Shown: piece by piece, positions 1-64,000 of the stretch
Layout: each line of letters starts with the position of its first letter
How positions within the stretch are numbered: position 1 is the stretch's first letter
Origin: Natronobiforma cellulositropha
Lineage (GTDB): Archaea > Halobacteriota > Halobacteria > Halobacteriales > Natrialbaceae
DNA length: 64,000 nt
Direction: 5' to 3'
Assembly: GCF_025629245.1 (NCBI RefSeq)
Contig: NZ_JANZXN010000019.1
Span: forward strand, 1 to 64,000
Made by a program: the position numbers and the translations under genes
Notes under the pieces: generated by a model
What the model saw: the letters and a program-made list of their open reading frames with translations, nothing else
What the model was told of the DNA's origin: nothing
Database searches by the model: none

Positions 1-4
1 CCCA

Positions 5-841
5 GTGAAGCGGGAAATCTTGGACATAGACATCCGCCGTTTCCCGCTTCAACTCCCTAGTTCTGACGGATCAAGTCGGCGCAGTCTGGCGATTCACCAG
101 AGCCACTATTTTATAATATGTGTGATAGTGTTGAGTGTTCTCGCAGTGATGTTCGAGACTGTAGATGGTTTGTACGTTCGATACCGGTTTGAATTTTTGA
201 TTGTTGAAATAATATCCGTCTCTCTGTTCACCATTGAGTATCTCTGTCGCCTCTGGAGTGCAGTTGAACACCCCCAGTATCAACGGAAGGTGGTCGGCAG
301 ACTCCGATTCGCGAAACGACCATATATGCTCGTTGACCTTCTGGCGATTCTCCCATTTTTCGTCGGACTCTTCGTTGACCTCCGGTTCCTCAGAACGCTG
401 CGGTTAATTCGGTTCCTCCGGTTATTGAAACTGACTCGTTATTCCACGTCACTCCAATTATTCGTCACAGCGATCCGGTTAAAGGTTGAGGAGTTGTCAA
501 TTACGTCGATAATTGGAGTTATCCTGCTGTTAGTCGCCTCGAGTGTTATGTACTTCGCCGAGCGAGGGGCTCAGCCAGAAGAGTTCTCGTCGATTCCTGC
601 GACTCTGTGGTGGGGAGCAATCACGCTGACGACGGTTGGATATGGAGACGTCACACCAGAAACCACACTCGGAAAAGCAATCGGAATTTGTATCGCGATC
701 ATCGGAATCGGCATTGTCGCTCTTCCGGCCTCCATTCTCGCCTCTGGCTTCATCGAGGCTGCTCGAGACCGAGCCGTGAAGTGCCCTCACTGTAATGAGA
801 AAATCCTGGAAGAGAACCTCAAAGAGATGATCGATCAATAG
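5..841 (+). CDS. Voltage-gated potassium channel (Kv-like, 6 TM)
   Basis: A K+-selective ion channel of the inner membrane. Six membrane segments are visible: S1 about residues 35-50, S2 64-83, S3 107-125, S4 126-145, S5 165-185 and S6 222-250. S4 has a basic residue at every third position (R127, R130, R133, R136, R139, K142), the classical voltage sensor. The pore loop holds the selectivity filter TTVGYGD at 209-215. The C-terminus ends in a short tail with CPHC (260-263), a possible half zinc knuckle. The GTG at position 5 is the first usable start, but the window begins only four bases earlier, so the true start may lie outside. Base composition is more AT-rich and CTCGAG-poor than the neighbours, which suggests transfer. 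Confidence 0.9.
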   Translation: MKREILDIDIRRFPLQLPSSDGSSRRSLAIHQSHYFIICVIVLSVLAVMFETVDGLYVRYRFEFLIVEIISVSLFTIEYLCRLWSAVEHPQYQRKVVGRLRFAKRPYMLVDLLAILPFFVGLFVDLRFLRTLRLIRFLRLLKLTRYSTSLQLFVTAIRLKVEELSITSIIGVILLLVASSVMYFAERGAQPEEFSSIPATLWWGAITLTTVGYGDVTPETTLGKAIGICIAIIGIGIVALPASILASGFIEAARDRAVKCPHCNEKILEENLKEMIDQ

Positions 842-911
842 AGGAGACAAGCATCTCGAAATTACTCGTCGGATATAACAATTCAAAATTGTATTAGGAA
901 ACTAGAGGCGT

Positions 912-1034
912 GGTGAATCGCCATACTGCGTCGGGATGGCGTGTCTGGCTGTCTATCTAAGGTCGGTCACTCCGTTCGTCGCTATCGAGGTCCTCGAGTG
1001 TGCAGCCACAACAGATCCAGCGTGACGCGCCATC
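912..1034 (-). pseudogene. Decayed C-terminal remnant, copy A
   Basis: Read on the minus strand, this stretch resembles the peptide encoded at 32206-32403: both contain CTLED, then a TNG(V/L)TD-like stretch and IPTQY(V/G)DSP. This copy has an extra base after the CTLED codons and in-frame stops, so it is dead. DNA identity to the other copy looks to be about 70 percent by eye. The parent protein is not recognised. It probably marks the border of an old insertion near the potassium channel gene. Confidence 0.5.
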
Positions 1035-1037
1035 TTG

Positions 1038-1511
1038 CTCGAGCTCCGCCACACGGTCGAACGGCACCCGTCAGTCGAGCACGCACAGGGAGGAGCTGCC
1101 CGGGAAATTCACGTGCGTGCGAGCTGGCCTCGATCCGCACGTCCTCGGGGCAGGTGCGGATGACGGCAGGCTCACGATTCGATGGGACGCCGGTGAGACG
1201 GCGGAGACCCATCCGAGTTCTCGATTTACTATCGCGATCGCACCGGATTCGACTGTGGGTGGCACCACGAGCCGAATCCCTACGTCGACGGCTGGGCCTA
1301 CTACCAGGAGCGTGAAGCCGCTGACGAAGCGTACTCGGACGAGCGCCTCACGTTGGCCGGTGACCATCCCGTGCGGATACTGTGGGAGGTCCTCGAGCGG
1401 ATGCAGAACCGATTCGAGACGGAGGGGACGAGGCGAGCATCGACCACTGGTCCTCTCGTCGAGAGCATCGTACCACCGGTGGAGGAGTGGACACCACTCT
1501 CGAGCACCTGA
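1038..1511 (+). pseudogene. Frameshifted TumE-like (DUF6516) toxin remnant
   Basis: Three successive frames together give one recognisable protein. The first encodes a piece starting LELRHTVERHP. The second encodes DDGRLTIRWDAGE. The third encodes YYRDRTGFDCGWHHEPNPYV followed by DGWAYYQER and ILWEVLERMQ, and ends at a TGA at 1509-1511. The FDCGWH...PNPxVDG signature is what I associate with haloarchaeal TumE/DUF6516 toxin-like proteins. At least two frameshifts and no start codon make it non-functional. No partner antitoxin is visible beside it. The family call is from memory of the motif only. Confidence 0.5.
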
Positions 1512-1567
1512 TTTGTCAATACGTGATGCCACTGGTCGTAGCCAGCAGACATCGCATCCGTCAGCCC

Positions 1568-1575
1568 TATATATT
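1568..1575 (+). promoter_or_regulatory. TATA box of the 682-aa hypothetical gene
   Basis: A TATATATT run lies about 25 bases upstream of the ATG at 1598. That spacing places the transcription start at or next to the start codon, giving the leaderless transcript usual in haloarchaea. Confidence 0.55.
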
Positions 1576-1597
1576 GTGATTCCGCCCGTGTAATATA

Positions 1598-3646
1598 ATG
1601 ACGGACATGGCTGATGGACGGGGACTCGTCTCGTTCGACCTCGAGTCGGGATCGATCTGCGTCAGCGACGAACTCGAGGGACAGGGACTCGAGATCGGCG
1701 TCTCCGGCGACTCGGAGGTGCAGTCGGCGTTGACGGAGTTGTTCGTCTTTCCCGTCGACGACGCGGTGACGATTCAGACGAGCATGCTGCGTATCGAGAG
1801 CCACGCGGATACGTGCCTGCGCGACGAGACCGGGACACACATCGCGGAGTTCTCGACGGTCGAGCAGTCGTTCCCGCCGGGAACGTACTTCCTCGAGGTG
1901 ACGGGACCGCTGAAGGTATACGTCAGAATCGTAGACACGGGGATCCGTGCGCGCTATCCACACCACGAGACGCCGGGCCGGCCGCTCGAGGTGGAGTTCG
2001 ACGGACAGGCGCAGGTGACGATCGGTGGGCGGTCGTTTCACACCCGGCCCCGGACGACGATGACGGTTCCAGACGAGCCAGCGGCGCTCGCCGAGGCGCT
2101 GCCGTATCTCGCCTCCTCGATCAAGGAGTTCTCGTGTGAGCGGTCCTGGCCGTCGTTGCGCGGCCACCCACCACTACTCGAGCGTGGTGAGCGTCTCGAG
2201 ATTCCGGCCGAACTCGAGCGACCCGAGACGGGCGTCGAACTCGCGGTGCCGACGACGTACGCGGACCTCTACCGGATTGCCCCGCTGGCGTTCTACCTCG
2301 GGGCGAGCGTCGTCGACGGCGAAGCGCCCGAACTGCGTCTGGAGAACGGGTATACGGAACCGCTGGGGACGGGGCGAGCGCTCGAAGAGCGCGTCGCCAG
2401 ACTGCTCGGGCGGTGTCTCGTCCTCGACTCACTCACGCGCGTCGGCGGCTACTACACCTACCGGCGACACGAGTACGAAACGACCGCCAGCCGGCTGCCG
2501 TTCTACCCGCCGAACCTCTACGGGCGGTCGCTCTCGGAACAGTTACTCGAGTACCTCGAGGTGCCGTTCGACGAACTCAGACCGTCGCTGCCACGCTGGC
2601 CGTCGACGGTCGTCGTCCGGCCGGGAGCCGACGACTGCACGGTGCTGCCGTACGCGCTGAACAGCCTCTCGCGGATCTGCGTCAGCACGGCGGCGACACA
2701 GGCCGGTGAGGTCGAGACGCCGCGAGCGTCGCCGTCCGCGTTCGTCGCCTACACGGGAACGCCGCCGGAAGGGGCGAACACCGTCACTCGCGCCTCGTTC
2801 GCGAACGGTCTCGAGCGCTGTGCGACGCCGGAGACCGAGGCGCGAGTGAGTTACGTGATGGAGACTGGAGAACGCACAGCGACACTCACTGAGACGCTCG
2901 AGCGCCAGGTGCTGACGGCGCGAGAGTACCCCGAGATCACCCGCTGTGAGGCGCCGACGCGGGCGGAGCTACGAGCGGCGTTGCGAGCGGAGACAGTATT
3001 GTGCTGGTGTGATCTCGGGACCACCGCACGCGGCATCGTGTGTCGAGACGGCGTCCTCGAGTTGGAGGCGCTCGACGACGTCGGGGCGGCGATGGTACAC
3101 CTCCGGGCGGGTGAGGACCTCGACGTGGCGCGTGCGGTCGTCGACGGGGGCGCGCTCGCCTGCGTCGTGACCGAGCGACAGGTTCCAGTCGAGCACGCGG
3201 CGTTTCTCGGCGGGTACGTCTCGAGCGGGCGCTCGCTCGTCGACAGCGTCGAGTTGGCCGACCTGTCGGCGGCGACACCGCTGCGCTTCGTCGGCGACGC
3301 CACGCAGGTCGCCGTCCGGTGCGATGGCGGCATCAACCCGGTCTGGATGGAAGTCGACTCGGTCGGTCCCGACAGTCACCGCCTGACCGTCAGGTCGCAG
3401 TTGACCGACATCCACCGCCTCGGCAGCACCTCGAAAGTGTTCGACGAGAACGTCGACGGGGCGTTTCAGCTGACCGGCGTGACCGCCGACCAGCCACTCG
3501 AGTGTTCGACCGAGACCGTCGTCGAGTACCTCGAAGACGACCACTTCGTGGTGCGGTTGAACGGGGAGACCTACCACGGGGGGCGCGAGGCGACACCGTC
3601 GTTCGTCCGGGAGTCGGCCCGTCGGGCGCGAGAGCGCCTCCAGTGA
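1598..3646 (+). CDS. Conserved haloarchaeal hypothetical protein (682 aa)
   Basis: A long acidic protein with typical haloarchaeal codon use and no membrane segment or signal peptide, so it is probably cytoplasmic. The N-terminal third (about 1-170) is rich in beta strands and resembles a sensor or binding sandwich. The middle contains a Tyr-rich stretch (GGYYTYRRHEYE, about residue 280). No catalytic motif that I recognise. It stands alone with its own TATA box, ahead of the cobalamin genes. I know proteins like this only as haloarchaeal hypotheticals, so no function is proposed. Two near-equivalent starts exist (1598 and 1607). Confidence 0.8.
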   Translation: MTDMADGRGLVSFDLESGSICVSDELEGQGLEIGVSGDSEVQSALTELFVFPVDDAVTIQTSMLRIESHADTCLRDETGTHIAEFSTVEQSFPPGTYFLEVTGPLKVYVRIVDTGIRARYPHHETPGRPLEVEFDGQAQVTIGGRSFHTRPRTTMTVPDEPAALAEALPYLASSIKEFSCERSWPSLRGHPPLLERGERLEIPAELERPETGVELAVPTTYADLYRIAPLAFYLGASVVDGEAPELRLENGYTEPLGTGRALEERVARLLGRCLVLDSLTRVGGYYTYRRHEYETTASRLPFYPPNLYGRSLSEQLLEYLEVPFDELRPSLPRWPSTVVVRPGADDCTVLPYALNSLSRICVSTAATQAGEVETPRASPSAFVAYTGTPPEGANTVTRASFANGLERCATPETEARVSYVMETGERTATLTETLERQVLTAREYPEITRCEAPTRAELRAALRAETVLCWCDLGTTARGIVCRDGVLELEALDDVGAAMVHLRAGEDLDVARAVVDGGALACVVTERQVPVEHAAFLGGYVSSGRSLVDSVELADLSAATPLRFVGDATQVAVRCDGGINPVWMEVDSVGPDSHRLTVRSQLTDIHRLGSTSKVFDENVDGAFQLTGVTADQPLECSTETVVEYLEDDHFVVRLNGETYHGGREATPSFVRESARRARERLQ

Positions 3647-3691
3647 GCGACGACGGATAGCTTTTTGCGTGCGCGTAGACCAACCGCCATT

Positions 3692-3769
3692 GTGAACGAA
3701 CAAGTAGACTTTCACTGCGGGCGAGTGCAGACGGACGGTCTCACGCGGACGGAGGGGCACGCGTCGTGA
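3692..3769 (+). CDS. 25-residue leader ORF ahead of cbiE
   Basis: A GTG-started ORF of 25 codons (begins VNEQVDFHCG, ends TEGHAS). Its TGA stop overlaps the GTG start of cbiE in a GTGA arrangement. A T-rich element at 3659-3667 sits at TATA distance from this start, so the operon's transcript would begin here rather than at cbiE. The overlap would allow translational coupling. It is either a true micro-protein, a leader peptide, or a sign that cbiE uses an upstream start. There is no homology I recognise. Confidence 0.35.
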   Translation: MNEQVDFHCGRVQTDGLTRTEGHAS

Positions 3770-4581
3770 GCGAGCGAGGGGACACCGGCGTCGACGACCC
3801 GGCACGCTTCGCGAGCGCACGCCCGGAACCCGAGTTCGAGGGCGAGGCGGTCACGCTCGTCGGAGTGGGACCCGGCAACATCGAGTTTCTCACGCCGCGC
3901 GGCGAACGTCACCTCCGTGAGGCAGACGTCGTCGTCGGTTTCGAGACCGTCGTCTCGCTCGTCGAACCGGTGCTCGAGTCGGAGACGGCCGTCCTCACCT
4001 GTGGCTACCGCGACGAGACCGAGACGCTCGAGCGCTTCGCAGAGCGGGTCGAGGCGGGCGAACACGGCGTCGCCGTCGCGATGGGCGACCCGAACCACTC
4101 CGGCTACCAGTTCGTCGGAAAGGTCGAGGCGGCGCTGGCGGCGGCGGGCGTCGGGCGGCCGGTTCGAATCGTCCCCGGCATCTCCTCGCTGCAGGTCGCG
4201 GCGAGTCGCGCCCGGACCCCGATGGAGGAGACGACGTTCGTCACGCTCCACAAACGCGGTCCGATCGACGGCGACCTCGAGCGCCTGGCCCGTGACGCCG
4301 GTGAGCGCCACCTGCTCGTCCTGCCGCGGCCGTTCGACTGGATGCCCGAATCGATCGCAGCCTTCCTCCGTGAGCGCGGGACCGATCCGGATCTCGAGGC
4401 GCTCGTCCTCGAGCGCCTGACGCACGAAGACGAGGCGGTTCACCGCTTCTCGCTGGAGGAACTCGCCGGACTCGAGCGCGAAGGGACGAGCCGAGAGGAC
4501 ACGCCGTTCTCGGATCTGTCGGTGCTCGCAGTTCGGACGACGGAAGCGAGTGACGAACCCAGATCCGGGGGCGAGCGATGA
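3766..4581 (+). CDS. cbiE: Cobalt-precorrin-7 (C5)-methyltransferase-like protein, CbiE
   Basis: Tetrapyrrole methylase that transfers a methyl group from SAM to the corrin ring in anaerobic-type cobalamin synthesis. The family hallmarks are present: VTLVGVGPGNIEFLTPRG near residue 27, the MGDPNHSGYQ loop, and PGISSLQVAASR in the second half, which fits CbiE rather than CbiF, CbiH or CbiL. At 271 aa it is longer than minimal CbiE (about 200 aa), with acidic extensions at both ends typical of haloarchaea. The GTG start overlaps the leader ORF, and its TGA overlaps the ATG of cbiA, so the genes form an operon. Confidence 0.85.
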   Translation: MSERGDTGVDDPARFASARPEPEFEGEAVTLVGVGPGNIEFLTPRGERHLREADVVVGFETVVSLVEPVLESETAVLTCGYRDETETLERFAERVEAGEHGVAVAMGDPNHSGYQFVGKVEAALAAAGVGRPVRIVPGISSLQVAASRARTPMEETTFVTLHKRGPIDGDLERLARDAGERHLLVLPRPFDWMPESIAAFLRERGTDPDLEALVLERLTHEDEAVHRFSLEELAGLEREGTSREDTPFSDLSVLAVRTTEASDEPRSGGER

Positions 4582-5894
4582 AGGGGTTCGTCCTCGGCGG
4601 CGTCAGCTCCGGCGTCGGCAAGACGGTGGCGACGCTCGCAATCGCGCACGCACTCGGCGAGGCGGGCTATACGGTCCAGCCAGCGAAGGCCGGACCGGAC
4701 TTCATCGACCCCAGCCACCACGAAGCCGTCACCGGCCGTCCCTCGAGAACGCTCGACTGCTGGCTGTGTGGCGAGGCGGGCGTCCGGCGGAACTACTACC
4801 GCGGTGAGGGCGACATCTGCGTCGTCGAGGGCGTGATGGGGCTGTACGACGGCGACGGGTCGAGTACGGCGATGGTCGCCGACGCGCTCTCGGTGCCGGT
4901 CGTGCTGGTGGTCGACGCGAGCGCGGGCATGGAGAGCGTCGCCGCGACGGCGCTCGGCTTCCGGGAGTACGCGAGTCGGATCGGCCGCGACGTCGAGGTG
5001 GCAGGCATCGTCGCCCAGCGGGCCCACGGCGGGCGTCACGAGGCAGGTATTCGAGACGCGCTCCCCGACGAGCTGACCTACTTCGGGCGCATCCCGCCGC
5101 TTCCCGACCTCGAGATTCCGTCTCGACACCTCGGTCTCCACCTCGGCGAGGAGGCACCGCTCTCGAGTGAGGCGCTCGCAGCGGCGAGCGAACACCTCGA
5201 CGCCGAGCGTCTCGCCGCGGTTGCCAGCGCGCCACCCGCCCCACCTGCGGAGCCGAGTGTCTCGCGGGCGACTCCGGCGACACCCCGGGTCGCCGTCGCG
5301 AGCGACGCCGCCTTCTGTTTCGTCTATCCGGCCACGCTCGAGCGACTGCGCGACGGGGGCAGACTCGAGACGTTCTCGCCGCTCGCGGGCGACCCCGTCC
5401 CCGACTGTGGCGGCGTCTACCTCCCCGGCGGCTACCCGGAGCTACACGCCGAGACGCTGGCTGCGAGCGGAACGCTCGACGAACTCGAGCGACGCGCGAG
5501 CGAGGGACTCCCGGTGCTCGGCGAGTGTGGCGGCCTGATGGCGATGGCCGAATCGCTGACGACCGCCGACGGCGAGACCCACGCGATGGCTGGGATTCTC
5601 CCCGCAACGGTCGAGATGTGCGAGCGCTACCAGGCACTGAACCACGTCGAACTCGAGGCGCGCAGCGACGGGCCGACCGCCACCGCCGGGAGCCGTCTGC
5701 GCGGCCACGAGTTCCACTACTCGACGGCGACGCTCACCGCCGGGGCGGACGCGCGCTTCGCCTTCGAGACAGTCCGCGGTGAGGGTATCGACGGCGGACA
5801 CGACGGTCTCTGCGAGTACGACTCGCTCGCGACCTACGCGCACGTCCACGCCGAGAGCGGCGCGTTCGACCGGTTCCTCGAGTGGCTCGCGTGA
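4578..5894 (+). CDS. cbiA: Cobyrinate a,c-diamide synthase, CbiA
   Basis: ATP- and glutamine-dependent amidation of the a and c side chains of cobyrinate in cobalamin synthesis. The N-terminal half is a dethiobiotin-synthetase-like P-loop domain (GGVSSGVGKT, residues 6-15). The C-terminal half is a class I-type glutamine amidotransferase with the nucleophile Cys317 in GECGGLMA and a late HEFHYS stretch. The length of 438 aa is normal for the family. The ATG overlaps the end of cbiE by four bases. The rest of the cobalamin pathway is not next to it, although cbiX lies about 6 kb downstream. Confidence 0.92.
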   Translation: MKGFVLGGVSSGVGKTVATLAIAHALGEAGYTVQPAKAGPDFIDPSHHEAVTGRPSRTLDCWLCGEAGVRRNYYRGEGDICVVEGVMGLYDGDGSSTAMVADALSVPVVLVVDASAGMESVAATALGFREYASRIGRDVEVAGIVAQRAHGGRHEAGIRDALPDELTYFGRIPPLPDLEIPSRHLGLHLGEEAPLSSEALAAASEHLDAERLAAVASAPPAPPAEPSVSRATPATPRVAVASDAAFCFVYPATLERLRDGGRLETFSPLAGDPVPDCGGVYLPGGYPELHAETLAASGTLDELERRASEGLPVLGECGGLMAMAESLTTADGETHAMAGILPATVEMCERYQALNHVELEARSDGPTATAGSRLRGHEFHYSTATLTAGADARFAFETVRGEGIDGGHDGLCEYDSLATYAHVHAESGAFDRFLEWLA

Positions 5895-5909
5895 CCGGTG
5901 TGAGTCGCC

Positions 5910-6293
5910 CTACAGGTCGGGCAGCGGCGCGACGACGACGGGGATCGGTGTGCGAGCGAGGATGGCGCTCGCCGTCGAGCCAACCTCGGCCGTCGCGTCC
6001 GGGTGGCCGCTTCGCACACAGATGACGAGTTCGTCTGCCTCGCGTTCTGCGGCGGCGTCGAGAACCGCGTCGGCTGGGTCACCCTCGAGTACGGCCGTCT
6101 CGAGCGTGTCGACGCCGGCGAGGCGCACCGGGGCGACGTTGAGCGCGTCCTGGCAGTCCCGGCGTGCGTCGGGGTCGGGATCGTCGGCGACGGCGACCAC
6201 GGTGACGGTGTCGTCGCTCGTCAGCCGGCCGTCGAGGTAGTCACAGAGCGCTGCCGTGGTGTGGACGGAGTCCGTGGGGGCGAGGTAGTGCAC
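5910..6293 (-). CDS. UspA-family universal stress protein
   Basis: A small soluble alpha/beta protein of 127 aa. It starts VHYLAPTDSVHTTAALCDYL and contains the VVAVADD strand, ADELVICVRSGHP and a terminal PVVVAPLP strand, the order found in UspA domains. The ATP-loop glycines are only partly kept (VGSTA). The start chosen is the GTG at 6293, because homologous sequence begins there. A longer reading to 6455 only adds an Arg-rich non-homologous stretch. It is convergent with cbiA and lies downstream of the beta-glucosidase gene on the same strand. Confidence 0.75.
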   Translation of the reverse strand: MHYLAPTDSVHTTAALCDYLDGRLTSDDTVTVVAVADDPDPDARRDCQDALNVAPVRLAGVDTLETAVLEGDPADAVLDAAAEREADELVICVRSGHPDATAEVGSTASAILARTPIPVVVAPLPDL

Positions 6294-6370
6294 GCTCGAG
6301 TGGAGGGTGTGCGGTGAGAAAGAAGGTGCGGTGGTCGCCCGTCCGTGCGGTCGGCGCGACGGAAGTGGTC

Positions 6371-8653
6371 TCAGTACTCGAGCGACGCTCGCTCGCGAAC
6401 GTCTCGGGAGGAACGCCCCACGAGGACCTCGAACGCGCCATCTTCGACGACCCACTCACCATCGTCTTCGTCGAAGAAGGCGAAGGCCCGTTCCGTGAGC
6501 GACAGCGAGAGGGTTCGCGACTCGCCAGCCTCGAGCGAGAGCGCCTCGAACGCGGCGAGTTCCTTCGGCGGCCGGGGGACGCTCGACTCGACGTCGCGCA
6601 GGTAGACCTGGACGACCTCCCGGCCGGGGCGCTCGCCGACGTTCTCGACGGTCACCTCGACGGTGGCGAGCGCAGTGGGTTCGTCGCCGTCGCTCGAGTC
6701 GCCCGTCTCCTCGAGTGAGACCGAGAGGTCGCGGTAGGCGAACTCGGTGTAGCTGAGACCGTGGCCGAAGGGGAACAGCGGTTCGATCTCCGCCTCGTCG
6801 AAGTGGCGGTAGCCGACGAAGACGCCCTCAGAGTACTCGGCGCGCCCGCCGATGCCCGGGTACTGTGCCTCGCTCGAGGCAGGGTAGTCCGCGGCGCGAG
6901 CGCCCACCGTCACCGGCAGCCGTCCCGACGGGTCGGCGTCGCCGAAGAGGACCGAGGCGAGCGCGTGGCCGTCCTCCTGGCCGGGGTACCAGGTCTCGAG
7001 GACGGCGTCGACGGACTCGAACCAGGGCATCTCGACGGCACCCGCGGTGTTGAGCACGACGACGGTGCGCTCGGCGACGGCGGAAACGGCGGCGATCAGT
7101 TCGTCCTGTGCGCCCGGCAGGGCGAGGTCGCGGTCGTCGCCTTCGGTCGCGAGGTCGCGGACGACGACCACGGCGACGTCGGCGTCTCGAGCGGCCGCCA
7201 TCGCCTCTTCGATCCGTGGCTCCTCGACCCAGGGAGTGGGAATCTCGGGGAGGAGCGAATCGTGCATCGAGGCGTCGCCGACCGGCGGGAGACCGTGGGC
7301 GAGCGTGATCGATCCCCCGGCGTCGAGGCGGTCGCTGAGACCGTCGAACGGCGAGGTCGCGCGCGTCGGGTCGACCTCGGAACTGCCGCCACCGCCGACT
7401 TTGGGTTCGTCGGCGTGGGGTCCGATGAGAGCGATTCGTTCGTCGCCCGCGAGCGGCAGCGTCTCGTTCTCGTTTCGCAGGAGGACCGTCCCACGCTCGG
7501 CGATTCGGCGGGCGAGGTCGTGGTGGGCGGGCGTGTCGAGTTCGCCCGCTGGCTGATCGCCGTCGAACAGGCCGAAGCGCGCCATCTCGCGGAGCAGCCG
7601 ACGGATCTTCTCCTCGAGCAGCGACTCCTCGAGTCGCCCCTCGTCGATCGCCTCACGGAGTGGCTCGCCGAAGAAACTGTCTTTCAGGACGTTCGGGTTC
7701 GGGTTCGGTGGCTGCCACGGCCGGGTGACGACCTCGGCGAGTTCGCGTTTCGGCATCCACGGCGCGTCCGGGAGGGCGTCGATGGCGTCGAAGAGGGCGC
7801 TGCCGTGTTCTTGCCACTCGTAGAGGGGCATGCCGGGCATGTCGAGGTCGAGTCCGGCTTCGGCGGGACCCGCACACTCGTTGGTCGCCCACCAGTCGGA
7901 GACGACGAAGCCCTCGAAGCCCCACTCCTCGCGGAGGACCTCGGTGAGCAGCCAGCGGTGGGCGGTGGCGTAGGTGCCGTTGATGCGGTTGTAGGAGGCC
8001 ATCACGGAACTCACCTCGGTCTCGCGAACGGCGGCCTCGAACGCGGGGAGGTAGATCTCGCGCAGCGCCCGTTCGCTCACTTCGGCGCTGACGTGGTGGC
8101 GGTCCGCCTCCTGGTTGTTCGCCAGGTAGTGTTTCGCCGTCGCCATGACGCCGCCTGCCTGGATGCCCTCGACGGCGGCGACCGCCAGCCGACTCGTCAG
8201 GTATGGGTCCTCGCTGTAGTACTCGAAGGCGCGTCCACACTGGGGTACGCGGACGATGTTGAACCCCGGCGCGAGCAGCGCGTCCTGGTCGGCCGCGCGC
8301 GCTTCGGCGGCGATGGTCTCGCCGAACTCGGCTGCGAGGTCGGTGTCCCAGCTCGCCGCGAGCGAGATCGACGCCGGAAACGCCGTCGACGGCACGGCCC
8401 GAATCCCCATCGGACCGTCGACCAGCGAGAGCGAGGGAATGTCGAGGCGCTCGACCGGCGGCACGTAGCCGGTCGCGTTTCCGGCCGGGTCGTACGCCCC
8501 GCGGACGAGCGAGAGTTTCTCCTCGAGCGTGAGTTCCTCGAGCAGCGTCTCGATGCGGGCGGGAGTCGAGCCCTCGTCGTGCGAGTCGTCGGCGACGTCA
8601 GTATCGTCGGTATCGTCGGGTGTGGATGTGGGAGTCATCGGTGGAGTCGCCAC
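6371..8653 (-). CDS. GH3-family beta-glucosidase
   Basis: Glycoside hydrolase family 3 enzyme that releases terminal beta-linked sugars. The (beta/alpha)8 domain covers about residues 35-330 with SLVDGPMGIR, KHYLANNQEADRHH and GFVVSDWW, where Asp253 is the expected nucleophile. A second alpha/beta sandwich domain (about 370-600) carries GGGGSSEVDP, and a fibronectin-III-like domain closes the protein with EVVQVYLRD. No signal peptide is seen, so it is cytoplasmic. The second in-frame ATG (8638) is an equally good start. It may supply glucose from oligosaccharides. No sugar transporter is adjacent. Confidence 0.92.
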   Translation of the reverse strand: MATPPMTPTSTPDDTDDTDVADDSHDEGSTPARIETLLEELTLEEKLSLVRGAYDPAGNATGYVPPVERLDIPSLSLVDGPMGIRAVPSTAFPASISLAASWDTDLAAEFGETIAAEARAADQDALLAPGFNIVRVPQCGRAFEYYSEDPYLTSRLAVAAVEGIQAGGVMATAKHYLANNQEADRHHVSAEVSERALREIYLPAFEAAVRETEVSSVMASYNRINGTYATAHRWLLTEVLREEWGFEGFVVSDWWATNECAGPAEAGLDLDMPGMPLYEWQEHGSALFDAIDALPDAPWMPKRELAEVVTRPWQPPNPNPNVLKDSFFGEPLREAIDEGRLEESLLEEKIRRLLREMARFGLFDGDQPAGELDTPAHHDLARRIAERGTVLLRNENETLPLAGDERIALIGPHADEPKVGGGGSSEVDPTRATSPFDGLSDRLDAGGSITLAHGLPPVGDASMHDSLLPEIPTPWVEEPRIEEAMAAARDADVAVVVVRDLATEGDDRDLALPGAQDELIAAVSAVAERTVVVLNTAGAVEMPWFESVDAVLETWYPGQEDGHALASVLFGDADPSGRLPVTVGARAADYPASSEAQYPGIGGRAEYSEGVFVGYRHFDEAEIEPLFPFGHGLSYTEFAYRDLSVSLEETGDSSDGDEPTALATVEVTVENVGERPGREVVQVYLRDVESSVPRPPKELAAFEALSLEAGESRTLSLSLTERAFAFFDEDDGEWVVEDGAFEVLVGRSSRDVRERASLEY

Positions 8654-8789
8654 CCGCGTTCGAACGGCGACGCGGGTGCGTAATCGTCTGGACGGTCGAC
8701 GCCCCCGGTAAGGACTCTTGCGCTCTCGGTCGATGCTCCGGCGGACGGATCGCCGAACCTTTACAGTGCAGGTCGTCGCAGGACTCTAC

Positions 8790-9257
8790 ATGACAGTCCT
8801 CGTGCCGTTCGACGGCTCGCCGCTTTCGAGTGCCGCCCTCGAGAAGGCCCGTTCGTTCGCCTCGCTGACCGACGCTGCGCTCGTCGCGATCACCGTCATC
8901 CCCGACGACGACGAGTACGCCCGCGAACGCGGCTGGATCACGAGAGGTGAGCCGTTCGACACGGAAGCCATCGACGCGGGAATGCGCGAGCGCGTCGACG
9001 CCATCGCCCCCGAGGCGGAGTTTTACTCGCAGGTGGTCGACTCCGACGAGCCGACGGCGACGGCGACGACGAACGTCGTCCGGACGATCCGACAGGCCGC
9101 GAGCGACGTCGACGCGAGCGTGATCGTCGTCGGCACCGAGAACGCAGGCTCCGTGACGACGCCGCTCTCGAGCGTCGGCGGCCCGCTCTCGAGCGACCAG
9201 CACTACGACGTCTACCTGGTTCGCCACGCCGAGGGTGGTGGGTTCGAGACGAACTGA
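8790..9257 (+). CDS. UspA-family universal stress protein
   Basis: A 155-aa single-domain universal stress protein. It begins MTVLVPFDGSPLSSAALEKA, the standard first strand and helix, and has a late VIVVGTENAGSVTTPLSS loop standing in for the ATP motif. The start at 8790 was chosen because homology begins exactly there and upstream codons look non-coding. It is divergent from the beta-glucosidase gene and convergent with the antiporter gene, whose C-terminus also carries stress-protein domains. The pair may respond to the same signal, though that is inference. Confidence 0.85.
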   Translation: MTVLVPFDGSPLSSAALEKARSFASLTDAALVAITVIPDDDEYARERGWITRGEPFDTEAIDAGMRERVDAIAPEAEFYSQVVDSDEPTATATTNVVRTIRQAASDVDASVIVVGTENAGSVTTPLSSVGGPLSSDQHYDVYLVRHAEGGGFETN

Positions 9258-9258
9258 C

Positions 9259-11424
9259 TCAGGAGAGACGGAGGAAGCGCCGGTCGTCGACGCGTTCCTC
9301 GCCTGCGGGGTAGACGATCACGAAGTTCCCCGCGGTCAGCCTCGAGACGTGCTTCGGCAGTCTCTGTAGCTCGGGGTGCCAGCCGGGGTCGTCCCGGCGG
9401 GCGCTCGTACAGACGACGAAGTCGCCCGTCCGTACCGTGCGTCGCAGCTTCGAACGGAGCGCGTCCCAGTCGGGGACCGACTCGAACGAACTCGGTACTT
9501 CGGGTTCGACCAGGTCGAACGAGCGGTCGAACGCCTCCGGGTCGCCACCCACGACGACGCCGTGGATGGACGCACCGGTCTGCTCGGAGAGGTGTTTGAC
9601 GGTGTGGACGGTCTCGTAGATTCCCGGATTGTGCTCGATCCCCGGCGGGAGTATGAGAACGATCCGCGTCGTCGTGTTGATCGGTTCGCGGACGCGCCCG
9701 ACGAGCGTCAGCTGCGAGGTGCGGTTGAGTACCTGGTCGATGGTGTGGCCGAAGACGTGCTGGGCGCGCGAGCGCGCGCCGTCCCAGCCGATGACGATGG
9801 TCGAGATGCGGTTCTCGACGCTCGAGCGGACGATTCCCGAGGCGACGTTGTGGTTGACGCGGGTGTGACCGACGATGGGGACCTCCGCGCCCGCGGCGTA
9901 GGTTTCCATCTCCTCGAGCAGCGCCTCGGCGTCGGCGACGTCGGCCTCGGTCTGGATGCCGCCTCTCGGTCTGACGACTGAGAGGGCGTGAATCGGCTCG
10001 CTCGAGCGCTCGTCGCGGACCGCGAGCGCGAGGTCGAGCAGCGACTCGCGGTAGCGTGACTCGCGTGAGGTCGGAACCAGGATACGCTGGGGGGAGTCGC
10101 TCGGGTCGTAGGTCTCGTGGGCACGGGCGCGAACGATCGCACTACCAGCGCGTTCGACGACGGCAGGACTGAGGAGGCTGACGACGAGGATCATCAGGAC
10201 GACGCCGTTGATCATGTGCTGGTTGCCGGCGAAGCCGGGGAGGGACGATTCGAAGGCGATGAGGACGATGGCGAGCGCGGCGGCAGCCTGGCCGACCGAG
10301 AGACCGAACATGCCGAGCACCTCGTCGCTCGAGTAGTCGTAGAGCCAGCCGGTGACCCAGGCGGCGGCGAGTTTGGTCACGATCACGAGGACGATCAGTG
10401 TGAGCGCGACGACGAGCGTCTCGGTGCCGTCGGCGAGCACCCAGACGTCGACGAGCATGCCGACCGAGAGCAGGAAAAAGGGGATGAACAGCGCGTTGCC
10501 GACGAACTGGATGCGGTTCATCAGCGGGCCGCTCTCGGGGATCAGACGGTTGAGTGCGAGACCGGCGAGGAACGCACCGATGATGTGTTCGACGCCGGCC
10601 ATCTCGGCGGCGAAGGCGGCGATGAAGAGGATGGCCATCACGAACAGGAACTCGAAGTAGCTCTCCTCGCTGTGAACGCGGAAGAACCACCGGCCCAGAC
10701 GTGGGACGACGAGCCAGACGCCGACGAAGAAGACGGCGAGACCGAGACTCAGCTGGAACCAGAACGCGCCGTCTAAGTCGCCCTCCGTCGAGGCGATGAC
10801 GACCGCGAGGACGAGCAGTGCGAGCGTATCCGTGAGGATCGTGCCGCCGATGGTCGTCGTCATCGCCTCGTTCTTCGCGATGCCGAGACGGCTCACCACC
10901 GGGTAGGCCAGCAGGGTGTGGGAGGCGAAGATGGAGGCGAACAGCAGTGCCGCCGGGAACGTCAGCCCGAGGACGGCCACGCCGACGGCCGTCCCGACCG
11001 CTTGCGGGATGAGAAACGTGAGGAGACCGAAGACGATGCTCCGGTTCCGGTACTCGACGAACTGGTTGAGATTGATCTCGAGCCCGGCGATGAACAGCAG
11101 GTAGATCAGGCCGACCTCGCCGAGTAGCTGGATGGTCTCGCCACGCTCGAGCAGGCCGAGACCGTTCGGACCGACCGCCGCCCCGACGAGGATGATGCCG
11201 ACGATGCCCGGCAGCCGGTAGCGCTGTAAGACGAGCGGGGCGACGAGGAAGACAACCATCGCGAGTCCGAAGATCAGCACCGGGTCGTCGAACGGCGGCG
11301 TGAGCGAGGGACGGGTCGCGAGCGGTGGGCCGTGGCCACCGACACCGAACACGAGTACCTCGAGCGGGTCGAGCGTCTCGAGCGCGGCGTTGGTGCTCGC
11401 GTCTAGCGGTCGTAGCGAAATCAT
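9259..11424 (-). CDS. Kef/CPA2-type cation:proton antiporter with C-terminal stress-protein domains
   Basis: Membrane antiporter (721 aa) exchanging Na+ or K+ for protons. About residues 40-430 form the multi-helix Na+/H+ exchanger domain, with [11 protein letters not shown] and the paired-helix region [18 protein letters not shown]. From about 455 onward are two soluble universal-stress-protein-like domains (first starting [20 protein letters not shown], second starting [15 protein letters not shown]). No TrkA-N (RCK) domain is present. The start at 11424 ([10 protein letters not shown]) was preferred over a start 71 codons upstream, where the sequence looks non-coding and would overlap the promoter of the divergent gene. 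Confidence 0.87.
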
Positions 11425-11552
11425 CGGAATCGGCGACGGTGTCTGCAGTTCGACGCTGGGTCCGGCCCTGTTCGCGTCTACTGGTTGTATCACCGGACGG
11501 AAGCAAATAGCCACCGGAGTCACACGCACGGTACGACCAGGACCGGACGAAA

Positions 11553-11561
11553 CACATATAC
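11553..11561 (+). promoter_or_regulatory. TATA box of the YdcF-like gene
   Basis: ACATATACG lies about 26 bases before the ATG at 11584. This spacing is that of a leaderless haloarchaeal promoter, and it supports the shorter start over the one at 11485. Confidence 0.55.
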
Positions 11562-11583
11562 GCGGTCCAGCAGGTGTGGGCGC

Positions 11584-12168
11584 ATGGTCGTCGTCGTCCT
11601 CGGACACCGCCTGGTCGGGGAGACGATTCACCCACACCTCGAGCGACGCGTCGAGCGGGGACTGTCGGTGCTCGAGGAGCGTCCGGAGCGAGGCCCGCTC
11701 GTCTTCACGGGTGGGGCGGCGAGTCCCGGCGTCTCGAGCCGGGAGTGTGACGTGATGGCTGCCTACGCGCTCGAGCGGGGGATCGACCGGGATCGGATCC
11801 GACTCGAGGGGCGCGCGCTCGACACCATCGGCAACGGCTACTTCTCGAGGCGAGTCGTCGACGGTCTCTCAGAGCCCGGCGACCGCGTGGTCGTCGTCAC
11901 CGCCGACTACCACGCAGCGCGTGCGGCGGTCGTCTTCGAGCGCTGTTTCGGCGACGCTTACGAGGTCGACGCGAGCGCCGTCGTCGAGACGGCGATGGCC
12001 GAGCGCCAGCCAGCAGAAGAGCGCCGACTCGCAGCGAGCCGGGAGTTCTTCGAGGGAGTCGCCCCCGGCGACCTCGAGACGGTCGGACGACGGCTGCTCG
12101 AGCGCCACGAGCTGTACGACGGGACGGTCCTGGCCGACGTGGCGAGCGACGGTTCGAAGACGGCGTGA
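11584..12168 (+). CDS. YdcF/ElyC-like DUF218 domain protein
   Basis: A 194-aa alpha/beta protein starting [13 protein letters not shown]. It has the DUF218 features: an N-terminal VLGHRL strand-loop, PLVFTGGAA, the [21 protein letters not shown] block and [20 protein letters not shown]. Proteins of this family are linked to envelope or cofactor chemistry, but the exact substrate is unknown. No membrane segment here, unlike bacterial ElyC. Start fixed by homology and by the TATA box about 26 bases upstream. Confidence 0.8.
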
Positions 12169-12251
12169 GCGCGGTCGGTCGGAGAGTCCGCGTACCGATT
12201 CGGAGTGCCGACAGCGAAGTGCCTAAACGCGCGCCAGCCTAACGCGCGAGT

Positions 12252-13133
12252 ATGCAAGCGCTCGTCATCGTCGCACACGGGTCGCACTTGAATCCTGGCG
12301 CGTCGGAGCCGACACACGCGCACGCGGACACCATCCGCGACGCGGGTGCGTTCGACGAGGTCCGCGAGGCGTTCTGGAAGGAAGAGCCACACTTCAGAGA
12401 GGTGATTCGGACGGTCGAGGCCGACGAGGTGTTCGTCGTCCCGCTGTTCATCAGCGAGGGCTACTTCACCGAGGAGGTGATCCCGCGCGAACTCAGACTC
12501 GAGGACTGGGACCCCGAGCGGTGGGACTCCGACGGGACGAGCGCCTCCGAGGCGACGCTCGAGGCGACGGACGTCGGGAAGACGGTCCACTACTGTGGGC
12601 CGGTCGGCACCCACGACGCGATGGCGGATGTGATCGTCAGGCGCGCCGAGAGCGTCACCGGCGACCCCGACGTCGGCGAGGGGTTCGCCCTGGCGGTCGT
12701 CGGCCACGGGACCGAGCGCAACGAGAACAGCGCGAAGGCCATCGAGTACCACGCCACGAGGATTCGCGAGCGCGGGCGGTTCGACGAGGTCGTCTCGCTG
12801 TTCATGGACGAACAGCCGGAGGTCGACGACGTGACCGACCACGTCGAGACCGAGGACGTCGTCGTCGTGCCACTGTTCGTCGCCGACGGCTACCACACCC
12901 AGGAGGACATCCCCGAGGACGTGGGGCTGACCGACGACTTCCGGACCGGATGGGACGTTCCCGGCGAGGTCGACGGCAAGCGCATCTGGTACACCGGCGC
13001 GGTCGGCACCGAACCCCTGACCGCCGAAGTCGTCTTAGAGCGCGCGGCGGACGCCGGGGCGGACGTCGGCGACGCCATCGAACGGGTGCGCCTCGAGACG
13101 GGTCAGCAGACCACCGCGGTGACGAGCGACTGA
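12252..13133 (+). CDS. cbiX: Sirohydrochlorin cobaltochelatase, CbiX (long, two-repeat form)
   Basis: Inserts Co2+ into sirohydrochlorin at the start of anaerobic cobalamin synthesis. The 293-aa chain holds two copies of the chelatase fold. The first begins ALVIVAHGSHLNPGASEP, and the second has LAVVGHGTERNENSAKAIEY. The histidines of both AHGS/GHGT motifs and the VVPLF(I/V)xxGY(F/H) stretches (metal site) are repeated. An acidic linker of about 30 residues separates the halves. It is followed after 4 bases by a DR2241-family gene, a pairing common in haloarchaea. Confidence 0.9.
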   Translation: MQALVIVAHGSHLNPGASEPTHAHADTIRDAGAFDEVREAFWKEEPHFREVIRTVEADEVFVVPLFISEGYFTEEVIPRELRLEDWDPERWDSDGTSASEATLEATDVGKTVHYCGPVGTHDAMADVIVRRAESVTGDPDVGEGFALAVVGHGTERNENSAKAIEYHATRIRERGRFDEVVSLFMDEQPEVDDVTDHVETEDVVVVPLFVADGYHTQEDIPEDVGLTDDFRTGWDVPGEVDGKRIWYTGAVGTEPLTAEVVLERAADAGADVGDAIERVRLETGQQTTAVTSD

Positions 13134-13137
13134 TACC

Positions 13138-14265
13138 GTGAGCGAAGAGACACCCGCGACGGCAGTCGAGGCGCTCTGCGAGCGAGTCGAGCGCGCCGGC
13201 CACGTCGCACTCGACGGACTCAGAGTCGAGAAACGCGCGGACGGCTACGCGCTCGAGACACCGGCGGAGGGCGCCGACGGACTCGACGAGGAGGGACTGT
13301 CGGCGGCGCTCGCCGAGGTGCCCGCGTACGTCACCAACTGGCACTACTGGCACCGCGTCGGCGGTGTGGGGACCGCCCGCCGTGCGTTCCTCCGGTGGTG
13401 TGAACACGCGCCACTCGAGGGTGACGCGGACAACCCTGGGGAGACGCTCGCGCCCCCGTCACGGTACGAGGCGCTCACTGACGGTCTCGAGCGCGAGTGG
13501 GGACAGCTCGCGATCACCAGCCGTCTCGCCGGCGAGACCGGCGAGCGCGTCTACGAGGTCCGCCACGTCGACGACGCCGAGACGGCGGTCGGTGACCTCG
13601 AGCGCCTCGACGGCCCTCGAGCGGCGCGCGACCTGACGACCGAGGACGACCGCGGGCGCTACCGGCCGCTGAAGACCGCGCCGACGCTAGTCTCGGGCTG
13701 GGTACTCCCTCATCTCTCGGGGTCGGACCTGCTCGAGACGGTCGAGTTCGTCTACCCGGCGACGGTCGCCAACTGGCACCGCGAGCGCGGGGGCGACCTC
13801 GACGTCGACCACTGGCTCGAGACGGCCCACCGCCAGAGCGGCATCTACGACGTGGTCGACGAGTTGCCCCGCGAGGCCGTCGAGTGGATGGCCGACGCCT
13901 GCTGTGTCGACTCGCAGTGTCTGCGCCGACGCGAGTGGCACTACGAGGAAGACGACCACCTCTCGGTCCCCGGCGGCGACGGCGTCTTCCCCTGTCGTGA
14001 GCCGTGTTCGCTCGTGATCGCCGCCGCGCGCAAGTGGGCCATCCTCGAGAGCGAGCGCGAACAGACCTGGACGGTCGAGCTCACCCTGAGTGAGAAGAAC
14101 CAGCTCGAGGCGCTGCTCGAGGCGGTCGCCGACGGCCGGGTCGACGAGATCAGGGAGGCCGACCTCAACGACGGGGCGAACCGCTACCGGGCGCGCTACC
14201 TGCGGGCGAAGCGCGCGGCCGAGGGCTCGCTGTTCGACGAGACGGGCGACGAAGACGGAGCGTGA
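13138..14265 (+). CDS. DR2241-family protein with C-terminal Fe-S cluster motif
   Basis: A 375-aa protein of the DR2241 family, which typically travels with cbiX. The N-terminal two thirds form a stabilising domain. Near residue 250-290 four conserved cysteines occur as ACCVDSQC and FPCREPC, which fits a [4Fe-4S] site. The exact reaction is unknown; a redox or chelation role beside CbiX is inferred from context. The GTG start at 13138 follows the cbiX stop by four bases, so the two are very likely co-transcribed. Confidence 0.8.
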   Translation: MSEETPATAVEALCERVERAGHVALDGLRVEKRADGYALETPAEGADGLDEEGLSAALAEVPAYVTNWHYWHRVGGVGTARRAFLRWCEHAPLEGDADNPGETLAPPSRYEALTDGLEREWGQLAITSRLAGETGERVYEVRHVDDAETAVGDLERLDGPRAARDLTTEDDRGRYRPLKTAPTLVSGWVLPHLSGSDLLETVEFVYPATVANWHRERGGDLDVDHWLETAHRQSGIYDVVDELPREAVEWMADACCVDSQCLRRREWHYEEDDHLSVPGGDGVFPCREPCSLVIAAARKWAILESEREQTWTVELTLSEKNQLEALLEAVADGRVDEIREADLNDGANRYRARYLRAKRAAEGSLFDETGDEDGA

Positions 14266-14268
14266 GGT

Positions 14269-14841
14269 TCACTCGAGGAGCAGCCAGAGCGCGACGAGCA
14301 CGCCAGCGCCGACGATGAGGACGCCGAGGACGGCGACCTCGCTGCCGACGACGGCGGCCGTCGAGACGGCGACGGCGACCGCGAGGAGACCGAGTCCGAG
14401 GACGGCGAGCGTCGCGGGGTCGAGACCGACCGAGGCGGCGACCGACTCGAGCGCGGATGGCTCCGGCTCTCGGGTCCGGGGTGTGGCGAGCGTCTCGTCG
14501 ACGGCGGTCTGTGAACCGGTGGTGGCGGCGACGCCGATGGTGACCGCGTTCGCTCCGTAGCCGGTCGAGACCTCGAGCGTTCCCCCGAGTTCGTGGCCGA
14601 CGTCCGGGACGTGCACGGGGACGACGACGGTCTCGTCGGCGTCGACGTAGTGATTTCCTACCTCGAGCGAGGCGACCCTCGCGATGTCGCCCGCCAGGTG
14701 ACAGTGGACGTGGATCGGCGTGCCGTGGTTCTCGAGGACGAGGTCGAAGGAGCCGCCGCCGCGCGTCTCGAGAAGCGATGCGGTCGCTTCGAGCGTCTGT
14801 GGGCCGTCACGACCGACGTGGACCGTCACCTCTTGGGACAC
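14269..14841 (-). CDS. Haloarchaeal membrane-anchored protein (DUF7524-like)
   Basis: A 190-aa protein with a soluble beta-rich N-terminal domain (about 1-125) and two closely spaced hydrophobic helices at about 140-190. The N-terminal part resembles a beta-sandwich of the kind that presents an exposed domain before C-terminal anchors. It reads like the haloarchaeal family labelled DUF7524, but that name is from memory. No function is known. It is convergent with the DR2241-type gene and is followed on its own side by a Trm112-like gene running in the same direction. Confidence 0.65.
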   Translation of the reverse strand: MSQEVTVHVGRDGPQTLEATASLLETRGGGSFDLVLENHGTPIHVHCHLAGDIARVASLEVGNHYVDADETVVVPVHVPDVGHELGGTLEVSTGYGANAVTIGVAATTGSQTAVDETLATPRTREPEPSALESVAASVGLDPATLAVLGLGLLAVAVAVSTAAVVGSEVAVLGVLIVGAGVLVALWLLLE

Positions 14842-14847
14842 GGCGGA

Positions 14848-15042
14848 TCAGGCGGGTGTGCCCTCACGCATGTCCGGCGGCAGGAGGTTCGGGATGCCGT
14901 CTTCGATCGGGTAGCGCTCGCCACACTCGGTGCAGACGAGCGTTCCGGAGACGATCTCGTCGCCGTCGTACTCGGCGTCCTCGAGTGTCAGCTCAGCTTT
15001 GTCCAGCGGGCAACGGAGAATCTCGAGCAACGACTCGTTCAT
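14848..15042 (-). CDS. Trm112/UPF0434-like zinc-ribbon protein
   Basis: A 64-aa protein starting MNESLLEILRCPLDKAEL, with CP.DK at the first knuckle and CTECGERYPIEDGIPNLLP at the second. This is the Trm112 fold that activates SAM-dependent methyltransferases of tRNA, rRNA and release factors. Three Cys residues are visible (CP, CTEC), so the zinc site is partial, as is frequent in archaeal members. The start at 15042 is set by homology rather than the longer reading. Confidence 0.8.
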   Translation of the reverse strand: MNESLLEILRCPLDKAELTLEDAEYDGDEIVSGTLVCTECGERYPIEDGIPNLLPPDMREGTPA

Positions 15043-15091
15043 ACTACTGCCAGCGCCCGCATCTGGCAAAAGGTTTCGGGAACGCGTCTCT

Positions 15092-15487
15092 TCAGGGGAT
15101 CGTTCGGTCGACGATCGGGACGTCGTCGAAGTCGGTATCGTAGGAGACGATCGTCGGCTCCTCGAGTTTCAGTGCAGCCTGTACTGCGAGTGCATCGTCG
15201 AAATCGAGTGCGTCGTAGCGCTCGAAGAGACGACACGCCATCGCCTTCTCGACGACAGACTGGGTGACGACAGAGAGTCCGTCGTATCCGAGGAGCGAAA
15301 GCAAAAACGTCTCGACCGCGCCATCGTCGCCTCGTCGCTCGAGGATGTATGCGACTGCATCGACGTGAAAATGTGTCACGGTCGCGTCGATGTCGCCAGC
15401 TGCGACCCGTTCGAGGAATCGGCTGGACGCTGCACCACGGTGCTGGTCGAGTTGGACTTCCAGAAAGACGTTCGCGTCGATCAACAC
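15092..15487 (-). CDS. vapC: VapC-type PIN-domain toxin
   Basis: A 131-aa PIN ribonuclease. It starts MLIDANVFLEVQLDQ (first acidic residue Asp4) and has FDDALAVQAA in the middle, followed by TIVSYDTDFDDVP near the C-terminus (last acidic pair). These are the four acidic residues expected for Mg2+ binding. The ATG overlaps the upstream antitoxin gene by seven bases, the normal arrangement of a VapBC operon. The likely target is tRNA or rRNA, by analogy with the family. Confidence 0.85.
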   Translation of the reverse strand: MLIDANVFLEVQLDQHRGAASSRFLERVAAGDIDATVTHFHVDAVAYILERRGDDGAVETFLLSLLGYDGLSVVTQSVVEKAMACRLFERYDALDFDDALAVQAALKLEEPTIVSYDTDFDDVPIVDRTIP

Positions 15488-15792
15488 GCTCCGTCACGCT
15501 CGTCTCCGTCGCTGTCGCGGCCGTCGACGTACGCGTCGGCCAGCTGTGAGCCGATCGATTCCTGGAGTTCGACACTGCTCTCTTGGACGTGTTCGAGCTG
15601 CCCGCTGATCGCGGCGACTGGTGAATCGGGGACCGAGAGCGCGCCCATCGACTCTTGCATTTCGGCCCACTCGCGCAGGGCTTGCGCACCCGCTTTCGTG
15701 AGACTGCCGCGCTCGTAACCGAATCGCTCCATCGCCGCCCGTCGAAAGTCTTCCTCGATATCGTCGGGAACGTCGAACTTTATTTGTCCCAT
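15481..15792 (-). CDS. vapB: VapB-type antitoxin
   Basis: A 103-aa protein starting MGQIKFDVPDDIEEDFRRAA, the compact N-terminal DNA-binding strand-helix layout seen in haloarchaeal VapB-like proteins. The C-terminal half, rich in Glu, Gln and Ser, would wrap the PIN toxin. It precedes the toxin gene and overlaps it by seven bases. Upstream, the DNA around 15793-15815 contains repeated ACGTACG-like bases, a plausible self-regulation site. Confidence 0.8.
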   Translation of the reverse strand: MGQIKFDVPDDIEEDFRRAAMERFGYERGSLTKAGAQALREWAEMQESMGALSVPDSPVAAISGQLEHVQESSVELQESIGSQLADAYVDGRDSDGDERDGAC

Positions 15793-15955
15793 CGTACGTT
15801 CGTGAGTACGTACGTTTGTGACCTAAAGCTTGTGCCGAGGGCCGCCCACTGTGCCAGTGCTACGAGACCAGTGAGAGTTCCCACTCGTGAGTCGAGACAG
15901 CCGTCAAAATACGTCGCTGAACGGCCGATCCGAGAAGCGGTTCCTCGAGCGCGCC

Positions 15956-17317
15956 CTACGCGTCGAACGGGTTCTCGAGGACGATGGTCTCCTCGCGGGC
16001 GGGACCGACGCCGATGGCGTAGATCGGGGTATCGAGTTCGTCGGCGATGTACTCGAGGTAAGTTTGGGCGTTGTCGGGGATGGCGTCGTAGCCCTCCTCG
16101 GCGACGGCGCGCCAGTCGACCTCGTCCCAGCCCTCGAACGTCCGGTAGATCGCCTCACAGCGGCCCCACTTCTCGGTCGTCGGCGGGACGGTGAAGATCT
16201 CTTCGCCGTCGAACTCGTAGGCGTGGCCGACCTCGACCTCCTCGAGTCCGGCGAGGACGTCGATGTGGTTGATCGCGAGACCGGTGAAGCCGCTGGCTCG
16301 CGCGGCGTGGCGCAGCATCGGCATGTCGAGCCAGCCGACGCGGCGCGGGCGGCCGGTGACGGTGCCGTACTCGCCGCCCTCGTTGCGGATGTAGGTCGCG
16401 AGTTCCTCTTCGGGCGAGTCGTCGCCGCCCTCGTAGGCCGGTGTCTGGCCCTCGACGCCGCCGAGTTCGGTTGGGAGCGGGCCGGTGCCGACGCGCGAGA
16501 GGTAGGCTTTCACGATACCGATGACGTCGCCGCTGCCGACGACTGTCGGCCCGAGACCGGTGCCCACACAGGCCCCGCCGGCGGTCGGGTTCGAGGAGGT
16601 GACGTAGGGGTAGACGCCGTGGTCGATGTCGATCGAGGTTCCCTGTGCGCCCTCGAGCATGACGTTCTCGCCCGCGTCGATCCGCTCCTGGAGGAAGGTG
16701 CCCGCGTCGACGGTCATCTCCTCCTCGGCGAGACGCTCGCCGTACTCGAGACAGGTGTCGTAGAGGTACTCGACGTCGAACTCCTCGCCGGTCTCGATAC
16801 CGAAGACCTCCTCGGCGAGCGCCTGCTTCTGGGGGACGACGTACTCGAGTCGCGTCCGGAGCGTCTCGGGGTCTAAGAGGTCGCCGATGCGAACGCCGCG
16901 CCGTCCAGCCTTGTCCTCGTAGGTCGGGCCGATGCCGCGTTTGGTCGTTCCGGCAGCGAGACCGTCTTTGGCGTCCTCCTCGATGCCGTCGAGTACGCAG
17001 TGGTAGGGGAGAATCGCGTGAGCGCGCTCGGCGACGCGAACGTCCGGCTCGAGACCGCGCTCGCGGAGACCATCGATCTCGGAGAAGAGTGTCTCGGGGT
17101 TGACGACGCAGCCGTTTCCTAACACCCCAACCTTCCCACGAACGGCACCACTGGGAACGAGCGATAACTTGTACTTCTCGCCGTCGTAGACGACGGTGTG
17201 TCCGGCGTTGTCGCCGCCCTGATACCGGGCGACGACGTCGGCAGCGTCGCCATAGAGATCGACGACGCCACCCTTGCCTTCGTCGCCGAGTTGAGACCCG
17301 ACGATTGTGACGGTCAT
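15956..17317 (-). CDS. purA: Adenylosuccinate synthetase
   Basis: Condenses IMP and aspartate with GTP hydrolysis in AMP synthesis. The full-length family is present (453 aa). The N-terminal P-loop-like motif reads GSQLGDEGKG at residues 7-16, the IMP-binding NAGHT occurs near 40, and the central GTTKRGIGPTY block is intact. The C-terminal half keeps the RPRRVGWLD stretch. It is transcribed away from the winged-helix gene across a 256-bp intergenic region. Confidence 0.96.
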   Translation of the reverse strand: MTVTIVGSQLGDEGKGGVVDLYGDAADVVARYQGGDNAGHTVVYDGEKYKLSLVPSGAVRGKVGVLGNGCVVNPETLFSEIDGLRERGLEPDVRVAERAHAILPYHCVLDGIEEDAKDGLAAGTTKRGIGPTYEDKAGRRGVRIGDLLDPETLRTRLEYVVPQKQALAEEVFGIETGEEFDVEYLYDTCLEYGERLAEEEMTVDAGTFLQERIDAGENVMLEGAQGTSIDIDHGVYPYVTSSNPTAGGACVGTGLGPTVVGSGDVIGIVKAYLSRVGTGPLPTELGGVEGQTPAYEGGDDSPEEELATYIRNEGGEYGTVTGRPRRVGWLDMPMLRHAARASGFTGLAINHIDVLAGLEEVEVGHAYEFDGEEIFTVPPTTEKWGRCEAIYRTFEGWDEVDWRAVAEEGYDAIPDNAQTYLEYIADELDTPIYAIGVGPAREETIVLENPFDA

Positions 17318-17539
17318 AACAGCGGCGGATTCTTGCCGGGCCGATAAACAGATTACGGTCTGCCCGCCACGATCACCTCGTCTTGTGCACGTTCGTGCGC
17401 ATGGACGACGAACGTGCCCACCGGCGGTGCGCGTTCAATCCATCAATAATTATCAGGATCGAAATAGAATCAGAAGCGTTAACTACTGCCACGGCTAACC
17501 GGCCAGTTGGAAGCGAATCTATACGTTCTCGAGGGTAAC

Positions 17540-17547
17540 CTTTAAAG
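17540..17547 (+). promoter_or_regulatory. TATA box of the winged-helix gene
   Basis: CTTTAAAG sits about 30 bases before the ATG at 17574. The preceding GGGTAAC could contribute a BRE-like contact. Confidence 0.5.
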
Positions 17548-17573
17548 GGTGGAAAGACAAGTTAACAAATGCC

Positions 17574-17879
17574 ATGATAGACCGACTGGAGAAGGAAGTC
17601 GATATGCTGGAACGGCATCTGCAGGTACTGAAGATGGTCATCGAGAACGAGCCGATCGGGATCGTCAAGATGTCGAACGAGACCGGCTACCCCCACCACA
17701 AGGTACGCTACTCGCTTCGCGTCCTCGAGGAGGAGAACCTGATCGAGCCCTCGAGCCAGGGAGCGATCAAGACGGAGCACACCGCTGACTTCGTCGACGA
17801 CCTCGACGGCAAGATCGACGAAATCATCGAGAAACTCAACGGAATGAAGATCGAAGACGTCGCCGAAATTCAGGGCTAA
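17574..17879 (+). CDS. Small winged-helix transcriptional regulator
   Basis: A 101-aa protein: a leading coiled helix (about 1-25, MIDRLEKEVDMLERHLQVLK) followed by a winged helix (IGIVKMSNETGYPHHKVRYS then LRVLEEENLIEPSSQGA). The recognition helix would be HHKVRYSLRVLEE. Proteins of this type are widespread in Euryarchaeota as putative regulators, with unknown targets. It is convergent with a very long coiled-coil protein gene at only four bases. Confidence 0.8.
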   Translation: MIDRLEKEVDMLERHLQVLKMVIENEPIGIVKMSNETGYPHHKVRYSLRVLEEENLIEPSSQGAIKTEHTADFVDDLDGKIDEIIEKLNGMKIEDVAEIQG

Positions 17880-17883
17880 TCTC

Positions 17884-20283
17884 TCACAATTCTGGCACCG
17901 TCACGTGGAACCCGCCGCCTCGCGCCTCCACGAGGCACAGGTGGTATCCCTGTTTTCTCGAGAGGTTGACGTAGCTCAACTTCGAGCCACGGCTGAGAAA
18001 GCCCCCACCGGTGGCTTCCTCGGCGACCTCGAGCGCACCGGGGTCGAAGAAACTCGCGGTGACGACCATCGCCGCACCGAGGTCGGGGTAGTTCGCGTTG
18101 ACCGCCGAGGCGGTCTCCTCGAGGTCGATGAGCATCTCGCGGGTCGCCGGTTCGCGCGAGTCGTTGAAGTTCGCGACGAGCAGCGGCGTCCCCCGCTTGT
18201 CGAAGGCGACGACGTCGAAGGTGACTGCGTCGGGAACGTCTTCGGTGTCGTCGTCAGCCAGTGAGATGGCAGCACCGAGTTCCGCCCGGTCGATCCGCGG
18301 GATCACGTCGTAGAGGTCGGCGAGTGCGTTCGCGTGACCCGTATCCCTGACCTCGTAGAGGAGCGTCCTGGTGAGCCAGTCGACGAACTGGTACTCGATC
18401 GTGTCGGTGAGAAACGCCTCGTAGGGCTGGCCGTCGACGGTGGCGTCGGCGGCGGAGAACTGCGTGTGGTGTTCGAGCAAGAGGTTCGAGTCGACGGCGG
18501 TCGCGTCGGCCTCACCAGCGTGGGCCGTCTCGAGCGTCGGCTGACTCTTCGAACCGTAGCGAACGAAGAGGTTCGTCCCGGAGAGCGCCTGGCGCGGGGA
18601 GAGCTGTTGGCCGCCGGTCCCAGCGTCGCTGGCCGGCGTCGCGACCGCCTCCTGGCCGGGCGAACTCGCCGCCTCGAGGCGGGTCTCGAGGTCGGCGATC
18701 CGTCTCTCGAGTTGCTCGATCGTCTCGGTGAGGTCGCGGTTGGTCGACGCGAGCGCTGCACGCTCGCGTTCGAGGTCGTCACGCTGGCTCTGGAGGTCGT
18801 CGACGCGCTGGGTGAGCTGATCGATCTTGTCCTCGCGCTCGAACATGTCGAACTCGAGAGCGTCGTCCGAGCCGTCCGTCGGCTCCGTATCTGCCTGTGC
18901 GTGATCTTCGTCACCGACTGCGTCGGTTGGCGCTTGCCGTTCGGGCGCACCGGAAGCGGTACTCTCGGCACTGGCGGGAGATCGCTGACGGGGCGAGAAC
19001 GGCTGCTGAGAGCGCGTGTGTCGCCCGTCAGGCCCGGCCGATGGGCGCGACTCCGCCTGTCCACCCGAGGACGCCTCGGGGCTCGAGTTCTCCGGATCGA
19101 TCGACGGAATACGCCGGGTCTCACGCCAGCGTGCCTCCTCTTCGAAGCGCTCCTCGAGCGAGTCCTCGGTGGGCGTACTCGCCTCGGCCTGGGGTGGGGA
19201 GTCCGCATCGTCGGTCGCGTCGGCGGCTTCGTCGTCCCACGGCAGGCCGCTCCCGTCGAGTTCGTCGACGGCCTGCTCCAGGTCGTCCGGCTCGGGCGCG
19301 GGTGTCGTCACCTGCGAGGTGGTCTCCTCGCTCGCCGTTCGATCGGCCACCTCGGTCGCCGTCCCGTCGGCCGTCTCGGTCTCGGCCGTCGGTCCACCGT
19401 CGCCGTCGGCCGTCTCCCCGTCCGTGTCGGTTCCCGCTCCCTCGTCGTCGGATTCCGCCTCGTCGACGACGGGATCGGTGATGCCGTCGGTGATCCCCGC
19501 CGTGGCGGGTTCGTGCTCGTAGGTGTCCTCGGTGGTGATGCCCGCCGGTTCCGGGTCGACGTCGACGTCCGCGATCAGCGTCGAGGTGTCGCTCGACTCG
19601 GGCGTGGGACTCGAGGCGGCGTCTCCGGCGGTATCGTCGGCCGGGCCATCCCCACTGCCGAGGGCGATGGCGTCGGTGTCGGGTTCGTCACTCGTGTCGG
19701 GTTCGGCCGGCTCCTCGGCTGGCGGTGCAGTGACGGTGCCGGCGGCACCCGGCACGTCGGTCACCTCGACAGTCACCTCGGTGACCTCGTAGATGCCGAC
19801 CTCGTCGGCGGCGCGCTGGAACGCCTCCTCGTCGGTGAGCAGGCGCTCGGCGTTGCCGATGTAGGCGGCGGCCATCCGGCGGCCGCCGTAGTAGACGACG
19901 TAGTAGTCGCCGCTGAGGACGCCCTCGCTGAGTTCGACGTAGCCGGTGAACGACTTCTCGGTGAGCGTCCGGTCGACCTCGGTGAGCGGCGTCTCGTTGG
20001 TGTAGTACTTCGCTTTCGTCTCGCCGCCGGTCTCGAGCATCGAGGAGAGCAAGGGCAGTGCGGGGTCCGGTGCGACGTACGTCGTCCCGGAAGCGTCTTC
20101 GAACGTGGCCATCGACCCGTCGACGATGCCGACGACGCGGCCGTTGAGCATGAACAGCCACGTCCCGCCGGTGGTCACGGCTCCCGAAAAGCCCCGGTCG
20201 GCGAGATCAGAGAGCCCGTCGTAACCGCCTGCGAACGGGCGAGAGTCCCAGCGTTCGACGCGCTCTTGCGTGCGCGGATCCAT
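17884..20283 (-). CDS. Long haloarchaeal protein with N-terminal sensor-like domain and coiled coil (DUF7527-like)
   Basis: A 799-aa protein. The N-terminus (1-170) has conserved blocks such as WDSRPFAGGYDGL, GTWLFMLNGRVVGI and YYVVYYGGRRMAAAYIG. A low-complexity Asp/Glu/Thr linker of about 290 residues follows (about 190-480). A coiled coil runs from about 480 to 545 (DKIDQLTQRVDDLQSQRDDL and following). The C-terminal domain (580-799) has YQFVDWLTRTLLYEVRD. The architecture suggests a cytoplasmic scaffolding protein that perceives a small ligand. Function unknown; the family name is from memory. Start MDPRTQERVE chosen at 20283 over a longer reading. Confidence 0.75.
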   Translation of the reverse strand: MDPRTQERVERWDSRPFAGGYDGLSDLADRGFSGAVTTGGTWLFMLNGRVVGIVDGSMATFEDASGTTYVAPDPALPLLSSMLETGGETKAKYYTNETPLTEVDRTLTEKSFTGYVELSEGVLSGDYYVVYYGGRRMAAAYIGNAERLLTDEEAFQRAADEVGIYEVTEVTVEVTDVPGAAGTVTAPPAEEPAEPDTSDEPDTDAIALGSGDGPADDTAGDAASSPTPESSDTSTLIADVDVDPEPAGITTEDTYEHEPATAGITDGITDPVVDEAESDDEGAGTDTDGETADGDGGPTAETETADGTATEVADRTASEETTSQVTTPAPEPDDLEQAVDELDGSGLPWDDEAADATDDADSPPQAEASTPTEDSLEERFEEEARWRETRRIPSIDPENSSPEASSGGQAESRPSAGPDGRHTRSQQPFSPRQRSPASAESTASGAPERQAPTDAVGDEDHAQADTEPTDGSDDALEFDMFEREDKIDQLTQRVDDLQSQRDDLERERAALASTNRDLTETIEQLERRIADLETRLEAASSPGQEAVATPASDAGTGGQQLSPRQALSGTNLFVRYGSKSQPTLETAHAGEADATAVDSNLLLEHHTQFSAADATVDGQPYEAFLTDTIEYQFVDWLTRTLLYEVRDTGHANALADLYDVIPRIDRAELGAAISLADDDTEDVPDAVTFDVVAFDKRGTPLLVANFNDSREPATREMLIDLEETASAVNANYPDLGAAMVVTASFFDPGALEVAEEATGGGFLSRGSKLSYVNLSRKQGYHLCLVEARGGGFHVTVPEL

Positions 20284-20403
20284 AATCCAACAAGCGGGAA
20301 CCAAGCCAAATACGTTTCGCCTAGTAGCGTCCGTAGCCTGACTGAGGAGTCGAAGCAGTTGACAGGTATCGGTCCGACACTGCAGCCGACGCGTGGCGGC
20401 GTA

Positions 20404-20682
20404 CTAGATCTTCGATTCGGCGTCGTCGGCGAGTTCCTCCATGCGCTTGCCGATCCGGCCGGCGCTCGAGAACTCGTCGTCGCTCATCGCGTTCGCCAGC
20501 GCGTTCCCGAGGACGAAGACGGCGTGTTTGTGCTCGCTCTTCGATTTGTGGACGTGAGACGGGTCGACGTCGAGCCCGTGGTACGGGTCGAACAGCGTCT
20601 CGTCGACGCTGTCGCGCTCTGAAAAGTACTCCATGATGATCACGAGCTGTTCGTGGAGTTCTAGAAGCTCGTCTTTGTGCAT
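20404..20682 (-). CDS. UPF0058-family protein
   Basis: A 92-aa helical protein starting MHKDELLELHEQLVIIMEYF, the signature of archaeal UPF0058. It continues with SEHKHAVFVLGNALANAM and ends in an acidic KRMEELADDAESKI helix. It is soluble and small. The biological role is unknown. It lies downstream of the DUF998 gene on the same strand. Confidence 0.85.
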   Translation of the reverse strand: MHKDELLELHEQLVIIMEYFSERDSVDETLFDPYHGLDVDPSHVHKSKSEHKHAVFVLGNALANAMSDDEFSSAGRIGKRMEELADDAESKI

Positions 20683-20737
20683 ACCGCTCGTATGGACGGT
20701 TTCGAGTTAAGAGTTGTGGGGTTGCATCCAGCGAAAG

Positions 20738-21424
20738 TTACCGGCTCAACGATCGATCGTGAGCGTTCCCGGACGGCGGTTCGCGAAGGAAGCGGACGGC
20801 GGCGAGCATCGTCCACCCGCCGAAGAGGACGGCGGCGACCATCTCGGGGACGGCGAACCACGCCATCGGTCGCGAGGCGAGTGTCGCGAGGGAGGCGAGC
20901 CAGAGTCCCCACGTGAGCACGTGCGCGATTCCCGCAGACACCGTCACCAGCCCCCAGCGGCGGTCGCCGGCCCGAATCGCTCCGACACCGAGCACCCAGT
21001 TCGCCACCGGTACCGTTCCGAAAAAGGCCAGCGCCACCGGCGCGTGGAGATCCGTCTCGAGGTACCAGGTCGTGTGTTCGAGGAAGAACACCCCCACGAG
21101 CGCCATGGCGACGAGCGCGACGGCGTAACAGCCGGTGCCGACGCGCTCGAGCGTGTTGCGCGCGCCGATCCAGAGCCGCCAGACGAACGGGAGTCCGAAC
21201 AGTCCACCCAGGACGAGTCCGCCGTTGAACAGGGTGAACGTCGGTGCGCCGGCACGCCCGAGGTCGGAGAGCGCCCGCTCCGACCAGGTGAACGTCTCGG
21301 GCGGAGCGAGGACGGTGGCGAGGACGATCGCGCCGAGCGTGAACACCGGAACGGCGAGCCCGCAACCGGCGGCGATCCGTCTGCGAGAGGCGAACACGGA
21401 CGAGGAAGGTGACTCGAGCGCCAT
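20738..21424 (-). CDS. DUF998-family membrane protein
   Basis: A 228-aa integral membrane protein with six or seven hydrophobic segments. It has the DUF998 start (GCGLAVPVFTLGAIVLATVL), the SDLGRAGAP loop that marks the family, and VGVFFLEHTTWYLETDLHAP with the conserved His pair. The substrate and role are unknown. It sits 19 bases downstream of the ABC ATPase gene and may be cotranscribed with it. Confidence 0.82.
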   Translation of the reverse strand: MALESPSSSVFASRRRIAAGCGLAVPVFTLGAIVLATVLAPPETFTWSERALSDLGRAGAPTFTLFNGGLVLGGLFGLPFVWRLWIGARNTLERVGTGCYAVALVAMALVGVFFLEHTTWYLETDLHAPVALAFFGTVPVANWVLGVGAIRAGDRRWGLVTVSAGIAHVLTWGLWLASLATLASRPMAWFAVPEMVAAVLFGGWTMLAAVRFLREPPSGNAHDRSLSR

Positions 21425-21443
21425 GGGTGTCGCGAAACGCGGC

Positions 21444-22583
21444 TCAGTCCTCGCGGTGGTCGGCGGGGAACCAGGCGAGTTCGTGGTCGGCGGTGACGCG
21501 GACGGCGACGCGTTCGTCGAGGTCGATCGTATCCGAGTGGTTGTGCATACACTCGATCGTCTCGCCGTTGTCGAGGTCGACGCGGTAGAGGATGGTCGGC
21601 CCGAGATACCGGCGGTAGACGACCTGGCCGTCGGTCTCCACGTCGGTCGCCGGAAACGCCGTCACGTCGTCGGGACGGACCATGACGTCGATGGTGCTGC
21701 CGTCGTACTGTTCGGCGAGACCGTGGACGTCGTCGCGCAGGACGCGTCCGAGGGCGGTCCGGACGTGGTCGCCGTGGACGTCACCGGAGAGAAAGCTCGC
21801 GTGGCCGAGAAAGCCCGCGACGAAGCGCGAGGTCGGCTGCTGGAACACCGCTTCGGGTTCGTCGATCTGTTCGATCGCGCCGCCGTTCATCACCGCGACG
21901 CGGTCGGAAATTGAGAGCGCCTCCTCCTGGTCGTGAGTGACGGAGACGGCCGTCACCCCCGCTTCCTTGACGATCCGTCGCACCTCCTCGCGCATCTCGA
22001 CGCGGAGGTCGACGTCGAGGTTCGAGAACGGTTCGTCGAGCAGCAGAATCTCCGGTTCGGGCGCGAGCGAGCGCGCCAGCGCGATCCGCTGTTGCTGGCC
22101 GCCGGAGAGTTCCTCCGGGTAGCTCTCGGCCTGCGCCTCGAGGCCGACGAGCGACAACAACTCCTCGACGCGGGCGGTTCGCTCGGCCTTCGGCCACCCG
22201 TTGAGACCGAAGGCGACGTTCTCCCGGGCGGTGAGGTGTGGAAAGAGGGCGAACTCCTGGAAGACGATGCCGATGCCCCGGCGCTCCGGCGGGACGAACG
22301 TGCCCTCGCCGGCGACGCGTTCGCCCTCTAAGCGAATTGCGCCGCCGGTTGGGCGCTCGAGTCCGGCGATCAGCCGGAGCGTCGTCGTCTTCCCACAGCC
22401 GGACGGTCCCAGGAGCGTGAGAAACTCGCCCTCGTGGACCGACAGCGAGAGGTCGGGGACGACACACTCGTCGCCGTAGTGTTTCGTGACCCCGTCGAGT
22501 TCGAGGACGACGGGCGTCGTCGTCTCGAGTGGACGCGGAGACGGGTCGTCGGTCGTCGTGGTGCGGAGTTCGCTGTTCGACAT
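21444..22583 (-). CDS. fbpC: Iron-type ABC transporter ATP-binding protein (FbpC/PotA group)
   Basis: ATPase subunit of an importer. It has Walker A GPSGCGKTTT near 60, the Q-loop, the LSGGQQQRIALARSLAPEPE signature and ILLLDEPFSNLD Walker B. After residue about 250 follows a TOBE-like regulatory domain (MVRPDDVTAFPATDV). No permease or binding-protein gene is adjacent, so this is an orphan subunit. The promoter holds a perfect DtxR/IdeR-like palindrome, which points to Fe3+ import rather than polyamine or thiamine. Start ATG at 22583 agrees with the promoter spacing. Confidence 0.85.
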   Translation of the reverse strand: MSNSELRTTTTDDPSPRPLETTTPVVLELDGVTKHYGDECVVPDLSLSVHEGEFLTLLGPSGCGKTTTLRLIAGLERPTGGAIRLEGERVAGEGTFVPPERRGIGIVFQEFALFPHLTARENVAFGLNGWPKAERTARVEELLSLVGLEAQAESYPEELSGGQQQRIALARSLAPEPEILLLDEPFSNLDVDLRVEMREEVRRIVKEAGVTAVSVTHDQEEALSISDRVAVMNGGAIEQIDEPEAVFQQPTSRFVAGFLGHASFLSGDVHGDHVRTALGRVLRDDVHGLAEQYDGSTIDVMVRPDDVTAFPATDVETDGQVVYRRYLGPTILYRVDLDNGETIECMHNHSDTIDLDERVAVRVTADHELAWFPADHRED

Positions 22584-22618
22584 CGAGTTCCCCCTGGCGT
22601 GTGCCGGGCGTTATCTGC

Positions 22619-22634
22619 TTTAGGCCAGCCTAAA
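22619..22634 (-). promoter_or_regulatory. DtxR/IdeR-like iron operator, TTTAGGCCAGCCTAAA
   Basis: A perfect 7+2+7 palindrome. It resembles the TTAGG...CCTAA core of DtxR-family boxes, which archaeal SirR/Idr proteins recognise when iron is sufficient. Read on the minus strand it starts right after a CTATATGG TATA element at 22637-22645, and so overlaps the initiation region of the ABC ATPase gene 35-50 bases upstream of its ATG. Binding there would block transcription. Confidence 0.7.
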
Positions 22635-22675
22635 ACCATATAGTTACCGGTTCCGGTACGTCGGGACCGCCCCGC

Positions 22676-23146
22676 TCAGAGTTCGACGCCGCTGGGGATC
22701 AGGCTGTGCTGGCGCAACAGACTGCCCTCGTCGTCGTAGACGAGAAACGTGCGTTTCTCGTAGCTGACGAACGGCTCACCGTCGAGAGTGATCGTCACGT
22801 CGTACCGCCCCTCCTCGTCGCTCGTCGCCTCGCCGTAGCCTCGAGCGGCCCTGACGAAGCGGAGGACGTCGTCTGCGTCCTCGTTGAGTTCGAGGATGAA
22901 GTCGCCGGTGATCCGGTTCGTGACGCTGACGACGCCGGTCGCCTCCTCCCCCAGCGGTGCCTGGAGCCTGAGCGACGCGTCGGTCTCGTGTGCCTCGAGG
23001 AGGTCGCCGTCGGGTCCGGTGAGGCGCTCACGAAGCAGCGTGGCTGGACCGGTGAAGTCGATCGATACGGCGGGACGCCGTGGCTGCTCGCCGGTCTCGA
23101 CCCAGTCGATGTTGCTGACAGATAGCGTGAAATGGTCGCGCCTCAT
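22676..23146 (-). CDS. Haloarchaeal conserved protein (DUF5793-like)
   Basis: A 156-aa acidic soluble protein starting MRRDHFTLSVSNIDWVETGE, followed by PAVSIDFTGPATLLRERLTG and ending in a YDVTITLDGEPFVSYEKRTF block. The pattern is that of a small beta-rich haloarchaeal family I recall as DUF5793. No motif for catalysis. It lies upstream of the ABC ATPase gene on the same strand but is separated by about 90 bases with a promoter and operator, so it is probably independent. Confidence 0.7.
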   Translation of the reverse strand: MRRDHFTLSVSNIDWVETGEQPRRPAVSIDFTGPATLLRERLTGPDGDLLEAHETDASLRLQAPLGEEATGVVSVTNRITGDFILELNEDADDVLRFVRAARGYGEATSDEEGRYDVTITLDGEPFVSYEKRTFLVYDDEGSLLRQHSLIPSGVEL

Positions 23147-23294
23147 CGCGTGGCCGTACGTTGGTACTCACGCGGTATCAACGTACCGCCCGACCCCGGT
23201 CTGTGCAATCGCCCGCCAGCCGAAACGGCCAGCCGATTTATACCACGCGAGTGCCACGGGAGGGACGAACACGGGACCACCCGCGAACGCACCG

Positions 23295-24998
23295 ATGACC
23301 GGAGACGACGAGCAACCCGCCGACGGCCGAGCGACCACCGAACGAGCGGCGACGACGGACCCGAGCGCGAGCGCCCGGTCGCTCGACGGCCGTGGCGCTC
23401 GGGCGGTACTCGAGCGGCTCCGTCGCTCGACGGCACGGACGGTGGACGTTCTGCGCGGTTCGACGCTCGAGATCGGTCCGTACGAGCCGACGGCCCACGG
23501 GCCGCTCGTGGCGTTCGAACCGGACGACGACTACGAGGAAGTCGCGCGCTACTGGGTCGACGCGCCGTTCTCGTTCGTCAGAATCGCGTTCGACCACGAC
23601 CGCCACCGCCACGCCTACCAGACCGTCGAGCCGAGTCTCAGCGAACGCGAACGGACCCTCCTCGACGCACTGTTCGCGGACGTACGCGAGCCGCTGCTGT
23701 ACGCAGACCACGACGAGGACGACGCCGAACGCCGCCTGTTCGAGACGGTCCGGGAGTACCTCGAGCGCTACGCCGTCGAGGTCGACGCGGCGACGTTCTA
23801 CCGGCTGTTCTACTACGTCAATCGTGATTTCCGCGCGTACGGACGACTGACGCCGATACTCAACGACCCCCACGTCGAGGACATCTCCTGTGACGGCTAC
23901 GGCGTCCCCATCTTCGTCTACCACGACGAGTACGCGGACGTGAGGACGAACGTCTCGTTCGAGAAAGCGGCCCTCGACCGGTTCGTCGTCCGCCTCGCCC
24001 AGCACGCAGGCCGGCACATCTCGATCGGAGACCCGCTCGTCGAGGCGACGCTGCCGGACGGCTCACGCGCCGAGTTGGCCCTCGGCGAAGAGGTGACGCC
24101 GCGCGGCTCTGCGTTCACCGTTCGCAAGTACGCCGACGAACCGCTCACGCCGGTCGACCTGATCGAGTACGGCACGTTCAGCGTCGAGCAGATGGCCTAC
24201 CTCTGGCTCGCGATCGAACACAACAAGAGCCTCGTCTTCGCCGGCGGCACCGCCAGCGGCAAGACGACGAGTATGAACGCCATCTCGATGTTCATCCCGC
24301 CGCGCTCGAAAGTGCTGACCATCGAGGACACCCGCGAACTCAGACTCCACCACGAGAACTGGCTCTCCGCGGTGACACGCGAACACCGCTACGACGGTAC
24401 GAACGTCACGATGTACGACCTGCTCCGGTCGGCGCTCCGCCACCGCCCCGAGTACATCGTCGTCGGCGAGGTCCGCGGCGAAGAGGCGATGACGCTCTTC
24501 CAGGCGATGAACACCGGCCACACCACCTACTCGACGATGCACGCCGACTCCGTCCAGACCGTCATCAACCGCCTCGAGAACGACCCGATCAACGTTCCGC
24601 GCGCGATGGTCCAGAGCCTCGACATCCTCTCCGTGCAGACGCTGACCAGACTCGGGGACGAACGGGTCAGGCGGACGAACGTCATCGCAGAGATCGACGG
24701 CGTCGACCCGCGAACCGGCGAACTCGACTACTCGACCGCCTACACGTGGGACGCGACGGCCGACAGCTTCGAGGGCGAGAGCACCCACGTCCTCGCGGCC
24801 ATCCGCGAGGAACGCGGCTGGAGCGAGCGCGAACTGCGAACCGAACTCGGGCACAGAGAACGGTTTCTCGCGTACGCCCGCGAACACGGCGTCGACGACT
24901 ACCGCCGGTTCACCGCGCTGGTCGGCGAGTACTACGCCGATAGCGAGAGCGTCCGCGAGCGGATCGAGCGCGAGACCTCGCTCGAGTCGACGCCGTGA
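23295..24998 (+). CDS. Type IV pilus assembly ATPase, PilB/TadA-like
   Basis: A secretion-superfamily ATPase (567 aa) that drives assembly of archaeal type IV pili from the cytoplasmic face. The N-terminal domain spans 1-210 ([20 protein letters not shown] marks its end). The motor follows with the P-loop [14 protein letters not shown], the Asp box [17 protein letters not shown] and Walker [14 protein letters not shown], plus the His box THSTMH-like TYSTMHADS. The ATG at 23295 was used because the longer reading overlaps non-coding DNA. It is followed after 12 bases by the membrane partner. Confidence 0.92.
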
Positions 24999-25010
24999 GC
25001 CACAGCCACC

Positions 25011-27107
25011 ATGACACCCGTACACCTCGCCTCGCTGGTACTCGTCGCGCTCGTACTCGCGCCGGTCGTTCTCGCTCGCTCTCACCGGGGCGTCGACGAC
25101 GCACTGGCGCGCATCTCGATCGCCGCCTTCGGTGACTCGGTCGCGGAGTTTCGGGCCGAGCACCCGAACCGACGGGCCGCACTCGAGAGCGCCCACGTCG
25201 CCGCGACCTACCGCGAGTACGGCTCGAAGACCTACCTCTACGCGGGCGTCGCGGCGATCACCGCGAGCGTCCTCGGCGTCTACGCGATCTGGGGGCTGCT
25301 CGCGCTCCTGCCCGTCGACACCGCGACGCTCGAGGCGCGTCTCCCGGGCACGCTCGAGTTTCTCGCCTCTCTCGCGCGGGTGCCGGCGCTGAGCGCGCTC
25401 GAGGTGACCGCCCTGTTCGCCAGTTCGACGCTCACCCTCGGCGTGGTGGCCGCCTTCGGCACCTACTGGCTGCGCTGGTGGTATCCCGCGTACGTCGCGA
25501 ACGAACGGGCGCGGCGGATCGACGCCACGCTGCCGGAGACGGTCGCGCTGCTCTACGCGCTCTCGAAGAGTGGCATGGAGTTCTCGAAGATCGTTCGCAT
25601 CGCCGCGGAGAACGCGGACACCTACGGGGCGGCCGCAGACGAGTTCGCCGTCGCCGTCAGGAACGTCGACACCTTCGGCATGGACGTCGTCACCGCCGTC
25701 GAAGAGACCGGCCGACGAACCGCGAGCGACGGCTTTCGTGAGTTCACCGAGAACCTCGTGAGCGTCCTCCAGAGCGGGCACAGCCTCTCTGCGTTCCTCG
25801 AAGACGAGTACCGGGACTACCGGGAGGAAGCCCAGTCACGACAGGAGAGTACGGTCGAGATACTCGCGACACTCGCCGAGGCGTACGTGACCGTCCTCGT
25901 CGCCGGGCCGCTGTTTCTGATCACGATCCTCGTCGTCATCGGCTTCTCGATCGGTGAGACCCTCGGCCCACTGCAGGTGCTCGTCTACGTCATCCTCCCG
26001 TTCGGCAACCTCGCGTTCGTCGTCTACCTGAGCACGGTCACCGACTCGCTCGACCCCGGCCGGACCGTCACGGTCGCGGGCGGCCGGGCGGACGACGTGA
26101 CGGTCGACGCGACACCGCCGACGCGAGCAGACGGCGCCGGCGACGACACGGACGGAACCGTCACCCGCCTGCGCACCTACCGGCGGTTTCGCGCCGTCCG
26201 CGCACGCCTCGCGAACCCGCTCGAGTCGGTCGTCGCCCGGCCCCGGCGGGTGCTCGCACTCACGCTCCCGCTCGCCGCAGCCGTCGTCGTCGCCGACCTG
26301 CTCCGAACGGCAGGGATCAGTGGGGCGCTCGAGTCGCCGCTCTCCGCTGTGGCCGCAATCGACACCACCGTCGCGCTCGCGACGCTGTTCGTCTTCGTCA
26401 CCTTCGCCACCCCCTACGAACTCCATCGGCGGCGCGTCCGTGCGATCGAAGCCGCGATTCCCGACCTGCTCGACCGACTCGCGAGCGTCAACCGGGCGGG
26501 GATGCCCATCGTCACCGCGTTCGGCCACGTCCGTGGCTCGGACCTCGGCGCACTCGGCGACGAACTCGACCGCCTCTGGGCCGACCTCGAGTGGGGCGGC
26601 GACCTCGCGAGCGCGCTCTGGCGCCTCGAGGCCCGGGTCAGGACACACACGACCGCCCGGGTCGTCACCCTGCTCACCGAGGCGATGAATGCCAGCGGCC
26701 AGCTCGCGACCGTCCTGCGCATCGCCGCCCGCCAGGCCGCCGCCGACCGCCGACTCGAGCGCGAGCGCGCGAGCGCCATGCTCGAGTACACGGTCGTCGT
26801 CTACGTCTCGTTTCTCGTCTTCCTGTTCATCATCGTGATCCTGGCCGCCTACCTCCTGCCGAACCTGCCGACGGAGTCGGTCGAGGTCGACGGCGTCGGC
26901 AGCGCGGTCGACTCGAGCGGCCTGGGTGGGATCGACGCAGCCACCGCCGAGGCGTACACGCGGCTGTTCTACCACGCGGCGCTCGTCCAGGGCGTGCTCT
27001 CGGGACTCATCGCCGGACAGCTGAGCACCGGTGCCGTCGAGTCCGGCGTGAAACACGCGGCGTTCATGCTCACCGTCGCGTTGCTGTTGTTCGCCGTCCT
27101 CGTCTGA
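25011..27107 (+). CDS. Type IV pilus platform protein, PilC/TadC-like, tandem GspF domains
   Basis: A 698-aa integral membrane platform with two type II secretion F (GspF) modules. The first module spans about 60-330 (IDATLPETVALLYALSKSGM), the second about 450-690 (IEAAIPDLLDRLASVNRAGM, equivalent position). Each ends in two or three membrane helices. The double architecture is the haloarchaeal form known from PilC proteins. It forms an operon with the ATPase. No pilin with a class III signal and no prepilin peptidase is seen nearby. Confidence 0.9.
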   Translation: MTPVHLASLVLVALVLAPVVLARSHRGVDDALARISIAAFGDSVAEFRAEHPNRRAALESAHVAATYREYGSKTYLYAGVAAITASVLGVYAIWGLLALLPVDTATLEARLPGTLEFLASLARVPALSALEVTALFASSTLTLGVVAAFGTYWLRWWYPAYVANERARRIDATLPETVALLYALSKSGMEFSKIVRIAAENADTYGAAADEFAVAVRNVDTFGMDVVTAVEETGRRTASDGFREFTENLVSVLQSGHSLSAFLEDEYRDYREEAQSRQESTVEILATLAEAYVTVLVAGPLFLITILVVIGFSIGETLGPLQVLVYVILPFGNLAFVVYLSTVTDSLDPGRTVTVAGGRADDVTVDATPPTRADGAGDDTDGTVTRLRTYRRFRAVRARLANPLESVVARPRRVLALTLPLAAAVVVADLLRTAGISGALESPLSAVAAIDTTVALATLFVFVTFATPYELHRRRVRAIEAAIPDLLDRLASVNRAGMPIVTAFGHVRGSDLGALGDELDRLWADLEWGGDLASALWRLEARVRTHTTARVVTLLTEAMNASGQLATVLRIAARQAAADRRLERERASAMLEYTVVVYVSFLVFLFIIVILAAYLLPNLPTESVEVDGVGSAVDSSGLGGIDAATAEAYTRLFYHAALVQGVLSGLIAGQLSTGAVESGVKHAAFMLTVALLLFAVLV

Positions 27108-27114
27108 GATGCCG

Positions 27115-28284
27115 TCACGAGTCGTCGGCCGCCGGAAGCGTAAACGAGACCGTCGTCCCCTCACCGGGTATCGACTCGAGCCAGATCGTCCCCCCGTGGC
27201 GTTCGACGACGCGTTTACACAGGGCGAGACCGATGCCCGTCCCCGGCTGTTCCTCCTGCGTGTGCAGGCGTTCGAACACGCCGAAGACGCGCTCGTGGGC
27301 CTCCGGATCGATGCCGACGCCCGCGTCACTGACCGAAACCGTCCACATCGAGTCCTCCGGTTCGGCGGAGACACGCACCCGCGGTGGAGCGTCACCGCTG
27401 TAGGAGATCGCGTTCGAGAGCAGGTTCTGAAACACCTGCCGTAACTGACGGGCGTCGCCGTAGACGTGCGGTAAGTCGTCGACGGTGAGCGCGGCCTCAC
27501 TCGCATGAATCGACAGTTCGAGGTCCTTCCGTACGTCCGCGAGGAGCGTCTCGAGGTCGACCGGTTCGAACGCGTTCCCACGCGTCTCGACGCGCGAGTA
27601 CTCGAGGAGCGCGTCGACCATCTCACGCATCCGTTCGGCCCCATCGACGGCGAACGCGACGTACTCGAGGGCGGTCTCGTCGAGGTCGTCCCCGTACTGG
27701 CGCTCGAGCAAGCCGAGGTAGCTCGAGACCATCCGCAACGGCTCCTGGAGGTCGTGGCTGGCGGCGTAGGCGAACTGCTCGAGACGCTCGTTCGACGCCT
27801 CGAGTTCCGAGACGGCCGTCTCGAGGTCCGCCCGCGCCGCCTCGAGTTCGGCGTTCCTGCGCTCGAGTTCGCGCTCGCGAGTCTTCGCGCGGGCGTTCTG
27901 CGTCCCGACGCCGAACCCGGCGACGGTACTCAGCGCCGTGAGGATGAGCACCGTCTGGAACGACCCGGCGAGCGTCGCATCCGGCTGGACGTGATACAGC
28001 CCGAGGAGACCACACATGAGAGCGAACGCGAGGAGACACCACCGGGCGACGTCCACGGAGAAGGCATCGTGGACGCCGAGCGCCGGCAGTCGACGGCCAC
28101 CGTAGACGAGACTCACCCCCGGCCCGCCGATGAGCGCGAAGACGATAGCCGCACTCACCGGGGAGACGCCGGCGGCTAGCTGTCCGCTGACCCACCAGAC
28201 GGCGATGGCCACGTACACCACCCCGAGCGCGACGACGACGCGTTGCCCGCCGAGGCGCTCGAGCGGGCGAGACCCGGTTTCCAT
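27115..28284 (-). CDS. Membrane sensor histidine kinase
   Basis: A 389-aa kinase. Four membrane helices lie in the first 130 residues, followed by a coiled coil (about 133-170, RELERRNAELEAARADLE). The dimerisation and phosphoacceptor motif is FAYAASHDLQEPLRMV with His177. The catalytic domain has the N-box QVFQNLLSNAISYS, G1 DAGVGID and G2 GTGIGLALCKRVVERHGG. No PAS domain is present, so the signal is sensed by the membrane part. No response regulator is adjacent. Convergent with the pilus operon at eight bases. Start METGSRPLER at 28284. Confidence 0.9.
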   Translation of the reverse strand: METGSRPLERLGGQRVVVALGVVYVAIAVWWVSGQLAAGVSPVSAAIVFALIGGPGVSLVYGGRRLPALGVHDAFSVDVARWCLLAFALMCGLLGLYHVQPDATLAGSFQTVLILTALSTVAGFGVGTQNARAKTRERELERRNAELEAARADLETAVSELEASNERLEQFAYAASHDLQEPLRMVSSYLGLLERQYGDDLDETALEYVAFAVDGAERMREMVDALLEYSRVETRGNAFEPVDLETLLADVRKDLELSIHASEAALTVDDLPHVYGDARQLRQVFQNLLSNAISYSGDAPPRVRVSAEPEDSMWTVSVSDAGVGIDPEAHERVFGVFERLHTQEEQPGTGIGLALCKRVVERHGGTIWLESIPGEGTTVSFTLPAADDS

Positions 28285-28374
28285 CCGTACAACGAACGCG
28301 CTCGAGACACAATCGTGTTGCGCTCGCGCGCGTTCAGCAATCCTTTTTCGGCGTGCGCACACAGAGAGCCACCA

Positions 28375-29052
28375 ATGGACGACCGGCCCGACGGAGACCC
28401 GTCGCGAACCGCCAGGACGGCCGCGGTGAAAGCGACCTACGAGCGCATCGCCACCCACTTCGCTGCCACGCGCGAGTACGCCTGGCCGGAGGTCAAGTCG
28501 TTCGTCGCCGACTGCCCGCCGGGCCGGGTCGGTCTCGACCTCGGCTGTGGAAACTGCCGCCACGCCGAACTCCTCGCGACCCGCACCGACCGCGTCGTCG
28601 GTCTCGACCTCAGCCGCGGCCTCTTAGCGACCGGCCGCACCCGCGCACGCGAACGCGGCTTCGACGACCAGCTCGACCTCCTCGAGGGCGACGCCGCTAC
28701 ACTGCCGCTCGCGAGCGACACCATCGACCTCGCCGTCTACGTCGCCACACTCCACCACCTGCCCACCCGAGAGACCCGCATCGCCAGCCTCGCCGCCCTC
28801 GAGCGCGTCCTCGCCCCCGGCGGCCGCGCACTCGTCAGCGCCTGGAGCACCGCCCACCCGACCTTCGACGGCCACGACGAGGGTTTCGACACCACCGTCG
28901 ACTGGACCCTCCCCGGCGGCGACCCCGTCGCACGCTTCTACCACATCTACGACCCCGACGAGTTCGACGCCGACCTCGAGCAGAGCGGTCTCTCGGTACG
29001 GGAGTGTACGGTCTCGAGCGGGAACTGTTACGCCGTCGTCGAGAGCCGGTGA
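28375..29052 (+). CDS. SAM-dependent methyltransferase (Trm9/ALKBH8-like)
   Basis: A class I methyltransferase of 225 aa. Motif I is GLDLGCGNCRHAELLA, motif II/III has LEGDAATLPLASDTIDLAVY, followed by ATLHHLPTRETRIASLAALE and PGGRALVSAWS. The start region (TYERIATHFAATREYAWPEV) resembles the tRNA uridine methyltransferase Trm9/ALKBH8 group, so modification of the wobble uridine of tRNA is a reasonable guess. ATG at 28375. Divergent from the histidine kinase gene across about 90 bases. Confidence 0.8.
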   Translation: MDDRPDGDPSRTARTAAVKATYERIATHFAATREYAWPEVKSFVADCPPGRVGLDLGCGNCRHAELLATRTDRVVGLDLSRGLLATGRTRARERGFDDQLDLLEGDAATLPLASDTIDLAVYVATLHHLPTRETRIASLAALERVLAPGGRALVSAWSTAHPTFDGHDEGFDTTVDWTLPGGDPVARFYHIYDPDEFDADLEQSGLSVRECTVSSGNCYAVVESR

Positions 29053-29121
29053 GGTGTGTGCGTGCGTACACTCGAGTTTCTGTATCCGTGACGAGGTCGT
29101 GCAGTTCGTCACTACGACCAC

Positions 29122-29205
29122 GGGATTTGAACCCGACTGCGAGACGGTCCTGCTCACCTCGCTCCGCTCGGTTGCGTGGGCTGCGACTCGCGTAATTCAA
29201 ATCCC
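29122..29205. repeat. 84-bp repeat, copy 1 (left border of copper islet)
   Basis: An 84-base segment that starts GGGATTTGAACCCGACTGCG and ends TAATTCAAATCCC, with ends forming a 10-base inverted repeat (GGGATTTGAA / TTCAAATCCC). It matches the segment at 32470-32553 with only three differences. The ends copy the T-arm of the tRNA-Gly at 32597-32666. It is best read as an attachment-type repeat at one border of an integrated islet. Confidence 0.8.
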
Positions 29206-29225
29206 GGGCCATGAGCCTGGAAGGC
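29203..29225 (-). pseudogene. tRNA-Gly fragment abutting the 84-bp repeat
   Basis: The minus strand reads GCCTTCCAGGCTCATGGCCC, which matches the anticodon arm to T-arm part of the intact tRNA-Gly (UCC) at 32597-32666 except for one base. The sequence then runs into the 84-bp repeat, and no acceptor stem can be formed. It is a broken copy left by recombination within the tRNA gene. Confidence 0.6.
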
Positions 29226-29372
29226 AGCAGGACGCTCTGACGCAGATTTCGTGTCTCAGATGCCTTCACAGCGCAATTTGGCGTGGTTCCGTGGTTCCCG
29301 CCTCAGTAATCGCTAATCGCGGGGAAAATAGCGACACTACCCGTGTCGGTGTGGTTGTTTTCCCAACAAGAA

Positions 29373-29714
29373 TTACAGATCTCGTCGGAGGCGTTCGCGC
29401 CGTTCTTCGAACTCTTCGTCCGATAGATCGCCGCGGGCGTAGGCGGTCCGAAGTTCCGCAAGAGCAGGGTCTGTCTGGCGTTCGCTCGACCGGCGAAGTG
29501 CTTGATACAACAGGTACCCGATCCCAAGAACCACGAGTGACGGTGCAATAGACATGATCAGCCACATCCACGTTGTTCCCGTTCCGTTCCACATGTGACC
29601 CCACCCCCAGACACCCATCAGCGGTATCATGAGCGCCATCATGAGGAATGGGAAGAGGAGAATCACAGCGATCACGATTAGAAGCGTTCGGACTAAGGAG
29701 TCGTCAGCGGCCAT
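29373..29714 (-). CDS. Small membrane protein with C-terminal SHOCT domain
   Basis: A 113-aa protein with two membrane helices (about 6-35 and 48-72) joined by a Trp/Gly-rich loop (GVWGWGHMWNGTGTTWMW). The C-terminal helix pair DPALAELRTAYARGDLSDEE followed by FEERRERLRRDL is a classical SHOCT motif. It lies downstream of the copper ATPase gene on the same strand (97-base gap) and may act with it, but its partner is unknown. The start MAADDSLVR was preferred over a longer reading. Confidence 0.8.
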   Translation of the reverse strand: MAADDSLVRTLLIVIAVILLFPFLMMALMIPLMGVWGWGHMWNGTGTTWMWLIMSIAPSLVVLGIGYLLYQALRRSSERQTDPALAELRTAYARGDLSDEEFEERRERLRRDL

Positions 29715-29811
29715 AATACGAAACACCACGTTTCGAGTCTTGAACACTGGGGTAATTCCCGCTGTTGAAATCTGGGCTTGCCAAACTGTGTGGATTTGTT
29801 ATCTGATTGCT

Positions 29812-32088
29812 TCAAACGCTGAGATCGGCACGGCGTAGCAGCTGTGCATTGATCGCGACGATTACCGTACTTACAGACATGAGAACAGCACCGACTGCTG
29901 GCGAGAGTAAGATTCCAATTGGTGCGAGAACGCCCGCTGCGAGTGGGAGTGCAAACACGTTGTAACCAGCTGCCCACACGAGATTCTCCTGCATCTTTCG
30001 GTAGCTCTTCCGGCTCAATCGGACGAGATGGGCAACGTCTCGCGGATCGTTCTCGACGAGGACGACATCGGCGGACTCCACGGCGACGTCGGTTCCCGAG
30101 CCAATAGCAATCCCGACGTCAGACCGTGTTAGTGCAGGTGCATCGTTCACTCCGTCGCCGACCATTGCTACCAGTTTGCCCTGTTCTTGTAGTTCGATGA
30201 TTTTCTTGTCCTTGTCTTCTGGAAGGACTTCAGCGAAGTACGTATCAATAGTGAGTTCTTCGGAGACGGCACGAGCGACATCCTCGGAGTCCCCGGTGAG
30301 CATCGCAACTTCGACATTCATCCCGTGGAGAGCGTCGATCGCCTCAAAGCTCTCGTCGCGAATCACGTCTGCGAGTGCAACTGCCCCTACCACATCGCCG
30401 TTTCGAATCAAATACACGACGCCCTGTCCGCGAGAACCAGCCTCATCGGCGAACGCTTCGAGATCAGCAGTAGGTTCAACGTTGAGGTGGCGGAGAAGGT
30501 TTGGACCGCCGACGTGGACCGTTTCACTATCTCGATCCTGATCACCGTCCACACCAGAGGTGGCAGCAGCATCTACTTCAACAGTTGCACGAACTCCGCG
30601 GCCTCCAAGCGCCTCGAATTCGCGTACACTCGGAACGGTGAGTCCACGGTCATCTGCTTCTTCGCGGATCGCCTCCGCGATCATGTGTTCGGAATCGCCT
30701 TCGGCAGCGGCCATCACTGCCAACAGCTCGTTTTCGTTCCAGCCATCCGTCGTGGTGACATCGACGACTCCCTGTTCACCTTTCGTGAGAGTGCCAGTCT
30801 TATCGAAGACGATCGTATCGAGATTGCGGGCTTCCTCCATAGCGATCCGGTCGCGGATGAGCATCCCGTTTCGCGCCGCCATCGTCGTATTGATGGCGAC
30901 AACTAAGGGAACAGCGAGCCCCAGTGCGTGTGGGCAGGCAATCACCAAGACCGTAACGACCCGCTCAACGACCCCCAACCCAAAACCGATGGCGACTGTC
31001 CATGCGATAGCGGTGATAGCTGCCACACCAATCGCGGCATAGAACAACCAACCCGCCGCTCGGTCGGCGAGAACCTGGGTTCGAGATCGACTCTGTTGTG
31101 CCTCTTCGACCAAACGCATGATCCCCGAGAGGGTCGTCTCCTCACCCGTCGCAGTAACGCGAACACGGAGACTGCCATCACGGTTTGTTGTCCCACCGAT
31201 TACCTCGTCACCGGGTTCCTTCTTGACGGGTTGTGATTCGCCCGTGATCATCGCCTCGTTGACGTTCGATTCCCCCTCTTCAACGATACCGTCGGCGGGA
31301 ACGTTCGCTCCAGGTCGAACGAGGACGAGGTCGTCTCCCGCGAGATCGTCAACACGAACCTCTTCGACATCTCCGCGGTCGGTAATCCGCTCGGCAGTAT
31401 CCGGCATCAACTCGGCGAGTTCATCTAACGCTCCGGAGGCGCGCCGGACACTGCGCATTTCAATCCAGTGCCCGAGCAGAAAAATGACGATCAACGTGAC
31501 GAGTTCCCAGAACAGTGGCTCCCCGATGCCGAAGCCGACCGCGGCGATGCTGTAAACGAAGGCAACGGTGATCGCCAGCGAGATCAACAACATCATTCCC
31601 GGCTCGCGGTTGCGCGCCTCGACAGCACCCATCCGCAGGAACGGGACGCCACCATAGATGAACACGACGGCTCCGAGGATTGGCGCGATGAACTCGCTAC
31701 CGGGGAACGCTACTGCTGTATAGCCAAACCACTCCTGAAGCATCTCGCTGTAGTAAAGAACTGGAAGTGAGAGGACGAAGCAGACGACAAAACGCTGCTT
31801 GAACATCTCCTCGTGACCCGCGTGGTCAACGTGAGCCTCGTGATCGTGACTTGCGTGACCATCATGCGCATGGTCGGAAGGTTCGTGGTGTTCTTCCACC
31901 TGCCGATCGTGATCTCGGTCCCGATGGTCGTGGTGGTCTGACAGTTCGTCAACTTCCTCGGCCCTCTCGGCAGTCAACCCGCATACTCGACAGCACGGAC
32001 AATCGCGATCAGTTGGTTTCCTGTCTCGTGTTTGCTCGTCGTGGATGTGATCCGAATCGGGCGTGTCCGCCGAGTTATATTGTGACAT
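29812..32088 (-). CDS. copB: Copper-transporting P1B-type ATPase, CopB-like
   Basis: Heavy-metal-exporting P-type ATPase (758 aa). The N-terminus is His- and Asp-rich (residues 52-92, repeated DH and HD pairs) with CPCC and CRVC before it, in place of a CXXC ferredoxin-like domain. The metal-site helix contains CPH (385-387), the CopB-type variant of CPC. TGES is at 282-285 and the phosphorylated Asp429 lies in DKTGT. The C-terminal helices end the pump. The composition is AT-richer than the neighbours and no CTCGAG was seen. Start at ATG 32088 (MSQYNSAD); a GTG seven codons upstream is possible. Confidence 0.92.
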
Positions 32089-32205
32089 GAGTATGCACCT
32101 TTGTCGCACCCACGTTCGTGATCCATCCAGTTCATCAGTGAGAGACGATCACAGGAATCAATCGAGTGCGCTAGTGTCTGTCTTTGTTGTTCTCTATACA
32201 AACAC

Positions 32206-32403
32206 CTAATAATTAGGGGACTTTGGCTTTGGCGAATCGACATACTGCGTCGGGATGTGGTATTTGGCCGTCTTCCTGATATCAGTCAATCCGTTCGTCA
32301 CTTCCGGGTCCTCGAGCGTGCAGTAACGATCGTTCAAGCGTGACGCCTCGAGCGACGTGACTCTCAGCGGCGAGTCGATGCCATATCGGTACCACAGCGG
32401 TAT
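32206..32403 (-). pseudogene. C-terminal fragment of an unknown protein, copy B
   Basis: A frame of 65 codons open to its TAG, with no start codon and an in-frame TGA immediately before it. It encodes IPLWYRYGIDSPLRVTSLEA, then RLNDRYCTLEDPEVTNGLTD and ends HIPTQYVDSPKPKSPNY. The same peptide, in a decayed form, is found at 912-1034 next to the potassium channel gene. I do not recognise the family. Its position between the copper ATPase and the tRNA repeats marks an island border. Confidence 0.6.
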
Positions 32404-32405
32404 AC

Positions 32406-32415
32406 TTCAAATCCC
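32406..32415. repeat. TTCAAATCCC, T-arm copy
   Basis: A ten-base copy of the T-arm part of tRNA-Gly, forming an inverted pair with GGGATTTGAA at 32470-32479. The same pairing recurs at 32544-32553 and 32607-32616. The two spacers each contain a hairpin of different sequence, so the whole 32406-32616 stretch is a tandem pair of similar modules. Confidence 0.6.
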
Positions 32416-32426
32416 TCTGTTCGATA

Positions 32427-32456
32427 TTTCACGCTCGCGAAGTTGCTCGCGTGAAA
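32427..32456 (-). terminator. Hairpin after the tRNA 3'-end copy (TTTCACGC/GCGTGAAA)
   Basis: Perfect eight-base arms (32427-32434 and 32449-32456) around a 14-base loop. The position after the second tRNA 3'-end copy equals that of the hairpin at 32562-32596 after the intact tRNA. It may be a remnant of the terminator of a lost tRNA. Confidence 0.4.
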
Positions 32457-32469
32457 ATATGCGCGGACC

Positions 32470-32553
32470 GGGATTTGAACCCGACTGCGAGACGGTCCTG
32501 CTCACCTCGCTGCGCTCGGTTGTGCGGGCTGCGACTCGCGTAATTCAAATCCC
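32470..32553. repeat. 84-bp repeat, copy 2 (right border of copper islet)
   Basis: It matches copy 1 at 29122-29205 in length and differs at three positions. It is joined on its left to GCGCGGACC, the complement of the tRNA-Gly 3' end, and on its right to a hairpin preceding the intact tRNA. The 3264 bases between the two copies hold the copper ATPase and the SHOCT gene and no integrase. Confidence 0.8.
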
Positions 32554-32561
32554 TTTTGAGA

Positions 32562-32596
32562 TTTCTGCTGCTCGCGGTGTTGCTCGCAGCAGAAAT
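32562..32596 (-). terminator. Hairpin just downstream of tRNA-Gly (TTTCTGCTGC/GCAGCAGAAA)
   Basis: Perfect ten-base arms at 32562-32571 and 32587-32596, beginning one base after the tRNA discriminator base on the minus strand. It is well placed to end or process the tRNA transcript. It has no T-run on the far side. Confidence 0.5.
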
Positions 32597-32666
32597 GCGC
32601 GGACCGGGATTTGAACCCGGGCCATGAGCTTGGAAGGCTCAGGTCCTGCCACTAGACCATCCACGC
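32597..32666 (-). tRNA. trnG: tRNA-Gly (anticodon UCC)
   Basis: Minus strand: GCGTGGA pairs with TCCGCGC as the seven-base acceptor stem (one G-U), the D-stem is GTCT/GGAC, the anticodon stem is TGAGC/GCTCA enclosing CTTCCAA (anticodon TCC), and the T-stem/loop is CCGGGTTCAAATCCCGG. The discriminator is A. CCA is not encoded. The 3' half is copied in the two 84-bp repeats. Confidence 0.93.
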
Positions 32667-32787
32667 GCAACCATCGGTTTGGTGTCCAGGTTTAAGGCGC
32701 TTGCTCTTTCCGCCGGTACTTAGGGGCGACGCCCTCGAGCGATCTCGAGCGTCACCCACCCGACCTCGCCGAGCGCGCCACGAAGCC

Positions 32788-33228
32788 CTACTCACTCATC
32801 CGCCTCGAGTAATCCCATCCGGAGACGACCGCTGGCTCGATGGTGATCGACACCTCCGAACGCGACGGGTCGAGTAAGCGCTCGGCCAGCGGCGCGTCGG
32901 TCGTCCCGAGGTAACGCTCGAGGAGGTCACGGAGGAGGGCCTTCTCCGGGTCGGGGGCGAGCGTCGCCGTCCCGTTGCCCCGGACGCCCCGGTAGGGCGG
33001 ATCGTTGGTCGACACCTCGAAGCCGACGTGGGGATCCGACTCGAGGAAGGTCACGAGGTCCGACTCGGCCGCGGTCGCACACTGGAGGCTGCCATCGGTG
33101 TAGCGAAACCAGAGCGAGACGATCCAGGCGGTGTCCGCGGGCGTTCGACAGGCGAGTCTGAGCGGGACGGCCGTCGACTCGAGGAAGCGCTCGACGCGCT
33201 CGGCCGGGAGTGAGCCAGCGACGCGCAT
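32788..33228 (-). CDS. Pyridoxamine 5'-phosphate oxidase-family (FMN-binding split barrel) protein
   Basis: A 146-aa split-barrel protein. It has the RLACRTPADTAWIVSLWFRY strand pair and LQCATAAESDLVTFLESDPH, followed by GFEVSTNDPPYRGVRGNGTA, which are the recognisable marks of the PPOX class of flavin-binding proteins. The substrate is unknown; such proteins may reduce or bind F420 or FMN. It lies one base after the preceding membrane protein gene, so they are co-transcribed. Confidence 0.8.
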   Translation of the reverse strand: MRVAGSLPAERVERFLESTAVPLRLACRTPADTAWIVSLWFRYTDGSLQCATAAESDLVTFLESDPHVGFEVSTNDPPYRGVRGNGTATLAPDPEKALLRDLLERYLGTTDAPLAERLLDPSRSEVSITIEPAVVSGWDYSRRMSE

Positions 33229-33229
33229 C

Positions 33230-33778
33230 TCACTCCTCGAGCGGGTCGTCAGTCTGGCGGGCGGTCAGGTCGGCGACGGTCCCGAAGACGAGACCGAGGA
33301 CGATGCCGAAGACGGCGTGGCCCGCGAGCGTCTCGACGGCGGCACCGGGGAACTCTGCGGCCTCGCCGCCGACGGCGCCCGCCCAGGCGGGGAGCAACAG
33401 CAGCGGGAGGATCGCCCAGACGGCGAGACCGTAGGCGAAGCCCGCCCCGGCGAGGCGGAGGGTGAGCGAGGCACCGGCGATCGGGTCGGTCTCGACGGGC
33501 GAGCGCAGCGCGCCGAGGACGACCGACCGCGTGACGATGAAGCCGAAGATGACGCCGAGGACCGCCCCGTGGGCGGTGTGGATCGCCCAGCCGATGGAGC
33601 CACCTTCGTCGAAGCCGTAGATCGAGGGGATCACCACCTCGACGACCTCGGGGTCGACGAACCAGACGAGGAGACCGAAGGCGAGCGCGCCGAGGGCCCC
33701 GCCGATGGCCCCGCCGAGTACCCAGCCAGCGACGCCCCCGACACCGAACTCCGTCGACACCTCTGACTCGCCACTCAT
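33230..33778 (-). CDS. Haloarchaeal integral membrane protein, unknown
   Basis: A 182-aa protein with four to five Gly/Ala-rich hydrophobic segments (about 15-40, 60-85, 105-130 and 145-170) and an acidic N-terminus. The segments show pseudo-repeats (GWVLGGAIGGALGAL and GAVLGVIFGFIVT), which suggests an internal duplication. No functional motif is seen. It is the first gene of a two-gene operon with the FMN-type protein. Confidence 0.65.
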   Translation of the reverse strand: MSGESEVSTEFGVGGVAGWVLGGAIGGALGALAFGLLVWFVDPEVVEVVIPSIYGFDEGGSIGWAIHTAHGAVLGVIFGFIVTRSVVLGALRSPVETDPIAGASLTLRLAGAGFAYGLAVWAILPLLLLPAWAGAVGGEAAEFPGAAVETLAGHAVFGIVLGLVFGTVADLTARQTDDPLEE

Positions 33779-33903
33779 AGCCCCTCCCTACCACGGAGCG
33801 CGCCAAAAGCCTTGGTCACACCTGCGGCGCGTGCGAGAGACACCGCTGTCGGGTCCTGCGCGGAATCCGGACGGCTTTGGGCGTCGAAACCCAACCGTCC
33901 CAC

Positions 33904-34608
33904 GTGAGCGCACCAGACCCCGAGAAACTCGAGTTCGTCGTACTCGGCTGGCCACCCGACGGGCCGAAGCTCAGACTCGACTACGAACGCTTCAGCTACG
34001 CCGGGAAGTTCGTCATGACGAGTACGGGGAAGGCCGTCGCTCGAGTCGCGAGCGCCGAGGCGTCGGCCGAGCGCACCACCGGGGGAGCGGAACGTGCCCG
34101 GTCCACCCACGGCGACTCGAGTGGCCACTCCGCCGAGGGCTCGCGTACCCCACTTCTCGAGGACGACTCGATCGTCGCGGCGGTCGCGTTCAACGAGGAC
34201 CGGACGGACGAGCGGACGCTCTGGCTGCGCTACATTACCGTCAGGCGCGACCTGCGTGGGGAGGGAATCGGTCCCCGATTGGTGAGTCTCGTACGCGAGC
34301 GCGCACTCGAGCGCGACTACGAGCGCGTCCGGATCGCGGTCAACAACCCGTTCGCCTACGAGGCACTCGCCCGGGCGGGCTTCGGCTACACCGGCGAAGA
34401 GACGGGACTCTCGGAGTTGGTCCTCGAGTACCCGCCCACGGCTGAGCGGGCCGACGCCTACTGGCGCGGGCTCGAGCGGTTTCGCGAGCGAGAGCTGACC
34501 GACGCGGAGCGTGAATTTCTCGCGGCGCGTCTCGAGCGAGGGCCGCCAGCCCGTCTCGGAGAGGCCCCAAAAAACGAGCCGAGAACTGTAGACGACGGCC
34601 GCGAGTAG
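33904..34608 (+). CDS. GNAT-family N-acetyltransferase
   Basis: A 234-aa acetyltransferase. The CoA-binding motif A is intact (RDLRGEGIGPRLVSLVRERA) with ITV before it and FAYEALARAGFGYTGEE as motif B. An Arg-rich, low-complexity insert of about 45 residues (about 45-90) is likely a flexible loop. The GTG at 33904 (VSAPDPEKLE) is chosen over the ATG at 33877 because it begins the conserved part. It is convergent with nothing and followed by fen1. Confidence 0.8.
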   Translation: MSAPDPEKLEFVVLGWPPDGPKLRLDYERFSYAGKFVMTSTGKAVARVASAEASAERTTGGAERARSTHGDSSGHSAEGSRTPLLEDDSIVAAVAFNEDRTDERTLWLRYITVRRDLRGEGIGPRLVSLVRERALERDYERVRIAVNNPFAYEALARAGFGYTGEETGLSELVLEYPPTAERADAYWRGLERFRERELTDAEREFLAARLERGPPARLGEAPKNEPRTVDDGRE

Positions 34609-34674
34609 CCCGCTTCTCACGGCCGCGGGCGTCGAATACCAACTATCAAATCCACCGCGGCCATACGGAGGGTG

Positions 34675-35655
34675 ATGGGAAACGCAGCACTGCGAGAGAT
34701 CGCCGTCATCGAGGAGGTGCCGTTCGAGGACCTCGGCGGATCGGTGGTCGCAGTCGACGCACACAACTGGCTCTACCGCTACCTGACGACGACTGTCAAG
34801 TGGACGGCGAGCGAGACCTACACCACCGCCGACGGTACCGAGGTCGCGAACCTGATCGGCATCGTCTCGGGGCTGGCGAAGTTCTTCGAACACGACCTGA
34901 CGCCGGTCATGGTCTTCGACGGCGGTCCCTCCGAACTCAAAGCCGACGAGATCGAATCCCGGCGTGAGCAGCGCGCCACCTACGAGGAACAGCTCGAGAC
35001 CGCGCGCGAGGAGGGCGACGCCGTCGCCATCGCCCAGCTCGAGTCGCGCACCCAGCGGCTGACGGAGACGATTCAGACGACGAGCCGCGAGCTGTTGGCG
35101 CTGCTCGACGTTCCCGTGGTCGAAGCGCCGGCCGAGGGCGAGGCGCAGGCGGCGCACATGGCCCGACGCGGTGACGCGGACTACGTCGGCTCCGAGGACT
35201 ACGACGCGTTGCTCTTCGGCGCGCCGGAGACGCTCCGACAGCTGACGAGCAGCGGGAACCCCGAGCGGATGTCGCTCGAGGCGACCCTCGAGAAACACGG
35301 CCTGACGCTCGAGGGGCTGATCGACGCGGCGATCATGATCGGGACGGACTTCAACCCCGGTATCTCCGGTGTGGGTCCGAAGACGGCGCTGAAAGCGATC
35401 GCCGAACACGGCGACCTCTGGAGTGCGCTCGAGGCGCGCGGTGAGCACGTCGAACACGGCGACCGGGTGCGCGAACTGTTCAGGAACCCGACCGTCACCG
35501 ACGAGTACGAGGTCGACACCCTGATCGACCCCGACATCGCGGCGGCGCGCGCCTACGTGGTCGACGAGTGGGGCGTCGACGAGGGCGAGGTGGCACGCGG
35601 GTTCGAGCGGATCGAAGCCAGCGTGGTCCAGACGGGGCTCGACCGCTGGTCCTGA
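34675..35655 (+). CDS. fen: Flap endonuclease 1
   Basis: Structure-specific nuclease of DNA replication and repair that removes 5' flaps. The N-terminal region carries [14 protein letters not shown] (metal Asp), [39 protein letters not shown] and the second acidic cluster [11 protein letters not shown], while [20 protein letters not shown] is the helix-hairpin-helix. The last residues QTGLDRWS form a PCNA-interacting box (Q..L..W). 326 aa is normal. Starts [10 protein letters not shown]. Confidence 0.96.
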
Positions 35656-35693
35656 CTGTGCAACCGACGGTGGGCACAGTTTCTGAAAGCCGT

Positions 35694-36875
35694 TCAGCGC
35701 CGCCTGCGACCGGCGCGTTCGCGCACCGACCGGGAGGCGATGGTGGCCTCGCTCGAGACCAGATCGAGGGCGTTGCTAATCGCGCCAACCGAGGAGAGGT
35801 AGCCGACGCCGACGGTCGCTTTCAACGCGGTGGCGGCCGCGCCGGTGACGACAGAGGGACCGACCTGGGCGACGGCGTCGTCGCCGACGCTGACGAGCCA
35901 CCCCGGGGTGTCGAAGGTGAACTGCTCGAGGCGCGGTTCGAAGACGGCATCGCCGGCGAGGTCGTGGCTGACGAGTCGCGAGACGTTCTCGGCTGTGGTT
36001 CGGGCCTCGCGGACGGCCGACTGGGCGCTCGCCGGGACGGCCTGGCCGTCGCCGTCGACGACGCGGGCGGCGTCACCGAGGGCGAACGTCCGCGCGGTGA
36101 GTCGGAGGTCGCTCCTGACGACCGGACGTTCGCCCGCGAGCGCGCTCCGACCACGGATGCCGCCCGTCCAGACGAACGCGTCGTACGCCAGGTCGGGTTC
36201 GCCCTCGAGTTCGACGTGGCGCTCGTCGGCTCCGACGATCACCGCGTCGGTTCGCACGTCGACACCGCGGCCCTCGAGCGCGGCGGCGACGGCACGCTGG
36301 AAGGCGGGCGGGAAGTTCGGCGCGACCTGTGAGAAGCGTTCTGCGAGGACGACCGCCGCGTCGAGTTCCTCCTCGTCGACGAGTTCGGCGAGTTCGCCCG
36401 CGACCTGGACGCCGGAGAGACCCGCCCCGCCGACGACGATCCGCGCGCGCCCCTCGCTCGAGGTGACCCGCTCGAGGACGGTGCGACGAACCTCGAGTGC
36501 GTCGTCGAGCGACTTCAGCGGAATCGCGTGTTCGCGAACGCCCTCGAGTCCGTAGAAGGCCGTCTGTGCGCCGAGACAGACCGCGCCGACGTCGTACTCG
36601 AGGGTGCCGTCGTCGAGGTGGACGACACGTTCGTCGGTGTCGACCGACTCGACGCGGGCGACGCGGACGGTCGCGCGCTCGAGAACCTCCTCGAGCGGGA
36701 TCGAAATCTCGGCTGCGAGGGCGGGCCGACGGATCACCCGGTGGAGTTCGTGCTGGACGAGGTGTGCGGGCGATTCGTCGACGAGGGTGAGATCGGCCGA
36801 GGAGGGCACCTCCCGCTCGAGCAGCCGCGTGAGGACCAGGCCGGCGTAGCCCGCACCGAGGACGACGACGTGCAT
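35694..36875 (-). CDS. Type II NADH dehydrogenase-like FAD oxidoreductase
   Basis: A 393-aa flavoprotein that would pass electrons from NADH to a membrane quinone. It begins MHVVVLGAGYAGLVLTRLLE (FAD dinucleotide fold), has a second nucleotide fold RIVVGGAGLSGVQVAGELAEL near 155, and a late ALGDAARVVDGDGQAVPASAQSA block that binds the flavin. The C-terminal amphipathic helix suggests peripheral membrane attachment. It is in the same direction as the phosphomevalonate decarboxylase gene. Confidence 0.88.
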   Translation of the reverse strand: MHVVVLGAGYAGLVLTRLLEREVPSSADLTLVDESPAHLVQHELHRVIRRPALAAEISIPLEEVLERATVRVARVESVDTDERVVHLDDGTLEYDVGAVCLGAQTAFYGLEGVREHAIPLKSLDDALEVRRTVLERVTSSEGRARIVVGGAGLSGVQVAGELAELVDEEELDAAVVLAERFSQVAPNFPPAFQRAVAAALEGRGVDVRTDAVIVGADERHVELEGEPDLAYDAFVWTGGIRGRSALAGERPVVRSDLRLTARTFALGDAARVVDGDGQAVPASAQSAVREARTTAENVSRLVSHDLAGDAVFEPRLEQFTFDTPGWLVSVGDDAVAQVGPSVVTGAAATALKATVGVGYLSSVGAISNALDLVSSEATIASRSVRERAGRRRR

Positions 36876-36926
36876 ACTCGAGCTACGGACGGTGAGGTGA
36901 AAAGGCGTGTCCCGGCTAAAGGGGTG

Positions 36927-37913
36927 TCAGAACAGGTGGTCGTCTTCGTCCTCGAGTAAGCGGGCGGGACCGCCGACGCCCCAGGTGGTCGTCGAGACGC
37001 CGCAGTCGGCGACCTGTTCTTCGACGTACTCGGCGTGTTCCTCGAGCGTGTTGACGTAGACGCTCGCGCCGGTGTCGGTCGAGAAGTAGACGGGAATACC
37101 CTCTTCCTCGCGGAGTTCGCGCACGCGGTTGAAGACGGCGAGGGTCGCAGGCTGCCAGTAGACCCAGCCTGCGGGACCGGTCATCGTCGTCGCGGCGAGC
37201 GAGAGCGAGTCGTGTTCGGCGAGTTCGAACGCGCGCTCGAAGTCGTCGTCGCGCAGCGCGTCGCGCATCTCGGCGATCTGTCCGTGGATGTGTGCGTTTC
37301 GCGCCTGGAACATGTGGCTGTCGGCGGCCTCTCTGTGTGCGGACTCGGTCTCTTTGTGGTAGGGGACGAGCGCGACGACCGTCTTGACGTCCTCGTGGAG
37401 GTTCGTCGGGATGCGGCGAGAACGGCAGTCCTCGTCGTTGAGTCCGGTGTAGAGCTGTGAGAATGCGCCGGTCACCGACCGCGCGGCGGAGGCGGAGCCG
37501 ACGCGCGCGATGGTCGATATCTCGGCGAGCGAGGCGTCGAGTTCGGCGGCCTCCGCGAGCGCCATTGCCGCGGCGGCGAAGCCCGACGACGACGAGCCGA
37601 GACCGACGTTCGAGGGAAAGCTGTTCTCGCTCTCGATGCGGACCGGATACACCGTGTGGGCGGCGTCGGACAGGCCACGCGCCTTGTCGACGACGGTCTC
37701 GAGTCGGTCGAACGCCCGGCCCTCGAGTTCCTCGCCGTCGACGACGTAGACGTCGTCGTCACAGTCCATCGAGAACTCGACGGTGGTGCGCGTGTGGCTG
37801 GGGGCCGTACAGACGCTGATGCTGTCGTGGTAGGGGAGGCGTTCGATGTCGTCACGCATTCCGTGATACTTGACGAGTCCCTGGATGGGGTGGGCCATGG
37901 CCGTTGCTTTCAT
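36927..37913 (-). CDS. Phosphomevalonate decarboxylase (MvaD homologue)
   Basis: Haloarchaea make isoprenoids for their ether lipids and carotenoids through this modified mevalonate branch, with ATP-dependent decarboxylation of phosphomevalonate. The start MKATAMAHPIQGLVKYHGMR is characteristic. The GHMP ATP loop is NVGLGSSSSGFAAAAMALAE near 115 and the Ser-rich turn VGSASAARSVTGAF follows. The C-terminal YFSTDTGASVYVNT closes the site. 328 aa is normal. The reading upstream of 37913 has no conserved content. Confidence 0.93.
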   Translation of the reverse strand: MKATAMAHPIQGLVKYHGMRDDIERLPYHDSISVCTAPSHTRTTVEFSMDCDDDVYVVDGEELEGRAFDRLETVVDKARGLSDAAHTVYPVRIESENSFPSNVGLGSSSSGFAAAAMALAEAAELDASLAEISTIARVGSASAARSVTGAFSQLYTGLNDEDCRSRRIPTNLHEDVKTVVALVPYHKETESAHREAADSHMFQARNAHIHGQIAEMRDALRDDDFERAFELAEHDSLSLAATTMTGPAGWVYWQPATLAVFNRVRELREEEGIPVYFSTDTGASVYVNTLEEHAEYVEEQVADCGVSTTTWGVGGPARLLEDEDDHLF

Positions 37914-37992
37914 ATACCCACAGGTGAGTGACGACCGCTTAAAGGTCACGGCTCGGAGAGAATACACAACCGACCGCGGGTCGTCGAACTCC

Positions 37993-38715
37993 TCACTCGA
38001 ACGTCGCGCGAATCGACTCGCGCCACTGGCCGTACTCCTCGAGACGGCCCTCGAGTTCGTCGAGGTCGGTTCGAATCTCGCCGGTCGCCCGCTCGACGTC
38101 CTCGTCGACGGTCGCCTCGAGCGTGTCCAGACGGGCGTGCAGGCTGTCGATTTCGGACTCGAGGTCGGTCGTCTCGGTGGTGAGCCGGTCGCTGAGGACT
38201 TTGATCTGTTCGGTCAGGTTGTCGAGACCACTCGAGAGGTTCTCGACGGACGACTCGAGGTCGTCGCGCGTCGCCGCGTAGTCCTGGCGGAGCGTGCGCG
38301 TGCTCTCTTCGATCAGCGAACACCGGTCGGCGAACGAGTCGAGCGTCCGCTCGACGTCCGCGAGACGCTCGTCGAGCGAGTCGTCGGTCTGCTCGAGCGC
38401 GGCGACGGTTTCGGAGAGGTCGTCGAACTCCTCGCTGAGGTCGCCGAGGTCACTGAAGACGTCGTCAGCAGTCCCGTTCTCGTCGATGAACGCCTCGAGT
38501 GCGTCGGTGTAGGCGTCGAGGGCGTCGACTCTCGACTGGAGGTGGTCGAGACGGACCCCGGAACTGGTCGTCTCTTCGACGCCGAGTGCACGCCGCAGGG
38601 CCGTCTTCCGTGCACCTCCCTGGTCGTCTTTGAGTTCGTCGAGCAGTGCGTCGAGCAGGTCGCCATTCGCCGGCGACTGCGTCGTATCGAATTCGAGCGT
38701 GTCGTTCTGAGTCAT
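37993..38715 (-). CDS. Acidic coiled-coil protein
   Basis: A 240-aa protein of which about residues 55-235 are continuous heptad-like helices rich in Asp, Glu, Leu and Ser. A globular head precedes it (MTQNDTLEFDTTQSPANGDL). There is no membrane segment. It could be a chromosome- or archaellum-associated scaffold, but nothing supports a specific choice. It is the only gene on its strand before the divergent nth gene. Confidence 0.7.
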   Translation of the reverse strand: MTQNDTLEFDTTQSPANGDLLDALLDELKDDQGGARKTALRRALGVEETTSSGVRLDHLQSRVDALDAYTDALEAFIDENGTADDVFSDLGDLSEEFDDLSETVAALEQTDDSLDERLADVERTLDSFADRCSLIEESTRTLRQDYAATRDDLESSVENLSSGLDNLTEQIKVLSDRLTTETTDLESEIDSLHARLDTLEATVDEDVERATGEIRTDLDELEGRLEEYGQWRESIRATFE

Positions 38716-38890
38716 CGTAGTACCCCGTGTGCGCGTGCGCCAGCGTTCAGCGCGGGTCGCCCACCCCATCTCTTAAATTAATATACGTTCTGGATAATAA
38801 TTGTATCCCTCTCCGTCGGGTCGTTCCGCTTACGTATCGAGACCTGGAAAATCCGAACCCTCAACACGGCGCTCGCGAAACAGGCGGGTG

Positions 38891-39574
38891 ATGGGAACGC
38901 CGCTCGAGACACACGAGGCACAGGCCGCAGAGATCGTCGACCGACTCGAGGAGACCTACCCCGACTCGACGATCTCACTGCGCTATTCGAATCGGCTCGA
39001 ACTGTTGATCGCGGTCGTGCTCTCGGCGCAGTGTACCGACGAGCGGGTCAACAGCGTGACTGCGGACCTCTTCGAGACCTACGGCGGGGCGGAGGCGTAC
39101 GCCAACGCACCCCAGGAGGAACTCGCCGAGGCGCTGAGTTCGATCACCTACTACAACAACAAGGCGAGCTACATCCGGGAGGCGTGTACGAAGATCCTCG
39201 AGGAACACGACGGCGAGGTGCCCGATACGATGGCTGAACTCACCGACTTGCCGGGTGTCGGGCGGAAGACGGCGAACGTCGTCCTCCAGCACGGCCACGA
39301 CATCGTCGAGGGAATCGTCGTCGACACGCACGTGATGCGCCTCTCGAGACGGCTGGGGCTGACGACGGAGTCGACGCCGGAGCGGATCGAAGAGGCACTG
39401 ATGGCGCTCGTCGACGAGGACGACTGGCAGCAGTTCACCCACCTCTGTATCGACCACGGGCGCGCGGTGTGTGACGCGCGCAACCCCGACTGCGACGTGT
39501 GTACGCTCGCGGACATCTGTCCGTCCGAGCGCGGCGACAGCGAGGTCGACCTCGCCTCGGGCGACCCCTGGTGA
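38891..39574 (+). CDS. nth: Endonuclease III
   Basis: Base-excision DNA glycosylase and AP lyase. All marks are present: the HhH LPGVGRKTANVVLQ with the catalytic Lys, the VDTHVMRLSRRLG stretch with the catalytic Asp, and the [4Fe-4S] cysteines in CIDHGRAVCDARNPDCDVC followed by ADIC. At 227 aa the length is normal. The start at 38891 (MGTPLETHEA) follows the homology. Confidence 0.95.
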   Translation: MGTPLETHEAQAAEIVDRLEETYPDSTISLRYSNRLELLIAVVLSAQCTDERVNSVTADLFETYGGAEAYANAPQEELAEALSSITYYNNKASYIREACTKILEEHDGEVPDTMAELTDLPGVGRKTANVVLQHGHDIVEGIVVDTHVMRLSRRLGLTTESTPERIEEALMALVDEDDWQQFTHLCIDHGRAVCDARNPDCDVCTLADICPSERGDSEVDLASGDPW

Positions 39575-39634
39575 GGAGCGTCTATCGCAAGCCCAACGCC
39601 TTTTCGTTCCTACCCGGTAGCCCCGACCGAGACC

Positions 39635-39868
39635 ATGACCGACGACAACGACCGCGAACACGGGCGCGACGTCGACCTCGAGACGGAAGCCGACGAGGAA
39701 CCCGAGGAAGACGACGAACTCACCGACGCCCAGCGGGAAGCACGCGAGCGAGCGCGAGAGGAAGCGCGCCGCCAGGACATCGAACACGACTCGCTCGAGC
39801 GAGAGACCGACGCGCTCGAGAACGAGAATCCGGACCACCACCGGGACGAAGAGCCGTACAACAGTTGA
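39635..39868 (+). CDS. Small highly acidic protein (77 aa)
   Basis: A 77-aa protein, nearly half Asp and Glu (begins MTDDNDREHGRDVDLETEAD) with an Arg/Ala/Glu helix in the middle (AQREARERAREEARRQDIEH). It has good codon use and lies 60 bases after nth on the same strand. No domain is recognised. It may be an intrinsically disordered halophilic protein. Confidence 0.55.
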   Translation: MTDDNDREHGRDVDLETEADEEPEEDDELTDAQREARERAREEARRQDIEHDSLERETDALENENPDHHRDEEPYNS

Positions 39869-39892
39869 GGCGGGTGGACGGCCGGAGGTGGC

Positions 39893-40381
39893 TCAGATCC
39901 AGAGCACCTGATAGCGGAGGATGTAGCGGACGATCCCCAGGATGTACGCCAGGAGCCAGAAGAAGACGTAGCCGAAGACGCCGACGCGGAGGCGGCGACG
40001 CCACGCCCGCATGTTCTCGTGGAGGTCGTCGAGGTCGACTTCCTGGCCCGGGTCGCTGTAGAGGTCGTGGGTGATCTTGACCTGGAGGATGCGGACGATG
40101 CCGGTGAGCGCAACGAGTAACATCGCGTACGCCTGCAATCCGAAGAAGGCGTGAACGGCGAGTAATCCGCCGGTCTGGTCGAGCGTACGCGGGATCATCC
40201 AGCCGACCACCGGGACGGTAGTGAGCGCCAACCCGACACCGATGACCGAGAGGTGGCGGGTGAGCACCGACCAGGTGACGACGTCGGCGTCGATGATGAT
40301 CCACGCACCGTAGAGGTAGAACGGAAAGCTGGCCGTGACGACGAGGGCAATGGCCGTCGCGACCGCCAGCTCCGAGTTCAT
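39893..40381 (-). CDS. Haloarchaeal membrane protein of the bc-complex neighbourhood (DUF7321-like)
   Basis: A 162-aa membrane protein with four helices (about 5-30, 45-65, 80-100 and 130-155). Helix two or three carries His residues (LTRHLSVIGVGLALT, VHAFFGLQAYAMLLV), so heme or quinone contact cannot be excluded. It is divergent from the next gene, within a cluster of genes that surround the cytochrome bc module in haloarchaea. I recall the family as DUF7321, unverified. Confidence 0.65.
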   Translation of the reverse strand: MNSELAVATAIALVVTASFPFYLYGAWIIIDADVVTWSVLTRHLSVIGVGLALTTVPVVGWMIPRTLDQTGGLLAVHAFFGLQAYAMLLVALTGIVRILQVKITHDLYSDPGQEVDLDDLHENMRAWRRRLRVGVFGYVFFWLLAYILGIVRYILRYQVLWI

Positions 40382-40496
40382 GTAAAACGCTTCGACGGGC
40401 GACGAATAAAGGAACCGAAAGCGGCGGTGACGGGCGAGGACGGACGAGCGATGCGTGTCGAAAAGGGTTTTCTGGGGCGCTCACCAACGTTCGGTA

Positions 40497-41399
40497 ATGG
40501 GCGACCCTCGAGAACGGTCCGGCGGCGCCGACAGCGCGGACGACGCCGGGCGAGGAGCGAGCGAGGAGTGGGGGGACGACGGGAGCGATGACTCCGACTC
40601 GAGTGGGGAGGCGAACACCGGGATGGCTCGAGCGGAGGCAGAAGAGGCGGTCACGGTGGAAGACGAGGAGGCGACGCTTCGCAGACAGATCGAAGAGAAG
40701 TACGACTTCGAGAACTTCGGGCCGCGGGATATGGCGGAGATGACGCCCGAGGAGTGGGAGGTCGCGTTCGATCCCGATACCTGGATCACCGGGGAGGAAC
40801 TACTCGTGCGCGTCGAGGACGAACTCAAGAGTCGCGTCGCGACGCGGGACGTCTTCGCGGTCGTCGAGCGAGCGCACGTCGACGGTGCGGACGTCGTGGT
40901 CGCCTACTCCGATACGGACTACGCACTCGTCTACCCGGACGGGAGCGTCGAGGGGCGTGGAACGGTGGTTCGCGACGTCAAACCGACGGTCGCGCTGTGT
41001 TCGATGGACGACTACGAGGTGGAGACGCCGCCGGAGAACTGGCAACTACCCGCCCCCGAAGAGATTCCCGACTCGGGGAGCGAACTCGGCAACTGGATGA
41101 TCCAACTGCTGGCGGGGACGCAGCTGCTCGTCGGTATCGGTGCGCTCGTCGCCTGGGTACTCGTCGGGATGCGAGAGAACATCGTCCTGCTGGCGGCGGG
41201 TCTCGGGTTCGTCTTCATCGGTCTCGTCCTGTTCACGATGGTGGCGAACGCCCGCCTCTCACAGCGGTTTCGCGTCGAGGAATACCGTAGCCGGCTCCGG
41301 TCGGTCGGGACGGCCTCAGAGGAGCGGCCAGCGTTCCTCCCGCTCGAGGACGACGCCTTCGAGCGCGCTCGGACGTCGGAGTCCGACGACGGATTATAA
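40497..41399 (+). CDS. Membrane-anchored protein near the bc complex (DUF7319-like)
   Basis: A 300-aa protein. The acidic N-terminus is Ser/Asp rich (about 1-60) and ends at a helix (EATLRRQIEEKYDFENFG). A folded domain follows (about 65-200, DVFAVVERAHVDGADVVVAY), and two membrane helices near 205-260 (LLAGTQLLVGIGALVAWVLV; ENIVLLAAGLGFVFIGLVLF). The family occurs beside the halocyanin and bc genes in haloarchaea. A role in complex assembly or stability is inferred. Start ATG at 40497 gives the shorter, cleaner protein. Confidence 0.65.
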   Translation: MGDPRERSGGADSADDAGRGASEEWGDDGSDDSDSSGEANTGMARAEAEEAVTVEDEEATLRRQIEEKYDFENFGPRDMAEMTPEEWEVAFDPDTWITGEELLVRVEDELKSRVATRDVFAVVERAHVDGADVVVAYSDTDYALVYPDGSVEGRGTVVRDVKPTVALCSMDDYEVETPPENWQLPAPEEIPDSGSELGNWMIQLLAGTQLLVGIGALVAWVLVGMRENIVLLAAGLGFVFIGLVLFTMVANARLSQRFRVEEYRSRLRSVGTASEERPAFLPLEDDAFERARTSESDDGL

Positions 41400-41454
41400 C
41401 TGATCGATAATGACCGACGGAGGTGAGAAATCGCCTTCCGGCGGCATCGGTGGG

Positions 41455-41460
41455 TTTAAG
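41455..41460 (+). promoter_or_regulatory. TATA-like element of the bc operon
   Basis: TTTAAG lies about 30 bases upstream of the halocyanin ATG at 41487. It is the only candidate start for the run of overlapping genes up to 45652, so it probably drives them all. Confidence 0.4.
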
Positions 41461-41486
41461 CAAACACGTTCCTGAGACCAGCATGT

Positions 41487-42173
41487 ATGAACAGGCGGGA
41501 CTTTATGATGGCGGCCAGCGGCGTTGCCGGGGCCGGTGCCGTCGCATCTGCTGCGACGCCTGTCGTGGCCCAGGAGGAGGAAACCGACGGCGACCCCGAG
41601 ACCAACGGAGCCGAGGGGGAAAACGGCGCCGGTGACGACGCCGGGACGAACGGCGACGCCGACGAAGCCAATGGGAACGGCAACGGTGCCGGAAACGGCA
41701 ACGGCGAGGAAGAGACCGGTGGCCCGACCCAGACGGTCGTCCTCGGTGACAACTACTTCGAGCCGGACTCGCTGACGATCGAACCCGGAACGACCGTCGA
41801 GTGGGTCTGGGAGGGCGAGGCGCAACACGACGTAACTCCGGATGAAGGTGCACAGCCCGACGGCGCAGACTGGGAAGGCCACCCTGAACTCGCCGGACAG
41901 GGCAACACCTACGAACACACCTTCGAGGTCGAAGGAACCTACCCGTACATCTGTACGCCCCACCCCGAGATGACGGCCGAAATTATCGTCGACGCGGATG
42001 CTGATCCGGCCGCTGCAGGCGGTGAGGTCGACGTCCACGACGTCGGCGTCCCAATCTTGAAACACTACGTCGGTGTGGCGACGTTCCTCGCCATCTTCGT
42101 CTCGCTCGTCTTCACCTTCTACATGCTGAAGTACGGCGAATCGGCACACTCGAGCAGCCCAGGGAGGAAGTAA
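41487..42173 (+). CDS. Halocyanin-like blue copper protein with C-terminal membrane anchor
   Basis: An extracytoplasmic electron carrier. The TAT signal is MNRRDFMMAASGVAGAGAVA followed by AATPVVAQ. A Gly/Asn/Glu-rich linker (30-75) precedes the cupredoxin domain (about 80-170). Copper ligands are His in AQHDV, Cys and His in YICTPHP and Met in PEMT. A membrane helix at the end (HYVGVATFLAIFVSLVFTFY) anchors it, unlike many lipid-anchored halocyanins. It is the first gene of the bc operon and should donate or accept electrons at the complex. Confidence 0.87.
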   Translation: MNRRDFMMAASGVAGAGAVASAATPVVAQEEETDGDPETNGAEGENGAGDDAGTNGDADEANGNGNGAGNGNGEEETGGPTQTVVLGDNYFEPDSLTIEPGTTVEWVWEGEAQHDVTPDEGAQPDGADWEGHPELAGQGNTYEHTFEVEGTYPYICTPHPEMTAEIIVDADADPAAAGGEVDVHDVGVPILKHYVGVATFLAIFVSLVFTFYMLKYGESAHSSSPGRK

Positions 42174-42174
42174 G

Positions 42175-42579
42175 ATGTCATCGTCAGGAAGTACCTACGG
42201 AGAGATTCACCGATACGAACCGCCTCGAGAGAGTACGGCGGCCGCGATCGCGATCGTCCTGTTGACGTTCGTCCAGATCGTGTTCGTCGCCCTGTTCGTC
42301 TACGGACTGGCCGAGCGGTGGGCGGTCGCCGCACAGGATACGGGTGTCGGGAACATGGTTCTCGGCTTTCTGCTGGCGGCGATCTTCCTCAACCTCGGGT
42401 TCATCCTCCTGCTGTACAGAAAGGAGTTCTTGCCCGACGTGATGATCGTCAAGAAGCGTCGTCGCAAGTGGGAGGACCTCTACGTGCGCGAAGAGGATGC
42501 CGAGGGAACGAAACTCGTTGACCAAACCGGTGCGTGGGACACCGTCAAACGTGCAGTTTACCCATACTACAAACGATAA
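42175..42579 (+). CDS. Small membrane protein of the bc operon (DUF7318-like)
   Basis: A 134-aa protein with two membrane helices (about 25-45 and 60-80) and a basic/acidic C-terminal tail (KKRRRKWEDLYVREEDAEG). It starts two bases after the halocyanin stop and precedes the Rieske gene by three bases. It is probably a subunit or assembly factor of the complex. The family name is recalled, not checked. Confidence 0.75.
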   Translation: MSSSGSTYGEIHRYEPPRESTAAAIAIVLLTFVQIVFVALFVYGLAERWAVAAQDTGVGNMVLGFLLAAIFLNLGFILLLYRKEFLPDVMIVKKRRRKWEDLYVREEDAEGTKLVDQTGAWDTVKRAVYPYYKR

Positions 42580-42581
42580 TC

Positions 42582-43448
42582 ATGGCAAACGACGACAACT
42601 ATCCGGTCGAATCCGACCGCCGGCGTTTCGTCAAAGGGGTCGTCGGGGGCGCGGCGCTCTCGGGGGTTCTCACGACGGGTGCCGTGTCGGTGACGTCGCT
42701 GACGACGCCGTCCGGCGGCGGTGGTGGGACGATGAACTACCGCGGTGCGAACAGAGACCTGGGGCCGGCCCCACGAAGTATCCCGCAGATCCCGATCGAA
42801 CTCGACGACGACGGGAACATCATGGGACTGTGGCCCGAACCCGAGACGAGAGAGGAAGGTGGGGTCGAATTCCTGGTCTCCGAACGGGAGTTCGAAGTCG
42901 ACGGCGAGACCGTCACCTACTCCACCGAGTGGTTCCAGTACTGTGGTCTCCAGACGTTCCAGGGCATCGAACCGGACGCCGACCAGGACGCCTACTTCCG
43001 CTACGACGATGCCCCACCGACGAACGACTACCCGTGGATGGAGAACATCATCGGCGGGTCACAGATGAACGTCGACGACTTCGACCAGTACGAAGACTGG
43101 GGCAACGATATCGGTGACGCGGGAATCGGCCAGCCTGCGACGGGTACCTGGCGCTCTGAGGACCTGCCGCCGGAACAGACGATTCCCATCTTCGTCATGC
43201 GAAGTGCGCTGATCGAGGAACTCGCCGAAGAGGACGAGTGGATCGCCCAGACCTGTCCCGAAGGACTCATCGCGTTCGTCGGGAAGTGTACGCACTTCTG
43301 CTGTGTGCCGAACTACAAACAGCTGGGTGAGTCGGCCAACTTCGGTGCCGAGAACAAGATCTACTGTCAGTGTCACCAGTCGGTGTACGACCCGCTCAAC
43401 ATCGTCGAAGAGCAGTTCGTCTCGCTGCCACGGCCGGAGGACGGCTAA
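42582..43448 (+). CDS. petA: Rieske iron-sulphur protein of the cytochrome bc complex
   Basis: Carries electrons from quinol to the blue copper protein. The twin-arginine start is SDRRRFVKGVVGGAALSGVL (about residues 9-28). The [2Fe-2S] ligands are visible as CTHFCC with H and CQCHQSVYDP. The spacing between the two boxes is long, as in haloarchaea. 288 aa. The ATG at 42582 (MANDDNYPVE) is the start; a longer reading has no signal. The stop overlaps the cytochrome b start (TAATG). Confidence 0.92.
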   Translation: MANDDNYPVESDRRRFVKGVVGGAALSGVLTTGAVSVTSLTTPSGGGGGTMNYRGANRDLGPAPRSIPQIPIELDDDGNIMGLWPEPETREEGGVEFLVSEREFEVDGETVTYSTEWFQYCGLQTFQGIEPDADQDAYFRYDDAPPTNDYPWMENIIGGSQMNVDDFDQYEDWGNDIGDAGIGQPATGTWRSEDLPPEQTIPIFVMRSALIEELAEEDEWIAQTCPEGLIAFVGKCTHFCCVPNYKQLGESANFGAENKIYCQCHQSVYDPLNIVEEQFVSLPRPEDG

Positions 43449-44248
43449 TGAGTCTCGAACCCGCAGACGAGTACGACCACAACGCCTGGCTCGCAGAGCG
43501 TGACCTCTCGCTCATCGAGAAGACGTACCTGATGACGCTCATCTGGTTCGACCGGCGCTTCAGACTCGTCGACTACATGGAACTGCTGGAGGACATGTAC
43601 TACAAGGTCAACCTCCAGATGCCGAAGAGCCACACCGAGCAGTACAACCTCGACAACAAGTTCTGGTACTGGTATCCGCTGTACGCACTCGGCTCGTTCT
43701 CCGTCATCGCGTACCTCGTCGCCGCGGTGAGCGGTGCCTTACTCGGCTTCTACTACGCACCCTCTGCGGCGAGCGTCAACGGCGACCCCGAGGCGTACGT
43801 CCAGATCGTCGCCATCATGATGGATCAGAACTTCGGGTTCATGCTCCGGAGCATCCACCGCTGGTCCGCCCAGGTCATGACCGCCGCCGTCTTCCTGCAC
43901 ATGCTCCGTGTCTACTTCACGGGCGCGTACAAGGAACCGCGCGAGGTCAACTGGCTCATCGGCGTCGTGCTCCTCGCCCTCACGATGGGCTTCGGATACA
44001 CCGGCTACCTGCTGCCGTGGAACCAGCTCGCCTTCTGGGCCGGACAGATCGGCGTCGAGATGGCACTTGCCGTCCCCATCGTCGGTGAGTGGACCGCCCA
44101 GCTCATCTTCGGTGGCTTCAGCCTCGGCCAGCCCACTCTCCAGCGCATGTACATCCTGCACGTGTTCGTCCTCCCGTTCGTGGTGACGGCGCTGATCGTC
44201 CTCCACATCGGAATCGTCTGGATGCAGGGTATCGCGGAACCACACTGA
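43448..44248 (+). CDS. petB: Cytochrome b, N-terminal part
   Basis: Haem-binding subunit of the bc complex (266 aa). Helices I-IV are present. The haem His pairs lie in SIHRWSAQVMTAAVFLHMLR and MYILHVFVLPFVVTALIVLH. The Qo-side stretch GYTGYLLPWNQLAFWAGQI is conserved. It precedes the C-terminal part as in cytochrome b6/subunit IV arrangements. Confidence 0.93.
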   Translation: MSLEPADEYDHNAWLAERDLSLIEKTYLMTLIWFDRRFRLVDYMELLEDMYYKVNLQMPKSHTEQYNLDNKFWYWYPLYALGSFSVIAYLVAAVSGALLGFYYAPSAASVNGDPEAYVQIVAIMMDQNFGFMLRSIHRWSAQVMTAAVFLHMLRVYFTGAYKEPREVNWLIGVVLLALTMGFGYTGYLLPWNQLAFWAGQIGVEMALAVPIVGEWTAQLIFGGFSLGQPTLQRMYILHVFVLPFVVTALIVLHIGIVWMQGIAEPH

Positions 44249-44254
44249 TCAACA

Positions 44255-45013
44255 ATGAGCGACAACGACGACATCAAGACGGACGGCAGCGGTCCCGGAA
44301 TCGTCGCGCCAGACGACGAAGTCCCGACCTGGCGCGAGCGCAAGGAGCGAACCACTGGTCTCTCGAGGCTCACCTACGAGTACTTCGAACGTGCTCGACG
44401 CGAGGACCAGGACCTCAGACAGGAGTCGAGTTACATCGAACGCGACGTACTTGGCTTCCCCGCCTGGCCACACGAGACGGTCAGGAACCTCGCCATCGGC
44501 AGCGTCTTCGTCGGCATGCTGTTGTTCCTCTCGGCGACGATGCCACCCCACCTCGGTGACCCGGCGAACCCGGCGGTGACCCCCGAGATTATTCTGCCCG
44601 ACTGGTATCTCTACTGGTCGTTCGGCCTGTTACAGCTCGGGCCGATCAACCCCGACCTGGCGATCCTCGGCGGCGAGAAGATCATGTCCGACGAACTCTA
44701 CGGCGTCCTCGCGAACGTCGTCGTCGTCGGCGCCATCGCCATCGTCCCGTTCCTGAACAAAGGCGGCGCACGCAGGCCCGTCGAACAGCCGTTCTGGGCG
44801 GCCGTCGGCGTCGGTGGCGTGATGTTCGCGTTCACCACGAGCGTGCTGGCGATCGACAACCTGCTGCCGATCGACCCGAACATCACCTTCGACCTGACGT
44901 TCCTCCTGCCGCTGGTCGCCGCAGCCATCGCCTACGCCGTCTTGAAGACGATGCGTGAAGGCTACATGTACGACCTGAACCGCCGGTACTACCGACTCAG
45001 GCCGCCGCGATAG
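44255..45013 (+). CDS. petD: Cytochrome b, C-terminal part (subunit IV-like)
   Basis: A 252-aa protein with three to four membrane helices. The PEWY-equivalent quinol motif is PDWYLYWSFGLLQL, near residue 113. An acidic N-terminal tail of about 70 residues precedes it. It starts six bases after petB. With petB it forms a split cytochrome b. Confidence 0.92.
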   Translation: MSDNDDIKTDGSGPGIVAPDDEVPTWRERKERTTGLSRLTYEYFERARREDQDLRQESSYIERDVLGFPAWPHETVRNLAIGSVFVGMLLFLSATMPPHLGDPANPAVTPEIILPDWYLYWSFGLLQLGPINPDLAILGGEKIMSDELYGVLANVVVVGAIAIVPFLNKGGARRPVEQPFWAAVGVGGVMFAFTTSVLAIDNLLPIDPNITFDLTFLLPLVAAAIAYAVLKTMREGYMYDLNRRYYRLRPPR

Positions 45014-45021
45014 TGGTCGAC

Positions 45022-45399
45022 ATGTCTCGAGCGGGTGAGAACCGTGATTCGGATGACGATGCCCCCGAGAGTGAACACGCACCCGAAGCGCACACAGACG
45101 GCCCACAGGTAGGGGCGTCGGGGCGACGCGAGGTGGTCGTCCCACTACGGCTGTACAAGACGATCACCGTCTTCTCGACGCTGTTCGCGGTGGTGGGCAT
45201 TCTCGCGGGGTTTATCCTCTTAGACGTCGCCACCGACCGGGCGCAGGCAGACCTCGCCGAGGTCAACATCGTCGTCTCGCTGCTCGGTATCGGCCTGATC
45301 GTCCTCGGCTCTGCGACCTACGCGTTCTCGACGCGCTTTCGCACCGAAGGAATGGGAAACGCTAAAGACGACACCGACGAAGGTTCGGATAATGGCTGA
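45022..45399 (+). CDS. Small membrane protein of the bc operon (DUF7315-like)
   Basis: A 125-aa protein: an acidic disordered start (MSRAGENRDSDDDAPESEHA), then two membrane helices (about 55-75 and 86-106, FSTLFAVVGILAGFILLDVA). A GTG at 45013 overlapping the petD stop is an alternative start. Role unknown; the position in the operon suggests an accessory subunit. Confidence 0.72.
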   Translation: MSRAGENRDSDDDAPESEHAPEAHTDGPQVGASGRREVVVPLRLYKTITVFSTLFAVVGILAGFILLDVATDRAQADLAEVNIVVSLLGIGLIVLGSATYAFSTRFRTEGMGNAKDDTDEGSDNG

Positions 45400-45652
45400 C
45401 GAATTCATCAAAGGGTTCGCAATCCTCACGCTCGGCCTGCTCGTGTGGATGATGTTCGCGAGCTGGTACAACACCCCGAGTTTCTACGAGACACAGCTCA
45501 TCGCACCCGACCCCGAAAACCCCGGCACCTACGACGCCATCGCCTTCATCGTCAGGGACGCGATGTTGACCTTCGCCATCCTCGGCGCGCTCACCTTCTG
45601 GGTCGTCATCCCGGCGGGCCGACGCGCTCGAGAGTACTACGCGGCTAACTGA
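45392..45652 (+). CDS. Small membrane protein of the bc operon (DUF7314-like)
   Basis: An 86-aa protein with a helix at about 8-25 (AILTLGLLVWMMFASWYNTP) and one at about 58-78 (LTFAILGALTFWVVIPAGRR). It overlaps the preceding gene by eight bases, which implies translational coupling. It is the last gene of the rightward bc run. Confidence 0.75.
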   Translation: MADEFIKGFAILTLGLLVWMMFASWYNTPSFYETQLIAPDPENPGTYDAIAFIVRDAMLTFAILGALTFWVVIPAGRRAREYYAAN

Positions 45653-46054
45653 AACACCCTCTCCTCTGCGGTATCGACGGTTCCTCGAGTGGTGACACTC
45701 GCTCACCGACGGACGCTACGAGTCAGTCTCGAGTGTGCCGACAGTCGTGTGGCCCAGCAGACACGGGCTGACGCACGCGTCTACAACCCCACGCAGGCCA
45801 GACCAGCCACCCAGGGGCGTAGAAAAGCGCTACGTGAGCAGCGTCAGAACCAGCTCGAATCGTTTCGTACGCACTCGAGCAAACGAGGGTCCCTGCGTGC
45901 GCACAGCAGTCGTGGGAGAGGAGAAAGGGTCGACTCGGGCGGTGAAAACGAGGAGAGAACAACGGCCACCGTGTCGGAGACAGGTGTGGGCGAAGTGGGC
46001 TAGCCGCCGTTCGGGAAAACGGCCTGGCCGTCGGGGGGAACGCTGGGAGCAGCG
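45653..46054. other. Intergenic region without an identifiable gene
   Basis: About 400 bases between convergent genes. Open frames here lack protein-like composition on either strand. I see no repeat or RNA motif. It probably holds the two terminators. Confidence 0.5.
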
Positions 46055-46510
46055 TCAGACGACGAGTTCCCAGAACGGCTGGACCAGGAAGAACAGTGAC
46101 TGGTAGGCGATGTAGATGAACACCAGCGTCGAGGCGAACAGCGCACCTTTCGGTCGCTCGAGCGGAACTTCGGTTCGCGCCTCGACGAGGCGGGCTTCGA
46201 ACTCGAAGAAGTCGGCGACGAGTAAGCCGATGACGAGGAACGTGAAGACGACACCGCCGTGGACGTGGACGGTGATGTAGTAGAACGCTCCGAGGATCAT
46301 GAGAAGGTTCGTCACGTCGAGTGCGAGGCTACGCGAAATCGCATCGACGCCGCCGTTGCGCGCGGCGATGACGAGGTTACGGTGGGCGACCCATCGGATC
46401 GCCAGGTTGACGATCACCAGGCCGAGTAAGATGAATTCGATAATCGTGACGCCGCTGACCACCTCTTCGGCGAGGACGTCGATCGGTCCGAGTAGCGCAG
46501 GCGTGATCAT
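46055..46510 (-). CDS. Membrane protein associated with the bc cluster (DUF7313-like)
   Basis: A 151-aa protein with four membrane helices (about 18-40, 62-82, 86-103 and 120-145). A His pair in FYYITVHVHGGVVFTFLVIG lies within the second and third helices. It faces the bc operon tail-to-tail. Its family is usually found with the halocyanin and Rieske genes in haloarchaea; a role in haem or copper insertion is a guess. Confidence 0.7.
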   Translation of the reverse strand: MITPALLGPIDVLAEEVVSGVTIIEFILLGLVIVNLAIRWVAHRNLVIAARNGGVDAISRSLALDVTNLLMILGAFYYITVHVHGGVVFTFLVIGLLVADFFEFEARLVEARTEVPLERPKGALFASTLVFIYIAYQSLFFLVQPFWELVV

Positions 46511-46608
46511 ACATAGAGCACGGTGGTTCGACCATTAGAGTGTTTCCAATATCGGCGAGCAGTTCCGGCCTCGTCGCGGGTATCGGAACCGGAGTGAACC
46601 GGGCAGGG

Positions 46609-47370
46609 TCACTCGAGTGTCGGCGTGAGAAGTGAGCACGTCTCAGCAGCGCGAACTGTGACCGGTGTCGAGACCGGGATCGGTTCGAGCACCCGTTCGT
46701 CGGTCTCGACGACGACGGTACTTTCGTCGCGTTCGACGGTGAGTTCGAGGTAGTCGTCCGGGAGGATCCACTCGCGGGTGTGGGTGACGAACGGAGCGAC
46801 CGGAACGACGGCGACGGCGTCGAGGTCGGCCGAGACGAGTGGGCCACCGGCCGCGCTGGCGTAGCCGTGACTGCCCTGTGGTGTCGCGACGACGACGCCG
46901 TCGGCACGAAACTGCGCGACGTGCTCGCCGTCGCTCACGACGCTGTACTCGGAGATTCGCGCTGGCTCGTCAGTGAGCAGGGCGACATCGAAGACGGCTC
47001 GAGCGGGAGCGGCGAGTGCGTCGCTCTCGACCGAGAGCACGGGGACGCTGTGTGTGTGGACGTCACCCCGGAGCGTCGCCTCGAGTGCGTCAGCGAGCGC
47101 GGCGGCTGTGACCGACGGCAGCCCATCACCGGCATCGACCGCCAGAATCGGGACAGCCTCGCCGTCGTCTCTGGCGACGGCGCTCACGGCGTCGGCACCG
47201 ACACAGACGACGAACGCCGGTGAGCGCTCGAGGACGGTGTCGACGTCACCGGAGACGACCTGTGCGTCGACTCCACCGAGCGCTCGCGCTGGCTGCTCGA
47301 GTGATCCGGCCTGGTCGACGACGCCGATGACGACGTCTGCGTCACCGCTCGCCCACTCCGCACGTCTCAT
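46609..47370 (-). CDS. NAD kinase-like protein
   Basis: A 253-aa protein of the NAD/diacylglycerol kinase fold. FRADGVVVATPQGSHGYASA with the following AGGPLV corresponds to the NAD-binding strand loop, but the usual N-terminal GGDGT motif is replaced by CVGADAVSAVA. Residues of the C-terminal strand (REWILPDDYLELTVERDEST) follow. The change at the phosphate-binding motif means activity is uncertain; it may be a second, regulatory NAD kinase, as found in other haloarchaea. Confidence 0.65.
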   Translation of the reverse strand: MRRAEWASGDADVVIGVVDQAGSLEQPARALGGVDAQVVSGDVDTVLERSPAFVVCVGADAVSAVARDDGEAVPILAVDAGDGLPSVTAAALADALEATLRGDVHTHSVPVLSVESDALAAPARAVFDVALLTDEPARISEYSVVSDGEHVAQFRADGVVVATPQGSHGYASAAGGPLVSADLDAVAVVPVAPFVTHTREWILPDDYLELTVERDESTVVVETDERVLEPIPVSTPVTVRAAETCSLLTPTLE

Positions 47371-47646
47371 GAGGGCAGTTCTTGCGCCCTCACCAAAAGG
47401 GTGCGGTATTCGATTCGTTCGTCGGAGGTAGTACGTTGGATGAACGCACGGCAGGACAGAAACCAGCCAAAAAGCATTGGGGGTAGCTATTTATCCCAAC
47501 TTCACCTCGTCTAGGCCGACCGTGATGTTCGGTCAGGAATACAGGATGCACGTCCCCTCGAAACGGTCTATTTCGCCGTTCTGAGGGCGTGTGTCGAAGA
47601 TACGTACCGAGTAGCGACAGCTTCGGGTCTCCTCACGAAGGACGTC

Positions 47647-47925
47647 TTACAGTTCCCCTTCGGCCTTCAGGCCCTCGATGACGTCGTCGACGAGCGAACC
47701 GACGTCGTCGTAGGGAAACTCCTGATAGCCCGAGAGCTTCGAGGCCAGTTCCATCGCCGTGAAGCTGGTTTCGCCCGCCTCGAACGTCGTCGTGGGACCG
47801 TTCGGGAGGGCAGGAACGAGCGCCATCTGGTTGGAAACGGGATAGTCTGCGTTCTCGAACGCCGCGGTGAGGCTCGCTCTGAGTGCTGCTTCTGTGTCCG
47901 ACGTGACGTCAGTGTCGTCCGTCAT
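47647..47925 (-). CDS. MTH865-family protein
   Basis: A 92-aa acidic protein with the block NQMALVPALPNGPTTTFEAG and the end FPYDDVGSLVDDVIEGLKAE typical of the MTH865-like family, a small helical archaeal fold of unknown function. The start MTDDTDVTSD at 47925 was chosen over a longer reading. It is divergent from the prenyl synthase gene across about 110 bases. Confidence 0.8.
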   Translation of the reverse strand: MTDDTDVTSDTEAALRASLTAAFENADYPVSNQMALVPALPNGPTTTFEAGETSFTAMELASKLSGYQEFPYDDVGSLVDDVIEGLKAEGEL

Positions 47926-48036
47926 AGGCGACCATCCGTACACCGGACGTATAAACGTTCTCGAAAGTCGACAGCAGGGGGACAGCTTCGGGCGCATAAC
48001 TGAATCTTTTTTACGTCGCTCTGTGACCGGAGGTGT

Positions 48037-49101
48037 ATGCGGGATACGCTTGCCGAGTGGCGGCCGGCCATCGACGAGACGATCGCTGCGCTCGTGCCAC
48101 GAGACGTCGACGCCGAGTACCTCGAGTCGTTCTTCGGCGAGCCGACCTACGAGTACGACCCGGACGGGATCCAGTGTGCGCTCTCGGATCCGCTCTGGGA
48201 CCTGTTAGACCGCGGGGGGAAACGCTGGCGGGCCGTTCTCTTTCTGGTGTTCGTCGAGGCCTTCGGCGAAGATCCGGAGGCGTACCTGCCCTACGCGTGC
48301 ATCCCTGAGATCCTCCACAACGGGACGATCATCGTCGACGACGTCGAGGACGAAGCCGCCATGCGGCGGGGCGATCCGGCCCTCCACCACATCTACGGCG
48401 AGGACGTCGCGCTCAACGCGGGCAACGCGATGTACTTCCTGCCGCTGAAGATTCTCACCCACAATCCCGGTGACCTCCCACCGGAGACGCGTCTCGAGAC
48501 CTACGAGATGTTGATGCACGAACTCAACCGGACACACCTCGGCCAGGGGATGGACATCTGCTGGCACAACGAACGCGAGGTGCGCATCACCCCCGAGGAG
48601 TACCTCGAGATGTGCGCCTGCAAGACCGGCTGTCTGGGGCGGATCGTTGCCCGACTCGCCGCGATCATCACCGAACAACCCCCGGAGGTCGAAGCTCACG
48701 CAGCGGCCTACGCGGAGACGACCGCCGTTGCCTTCCAGATCGGCGACGACATCCTCGACGTGGAGAACTCACTCGGGCGCGCCGGCGACTTCGGCAAGGA
48801 GTTCGGCAACGATATCCGCGAGGGAAAGAAGACGCTGCTGGTCATCCACGCGCTCGAAGAGAGTGCACCCGAGGACGCAGCGCGTCTCGAGGACCTGCTC
48901 TGGGCCGACGAGAACACCGACGAGGAGGTCCGCGAGGCACTCTCGATCATCGAAGCCAGCGGCGGCATCGAGTACGCACGCGAACGCGCGCTCGAACTGG
49001 CCGCAGAGGCGTGTGAACACGTCGACGCGATGGACGTCGGTCCGGCAGTCGCCGAACAGTTATGCGAATTCACACGCTTCGTCATCGACCGCGACGCCTG
49101 A
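48037..49101 (+). CDS. idsA: Geranylgeranyl diphosphate synthase
   Basis: Makes the C20 precursor of archaeal lipids and carotenoids from C5 units. The two Asp motifs are DDVED (101-105) and DDILD (237-241). RGGKRWRAVLF precedes the first. LGQGMDICWHNEREV (about 168-182) lines the chain. 354 aa, ATG start. Followed after four bases by a small membrane protein gene. Confidence 0.94.
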   Translation: MRDTLAEWRPAIDETIAALVPRDVDAEYLESFFGEPTYEYDPDGIQCALSDPLWDLLDRGGKRWRAVLFLVFVEAFGEDPEAYLPYACIPEILHNGTIIVDDVEDEAAMRRGDPALHHIYGEDVALNAGNAMYFLPLKILTHNPGDLPPETRLETYEMLMHELNRTHLGQGMDICWHNEREVRITPEEYLEMCACKTGCLGRIVARLAAIITEQPPEVEAHAAAYAETTAVAFQIGDDILDVENSLGRAGDFGKEFGNDIREGKKTLLVIHALEESAPEDAARLEDLLWADENTDEEVREALSIIEASGGIEYARERALELAAEACEHVDAMDVGPAVAEQLCEFTRFVIDRDA

Positions 49102-49105
49102 GACC

Positions 49106-49375
49106 ATGGTTCGACCGCTCTTGGCACTGGAGAACCGCACCGTCGCACTCGCACTCTGTGTCGTCGCACTCGCGGGCGTGGCAGGAGCCATCGCTGGCTT
49201 CGTCCTCCCGGATATCATCGGTACGACCGAACCCACGGTCGCAGCGATCACGTTCGAACTCTCACCGCTCATGGGTGCGCTCTACGGTATCGTCGCCACG
49301 GCGACGTTCCTCGTGACGCTCGCGGCCGTCCTCGTCGCGGTGTCGGCGCTCGAGGACGAGACGCTCGAGCCGTGA
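49106..49375 (+). CDS. Small membrane protein (89 aa)
   Basis: A short protein of two membrane helices (about 11-34 and 55-80) beginning MVRPLLALENRTVALALCVV. It resembles the haloarchaeal family DUF7548 in arrangement, though that is unverified. It starts four bases after the idsA stop, so it belongs to that operon. It faces the acetyl-CoA synthetase gene. Confidence 0.65.
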   Translation: MVRPLLALENRTVALALCVVALAGVAGAIAGFVLPDIIGTTEPTVAAITFELSPLMGALYGIVATATFLVTLAAVLVAVSALEDETLEP

Positions 49376-49417
49376 GACTCGGGAGAATCCCGCCTCTCGA
49401 AAAAACGGTCTCGTCGG

Positions 49418-51409
<1,992 letters not shown>

Positions 51410-51561
51410 AGTCATCGAATCGATCATGAGCGAAATAAGCGTTCCCCTCACCAGCGTCACGTGTACCGGTTTTCGGCGGAGTCGCTCGCCACTCGAGTCA
51501 CTCGAGCGTGAGAGCGAGAACGGGTGAGCAGTGAGCGAGCGTGGCAGGTGAGCGACTGAGC

Positions 51562-52569
51562 CTACAGGTCGGTGTCGACCGCTACGCGCTCGCCCGTCCG
51601 AACCGCTTCGTAGGCGGTTTCGGTCAGCGCCGTGGTGTAGAAGGCGTCTCGAGCGGTCGCGGGCGGTTCGGTACCGTTGCGGACCGCCCGGACGAAGGCG
51701 TCGACCTTGTCGTACGAGGAGAGATCACCTGCGACCGAGGCGAGTTCGGCGTCGGCGGCGTCGAGAACGGTCGCACTCCGGCGGTCCCAGCCGGAGCCCT
51801 CGATAACCGCTCGGCCACCGCCGCGGACGGCGATGCGCTCGTAGACGTCGGGGGCATCGCCGGAGACGGTGATACTCGCGACGGCGCCGCTCTCGAACCG
51901 GACGGCGAGTACCGCCTGGACGTCGATCCGCTCGTCCTCGTCGGCGAAGACCATCTCCGCGGTGACGTGTGTCGGGCGTGAGCCGAGGAGCCAGCAGATG
52001 GCGTCGACGAGGTGGCTCCCACTGTCGTACAGCTGGCCGCCGCCGCTGAGCCGCGGGTCGACCCGCCAGGTTCCGTCGACCTTCTCGAACCACCCCTGGG
52101 TCAGCTCGGCCGTCACGAGTTTCGGCTCGATCACGCCGCCTTCGATAGCGCGTTTGACCTCGAGGTACGCCGGGTGGACGTGGCGCTGGTAGCCGACCAT
52201 GACGGTCCGGTCGGTGTCGGCTGCCTCCTCGACGAGTCGGCGCGCCGAGTCGACGCCGATCGTCAGCGGTTTCTCACAGAAGACGTGGAGACCGTCCTCG
52301 AGCGCGTGGTGGATCTGTGCGGCGTGGAAGGTGTGCGGAGAGGAGACCTGGAGCGCGTCGAGCGACTCGCTCTCGAGCATGTCTTCGAACTCCTCGTACT
52401 GGTGAGTGGCGTCGACCGTGAGGGTCTCCCCCGCGCGCTCGCGGCTTCGCTCCGAGACGTCCGCGAGGGCGACGACCGTCGCGTCCGGATGCTCGTGGAA
52501 CTGTGCGGCGATGTGGGTCCCCCAGGCACCGGTGCCAACGATGCCCGTCCTGAGTGGCGCTTCGGTCAT
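51562..52569 (-). CDS. Gfo/Idh/MocA-family oxidoreductase
   Basis: NAD(P)-dependent sugar-type dehydrogenase of 335 aa. The Rossmann start is GIVGTGAWGTHIAAQFHEHP followed by VVALADVSERSRE, then FCEKPLTIGVDSARRLV. The C-terminal domain has the GGQLYDSGSHLVDAICWLLG block with the substrate His. The substrate is not predictable. Neighbours give no pathway hint. Confidence 0.88.
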   Translation of the reverse strand: MTEAPLRTGIVGTGAWGTHIAAQFHEHPDATVVALADVSERSRERAGETLTVDATHQYEEFEDMLESESLDALQVSSPHTFHAAQIHHALEDGLHVFCEKPLTIGVDSARRLVEEAADTDRTVMVGYQRHVHPAYLEVKRAIEGGVIEPKLVTAELTQGWFEKVDGTWRVDPRLSGGGQLYDSGSHLVDAICWLLGSRPTHVTAEMVFADEDERIDVQAVLAVRFESGAVASITVSGDAPDVYERIAVRGGGRAVIEGSGWDRRSATVLDAADAELASVAGDLSSYDKVDAFVRAVRNGTEPPATARDAFYTTALTETAYEAVRTGERVAVDTDL

Positions 52570-52623
52570 GGGACCTGCCCTACCACGCCCAGACGTTAGT
52601 GTGTATGGCTCGAGTGAGGGCGC

Positions 52624-54324
52624 TCAGGCCAGACCGATCTGTTCGGTGTAGCTGCCGTGGACGTCCTCGAAGACGGCCATGATCTCACCCATCGTCGCGT
52701 ACACTGCCACGGCGTCGACGATGGCGGGCATGGCGTTCTCGCCGCGCTCGGCCGTCGCTCGCAGCGCCTCGAGTGCGTCTTCGACGGCCGTCTCGTCGCG
52801 CTCGGCCTTCACGCGTGCCAGGCGCTCGCGCTGGCGCTCGCCGACGGCATCGTCGACCCGGAGGACCTCTGGACTGGTGTCTTCGGCGATCGTGTAGGCG
52901 TTGACGCCGACGACGACCTCCTCGCCCGCTTCGACGCGCTGTTGGTACTCGTAGGAGGCGGTCTGTATCTCCCGGAGGAAGAAGCCCTCGTCGATGCCTC
53001 GGAGGACGCCGTCGCGGACGGAGCCCCCGCCCAGTTCGCGAATCTGCTCGAGGTACTCCATCGCGCGGGCTTCGGTCTCGGCAGTGAGCGCTTCGACGGC
53101 GTAGGAACCGCCGAGCGGGTCGACGGTGTCGGCGACGCCGGACTCTTCGGCGATGATCTGCTGGGTTCTGAGGGCGACGCGGACGGCCTCTTCGCCCGGG
53201 AGCGCGAGTGCCTCGTCGAAGCTGTTGGTGTGGAGGCTCTGGGTGCCGCCGAAGACGCCCGCGAGCGCCTGAATCGTCACCCGGACGACGTTGTTCAGCG
53301 GCTGCTGGGCAGTCAGCGACTGGCCCGCCGTCTGGGTGTGGAACTTGAGGCGCTTCGACTCGGGGCGCTCGGCGCCGTACCACTCGTCCATCAGTCGCGC
53401 GTAGATGCGCCGGGCGGCACGGAACTTCGCGACCTCCTCGAGCAGCGTGTTGTGACAGTTGAAGAAAAACGAGAGGCGCGGGGCGAACGCGTCGACGGCG
53501 AGCCCGCGCGCCACCGCGTCCTCGACGTAGGCGAAGCCGTTGGCGAGGGTGAACGCGAGTTCCTGGACGGCCGTCGACCCGGCCTCGCGGATGTGGTAGC
53601 CAGAGATGGAGATGGGGTGAAAGCGTGGCGTCTGGTCGGTGGCGAACTCGAGAACGTCCGTGACGAGCGAGAGCGACGGCTCCGGAGGAATCACCCACTC
53701 CTTCTGGGCGATGAACTCCTTGCACATGTCGTTCTGGAGGGTGCCACGGAGTGACTCGCGTGGGACACCGCGCTCGTCGGCGAGGGCGACGTACATCGCG
53801 TAGATCACCGGCGCGGAGGGGTTGATCGTGAACGAGGTCGAGACCGACTCGAGGTCGATGCCATCGAACAGAACCTCCACGTCGGCGAGCGTGTCGACGG
53901 CGACACCTTCCTTGCCGACTTCGCCGTCGCTCATCGGGTCGTCGGAGTCGAGTCCCATCAGCGTCGGCATATCGAAGGCGACCGAGAGGCCCGTCTGGCC
54001 CTCCTCGAGCAGGTAGTGAAAGCGCTCGTTGGTCTCGGCGGCGCTTCCGAACCCGGCGAACTGGCGCATCGTCCACGGCCGCCCGCGGTACATCGTCGGG
54101 TACGGCCCGCGCGTGTAGGGTTCCTCGCCCGGAAAGCCGAGGTCGCGTCCGTACTCGAGGTCGGCGACGTCGGCGGGGGTGTAGAGACGCTCGACCTCGA
54201 GGTTCGAGACCGTCGCGAACCGGTCGGCGCGCTCGCCGTACTCGGTGAGCACAGGCTCGAGCGTCTCCTCCTGCCAGCGTTCGCGGGCGTCACGGATGGT
54301 CTCGAGGTCGTCGGGGTCGAACAT
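52624..54324 (-). CDS. mut: Methylmalonyl-CoA mutase, catalytic (large) chain without B12 domain
   Basis: Rearranges methylmalonyl-CoA to succinyl-CoA. It carries the TIM barrel of the alpha chain: TRGPYPTMYRGRPWTMRQFA near the start, AFDMPTLMGLDSDDP, and NVVRVTIQALAGVFGGTQSL in the middle. The B12-binding domain is absent, as in haloarchaea, where it is encoded as a separate small chain not seen in this window. 566 aa. Start ATG at 54324. Confidence 0.92.
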   Translation of the reverse strand: MFDPDDLETIRDARERWQEETLEPVLTEYGERADRFATVSNLEVERLYTPADVADLEYGRDLGFPGEEPYTRGPYPTMYRGRPWTMRQFAGFGSAAETNERFHYLLEEGQTGLSVAFDMPTLMGLDSDDPMSDGEVGKEGVAVDTLADVEVLFDGIDLESVSTSFTINPSAPVIYAMYVALADERGVPRESLRGTLQNDMCKEFIAQKEWVIPPEPSLSLVTDVLEFATDQTPRFHPISISGYHIREAGSTAVQELAFTLANGFAYVEDAVARGLAVDAFAPRLSFFFNCHNTLLEEVAKFRAARRIYARLMDEWYGAERPESKRLKFHTQTAGQSLTAQQPLNNVVRVTIQALAGVFGGTQSLHTNSFDEALALPGEEAVRVALRTQQIIAEESGVADTVDPLGGSYAVEALTAETEARAMEYLEQIRELGGGSVRDGVLRGIDEGFFLREIQTASYEYQQRVEAGEEVVVGVNAYTIAEDTSPEVLRVDDAVGERQRERLARVKAERDETAVEDALEALRATAERGENAMPAIVDAVAVYATMGEIMAVFEDVHGSYTEQIGLA

Positions 54325-54371
54325 AGCGTATCCGTAATATTTGCCGGAAGGTAGGTTATAGGTTCCGGGGG

Positions 54372-55235
54372 TCAGACGACGTCGAAGGTCGCCGACGCCT
54401 GCTGGCCGGTGTCCTGGCGGGTAAACGTGACGGTGAACGGGCCAGCGGGACCACCCGTTTCGAAACTCCCGATCGAGACCGAGATCGTGTCTCCAGCGCT
54501 GTCCCCGCCGCCGATCATGTAGATGAGTCGCGCGCCGTCGGGGTACCAGACACTACCTGTCCCGCTCTCGATGACGAGATCGCTCTGCCAGAAGCCCTGG
54601 TTGTAGTTGACGCCGCTGTTCTGTGGGTCACTCAGCCCGATCTCGACGTGGCTGAACGCCTGGATCGGTGCCTCGAGTGCGAACGAGAACGTCTGGCGTT
54701 GCCCGCTCGGGGAGGTGTTCGCCGAGACGTCGCTGGCGGCGACGAGGGAGAATCCGTCCATCGGGCCCGGGCCCGGAGACGCCGAGCAGTCGCGCTGGAC
54801 GTCGATAGAGTGGGAGACGTCGACGATAGCGGTCGACGTTCCCACCGCCTCCTCGATCAAGATGCTGACGGTCGTCGTCCCCGCACCGGTTTCGGGTTCA
54901 CACGACACCGAGAGCGTCGTCGACGCCGACGGGGCGAGTTGCTCGTCGAACGGATCCTCCTCGACGAGACCGAACCCCAGGAAAACGTCGAGGTCGAGGG
55001 TGAGCGGTTCGCTCGCGTTGTTCGTGATGCGCGCGAGTTCGACGACACCGTCTTCCTCCGTCACGCTCGTCGTGAGCGTCTCGACGCCGAGATAGGCAGT
55101 CGAGACGCCCGTCACCGCTACGTCACCGTCTCGAGTGGCGAGAACCGAGCGGACGGCGTTCGTCGACGCCGCGAACACGAAGGCCGCCGCGGCGAAACAG
55201 CACGCGGCGAGCGCGCGGAGTGTGGTCGTGACCAT
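54372..55235 (-). CDS. Secreted protein with signal peptide and beta-sandwich domains
   Basis: A 287-aa exported protein. The N-terminal signal reads LRALAACCFAAAAFVFAAST, followed by a short Arg-rich stretch. Two beta-rich regions follow, the first with conserved AYLGVE-type strand (about 47-52), the second (about 170-287) ending FTVTFTRQDTGQQASATFDV. No Cys pair or catalytic motif is clear. It is transcribed with the preceding HTH gene (gap nine bases), so it belongs to the divergent surface-fibre locus. Function unknown. Confidence 0.65.
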   Translation of the reverse strand: MVTTTLRALAACCFAAAAFVFAASTNAVRSVLATRDGDVAVTGVSTAYLGVETLTTSVTEEDGVVELARITNNASEPLTLDLDVFLGFGLVEEDPFDEQLAPSASTTLSVSCEPETGAGTTTVSILIEEAVGTSTAIVDVSHSIDVQRDCSASPGPGPMDGFSLVAASDVSANTSPSGQRQTFSFALEAPIQAFSHVEIGLSDPQNSGVNYNQGFWQSDLVIESGTGSVWYPDGARLIYMIGGGDSAGDTISVSIGSFETGGPAGPFTVTFTRQDTGQQASATFDVV

Positions 55236-55244
55236 GCGAGCGGA

Positions 55245-55835
55245 TCACTCGAGTGGCGAGTGAGTCGGGCGACGCGAGCGACGGTTCAGGGCGTGGCGGC
55301 GGGTGTCGACGACGTGAACGAGCGCCGAGACGGTGAACATCGCCGTGATGATGCCGGCGAGTGCCAGGGGAGAGAGTGAGGCGAACACCGGCGCGCCGAC
55401 GCCGACGGCCAAGACCAGACCCGCGCTCACGCCGGCGAGACCCAGGTAGCAGTGACACCACGGCAGATCGTCGTCGGGAACGTACTCGAGGTAGAGCGAG
55501 GCTTCGTCGGCGACGGCACCGAGTTCGACGTCCCCGCGCGAGCGGTCGTACCTGACGACCCCGTGTTCTGCCATCTTCGGGAGGTGAAGCTGACGGAGCG
55601 CCGTGTAGACCGGCTTCCGGTTCGCGTAACGAAGTTCCTCGACGGACGTTTCGTTCTCTCGAGCGGCGACGTAGTCGACGACGTCGCGAAAGTCGGCCGA
55701 CCCGCGCGTGTGCTCGACGAGGTACTCGAGGACGTAGAGCCGACGCTGGTTACTCAGGACGGCGAAGATGTCACACCGAGCGGTGACACCTCCGCCCGAG
55801 GCGGTGTCGAGGGGACCGAAGACGGGCCGGGACAT
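55245..55835 (-). CDS. Membrane-bound winged-helix regulator (DUF7344-like)
   Basis: A 196-aa protein. Residues 20-105 form a winged helix of the haloarchaeal type (ILAVLSNQRRLYVLEYL-like: FAVLSNQRRLYVLEYLVEH, then RKPVYTALRQLHLPKMAEH, then GVVRYDRSRGDVEL). Two membrane helices follow (about 125-145 and 150-172). It therefore binds DNA while anchored in the membrane. It lies divergently from the DUF1102-like genes, whose intergenic region carries a 23-base inverted repeat that may be its site. Confidence 0.8.
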   Translation of the reverse strand: MSRPVFGPLDTASGGGVTARCDIFAVLSNQRRLYVLEYLVEHTRGSADFRDVVDYVAARENETSVEELRYANRKPVYTALRQLHLPKMAEHGVVRYDRSRGDVELGAVADEASLYLEYVPDDDLPWCHCYLGLAGVSAGLVLAVGVGAPVFASLSPLALAGIITAMFTVSALVHVVDTRRHALNRRSRRPTHSPLE

Positions 55836-55895
55836 CAGTGGCTCACCATCGTCTGCCGAACGGTCACCCGCCCAGGAAGTTAACTACGGACGAAC

Positions 55896-55918
55896 TACCC
55901 GAACCGGCCGGCCGGGTA
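55896..55918. promoter_or_regulatory. Inverted repeat in the divergent intergenic region
   Basis: TACCCG (55896-55901) is repeated inverted as CGGGTA (55913-55918), with an eleven-base spacer that itself contains the palindrome CCGGCCGG. It lies between the HTH gene and the first DUF1102-like gene. The arrangement suits a dimeric regulator such as the membrane-bound HTH protein. Confidence 0.45.
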
Positions 55919-56103
55919 ACGGGGTGCTGATCGCAGGGATGGCCGCGCGAGCGACCGTCGGCCGGCACGGTATCGAGGACCTATCAGCAGAAGGGAGTGA
56001 GAACAGAGACGACTCGAAGTCTATACAGAAGGTCGTCGGCGCTGTCAGCCCAGTCAGTCGCGACCGGGACGGCCACGGCCGTCTCGCAGCGGCGGATACA
56101 ACG

Positions 56104-56613
56104 ATGAACCGAAGAACATTCTTGCTCGGAACGGGCGGTACCGCAATCGCGGCCGGTGGAATCATCGGCTCGAGTGCGTTCACCTCGGTGAATGCAGACC
56201 GCGTCGCAGACGTACAGGTAGTCGGTGACGAGTCAGCGTACTTACAGCTCGAGCCGACGACCGAACCCAACGGTGACTACGCAGCAATCGGCACCGATGG
56301 CGCACTGGAGTTACAGATGGAACTGGTGAACCCGCTCGCGGAGTCGAACTTCGAACAGGTGTTCACCGTCACGAACAACGGGAACCAGGACGTGGGCGTC
56401 TGGTTCGAACCGCAGGGTGACAACCCCGGGCTGATCGATTTCACCGACAACGACACCGGCGACCCGCTGGACGACGATACGGCCCCGGTAACGATCGCCG
56501 TCGGAAACTCGGTCACCGTCGACATCTTCGTCGACACGTCCACCGTGGGCGACGGCACCGAAATCATCGACGAACTCACCATCATCGCCGACGCCGACGA
56601 AGCCGCACCGTAG
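56104..56613 (+). CDS. TAT-type secreted protein, DUF1102/TasA-like, copy 1
   Basis: A 169-aa exported protein. The start MNRRTFLLGTGGTAIAAGGI with the twin Arg and a hydrophobic run suggests an export signal that ends near SSAFTSVNADR. The mature part is a beta sandwich of about 135 residues with AYLQLE, NPLAESNFEQVFTVTNNGNQ and ENSVTV-type strands (GNSVTVDIFVD). This layout matches DUF1102 proteins of archaea, relatives of TasA/camelysin matrix fibres. It is the first gene of a probable four-gene operon ending with DUF5305. Confidence 0.75.
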   Translation: MNRRTFLLGTGGTAIAAGGIIGSSAFTSVNADRVADVQVVGDESAYLQLEPTTEPNGDYAAIGTDGALELQMELVNPLAESNFEQVFTVTNNGNQDVGVWFEPQGDNPGLIDFTDNDTGDPLDDDTAPVTIAVGNSVTVDIFVDTSTVGDGTEIIDELTIIADADEAAP

Positions 56614-56628
56614 TCGCTGTCGACGAGA

Positions 56629-56666
56629 CCAGGGGTCGCGAGCCGGTACGGCTCCGGCGTCCCTGG
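56629..56666 (+). terminator. Hairpin between the two DUF1102-like genes
   Basis: Nested arms: CCAGGG (56629-56634) with CCCTGG (56661-56666), and inner GAGCCG (56640-56645) with CGGCTC (56649-56654) around the loop GTA. No T-run follows. It may weaken transcription past the first gene or stabilise its transcript so that the first fibre protein is made in excess. Confidence 0.45.
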
Positions 56667-56791
56667 CCACCGCACGCCGGTCAACGCGTAGGCGCCTGCT
56701 ACCGTGTCGCTGACTCCGTATACTCAAGGCCGTGGCGGATGGGCACACGGACCGACCGGACGAGTCGAGCGCGGCTCGAGGACGGACGATC

Positions 56792-57433
56792 ATGAAACGA
56801 CGCACACTCCTGGTCGGTTGCAGTGGAACAGTCATCGCGGGCGCTTCGGTACTCGGCACAGCGGCGTTCTCGACGGCCGAGGTCGACGGACGGTCGCTCG
56901 ACGTACACGTCGCTGGCGACCGCCACGGCTGGCTCGCGCTGCGACCGGCGGACGACGGGACCCTCCCGAACAGTATCTACGTCGAGTACGACGACACCGA
57001 CCGCCTGCGCCTCGTCTTCGACGACCGGGGGAACGAACTCGGTGGCGACGGGCCGAACGTCGACGCCGCGTTCACCTTCGGTCGGCTCTTCGAGGCGGTC
57101 AACTTCGGTCCCGAGGCGATCCGGCTCTGGGGAGGTCTCTCGAGTGCGACCGGGTTCGACGGCCACCTCTACTACGACGACGAGTCGACCGACGTCTCGA
57201 AGCCGGACAACGCCAGACGGCTCGAGCCAGGGGCAGCCCAGACGTTTGGCGTCTCGTTGCGCACCGAGCGCGAACGCGGACGGTTCCAGGGCGAGATGAC
57301 GATCCGCGGCGAGCGAGCGGACGGAAAACCGCCGTGTGAAGCGAGCGACGGACCGGCCGACCCGGAGAAACGAACGCCGAAACCGGCCGATAGGGATCGC
57401 CACCGGAGGACCGATGACGACTGCACCGACTGA
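56792..57433 (+). CDS. TAT-type secreted protein, DUF1102/TasA-like, copy 2
   Basis: A 213-aa exported protein starting MKRRTLLVGCSGTVIAGASV. The signal ends near LGTAAFSTAEVDG, a region closely similar to the matching part of copy 1 (SSAFTSVNADR). The mature beta domain (about 35-170) has WLALRPADD, AFTFGRLFEAVNFGPEAIRL and a late FGVSLRTERERGRFQGEMTI strand. A basic, Pro-rich tail of about 40 residues closes it. It may be the minor or tip subunit beside copy 1. The start at 56792 is set by the signal. Confidence 0.7.
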   Translation: MKRRTLLVGCSGTVIAGASVLGTAAFSTAEVDGRSLDVHVAGDRHGWLALRPADDGTLPNSIYVEYDDTDRLRLVFDDRGNELGGDGPNVDAAFTFGRLFEAVNFGPEAIRLWGGLSSATGFDGHLYYDDESTDVSKPDNARRLEPGAAQTFGVSLRTERERGRFQGEMTIRGERADGKPPCEASDGPADPEKRTPKPADRDRHRRTDDDCTD

Positions 57434-57484
57434 AGAGGGTCACGCAGCGCGACGGCGTCGGCCGTCGCCACGAGGCTGAGAGCG

Positions 57485-58624
57485 ATGAGTGAGCCGTCGC
57501 TGCGTCGAGCCGTGGTTCCCGTCGCCGTCTGCGCGCTCCTGGCAGTCGTCGTCCTCGGACAGCTACTCGGCACGCCACTGCTCGTGAGCTACGTCGAGAC
57601 CGACAGCATGGAGCCTGCACTCGAGGCCGGCGACGGCTTTCTGCTCGTCCCTGCGGCGGTGTCATCGCCGTCGGCCGGCGACGTGATCGTCTTCGACGCG
57701 GAGTCGGCCGACGGCGGCGGCCTGACGACCCACCGGGTCGTCGCAGTCACCGACGACGGCTACGTCACGAAAGGCGACGCGAACCCCTTCACCGACCAGG
57801 ACGGCGGCGAACCGTACGTCACCGACGGCCAGGTCGTCGGCACCGCACTCGCCACCGATAGCGTCCTCACGATTCCGGCACTGGGGACGCTCGCGGGGAC
57901 CGTCACAGACGGCGTCGAGGCGATCCAGACGACGCTCGCAGCGGCGCTCGGGACGCGTCGGGTGCTCGGCTCACAGGGACTCGCGCTCGCGCTCGTCGGT
58001 CTCGGAACGGCCCTCTACGGACTCTCGAGAGTGGCCAGTGAGGGCGGGCGGCCGACCCGCGTGCGCACGCGCCGCCGCAAGCGTGAGGGCGTCTACGACC
58101 GACAGCGCGTCGTGCTGGCTCTCGCGCTCGTCCTCACGCTCGTCACGGCCGGGGCGATGGGGCTCGCTGCGAACACCGATCGGTTCACCATCGTGAGCAC
58201 GGAGAGTCCCAGCGACCGTGCGGACGTCGTCGAGACCGGGGAGACGGCGTCGTATCCGTACGAACTGCGCAACGGCGGTCTCGTACCGACGCTCACCGTC
58301 GTCGACCCGGCCAGTCCGGGCGTCGCCGTCGACGAGCGAACCCACCGGCTCACACGGGGCGAAGCGACGGCGGCGACGCTCGAGGTGACGGCACCGGAAT
58401 CGACCGGCTACTACGTCCGCAGCGTCGAACACCGCCAGTACGTCGCCGTCTTACCGGCGGACGTGATCGTCACCCTCCACGACGTCCATCCCTGGGTCGC
58501 GACGGCCGCCGTCACGGTTGCCGTCGTCGCGCCGCCGACGGGAGTGGCCGCACTCGCACTCGGGAGCGGCGTGATCAGAACCCGTGACGGCCGGCGTCTC
58601 ACTACGAGAGAACCGCCCGAGTGA
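57485..58624 (+). CDS. SipW-like signal peptidase I with extra outer domain
   Basis: A 379-aa membrane peptidase. The ER/archaeal-type catalytic sites are Ser41 in VETDSMEPAL, His83 in GLTTHRVVAVT and Asp98 in KGDANPFTD. One N-terminal helix (8-30) and another near 165-182 enclose the peptidase. A second helix pair (about 205-230 and 340-365) frames a beta-type outer domain of about 110 residues. The extension is not found in ordinary signal peptidases. It is placed in the same operon as the two DUF1102-like genes, which recalls sipW beside tasA in Bacillus. Confidence 0.85.
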   Translation: MSEPSLRRAVVPVAVCALLAVVVLGQLLGTPLLVSYVETDSMEPALEAGDGFLLVPAAVSSPSAGDVIVFDAESADGGGLTTHRVVAVTDDGYVTKGDANPFTDQDGGEPYVTDGQVVGTALATDSVLTIPALGTLAGTVTDGVEAIQTTLAAALGTRRVLGSQGLALALVGLGTALYGLSRVASEGGRPTRVRTRRRKREGVYDRQRVVLALALVLTLVTAGAMGLAANTDRFTIVSTESPSDRADVVETGETASYPYELRNGGLVPTLTVVDPASPGVAVDERTHRLTRGEATAATLEVTAPESTGYYVRSVEHRQYVAVLPADVIVTLHDVHPWVATAAVTVAVVAPPTGVAALALGSGVIRTRDGRRLTTREPPE

Positions 58625-58658
58625 TTATCCGAACGCGTGAAATACCGGTTCTCGACGA

Positions 58659-59750
58659 ATGAACGGAGGTCGCTACCGAGACCGGGCACGCTCGCTGGTA
58701 CACGAGCGGTTCGCCCTCGTGATCGTACTCGTCGTCGTCCTCGTCCTCGCGGGTGGCTGGATGACGTACACGACGCACCTCGCGGGCGCGACGACGACCG
58801 AAGAACGCGTCGTCTCCTCGTGGTCGACTGACGGCGAGTTCGACCACCACGCGACCGTCGAAACCGACACCGGCCCGTTCAGTGCGGGCGAGGAACTCAG
58901 CGACCGATCGCTCTACTTCACCGACGCGACGCCGGTTCTCGAGGGAACCTTCACCTACCAGTACGCGACCGGTGAGCCAGCAGACGTGGCGGTCACGCTG
59001 GAGGCGACACGGGTCTACCGGTCGGTGAGCGACACCGACCAGGGAACGGAGACACACTGGGAAGTGACCGAACCGCTCGAGCGAACCGACGCCACCGGAC
59101 TCGAACCCGGAGAGCCGGTCGCGGTCGACGTCGCCCTCGACGTCACAGACGCGAGTACGGACCTCGAAGCGCTCACGGACGAACTCGGAGCGACCCCCGG
59201 CACGACCGACGTGCTCGTCCGCGTCGACGCGACCGTCGAGGGAACGGTCGGCGGCGAGCGGGTGTCGACGAGCGAGACGTACGACCTGCTGGTCGAACCC
59301 GGCGGGTCGACCTACACGGTGAGTCCGCCGGCGGACGACGGCCACACCTACGAGACGGCCGAATCCGCCACCGTCCCGGTCGAACCGAGTCCACTCAGGT
59401 CGGTCGGGTCGGTCGGTCTCCTGCTCGCGTCGCTACTCACGGGACTCGCCGTCGGGACCGTCAGGTACGGTCCCGGAGCGGTTCCATCGGGACCGGTACG
59501 CGCACACGAACGCGAGCGGGCGGCGTTCGACGACTGGATCACCCGTGGCCGCGTGCCGGAGTCGGTGCTCGAGTCGTCGCCGCTCGAGGTCACCTCGCTC
59601 GAGGGACTCGTCGACGTCGCCATCGACAGCGACCGGCGTGTGATCGAAGACGGACGGCGAGGCGCGTACTACGTCGTCGTCGACGACCTCGTCTACCGGT
59701 ACGGCCCGCCGACGCCGGTAGGGAGGGAGCCGGCCGACGGCGACGAGTGA
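58659..59750 (+). CDS. DUF5305-family membrane protein
   Basis: A 363-aa protein with a membrane helix at 18-36, a long outer beta domain (about 55-245) of strands such as GTFTYQYATGEPADVAVTL and VSTSETYDLLVEPGG, a second helix near 250-275, and a cytoplasmic C-terminal region (RGAYYVVVDDLVYRYGPP). The family regularly follows a signal peptidase in haloarchaea. Together with the preceding genes it is likely part of the fibre export system, with an unknown role, perhaps anchor or chaperone. Confidence 0.8.
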   Translation: MNGGRYRDRARSLVHERFALVIVLVVVLVLAGGWMTYTTHLAGATTTEERVVSSWSTDGEFDHHATVETDTGPFSAGEELSDRSLYFTDATPVLEGTFTYQYATGEPADVAVTLEATRVYRSVSDTDQGTETHWEVTEPLERTDATGLEPGEPVAVDVALDVTDASTDLEALTDELGATPGTTDVLVRVDATVEGTVGGERVSTSETYDLLVEPGGSTYTVSPPADDGHTYETAESATVPVEPSPLRSVGSVGLLLASLLTGLAVGTVRYGPGAVPSGPVRAHERERAAFDDWITRGRVPESVLESSPLEVTSLEGLVDVAIDSDRRVIEDGRRGAYYVVVDDLVYRYGPPTPVGREPADGDE

Positions 59751-59757
59751 ACCAGCC

Positions 59758-60564
59758 TCACTCGTCAGAGCGGAGTCGTTCCGTCGTCTCGACGAGCGGG
59801 TGGCGTGCGTAATCGACGACCTCGACGTCCTCGAGCGTCTCGAGACCCTCCTTCGCCGCGGTGCGTTCCATCCCGAGGTCGATGGCGTGGTCGATGACGA
59901 TCACGTACGCGTCCATCTCCTCGATGCCGAGACGGTCGGCCGCGAGCATCCGGTGGTGGCCGTCGGCGAGCAACAGCGTCCCGCCGTTGTCGATGACGAC
60001 CAGCGGTTCGGCGAGACCGTGCTCGAGTTCGTAGCGCCGTCCCTCGAGTTCGTCGGCGTACACCCGTCCCTGCGTCGGGATGAGGTCGTAGAGGGCGACC
60101 GTACGTCGCTCCTGTGTCAACTCGATGCCGTGGATGTTCTCGAGGGTGCGAACCAGCTTCCCTACCTTTTCGGGCGTGGCGCGCTCGATCTGGCTGCGGA
60201 TCACGTCCGCGTTCGAGATGATGCCGACGAGGTTGCCCGCGTCGTCGACGACCGGCAACTTCTGGATACCCGACCGTAAGATGACGCGCGCCGCGTCCGT
60301 CACCTTCATCTCGGGGTGGGCGACGATGAGGTCCGTCGTCATCACCCTGAAGATCGGGTCCTCGTCGTCGGCGAGCAACAGGTCGCGGGCGCTGACGAAG
60401 CCCTCGACGCGACGCCGGTCACAGACGGGATAGCCGCTGTGGTCGTCACTCGCAGCGATCCGTGAGGCCACCTCGCGAACGCTGGCGTCCGGTGATACCG
60501 TCATCACGTCACGGGTCATGTACTCGTAGACCTGCGCGTTGGTCCCGCCCGAGACGTCGTTCAT
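59758..60564 (-). CDS. CBS-pair protein with ParB-like domain
   Basis: A 268-aa cytoplasmic protein. Two CBS repeats lie at 17-135 (YMTRDVMTVSPDASVREVAS; DLIVAHPEMKVTDAARVILR) and bind adenine nucleotides in relatives. A ParB-like nuclease fold follows (about 140-240), with LLADGHHRMLAADRLGIEEM as its loop. The combination suggests nucleotide-controlled DNA or nucleotide processing. It is transcribed in the same direction as the DHH phosphoesterase gene upstream of it (68-base gap). Start MNDVSGGTNA at 60564. Confidence 0.82.
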   Translation of the reverse strand: MNDVSGGTNAQVYEYMTRDVMTVSPDASVREVASRIAASDDHSGYPVCDRRRVEGFVSARDLLLADDEDPIFRVMTTDLIVAHPEMKVTDAARVILRSGIQKLPVVDDAGNLVGIISNADVIRSQIERATPEKVGKLVRTLENIHGIELTQERRTVALYDLIPTQGRVYADELEGRRYELEHGLAEPLVVIDNGGTLLLADGHHRMLAADRLGIEEMDAYVIVIDHAIDLGMERTAAKEGLETLEDVEVVDYARHPLVETTERLRSDE

Positions 60565-60632
60565 ACGAACGCCACGCGAGGAACCGTCAAAAGCGTCCCG
60601 GCTACCCCGGAATCGGGTCCCGGCGACGCGTC

Positions 60633-62138
60633 TCACTCCGCTCCGGTCTCGGCGTCCGACTCGTAGCCATCACCGGGGACGAACAGCCACTCACTCGTCC
60701 GACTGTACGCGCCGACGGGCGTCCCGGGACGGGTCTCGATCGCCTCGAAGAACCGGTCCGTGATCACCTCCTCGACGACGCTCACGATCGAATCGACCTG
60801 TTCCTGGTCGTCGACGCCGCCGAGACTGCCGATCTCGAGCTGTGCCCCGGCCATGTCGGTGTGGCCACCGGCGCTTCCAATCGGATCGAACGCGTCTCTG
60901 AGCGTCTCGCCCAGGTCGAACGTCCCGGCGCGCGAACGCGCCGAGATGTAGACCATCTCGTCGAGAAAGCCGAAGACGAGCGTCGTGTGCACCCCCTCCA
61001 TGTTCAACAACTGCTCTGCCGCCTGGGGAAGCGCGTCCCGGTCGGTGATGTAGCCCGCACTCGAGGCGACGACACCGTCTCGCTGTACGCGCTTTTTGAT
61101 CGCTCGAGCGACGGTATCGAGGGTCTCACCCTCTATCGTCGGCGTCTCGACCTGCGCCAAGATCCCCTCGTCGACGGCCGGCAACAGCGTCGCCGCTGCA
61201 CGGAAGTCCATCGCAGAGACCTCACGGGTGAAGTCGTTCGTGTCGACGCGGATGCCGTAGAGCAACGCGGTCGCCGTCGTCTGCGAGAACTCGAGACCGA
61301 AGCCGTCGATGTACTCGGTCAGAATCGTACTCGTCGCCCCCGCCCGCTCGCGTAAGTCGACGAACTCACCGGGGACCGGCCCGCGGGGCGGATGGTGGTC
61401 GATGACGACGTCGACGTGCAGTTCCTCGGGTAGCTGGTCGTTCACGCCGGGGCGAGAGTGGTCGACCAGCGCGAACGAGGAGTACGCCCCCAGCGAGTCC
61501 TCGAGACTGAGGTTCCGCAGGTCCAGATCGAGGAGGTTCACCATCGCCCGGTTCTCGTGGTGTGAGATCTCGCCGTAGTAACACGCCTCGGCCTCCAGTC
61601 CGACCGCGGCCGCCAGGTCCGTCAGCGCGACGGCGCTCGCGATGGCGTCCGGATCCGGATTGTCGTGCATCACGACCGCGAGCGGTCCCTCGAGTCCCGC
61701 GAGGTGGCGGCGCAACGCGAGCGTCTTCGACGCCCCGGCGCTCGAGGTCCGCTCGAGGACGGCCGCCGCGATCGACCGGCGCGGATCGACGAGACGGTCT
61801 GCGAGGCGGCAGATCGCGCGGTGGTGGTCGCCATCCGGATCCTCGCCGGCGTAGGCGACCAGCGACGCCGCCGGATAGCGCTCGCTCGCCCGCTCGAGCG
61901 CGCGTCGGTTCGTCTCCGCCCGGTCACCGGCGACGAGCACGACGGCCGGGTCCTCGACGTCGGCGTAGACGTCGGGGTCGGTCGGATCGCCGTACCTCGC
62001 CGGAACGTTCTCCTCACGAAGCGTCTCGACGGCGTCCTCGCTATCTGCGACGACGAGTACTCGGCCGTCACGCTCGGGGAGTCGCTCGACGATCCGTCGA
62101 GCGACCGTGCCACACCCGAGCACGAGCCGAGAAACCAT
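60633..62138 (-). CDS. DHH/DHHA1 phosphoesterase with N-terminal TrkA-N domain
   Basis: A 501-aa protein. A TrkA-N Rossmann domain occupies 1-125 (SRLVLGCGTVARRIVERLPE; VVADSEDAVETLREE). The DHH domain (about 150-320) has NPDPDAIASA, VDHSRP and DHHPPR, and DHHA1 (about 400-450) has GSAGGHTDMAGAQLE. Such proteins cleave nanoRNA, pAp or cyclic dinucleotides. The nucleotide-binding N-domain could control the esterase. Neighbour: CBS-ParB gene downstream. Confidence 0.87.
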   Translation of the reverse strand: MVSRLVLGCGTVARRIVERLPERDGRVLVVADSEDAVETLREENVPARYGDPTDPDVYADVEDPAVVLVAGDRAETNRRALERASERYPAASLVAYAGEDPDGDHHRAICRLADRLVDPRRSIAAAVLERTSSAGASKTLALRRHLAGLEGPLAVVMHDNPDPDAIASAVALTDLAAAVGLEAEACYYGEISHHENRAMVNLLDLDLRNLSLEDSLGAYSSFALVDHSRPGVNDQLPEELHVDVVIDHHPPRGPVPGEFVDLRERAGATSTILTEYIDGFGLEFSQTTATALLYGIRVDTNDFTREVSAMDFRAAATLLPAVDEGILAQVETPTIEGETLDTVARAIKKRVQRDGVVASSAGYITDRDALPQAAEQLLNMEGVHTTLVFGFLDEMVYISARSRAGTFDLGETLRDAFDPIGSAGGHTDMAGAQLEIGSLGGVDDQEQVDSIVSVVEEVITDRFFEAIETRPGTPVGAYSRTSEWLFVPGDGYESDAETGAE

Positions 62139-62248
62139 ACGAGGCGTTACAACCGAAGCGGGTAAAACCTACCGACAGCGATCACATTCACCCCAAACTC
62201 GAGCGTTTTTGCCGTCGCTCGAGACGGTGGGGGCGGCCGACGGATCGG

Positions 62249-62296
62249 TCACGAACCGCATCCGAACTCGAGATGAACTCACGAACCGCCTCCGAA
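62249..62296. repeat. Two 18-base direct repeats, spacing 30
   Basis: TCACGAACCGCATCCGAA at 62249-62266 and a one-base variant at 62279-62296. The second copy includes the start of a small ORF. Confidence 0.55.
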
Positions 62297-62443
62297 TCAG
62301 TTCGTACTCGAACAGTAGCGGAAACACCGGGAAGCGTCGACATTGGCGTCAGTAGTGGAGCGCTGACCGTTGACCTCAGAAGAGCGTCAACCGCGTGGGA
62401 TGATTACGTAACTGCGAAACCAGGAGGGCACGACTTCTCGTAA
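62273..62443 (+). CDS. Possible 56-residue ORF of unknown function
   Basis: An ATG-started frame beginning MNSRTASESVRTRTVAETPG and ending TAKPGGHDFS. It has no homology I recognise, no membrane segment, and codon use more relaxed than its neighbours. It overlaps a short direct repeat at its start. The upstream DNA has no clear TATA element. It may be a remnant or a small regulatory protein. Confidence 0.3.
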   Translation: MNSRTASESVRTRTVAETPGSVDIGVSSGALTVDLRRASTAWDDYVTAKPGGHDFS

Positions 62444-62513
62444 TCACTGGAACCCACAGCTCGTCATCTGCACTCAAACAAAAACTTATTGATAATCAAT
62501 CAGAAATACGACC

Positions 62514-62672
62514 GTGAACCAGTCCTCCACACCGATCGTAGGCGTACAATTGACGCTCCTGGGAATGTTCATCGGGTTGAGTTTCGACAACGACGTGTTC
62601 TGGGTCGGCGCACTACTGGTACTCGCTGGCACTGTCGTCGTCGGCAAGCATCTGTTTGCCGACGACGAGTAA
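62514..62672 (+). CDS. Very small membrane protein (52 aa)
   Basis: A GTG-started frame of 52 codons: VNQSSTPIVGVQLTLLGMFI starts a helix, FDNDVFWVG turns, and a second helix is formed by ALLVLAGTVVVGKHLFA before the acidic end DDE. Two-helix hairpin with good codon use. A TATA-like element AACTTATTG lies about 30 bases upstream, which supports a leaderless start. It has the look of a haloarchaeal hairpin micro-protein. Confidence 0.6.
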   Translation: MNQSSTPIVGVQLTLLGMFIGLSFDNDVFWVGALLVLAGTVVVGKHLFADDE

Positions 62673-62997
62673 ACGCCGAGACGCCGGACTGGATACTCGT
62701 CGGTCACACGAATTATCGTAGCCGCCAACGGTCAGCGCACATCCCCTCGCGACGGGTCGCCCGAAGTCCGGAACGCCCTTCTGATTTCGGAGATCGCATG
62801 CGAGCATGCGCAGATCGTCTCAGTTGTTCGTCGGAGAGACGGCACCATCGTGAGCCGCCACCACGGCTCGAGGGAGTCGATGTGTACGTGCGGCCTCGAG
62901 CAGTCGCCAGTGAGAGAAGTCGAATTGTTCTCGAAGTCGTCCCGGGGACGGCCGGCGGTGTTCGCCGTCCTCCAATCGAATACGACGTCTGCCCGAT
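62673..62997. other. Intergenic region with short GCATGC inverted repeat
   Basis: About 320 bases of unclear content before the end of nuoN. CGCATGC (62795-62801) is followed by its inverse GCATGCG. Frames on the plus strand end at the same place as nuoN but lack a recognisable start, and I cannot decide whether any is translated. Confidence 0.4.
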
Positions 62998-64000
62998 CTA
63001 GCCGACGAGCATCGCCGCTGCGTCGTAGGCCAGCTCCGCCACGGGACCGAACCCGGGGAGGATGACGACGGTCACGACGGCCGCGGCGACGATCGCCGCG
63101 TACAGCCCCGCCGGCTGCGTGAGCGTCTCACGCTCGAGGACGGGATCCTCGATCCAGACCGCCTTGACGAGCCGCGAGTAGTAGTACAGCGACAGGGCGC
63201 TGTTGACGACTAACGCGGCGGCGACGACCAACAACGCGGGGTTGACGGTCGCCGCCTCGAGTGCGCCAGTGAACAGGAAGTACTTGCTCCAGAAGCCGCC
63301 GAACGGCGGGATTCCGGCCAGACTGAACATGAAGATCGCCAGCGCAACACAGGCGATCGGTGCCTGTCTCGCGAGACCGTTGTAGTCTTCGAAGGTGCGC
63401 CCGACGCCCCAGTACTCCGCGAGGGCGACGAAGAGGAACGCACCGGTGTTCATGAAGCCGTAGACGAGCAAGTGCATCATCGCCGCACCGAGGACGAGTT
63501 CGCCGCCGTCGACGGTCAACGCGGCGAGTCCGATCAGCGCGTAGCCGGCGTGGCCCACCGAGGAGTACGCGAGCATGCGCTTGACGTTGTTCTGGGTGGC
63601 CGCCGCGAAGTTCCCGACCGTCATGGTGACGATCGCGAGGATGATGAACGCGAGCGCCCAGTCGACGCCGAAGTCGGTCATCGTCTCGAGCGGGAACGCC
63701 GTCGTGAACACGCGGAAGGCGATCACGAACCCGGCGGCTTTCGACGCCGACGAGAGGAACGCCGAGATCGGAGCGGGTGCCCCCTCGTAGGCCTCGGGTG
63801 CCCAGAAGTGGAACGGAACGCTCGCGGTCTTGAACGCGAATCCGGCGATCAGCATCAGGACGCCGACGCCGAGGAGACCGTTGTACTCGCCGTCTAAGTT
63901 CGCCGCGATGGCCTCGAGCTGTAAGTGGCCGGTCGCGCCGTAGACGAGGCTGATCCCGTAGACGAAGATCGCAGACGAGAGCGCCCCGATCAGGAAGTAC
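62998..64000 (-). CDS. nuoN: NADH dehydrogenase-like complex subunit N (partial, 5' end beyond window)
   Basis: C-terminal part of a proton-pumping antiporter-like subunit (334 codons in window, stop TAG at 62998-63000). It has conserved transporter helices: FKTASVPFHFWAPEAYEGAP, a lysine-bearing KRMLAYSSVGHAGYALIG, and GIPPFGGFWSKYFLFTGA. The frame remains open to the right edge of the window, so the gene is truncated by the window only. Neighbouring nuo genes would lie beyond. Confidence 0.95.
   Translation of the reverse strand, partial: YFLIGALSSAIFVYGISLVYGATGHLQLEAIAANLDGEYNGLLGVGVLMLIAGFAFKTASVPFHFWAPEAYEGAPAPISAFLSSASKAAGFVIAFRVFTTAFPLETMTDFGVDWALAFIILAIVTMTVGNFAAATQNNVKRMLAYSSVGHAGYALIGLAALTVDGGELVLGAAMMHLLVYGFMNTGAFLFVALAEYWGVGRTFEDYNGLARQAPIACVALAIFMFSLAGIPPFGGFWSKYFLFTGALEAATVNPALLVVAAALVVNSALSLYYYSRLVKAVWIEDPVLERETLTQPAGLYAAIVAAAVVTVVILPGFGPVAELAYDAAAMLVG

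Follow-up and report, generated by a model that had tools for sequence, protein, structure and literature searches.

Iron control by proteins of the DtxR family is already known in haloarchaea, and comparative predictions of haloarchaeal DtxR-family iron regulons were reportedly presented by Leyn and Rodionov in 2015. The usual bacterial IdeR/DtxR box is 19 bp long, consists of four CCTAA repeats and accommodates two dimers. A shorter, 14-bp sequence, TTAGGNNNNCCTAA, has been described as a site at which the iron repressor IdeR binds as one dimer and was first seen at one bacterial promoter (PMC8464063). Within the haloarchaea, Idr1 and Idr2 of Halobacterium as well as Idr, SirR, and TroR of Haloferax volcanii represent DtxR-family proteins linked to iron homeostasis (PMC11349517).

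In the DNA stretch analyzed in this study (64,000 nucleotides of a Natrialbaceae-type haloarchaeon, referred to as the window), a site of the 14-bp kind was identified in the promoter of an orphan ABC ATPase gene. It is very probably the operator of a haloarchaeal DtxR/Idr iron repressor, which links this ATPase with a binding protein and a permease encoded on another contig (C15) as one split importer.

The orphan ATPase gene and its promoter

The locus comprises the following features:

21444–22583, minus strand: 379-aa orphan ATPase for an ABC importer of the FbpC/PotA type, with a TOBE_2 domain and all ABC motifs intact
22594–22607, minus strand: short inverted repeat in the predicted 5' leader, CCGGC-ACAC-GCCAG here and CCGGC-N4-GCCGG in relatives
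22619–22634, minus strand: predicted DtxR/IdeR-type operator, TTTAGGC-TG-GCCTAAA on the coding strand, with the 14-bp TTAGGNNNNCCTAA core at 22620–22633
22636–22643, minus strand: TATA box CTATATGG, immediately 5' of the operator, its core TATA being invariant in the promoter alignment
22645–22651, minus strand: ACCGG(C/T)A element just 5' of the TATA box, with 87–100% identity at all seven columns of 39 sequences

The ATPase features an intact Walker A motif, signature, Walker B motif, H-loop, and TOBE domain, and its best solved relative is the ATPase of an iron ABC transporter (9j4r). Against the ferric ATPase equivalog model NF008513, it scored 283.7 bits at a cut-off of 496, and none of the 25 NCBIfam named-equivalog models listed reached its cut-off. 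Since these cut-offs were missed, the protein is not classed here as an equivalog of FbpC but is regarded as an ATPase that probably works in the same way. Its neighbors encode UPF0058, DUF998, and DUF5793 proteins, and no permease or binding protein was found among the neighboring genes.

On the minus strand, ACCGGTA is followed by CTATATGG, a single T, TTTAGGCTGGCCTAAA, 35 bases, and then the ATG at 22583. In the preliminary description, the site was regarded as a perfect palindrome of the DtxR/IdeR-family layout, placed directly after a TATA element and about 36 bases upstream of the start codon of an ABC gene lacking its permease and binding protein. Most of this account was reproduced: the TATA box spans 22643–22636, 35 bp separate the operator from the ATG, the TTAGG N4 CCTAA dyad expected for such a layout is exact at 22620–22633, and no permease or binding protein is encoded near the gene. 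The term 'perfect', in turn, is valid for the arms only, because the central CA is not symmetric. The forward-strand sequence TTTAGGCCAGCCTAAA (TTTAGGC-CA-GCCTAAA at 22619–22634) consists of two 7-bp arms that are perfectly inverted relative to each other, and its asymmetric center causes two mismatches relative to the other strand.

The operator was found 5' of the orthologous ATPase gene in all 39 named loci of an independent Natrialbaceae collection, which includes Natrinema, Natronorubrum, Natrialba, Natronococcus, Halopiger, and Halovivax, and to which one strain contributes both a chromosomal and a plasmid locus. Among 29 further related genomes, the same applied to 26; the three exceptions are a gene cut by the contig end (G002), an ATPase located downstream in a permease operon (G009), and loss of the motif (G027). 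Here and in relatives, the operator sits in the core promoter between TATA box and ATG. In the alignment of the 39 sequences, its arms are about 93–98% identical, the six outer bases of each being practically invariant, and the four central positions 54–87%. Such fixed arms around a variable center mark the probable footprint of a protein that binds DNA as a dimer. Wherever the locus was long enough, the order DUF5793–ATPase–(DUF998)–UPF0058–adenylosuccinate synthase was kept. The order around the ATPase gene itself being conserved, the ATPase has therefore long been separated from its transporter.

Two further elements of this promoter region are conserved. The ACCGG(C/T)A element may occupy the BRE position or represent the site of another factor. 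The leader repeat at 22594–22607, which adjoins a G-rich, possible Shine-Dalgarno stretch, was kept across the Natrialbaceae, and 92.9% of its alignment cells are paired. It was considered as a hairpin forming a second control layer, but its covariation is reached by 67 of 500 shuffles and its energies are ordinary, so the repeat is recorded here as an element that may fold in the RNA or be bound by another factor.

Candidate partners of the ATPase

A ferric-binding lipoprotein and an FbpB-type permease are encoded on another contig (C15:25764–28916), in an operon consisting of the lipoprotein gene (lipobox LAGC) followed by the gene for the two-domain permease. The binding protein matched 28 solved structures, nearly all of them named iron or ferric-binding proteins, and contains the twin tyrosine NSYY (NxYY motif). 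Its gene is preceded by a matching promoter layout, TATATGTGTTTTAGGTCGACCTAAAA, and the operon by two exact operators (C15:25601 and 25742) as well as one copy with a single mismatch (25634). No ATPase gene was found in the 20 kb around the binding protein and permease genes. The ATPase at C15:12074, 13 kb away, was rejected as the missing partner; it is 39% identical over part of its length and lies beside a MacB-like permease.

Among the 55 genomes carrying the permease, an ATPase homologue was located at most 4 kb from it in 24. For 20 of these, the linked ATPase is the best or joint-best orthologue of the genome and is encoded either directly downstream (with G059, G058, G041, and G052 as examples of linkage) or divergently (G005, G032, G045, and G047); in the divergent arrangements, operators lie between the two transcripts. 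The linked ATPases of G001, G020, G025, and G029 are more distant and belong to a second system, next to a second permease copy. Given the operon and divergent linkage in relatives, the orphan ATPase most likely belongs to the C15 ferric importer, and the shared operator most likely keeps the separated pieces of this importer under one control. The earlier suggestion that the ATPase may power a transporter encoded elsewhere under the same iron control is supported by the C15 operon with its two exact sites and one one-mismatch site, and the lack of further copies near iron genes that would have spoken against it was not observed; in relatives, such copies likewise occur near siderophore and iron genes and near genes for DtxR-type repressors.

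A different reading of the ATPase, leaving that of the operator unchanged, is that it serves several permeases as a shared 'housekeeping' ATPase, the iron importer being only one of them. For this there is a precedent in FhuC, which serves several iron importers in Staphylococcus aureus (PMC10147376), and G027 retains an intact ATPase although its binding protein and permease are gone. Moreover, a thiamine-type pair of binding protein and permease on C15 (15952–18972; L036:1116–2972; L186:7953–9113) has no ATPase beside it, unlike in most relatives. However, the thiamine-type permease has an adjacent ATPase match in most of the relatives listed, for which reason it was not preferred as a partner of the orphan, and a second, complete thiamine-type system with its own ATPase is present on C18 of the studied genome. 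In addition, the orthologous permease usually occurs once per genome, which fits a dedicated pair. Sharing is thus considered possible but rather unlikely, and a dedicated ATPase of the C15 importer remains the preferred reading.

The genome G027 deserves attention in this context. In this 99% complete genome, neither the binding protein nor a close permease was found, and the promoter of the ATPase gene (L070) has retained the leader repeat, the TATA box, and the ACCGGCA element, whereas the position of the operator is taken by GTTATCGACGCCGCAATC. Loss of the partners and loss of the operator coincide in this one case, and the ATPase of G027 may serve another client. A tentative and, in our estimation, doubtful generalization would be that the protein is a shared iron-starvation ATPase of the Natrialbaceae, with the operator being kept only while the iron partner is present in the genome, as its loss in G027 would illustrate. 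In G034, a close orthologue of the ATPase is absent, and the partners are absent too.

Motif-bearing genes and the putative repressor

Besides the sites described so far, exact sites were detected at the following positions of the studied genome:

C7:273836: before a DUF7551/DUF7552 protein gene
C15:82452: before a ferredoxin gene
C26:142634: before a small ORF near a DpsA gene

In the relatives G008 and G023, about 20 sites each were found, with 34 motif-adjacent genes in total. Ten of these 34 encode Peripla_BP_2 proteins, of which both genomes together contain 22 (hypergeometric probability about 1e-18, assuming 7000–8000 genes). The remaining targets include three FecCD permeases, two SBP_bac_6 (ferric-binding) proteins, two DtxR-family regulators, and one class-III aminotransferase, a type of enzyme that serves in the synthesis of siderophores. 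Judging from their predicted products, the motif-bearing genes represent an iron-acquisition regulon.

Several additional genes accompany the motif. The DUF7551/DUF7552 protein recurs among motif-bearing genes in three genomes (L035:6930–7832, corresponding to C7:273836; L224; L242), and because of this recurrence may be involved in iron metabolism. Methyltransferase and DUF7090/DUF7504 genes are arranged divergently around the motif in two relatives (L222 and L241), and homologues of both flank the iron binding-protein and permease genes in the studied genome (L036:8825–13556). In two relatives, the gene of a protein with a match to the RGP model (reversibly glycosylated polypeptide) is placed between two operators (L228:2576–3748 and L236:2545–3726), just 5' of the ferric-binding protein gene, and a nearby glycosyltransferase gene (L229 and L237) is also motif-bearing. 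Two relatives have the motif close to the gene of a DtxR-family regulator (L233:2716–3126 and L244:2089–2466), suggesting possible autoregulation; the closest match of this regulator in the studied genome is only 38% identical.

Two clear DtxR-family repressors, each with a helix-turn-helix and a metal/dimerization domain, are encoded in the studied genome: a 144-aa two-domain Idr-like protein (C7:226736–227170) and, at C26:105775, a SirR/MntR-like protein of 226 aa that carries a FeoA domain. The Idr-like protein is most likely the repressor acting on the operator. As both proteins belong to the DtxR family, one of them could be manganese-responsive, and the operator might be read by the C26 protein, answering mainly to manganese and placing the ATPase in a manganese-responsive set; the best-scoring model for the C26 protein is an MntR model, and the gene of this protein adjoins that of a predicted transporter which is ZIP-like by sequence. 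The motif-bearing genes, however, encode ferric-binding and siderophore-type binding proteins, FecCD permeases, and a class-III aminotransferase, which renders control by manganese improbable.

Regarding the frequency of the motif, the operator was the sole match with up to three mismatches in the window (one count per strand), compared with a mean of 0.06 in dinucleotide shuffles. Across all 60 contigs of the genome (3.76 Mb), two exact sites were counted for TTTAGGCNNGCCTAAA and six for TTAGGNNNNCCTAA (TTAGGN4CCTAA). For TTAGGNNNNCCTAA, a first-order Markov model trained on the window predicts about 0.1 sites per genome, and base composition by itself 1.1. In 61 related genomes, TTTAGGNNNNCCTAAA occurred 391 times versus 13 times for the reversed control pattern. 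Sequences that deviate at two or three bases, TTCAGGCTTGCCAAAA among them, occur repeatedly in the genome; they look like a different sequence family and were not counted as operators. Promoter stretches do yield short palindromes by chance, but uniqueness in the window, rarity in the genome, and conservation in 39 of 39 named loci reduce the probability of a functionless chance sequence to a practically negligible level.

Under control by a DtxR/Idr iron repressor, the system would work as follows. When iron is sufficient, Fe2+ as the presumed corepressor would load the repressor, and the dimer would occupy TTAGGN4CCTAA, downstream of the TATA box and ahead of the predicted transcription start, thereby blocking transcription of the ATPase gene. 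When iron is short, the repressor would leave the site, and the ATPase would be made together with the ferric-binding lipoprotein and the FbpB-type permease from C15. The three proteins would then assemble into one ABC importer for Fe3+ (or an Fe3+ chelate), the genes of which are separated.

Comparison with known systems

Actinobacterial IdeR/DtxR boxes share with the operator described here the TTAGG...CCTAA arms and the 14-bp unit. Unlike the classical 19-bp box, the operator is devoid of a second half-site at the required 5-bp spacing, and such a half-site was found in only one of 40 sites of relatives. The sites reported here supply many natural candidates for the 14-bp single-dimer DtxR/IdeR site.

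Haloarchaeal DtxR-family iron regulons likewise comprise DtxR-type repressors acting over iron homeostasis, with the same kind of targets. Compared with these, the link proposed here is that of an orphan ATPase with a distant operon, and the finding of this analysis most likely to prove useful is a putatively split importer whose parts are re-linked through a shared operator. A function and a partner are proposed for an ATPase that is isolated in most Natrialbaceae, and a short shared operator appears usable for the reassembly of ABC importers with dispersed genes in archaeal genomes.

The candidate importer resembles FbpABC and HitABC in its NxYY ferric-binding protein, its fused two-domain BPD_transp_1 permease, and its TOBE_2 ATPase. 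In contrast to these systems, the ATPase is encoded on another contig beside unrelated genes, both here and in most of the family. In this respect it is similar to FhuC, an ATPase encoded away from permeases that it powers and belonging to an iron-responsive set (PMC10147376). FhuC, however, sits in its own operon, fhuCBG, and serves siderophore-type importers, whereas sharing is only a candidate reading for the ATPase described here.
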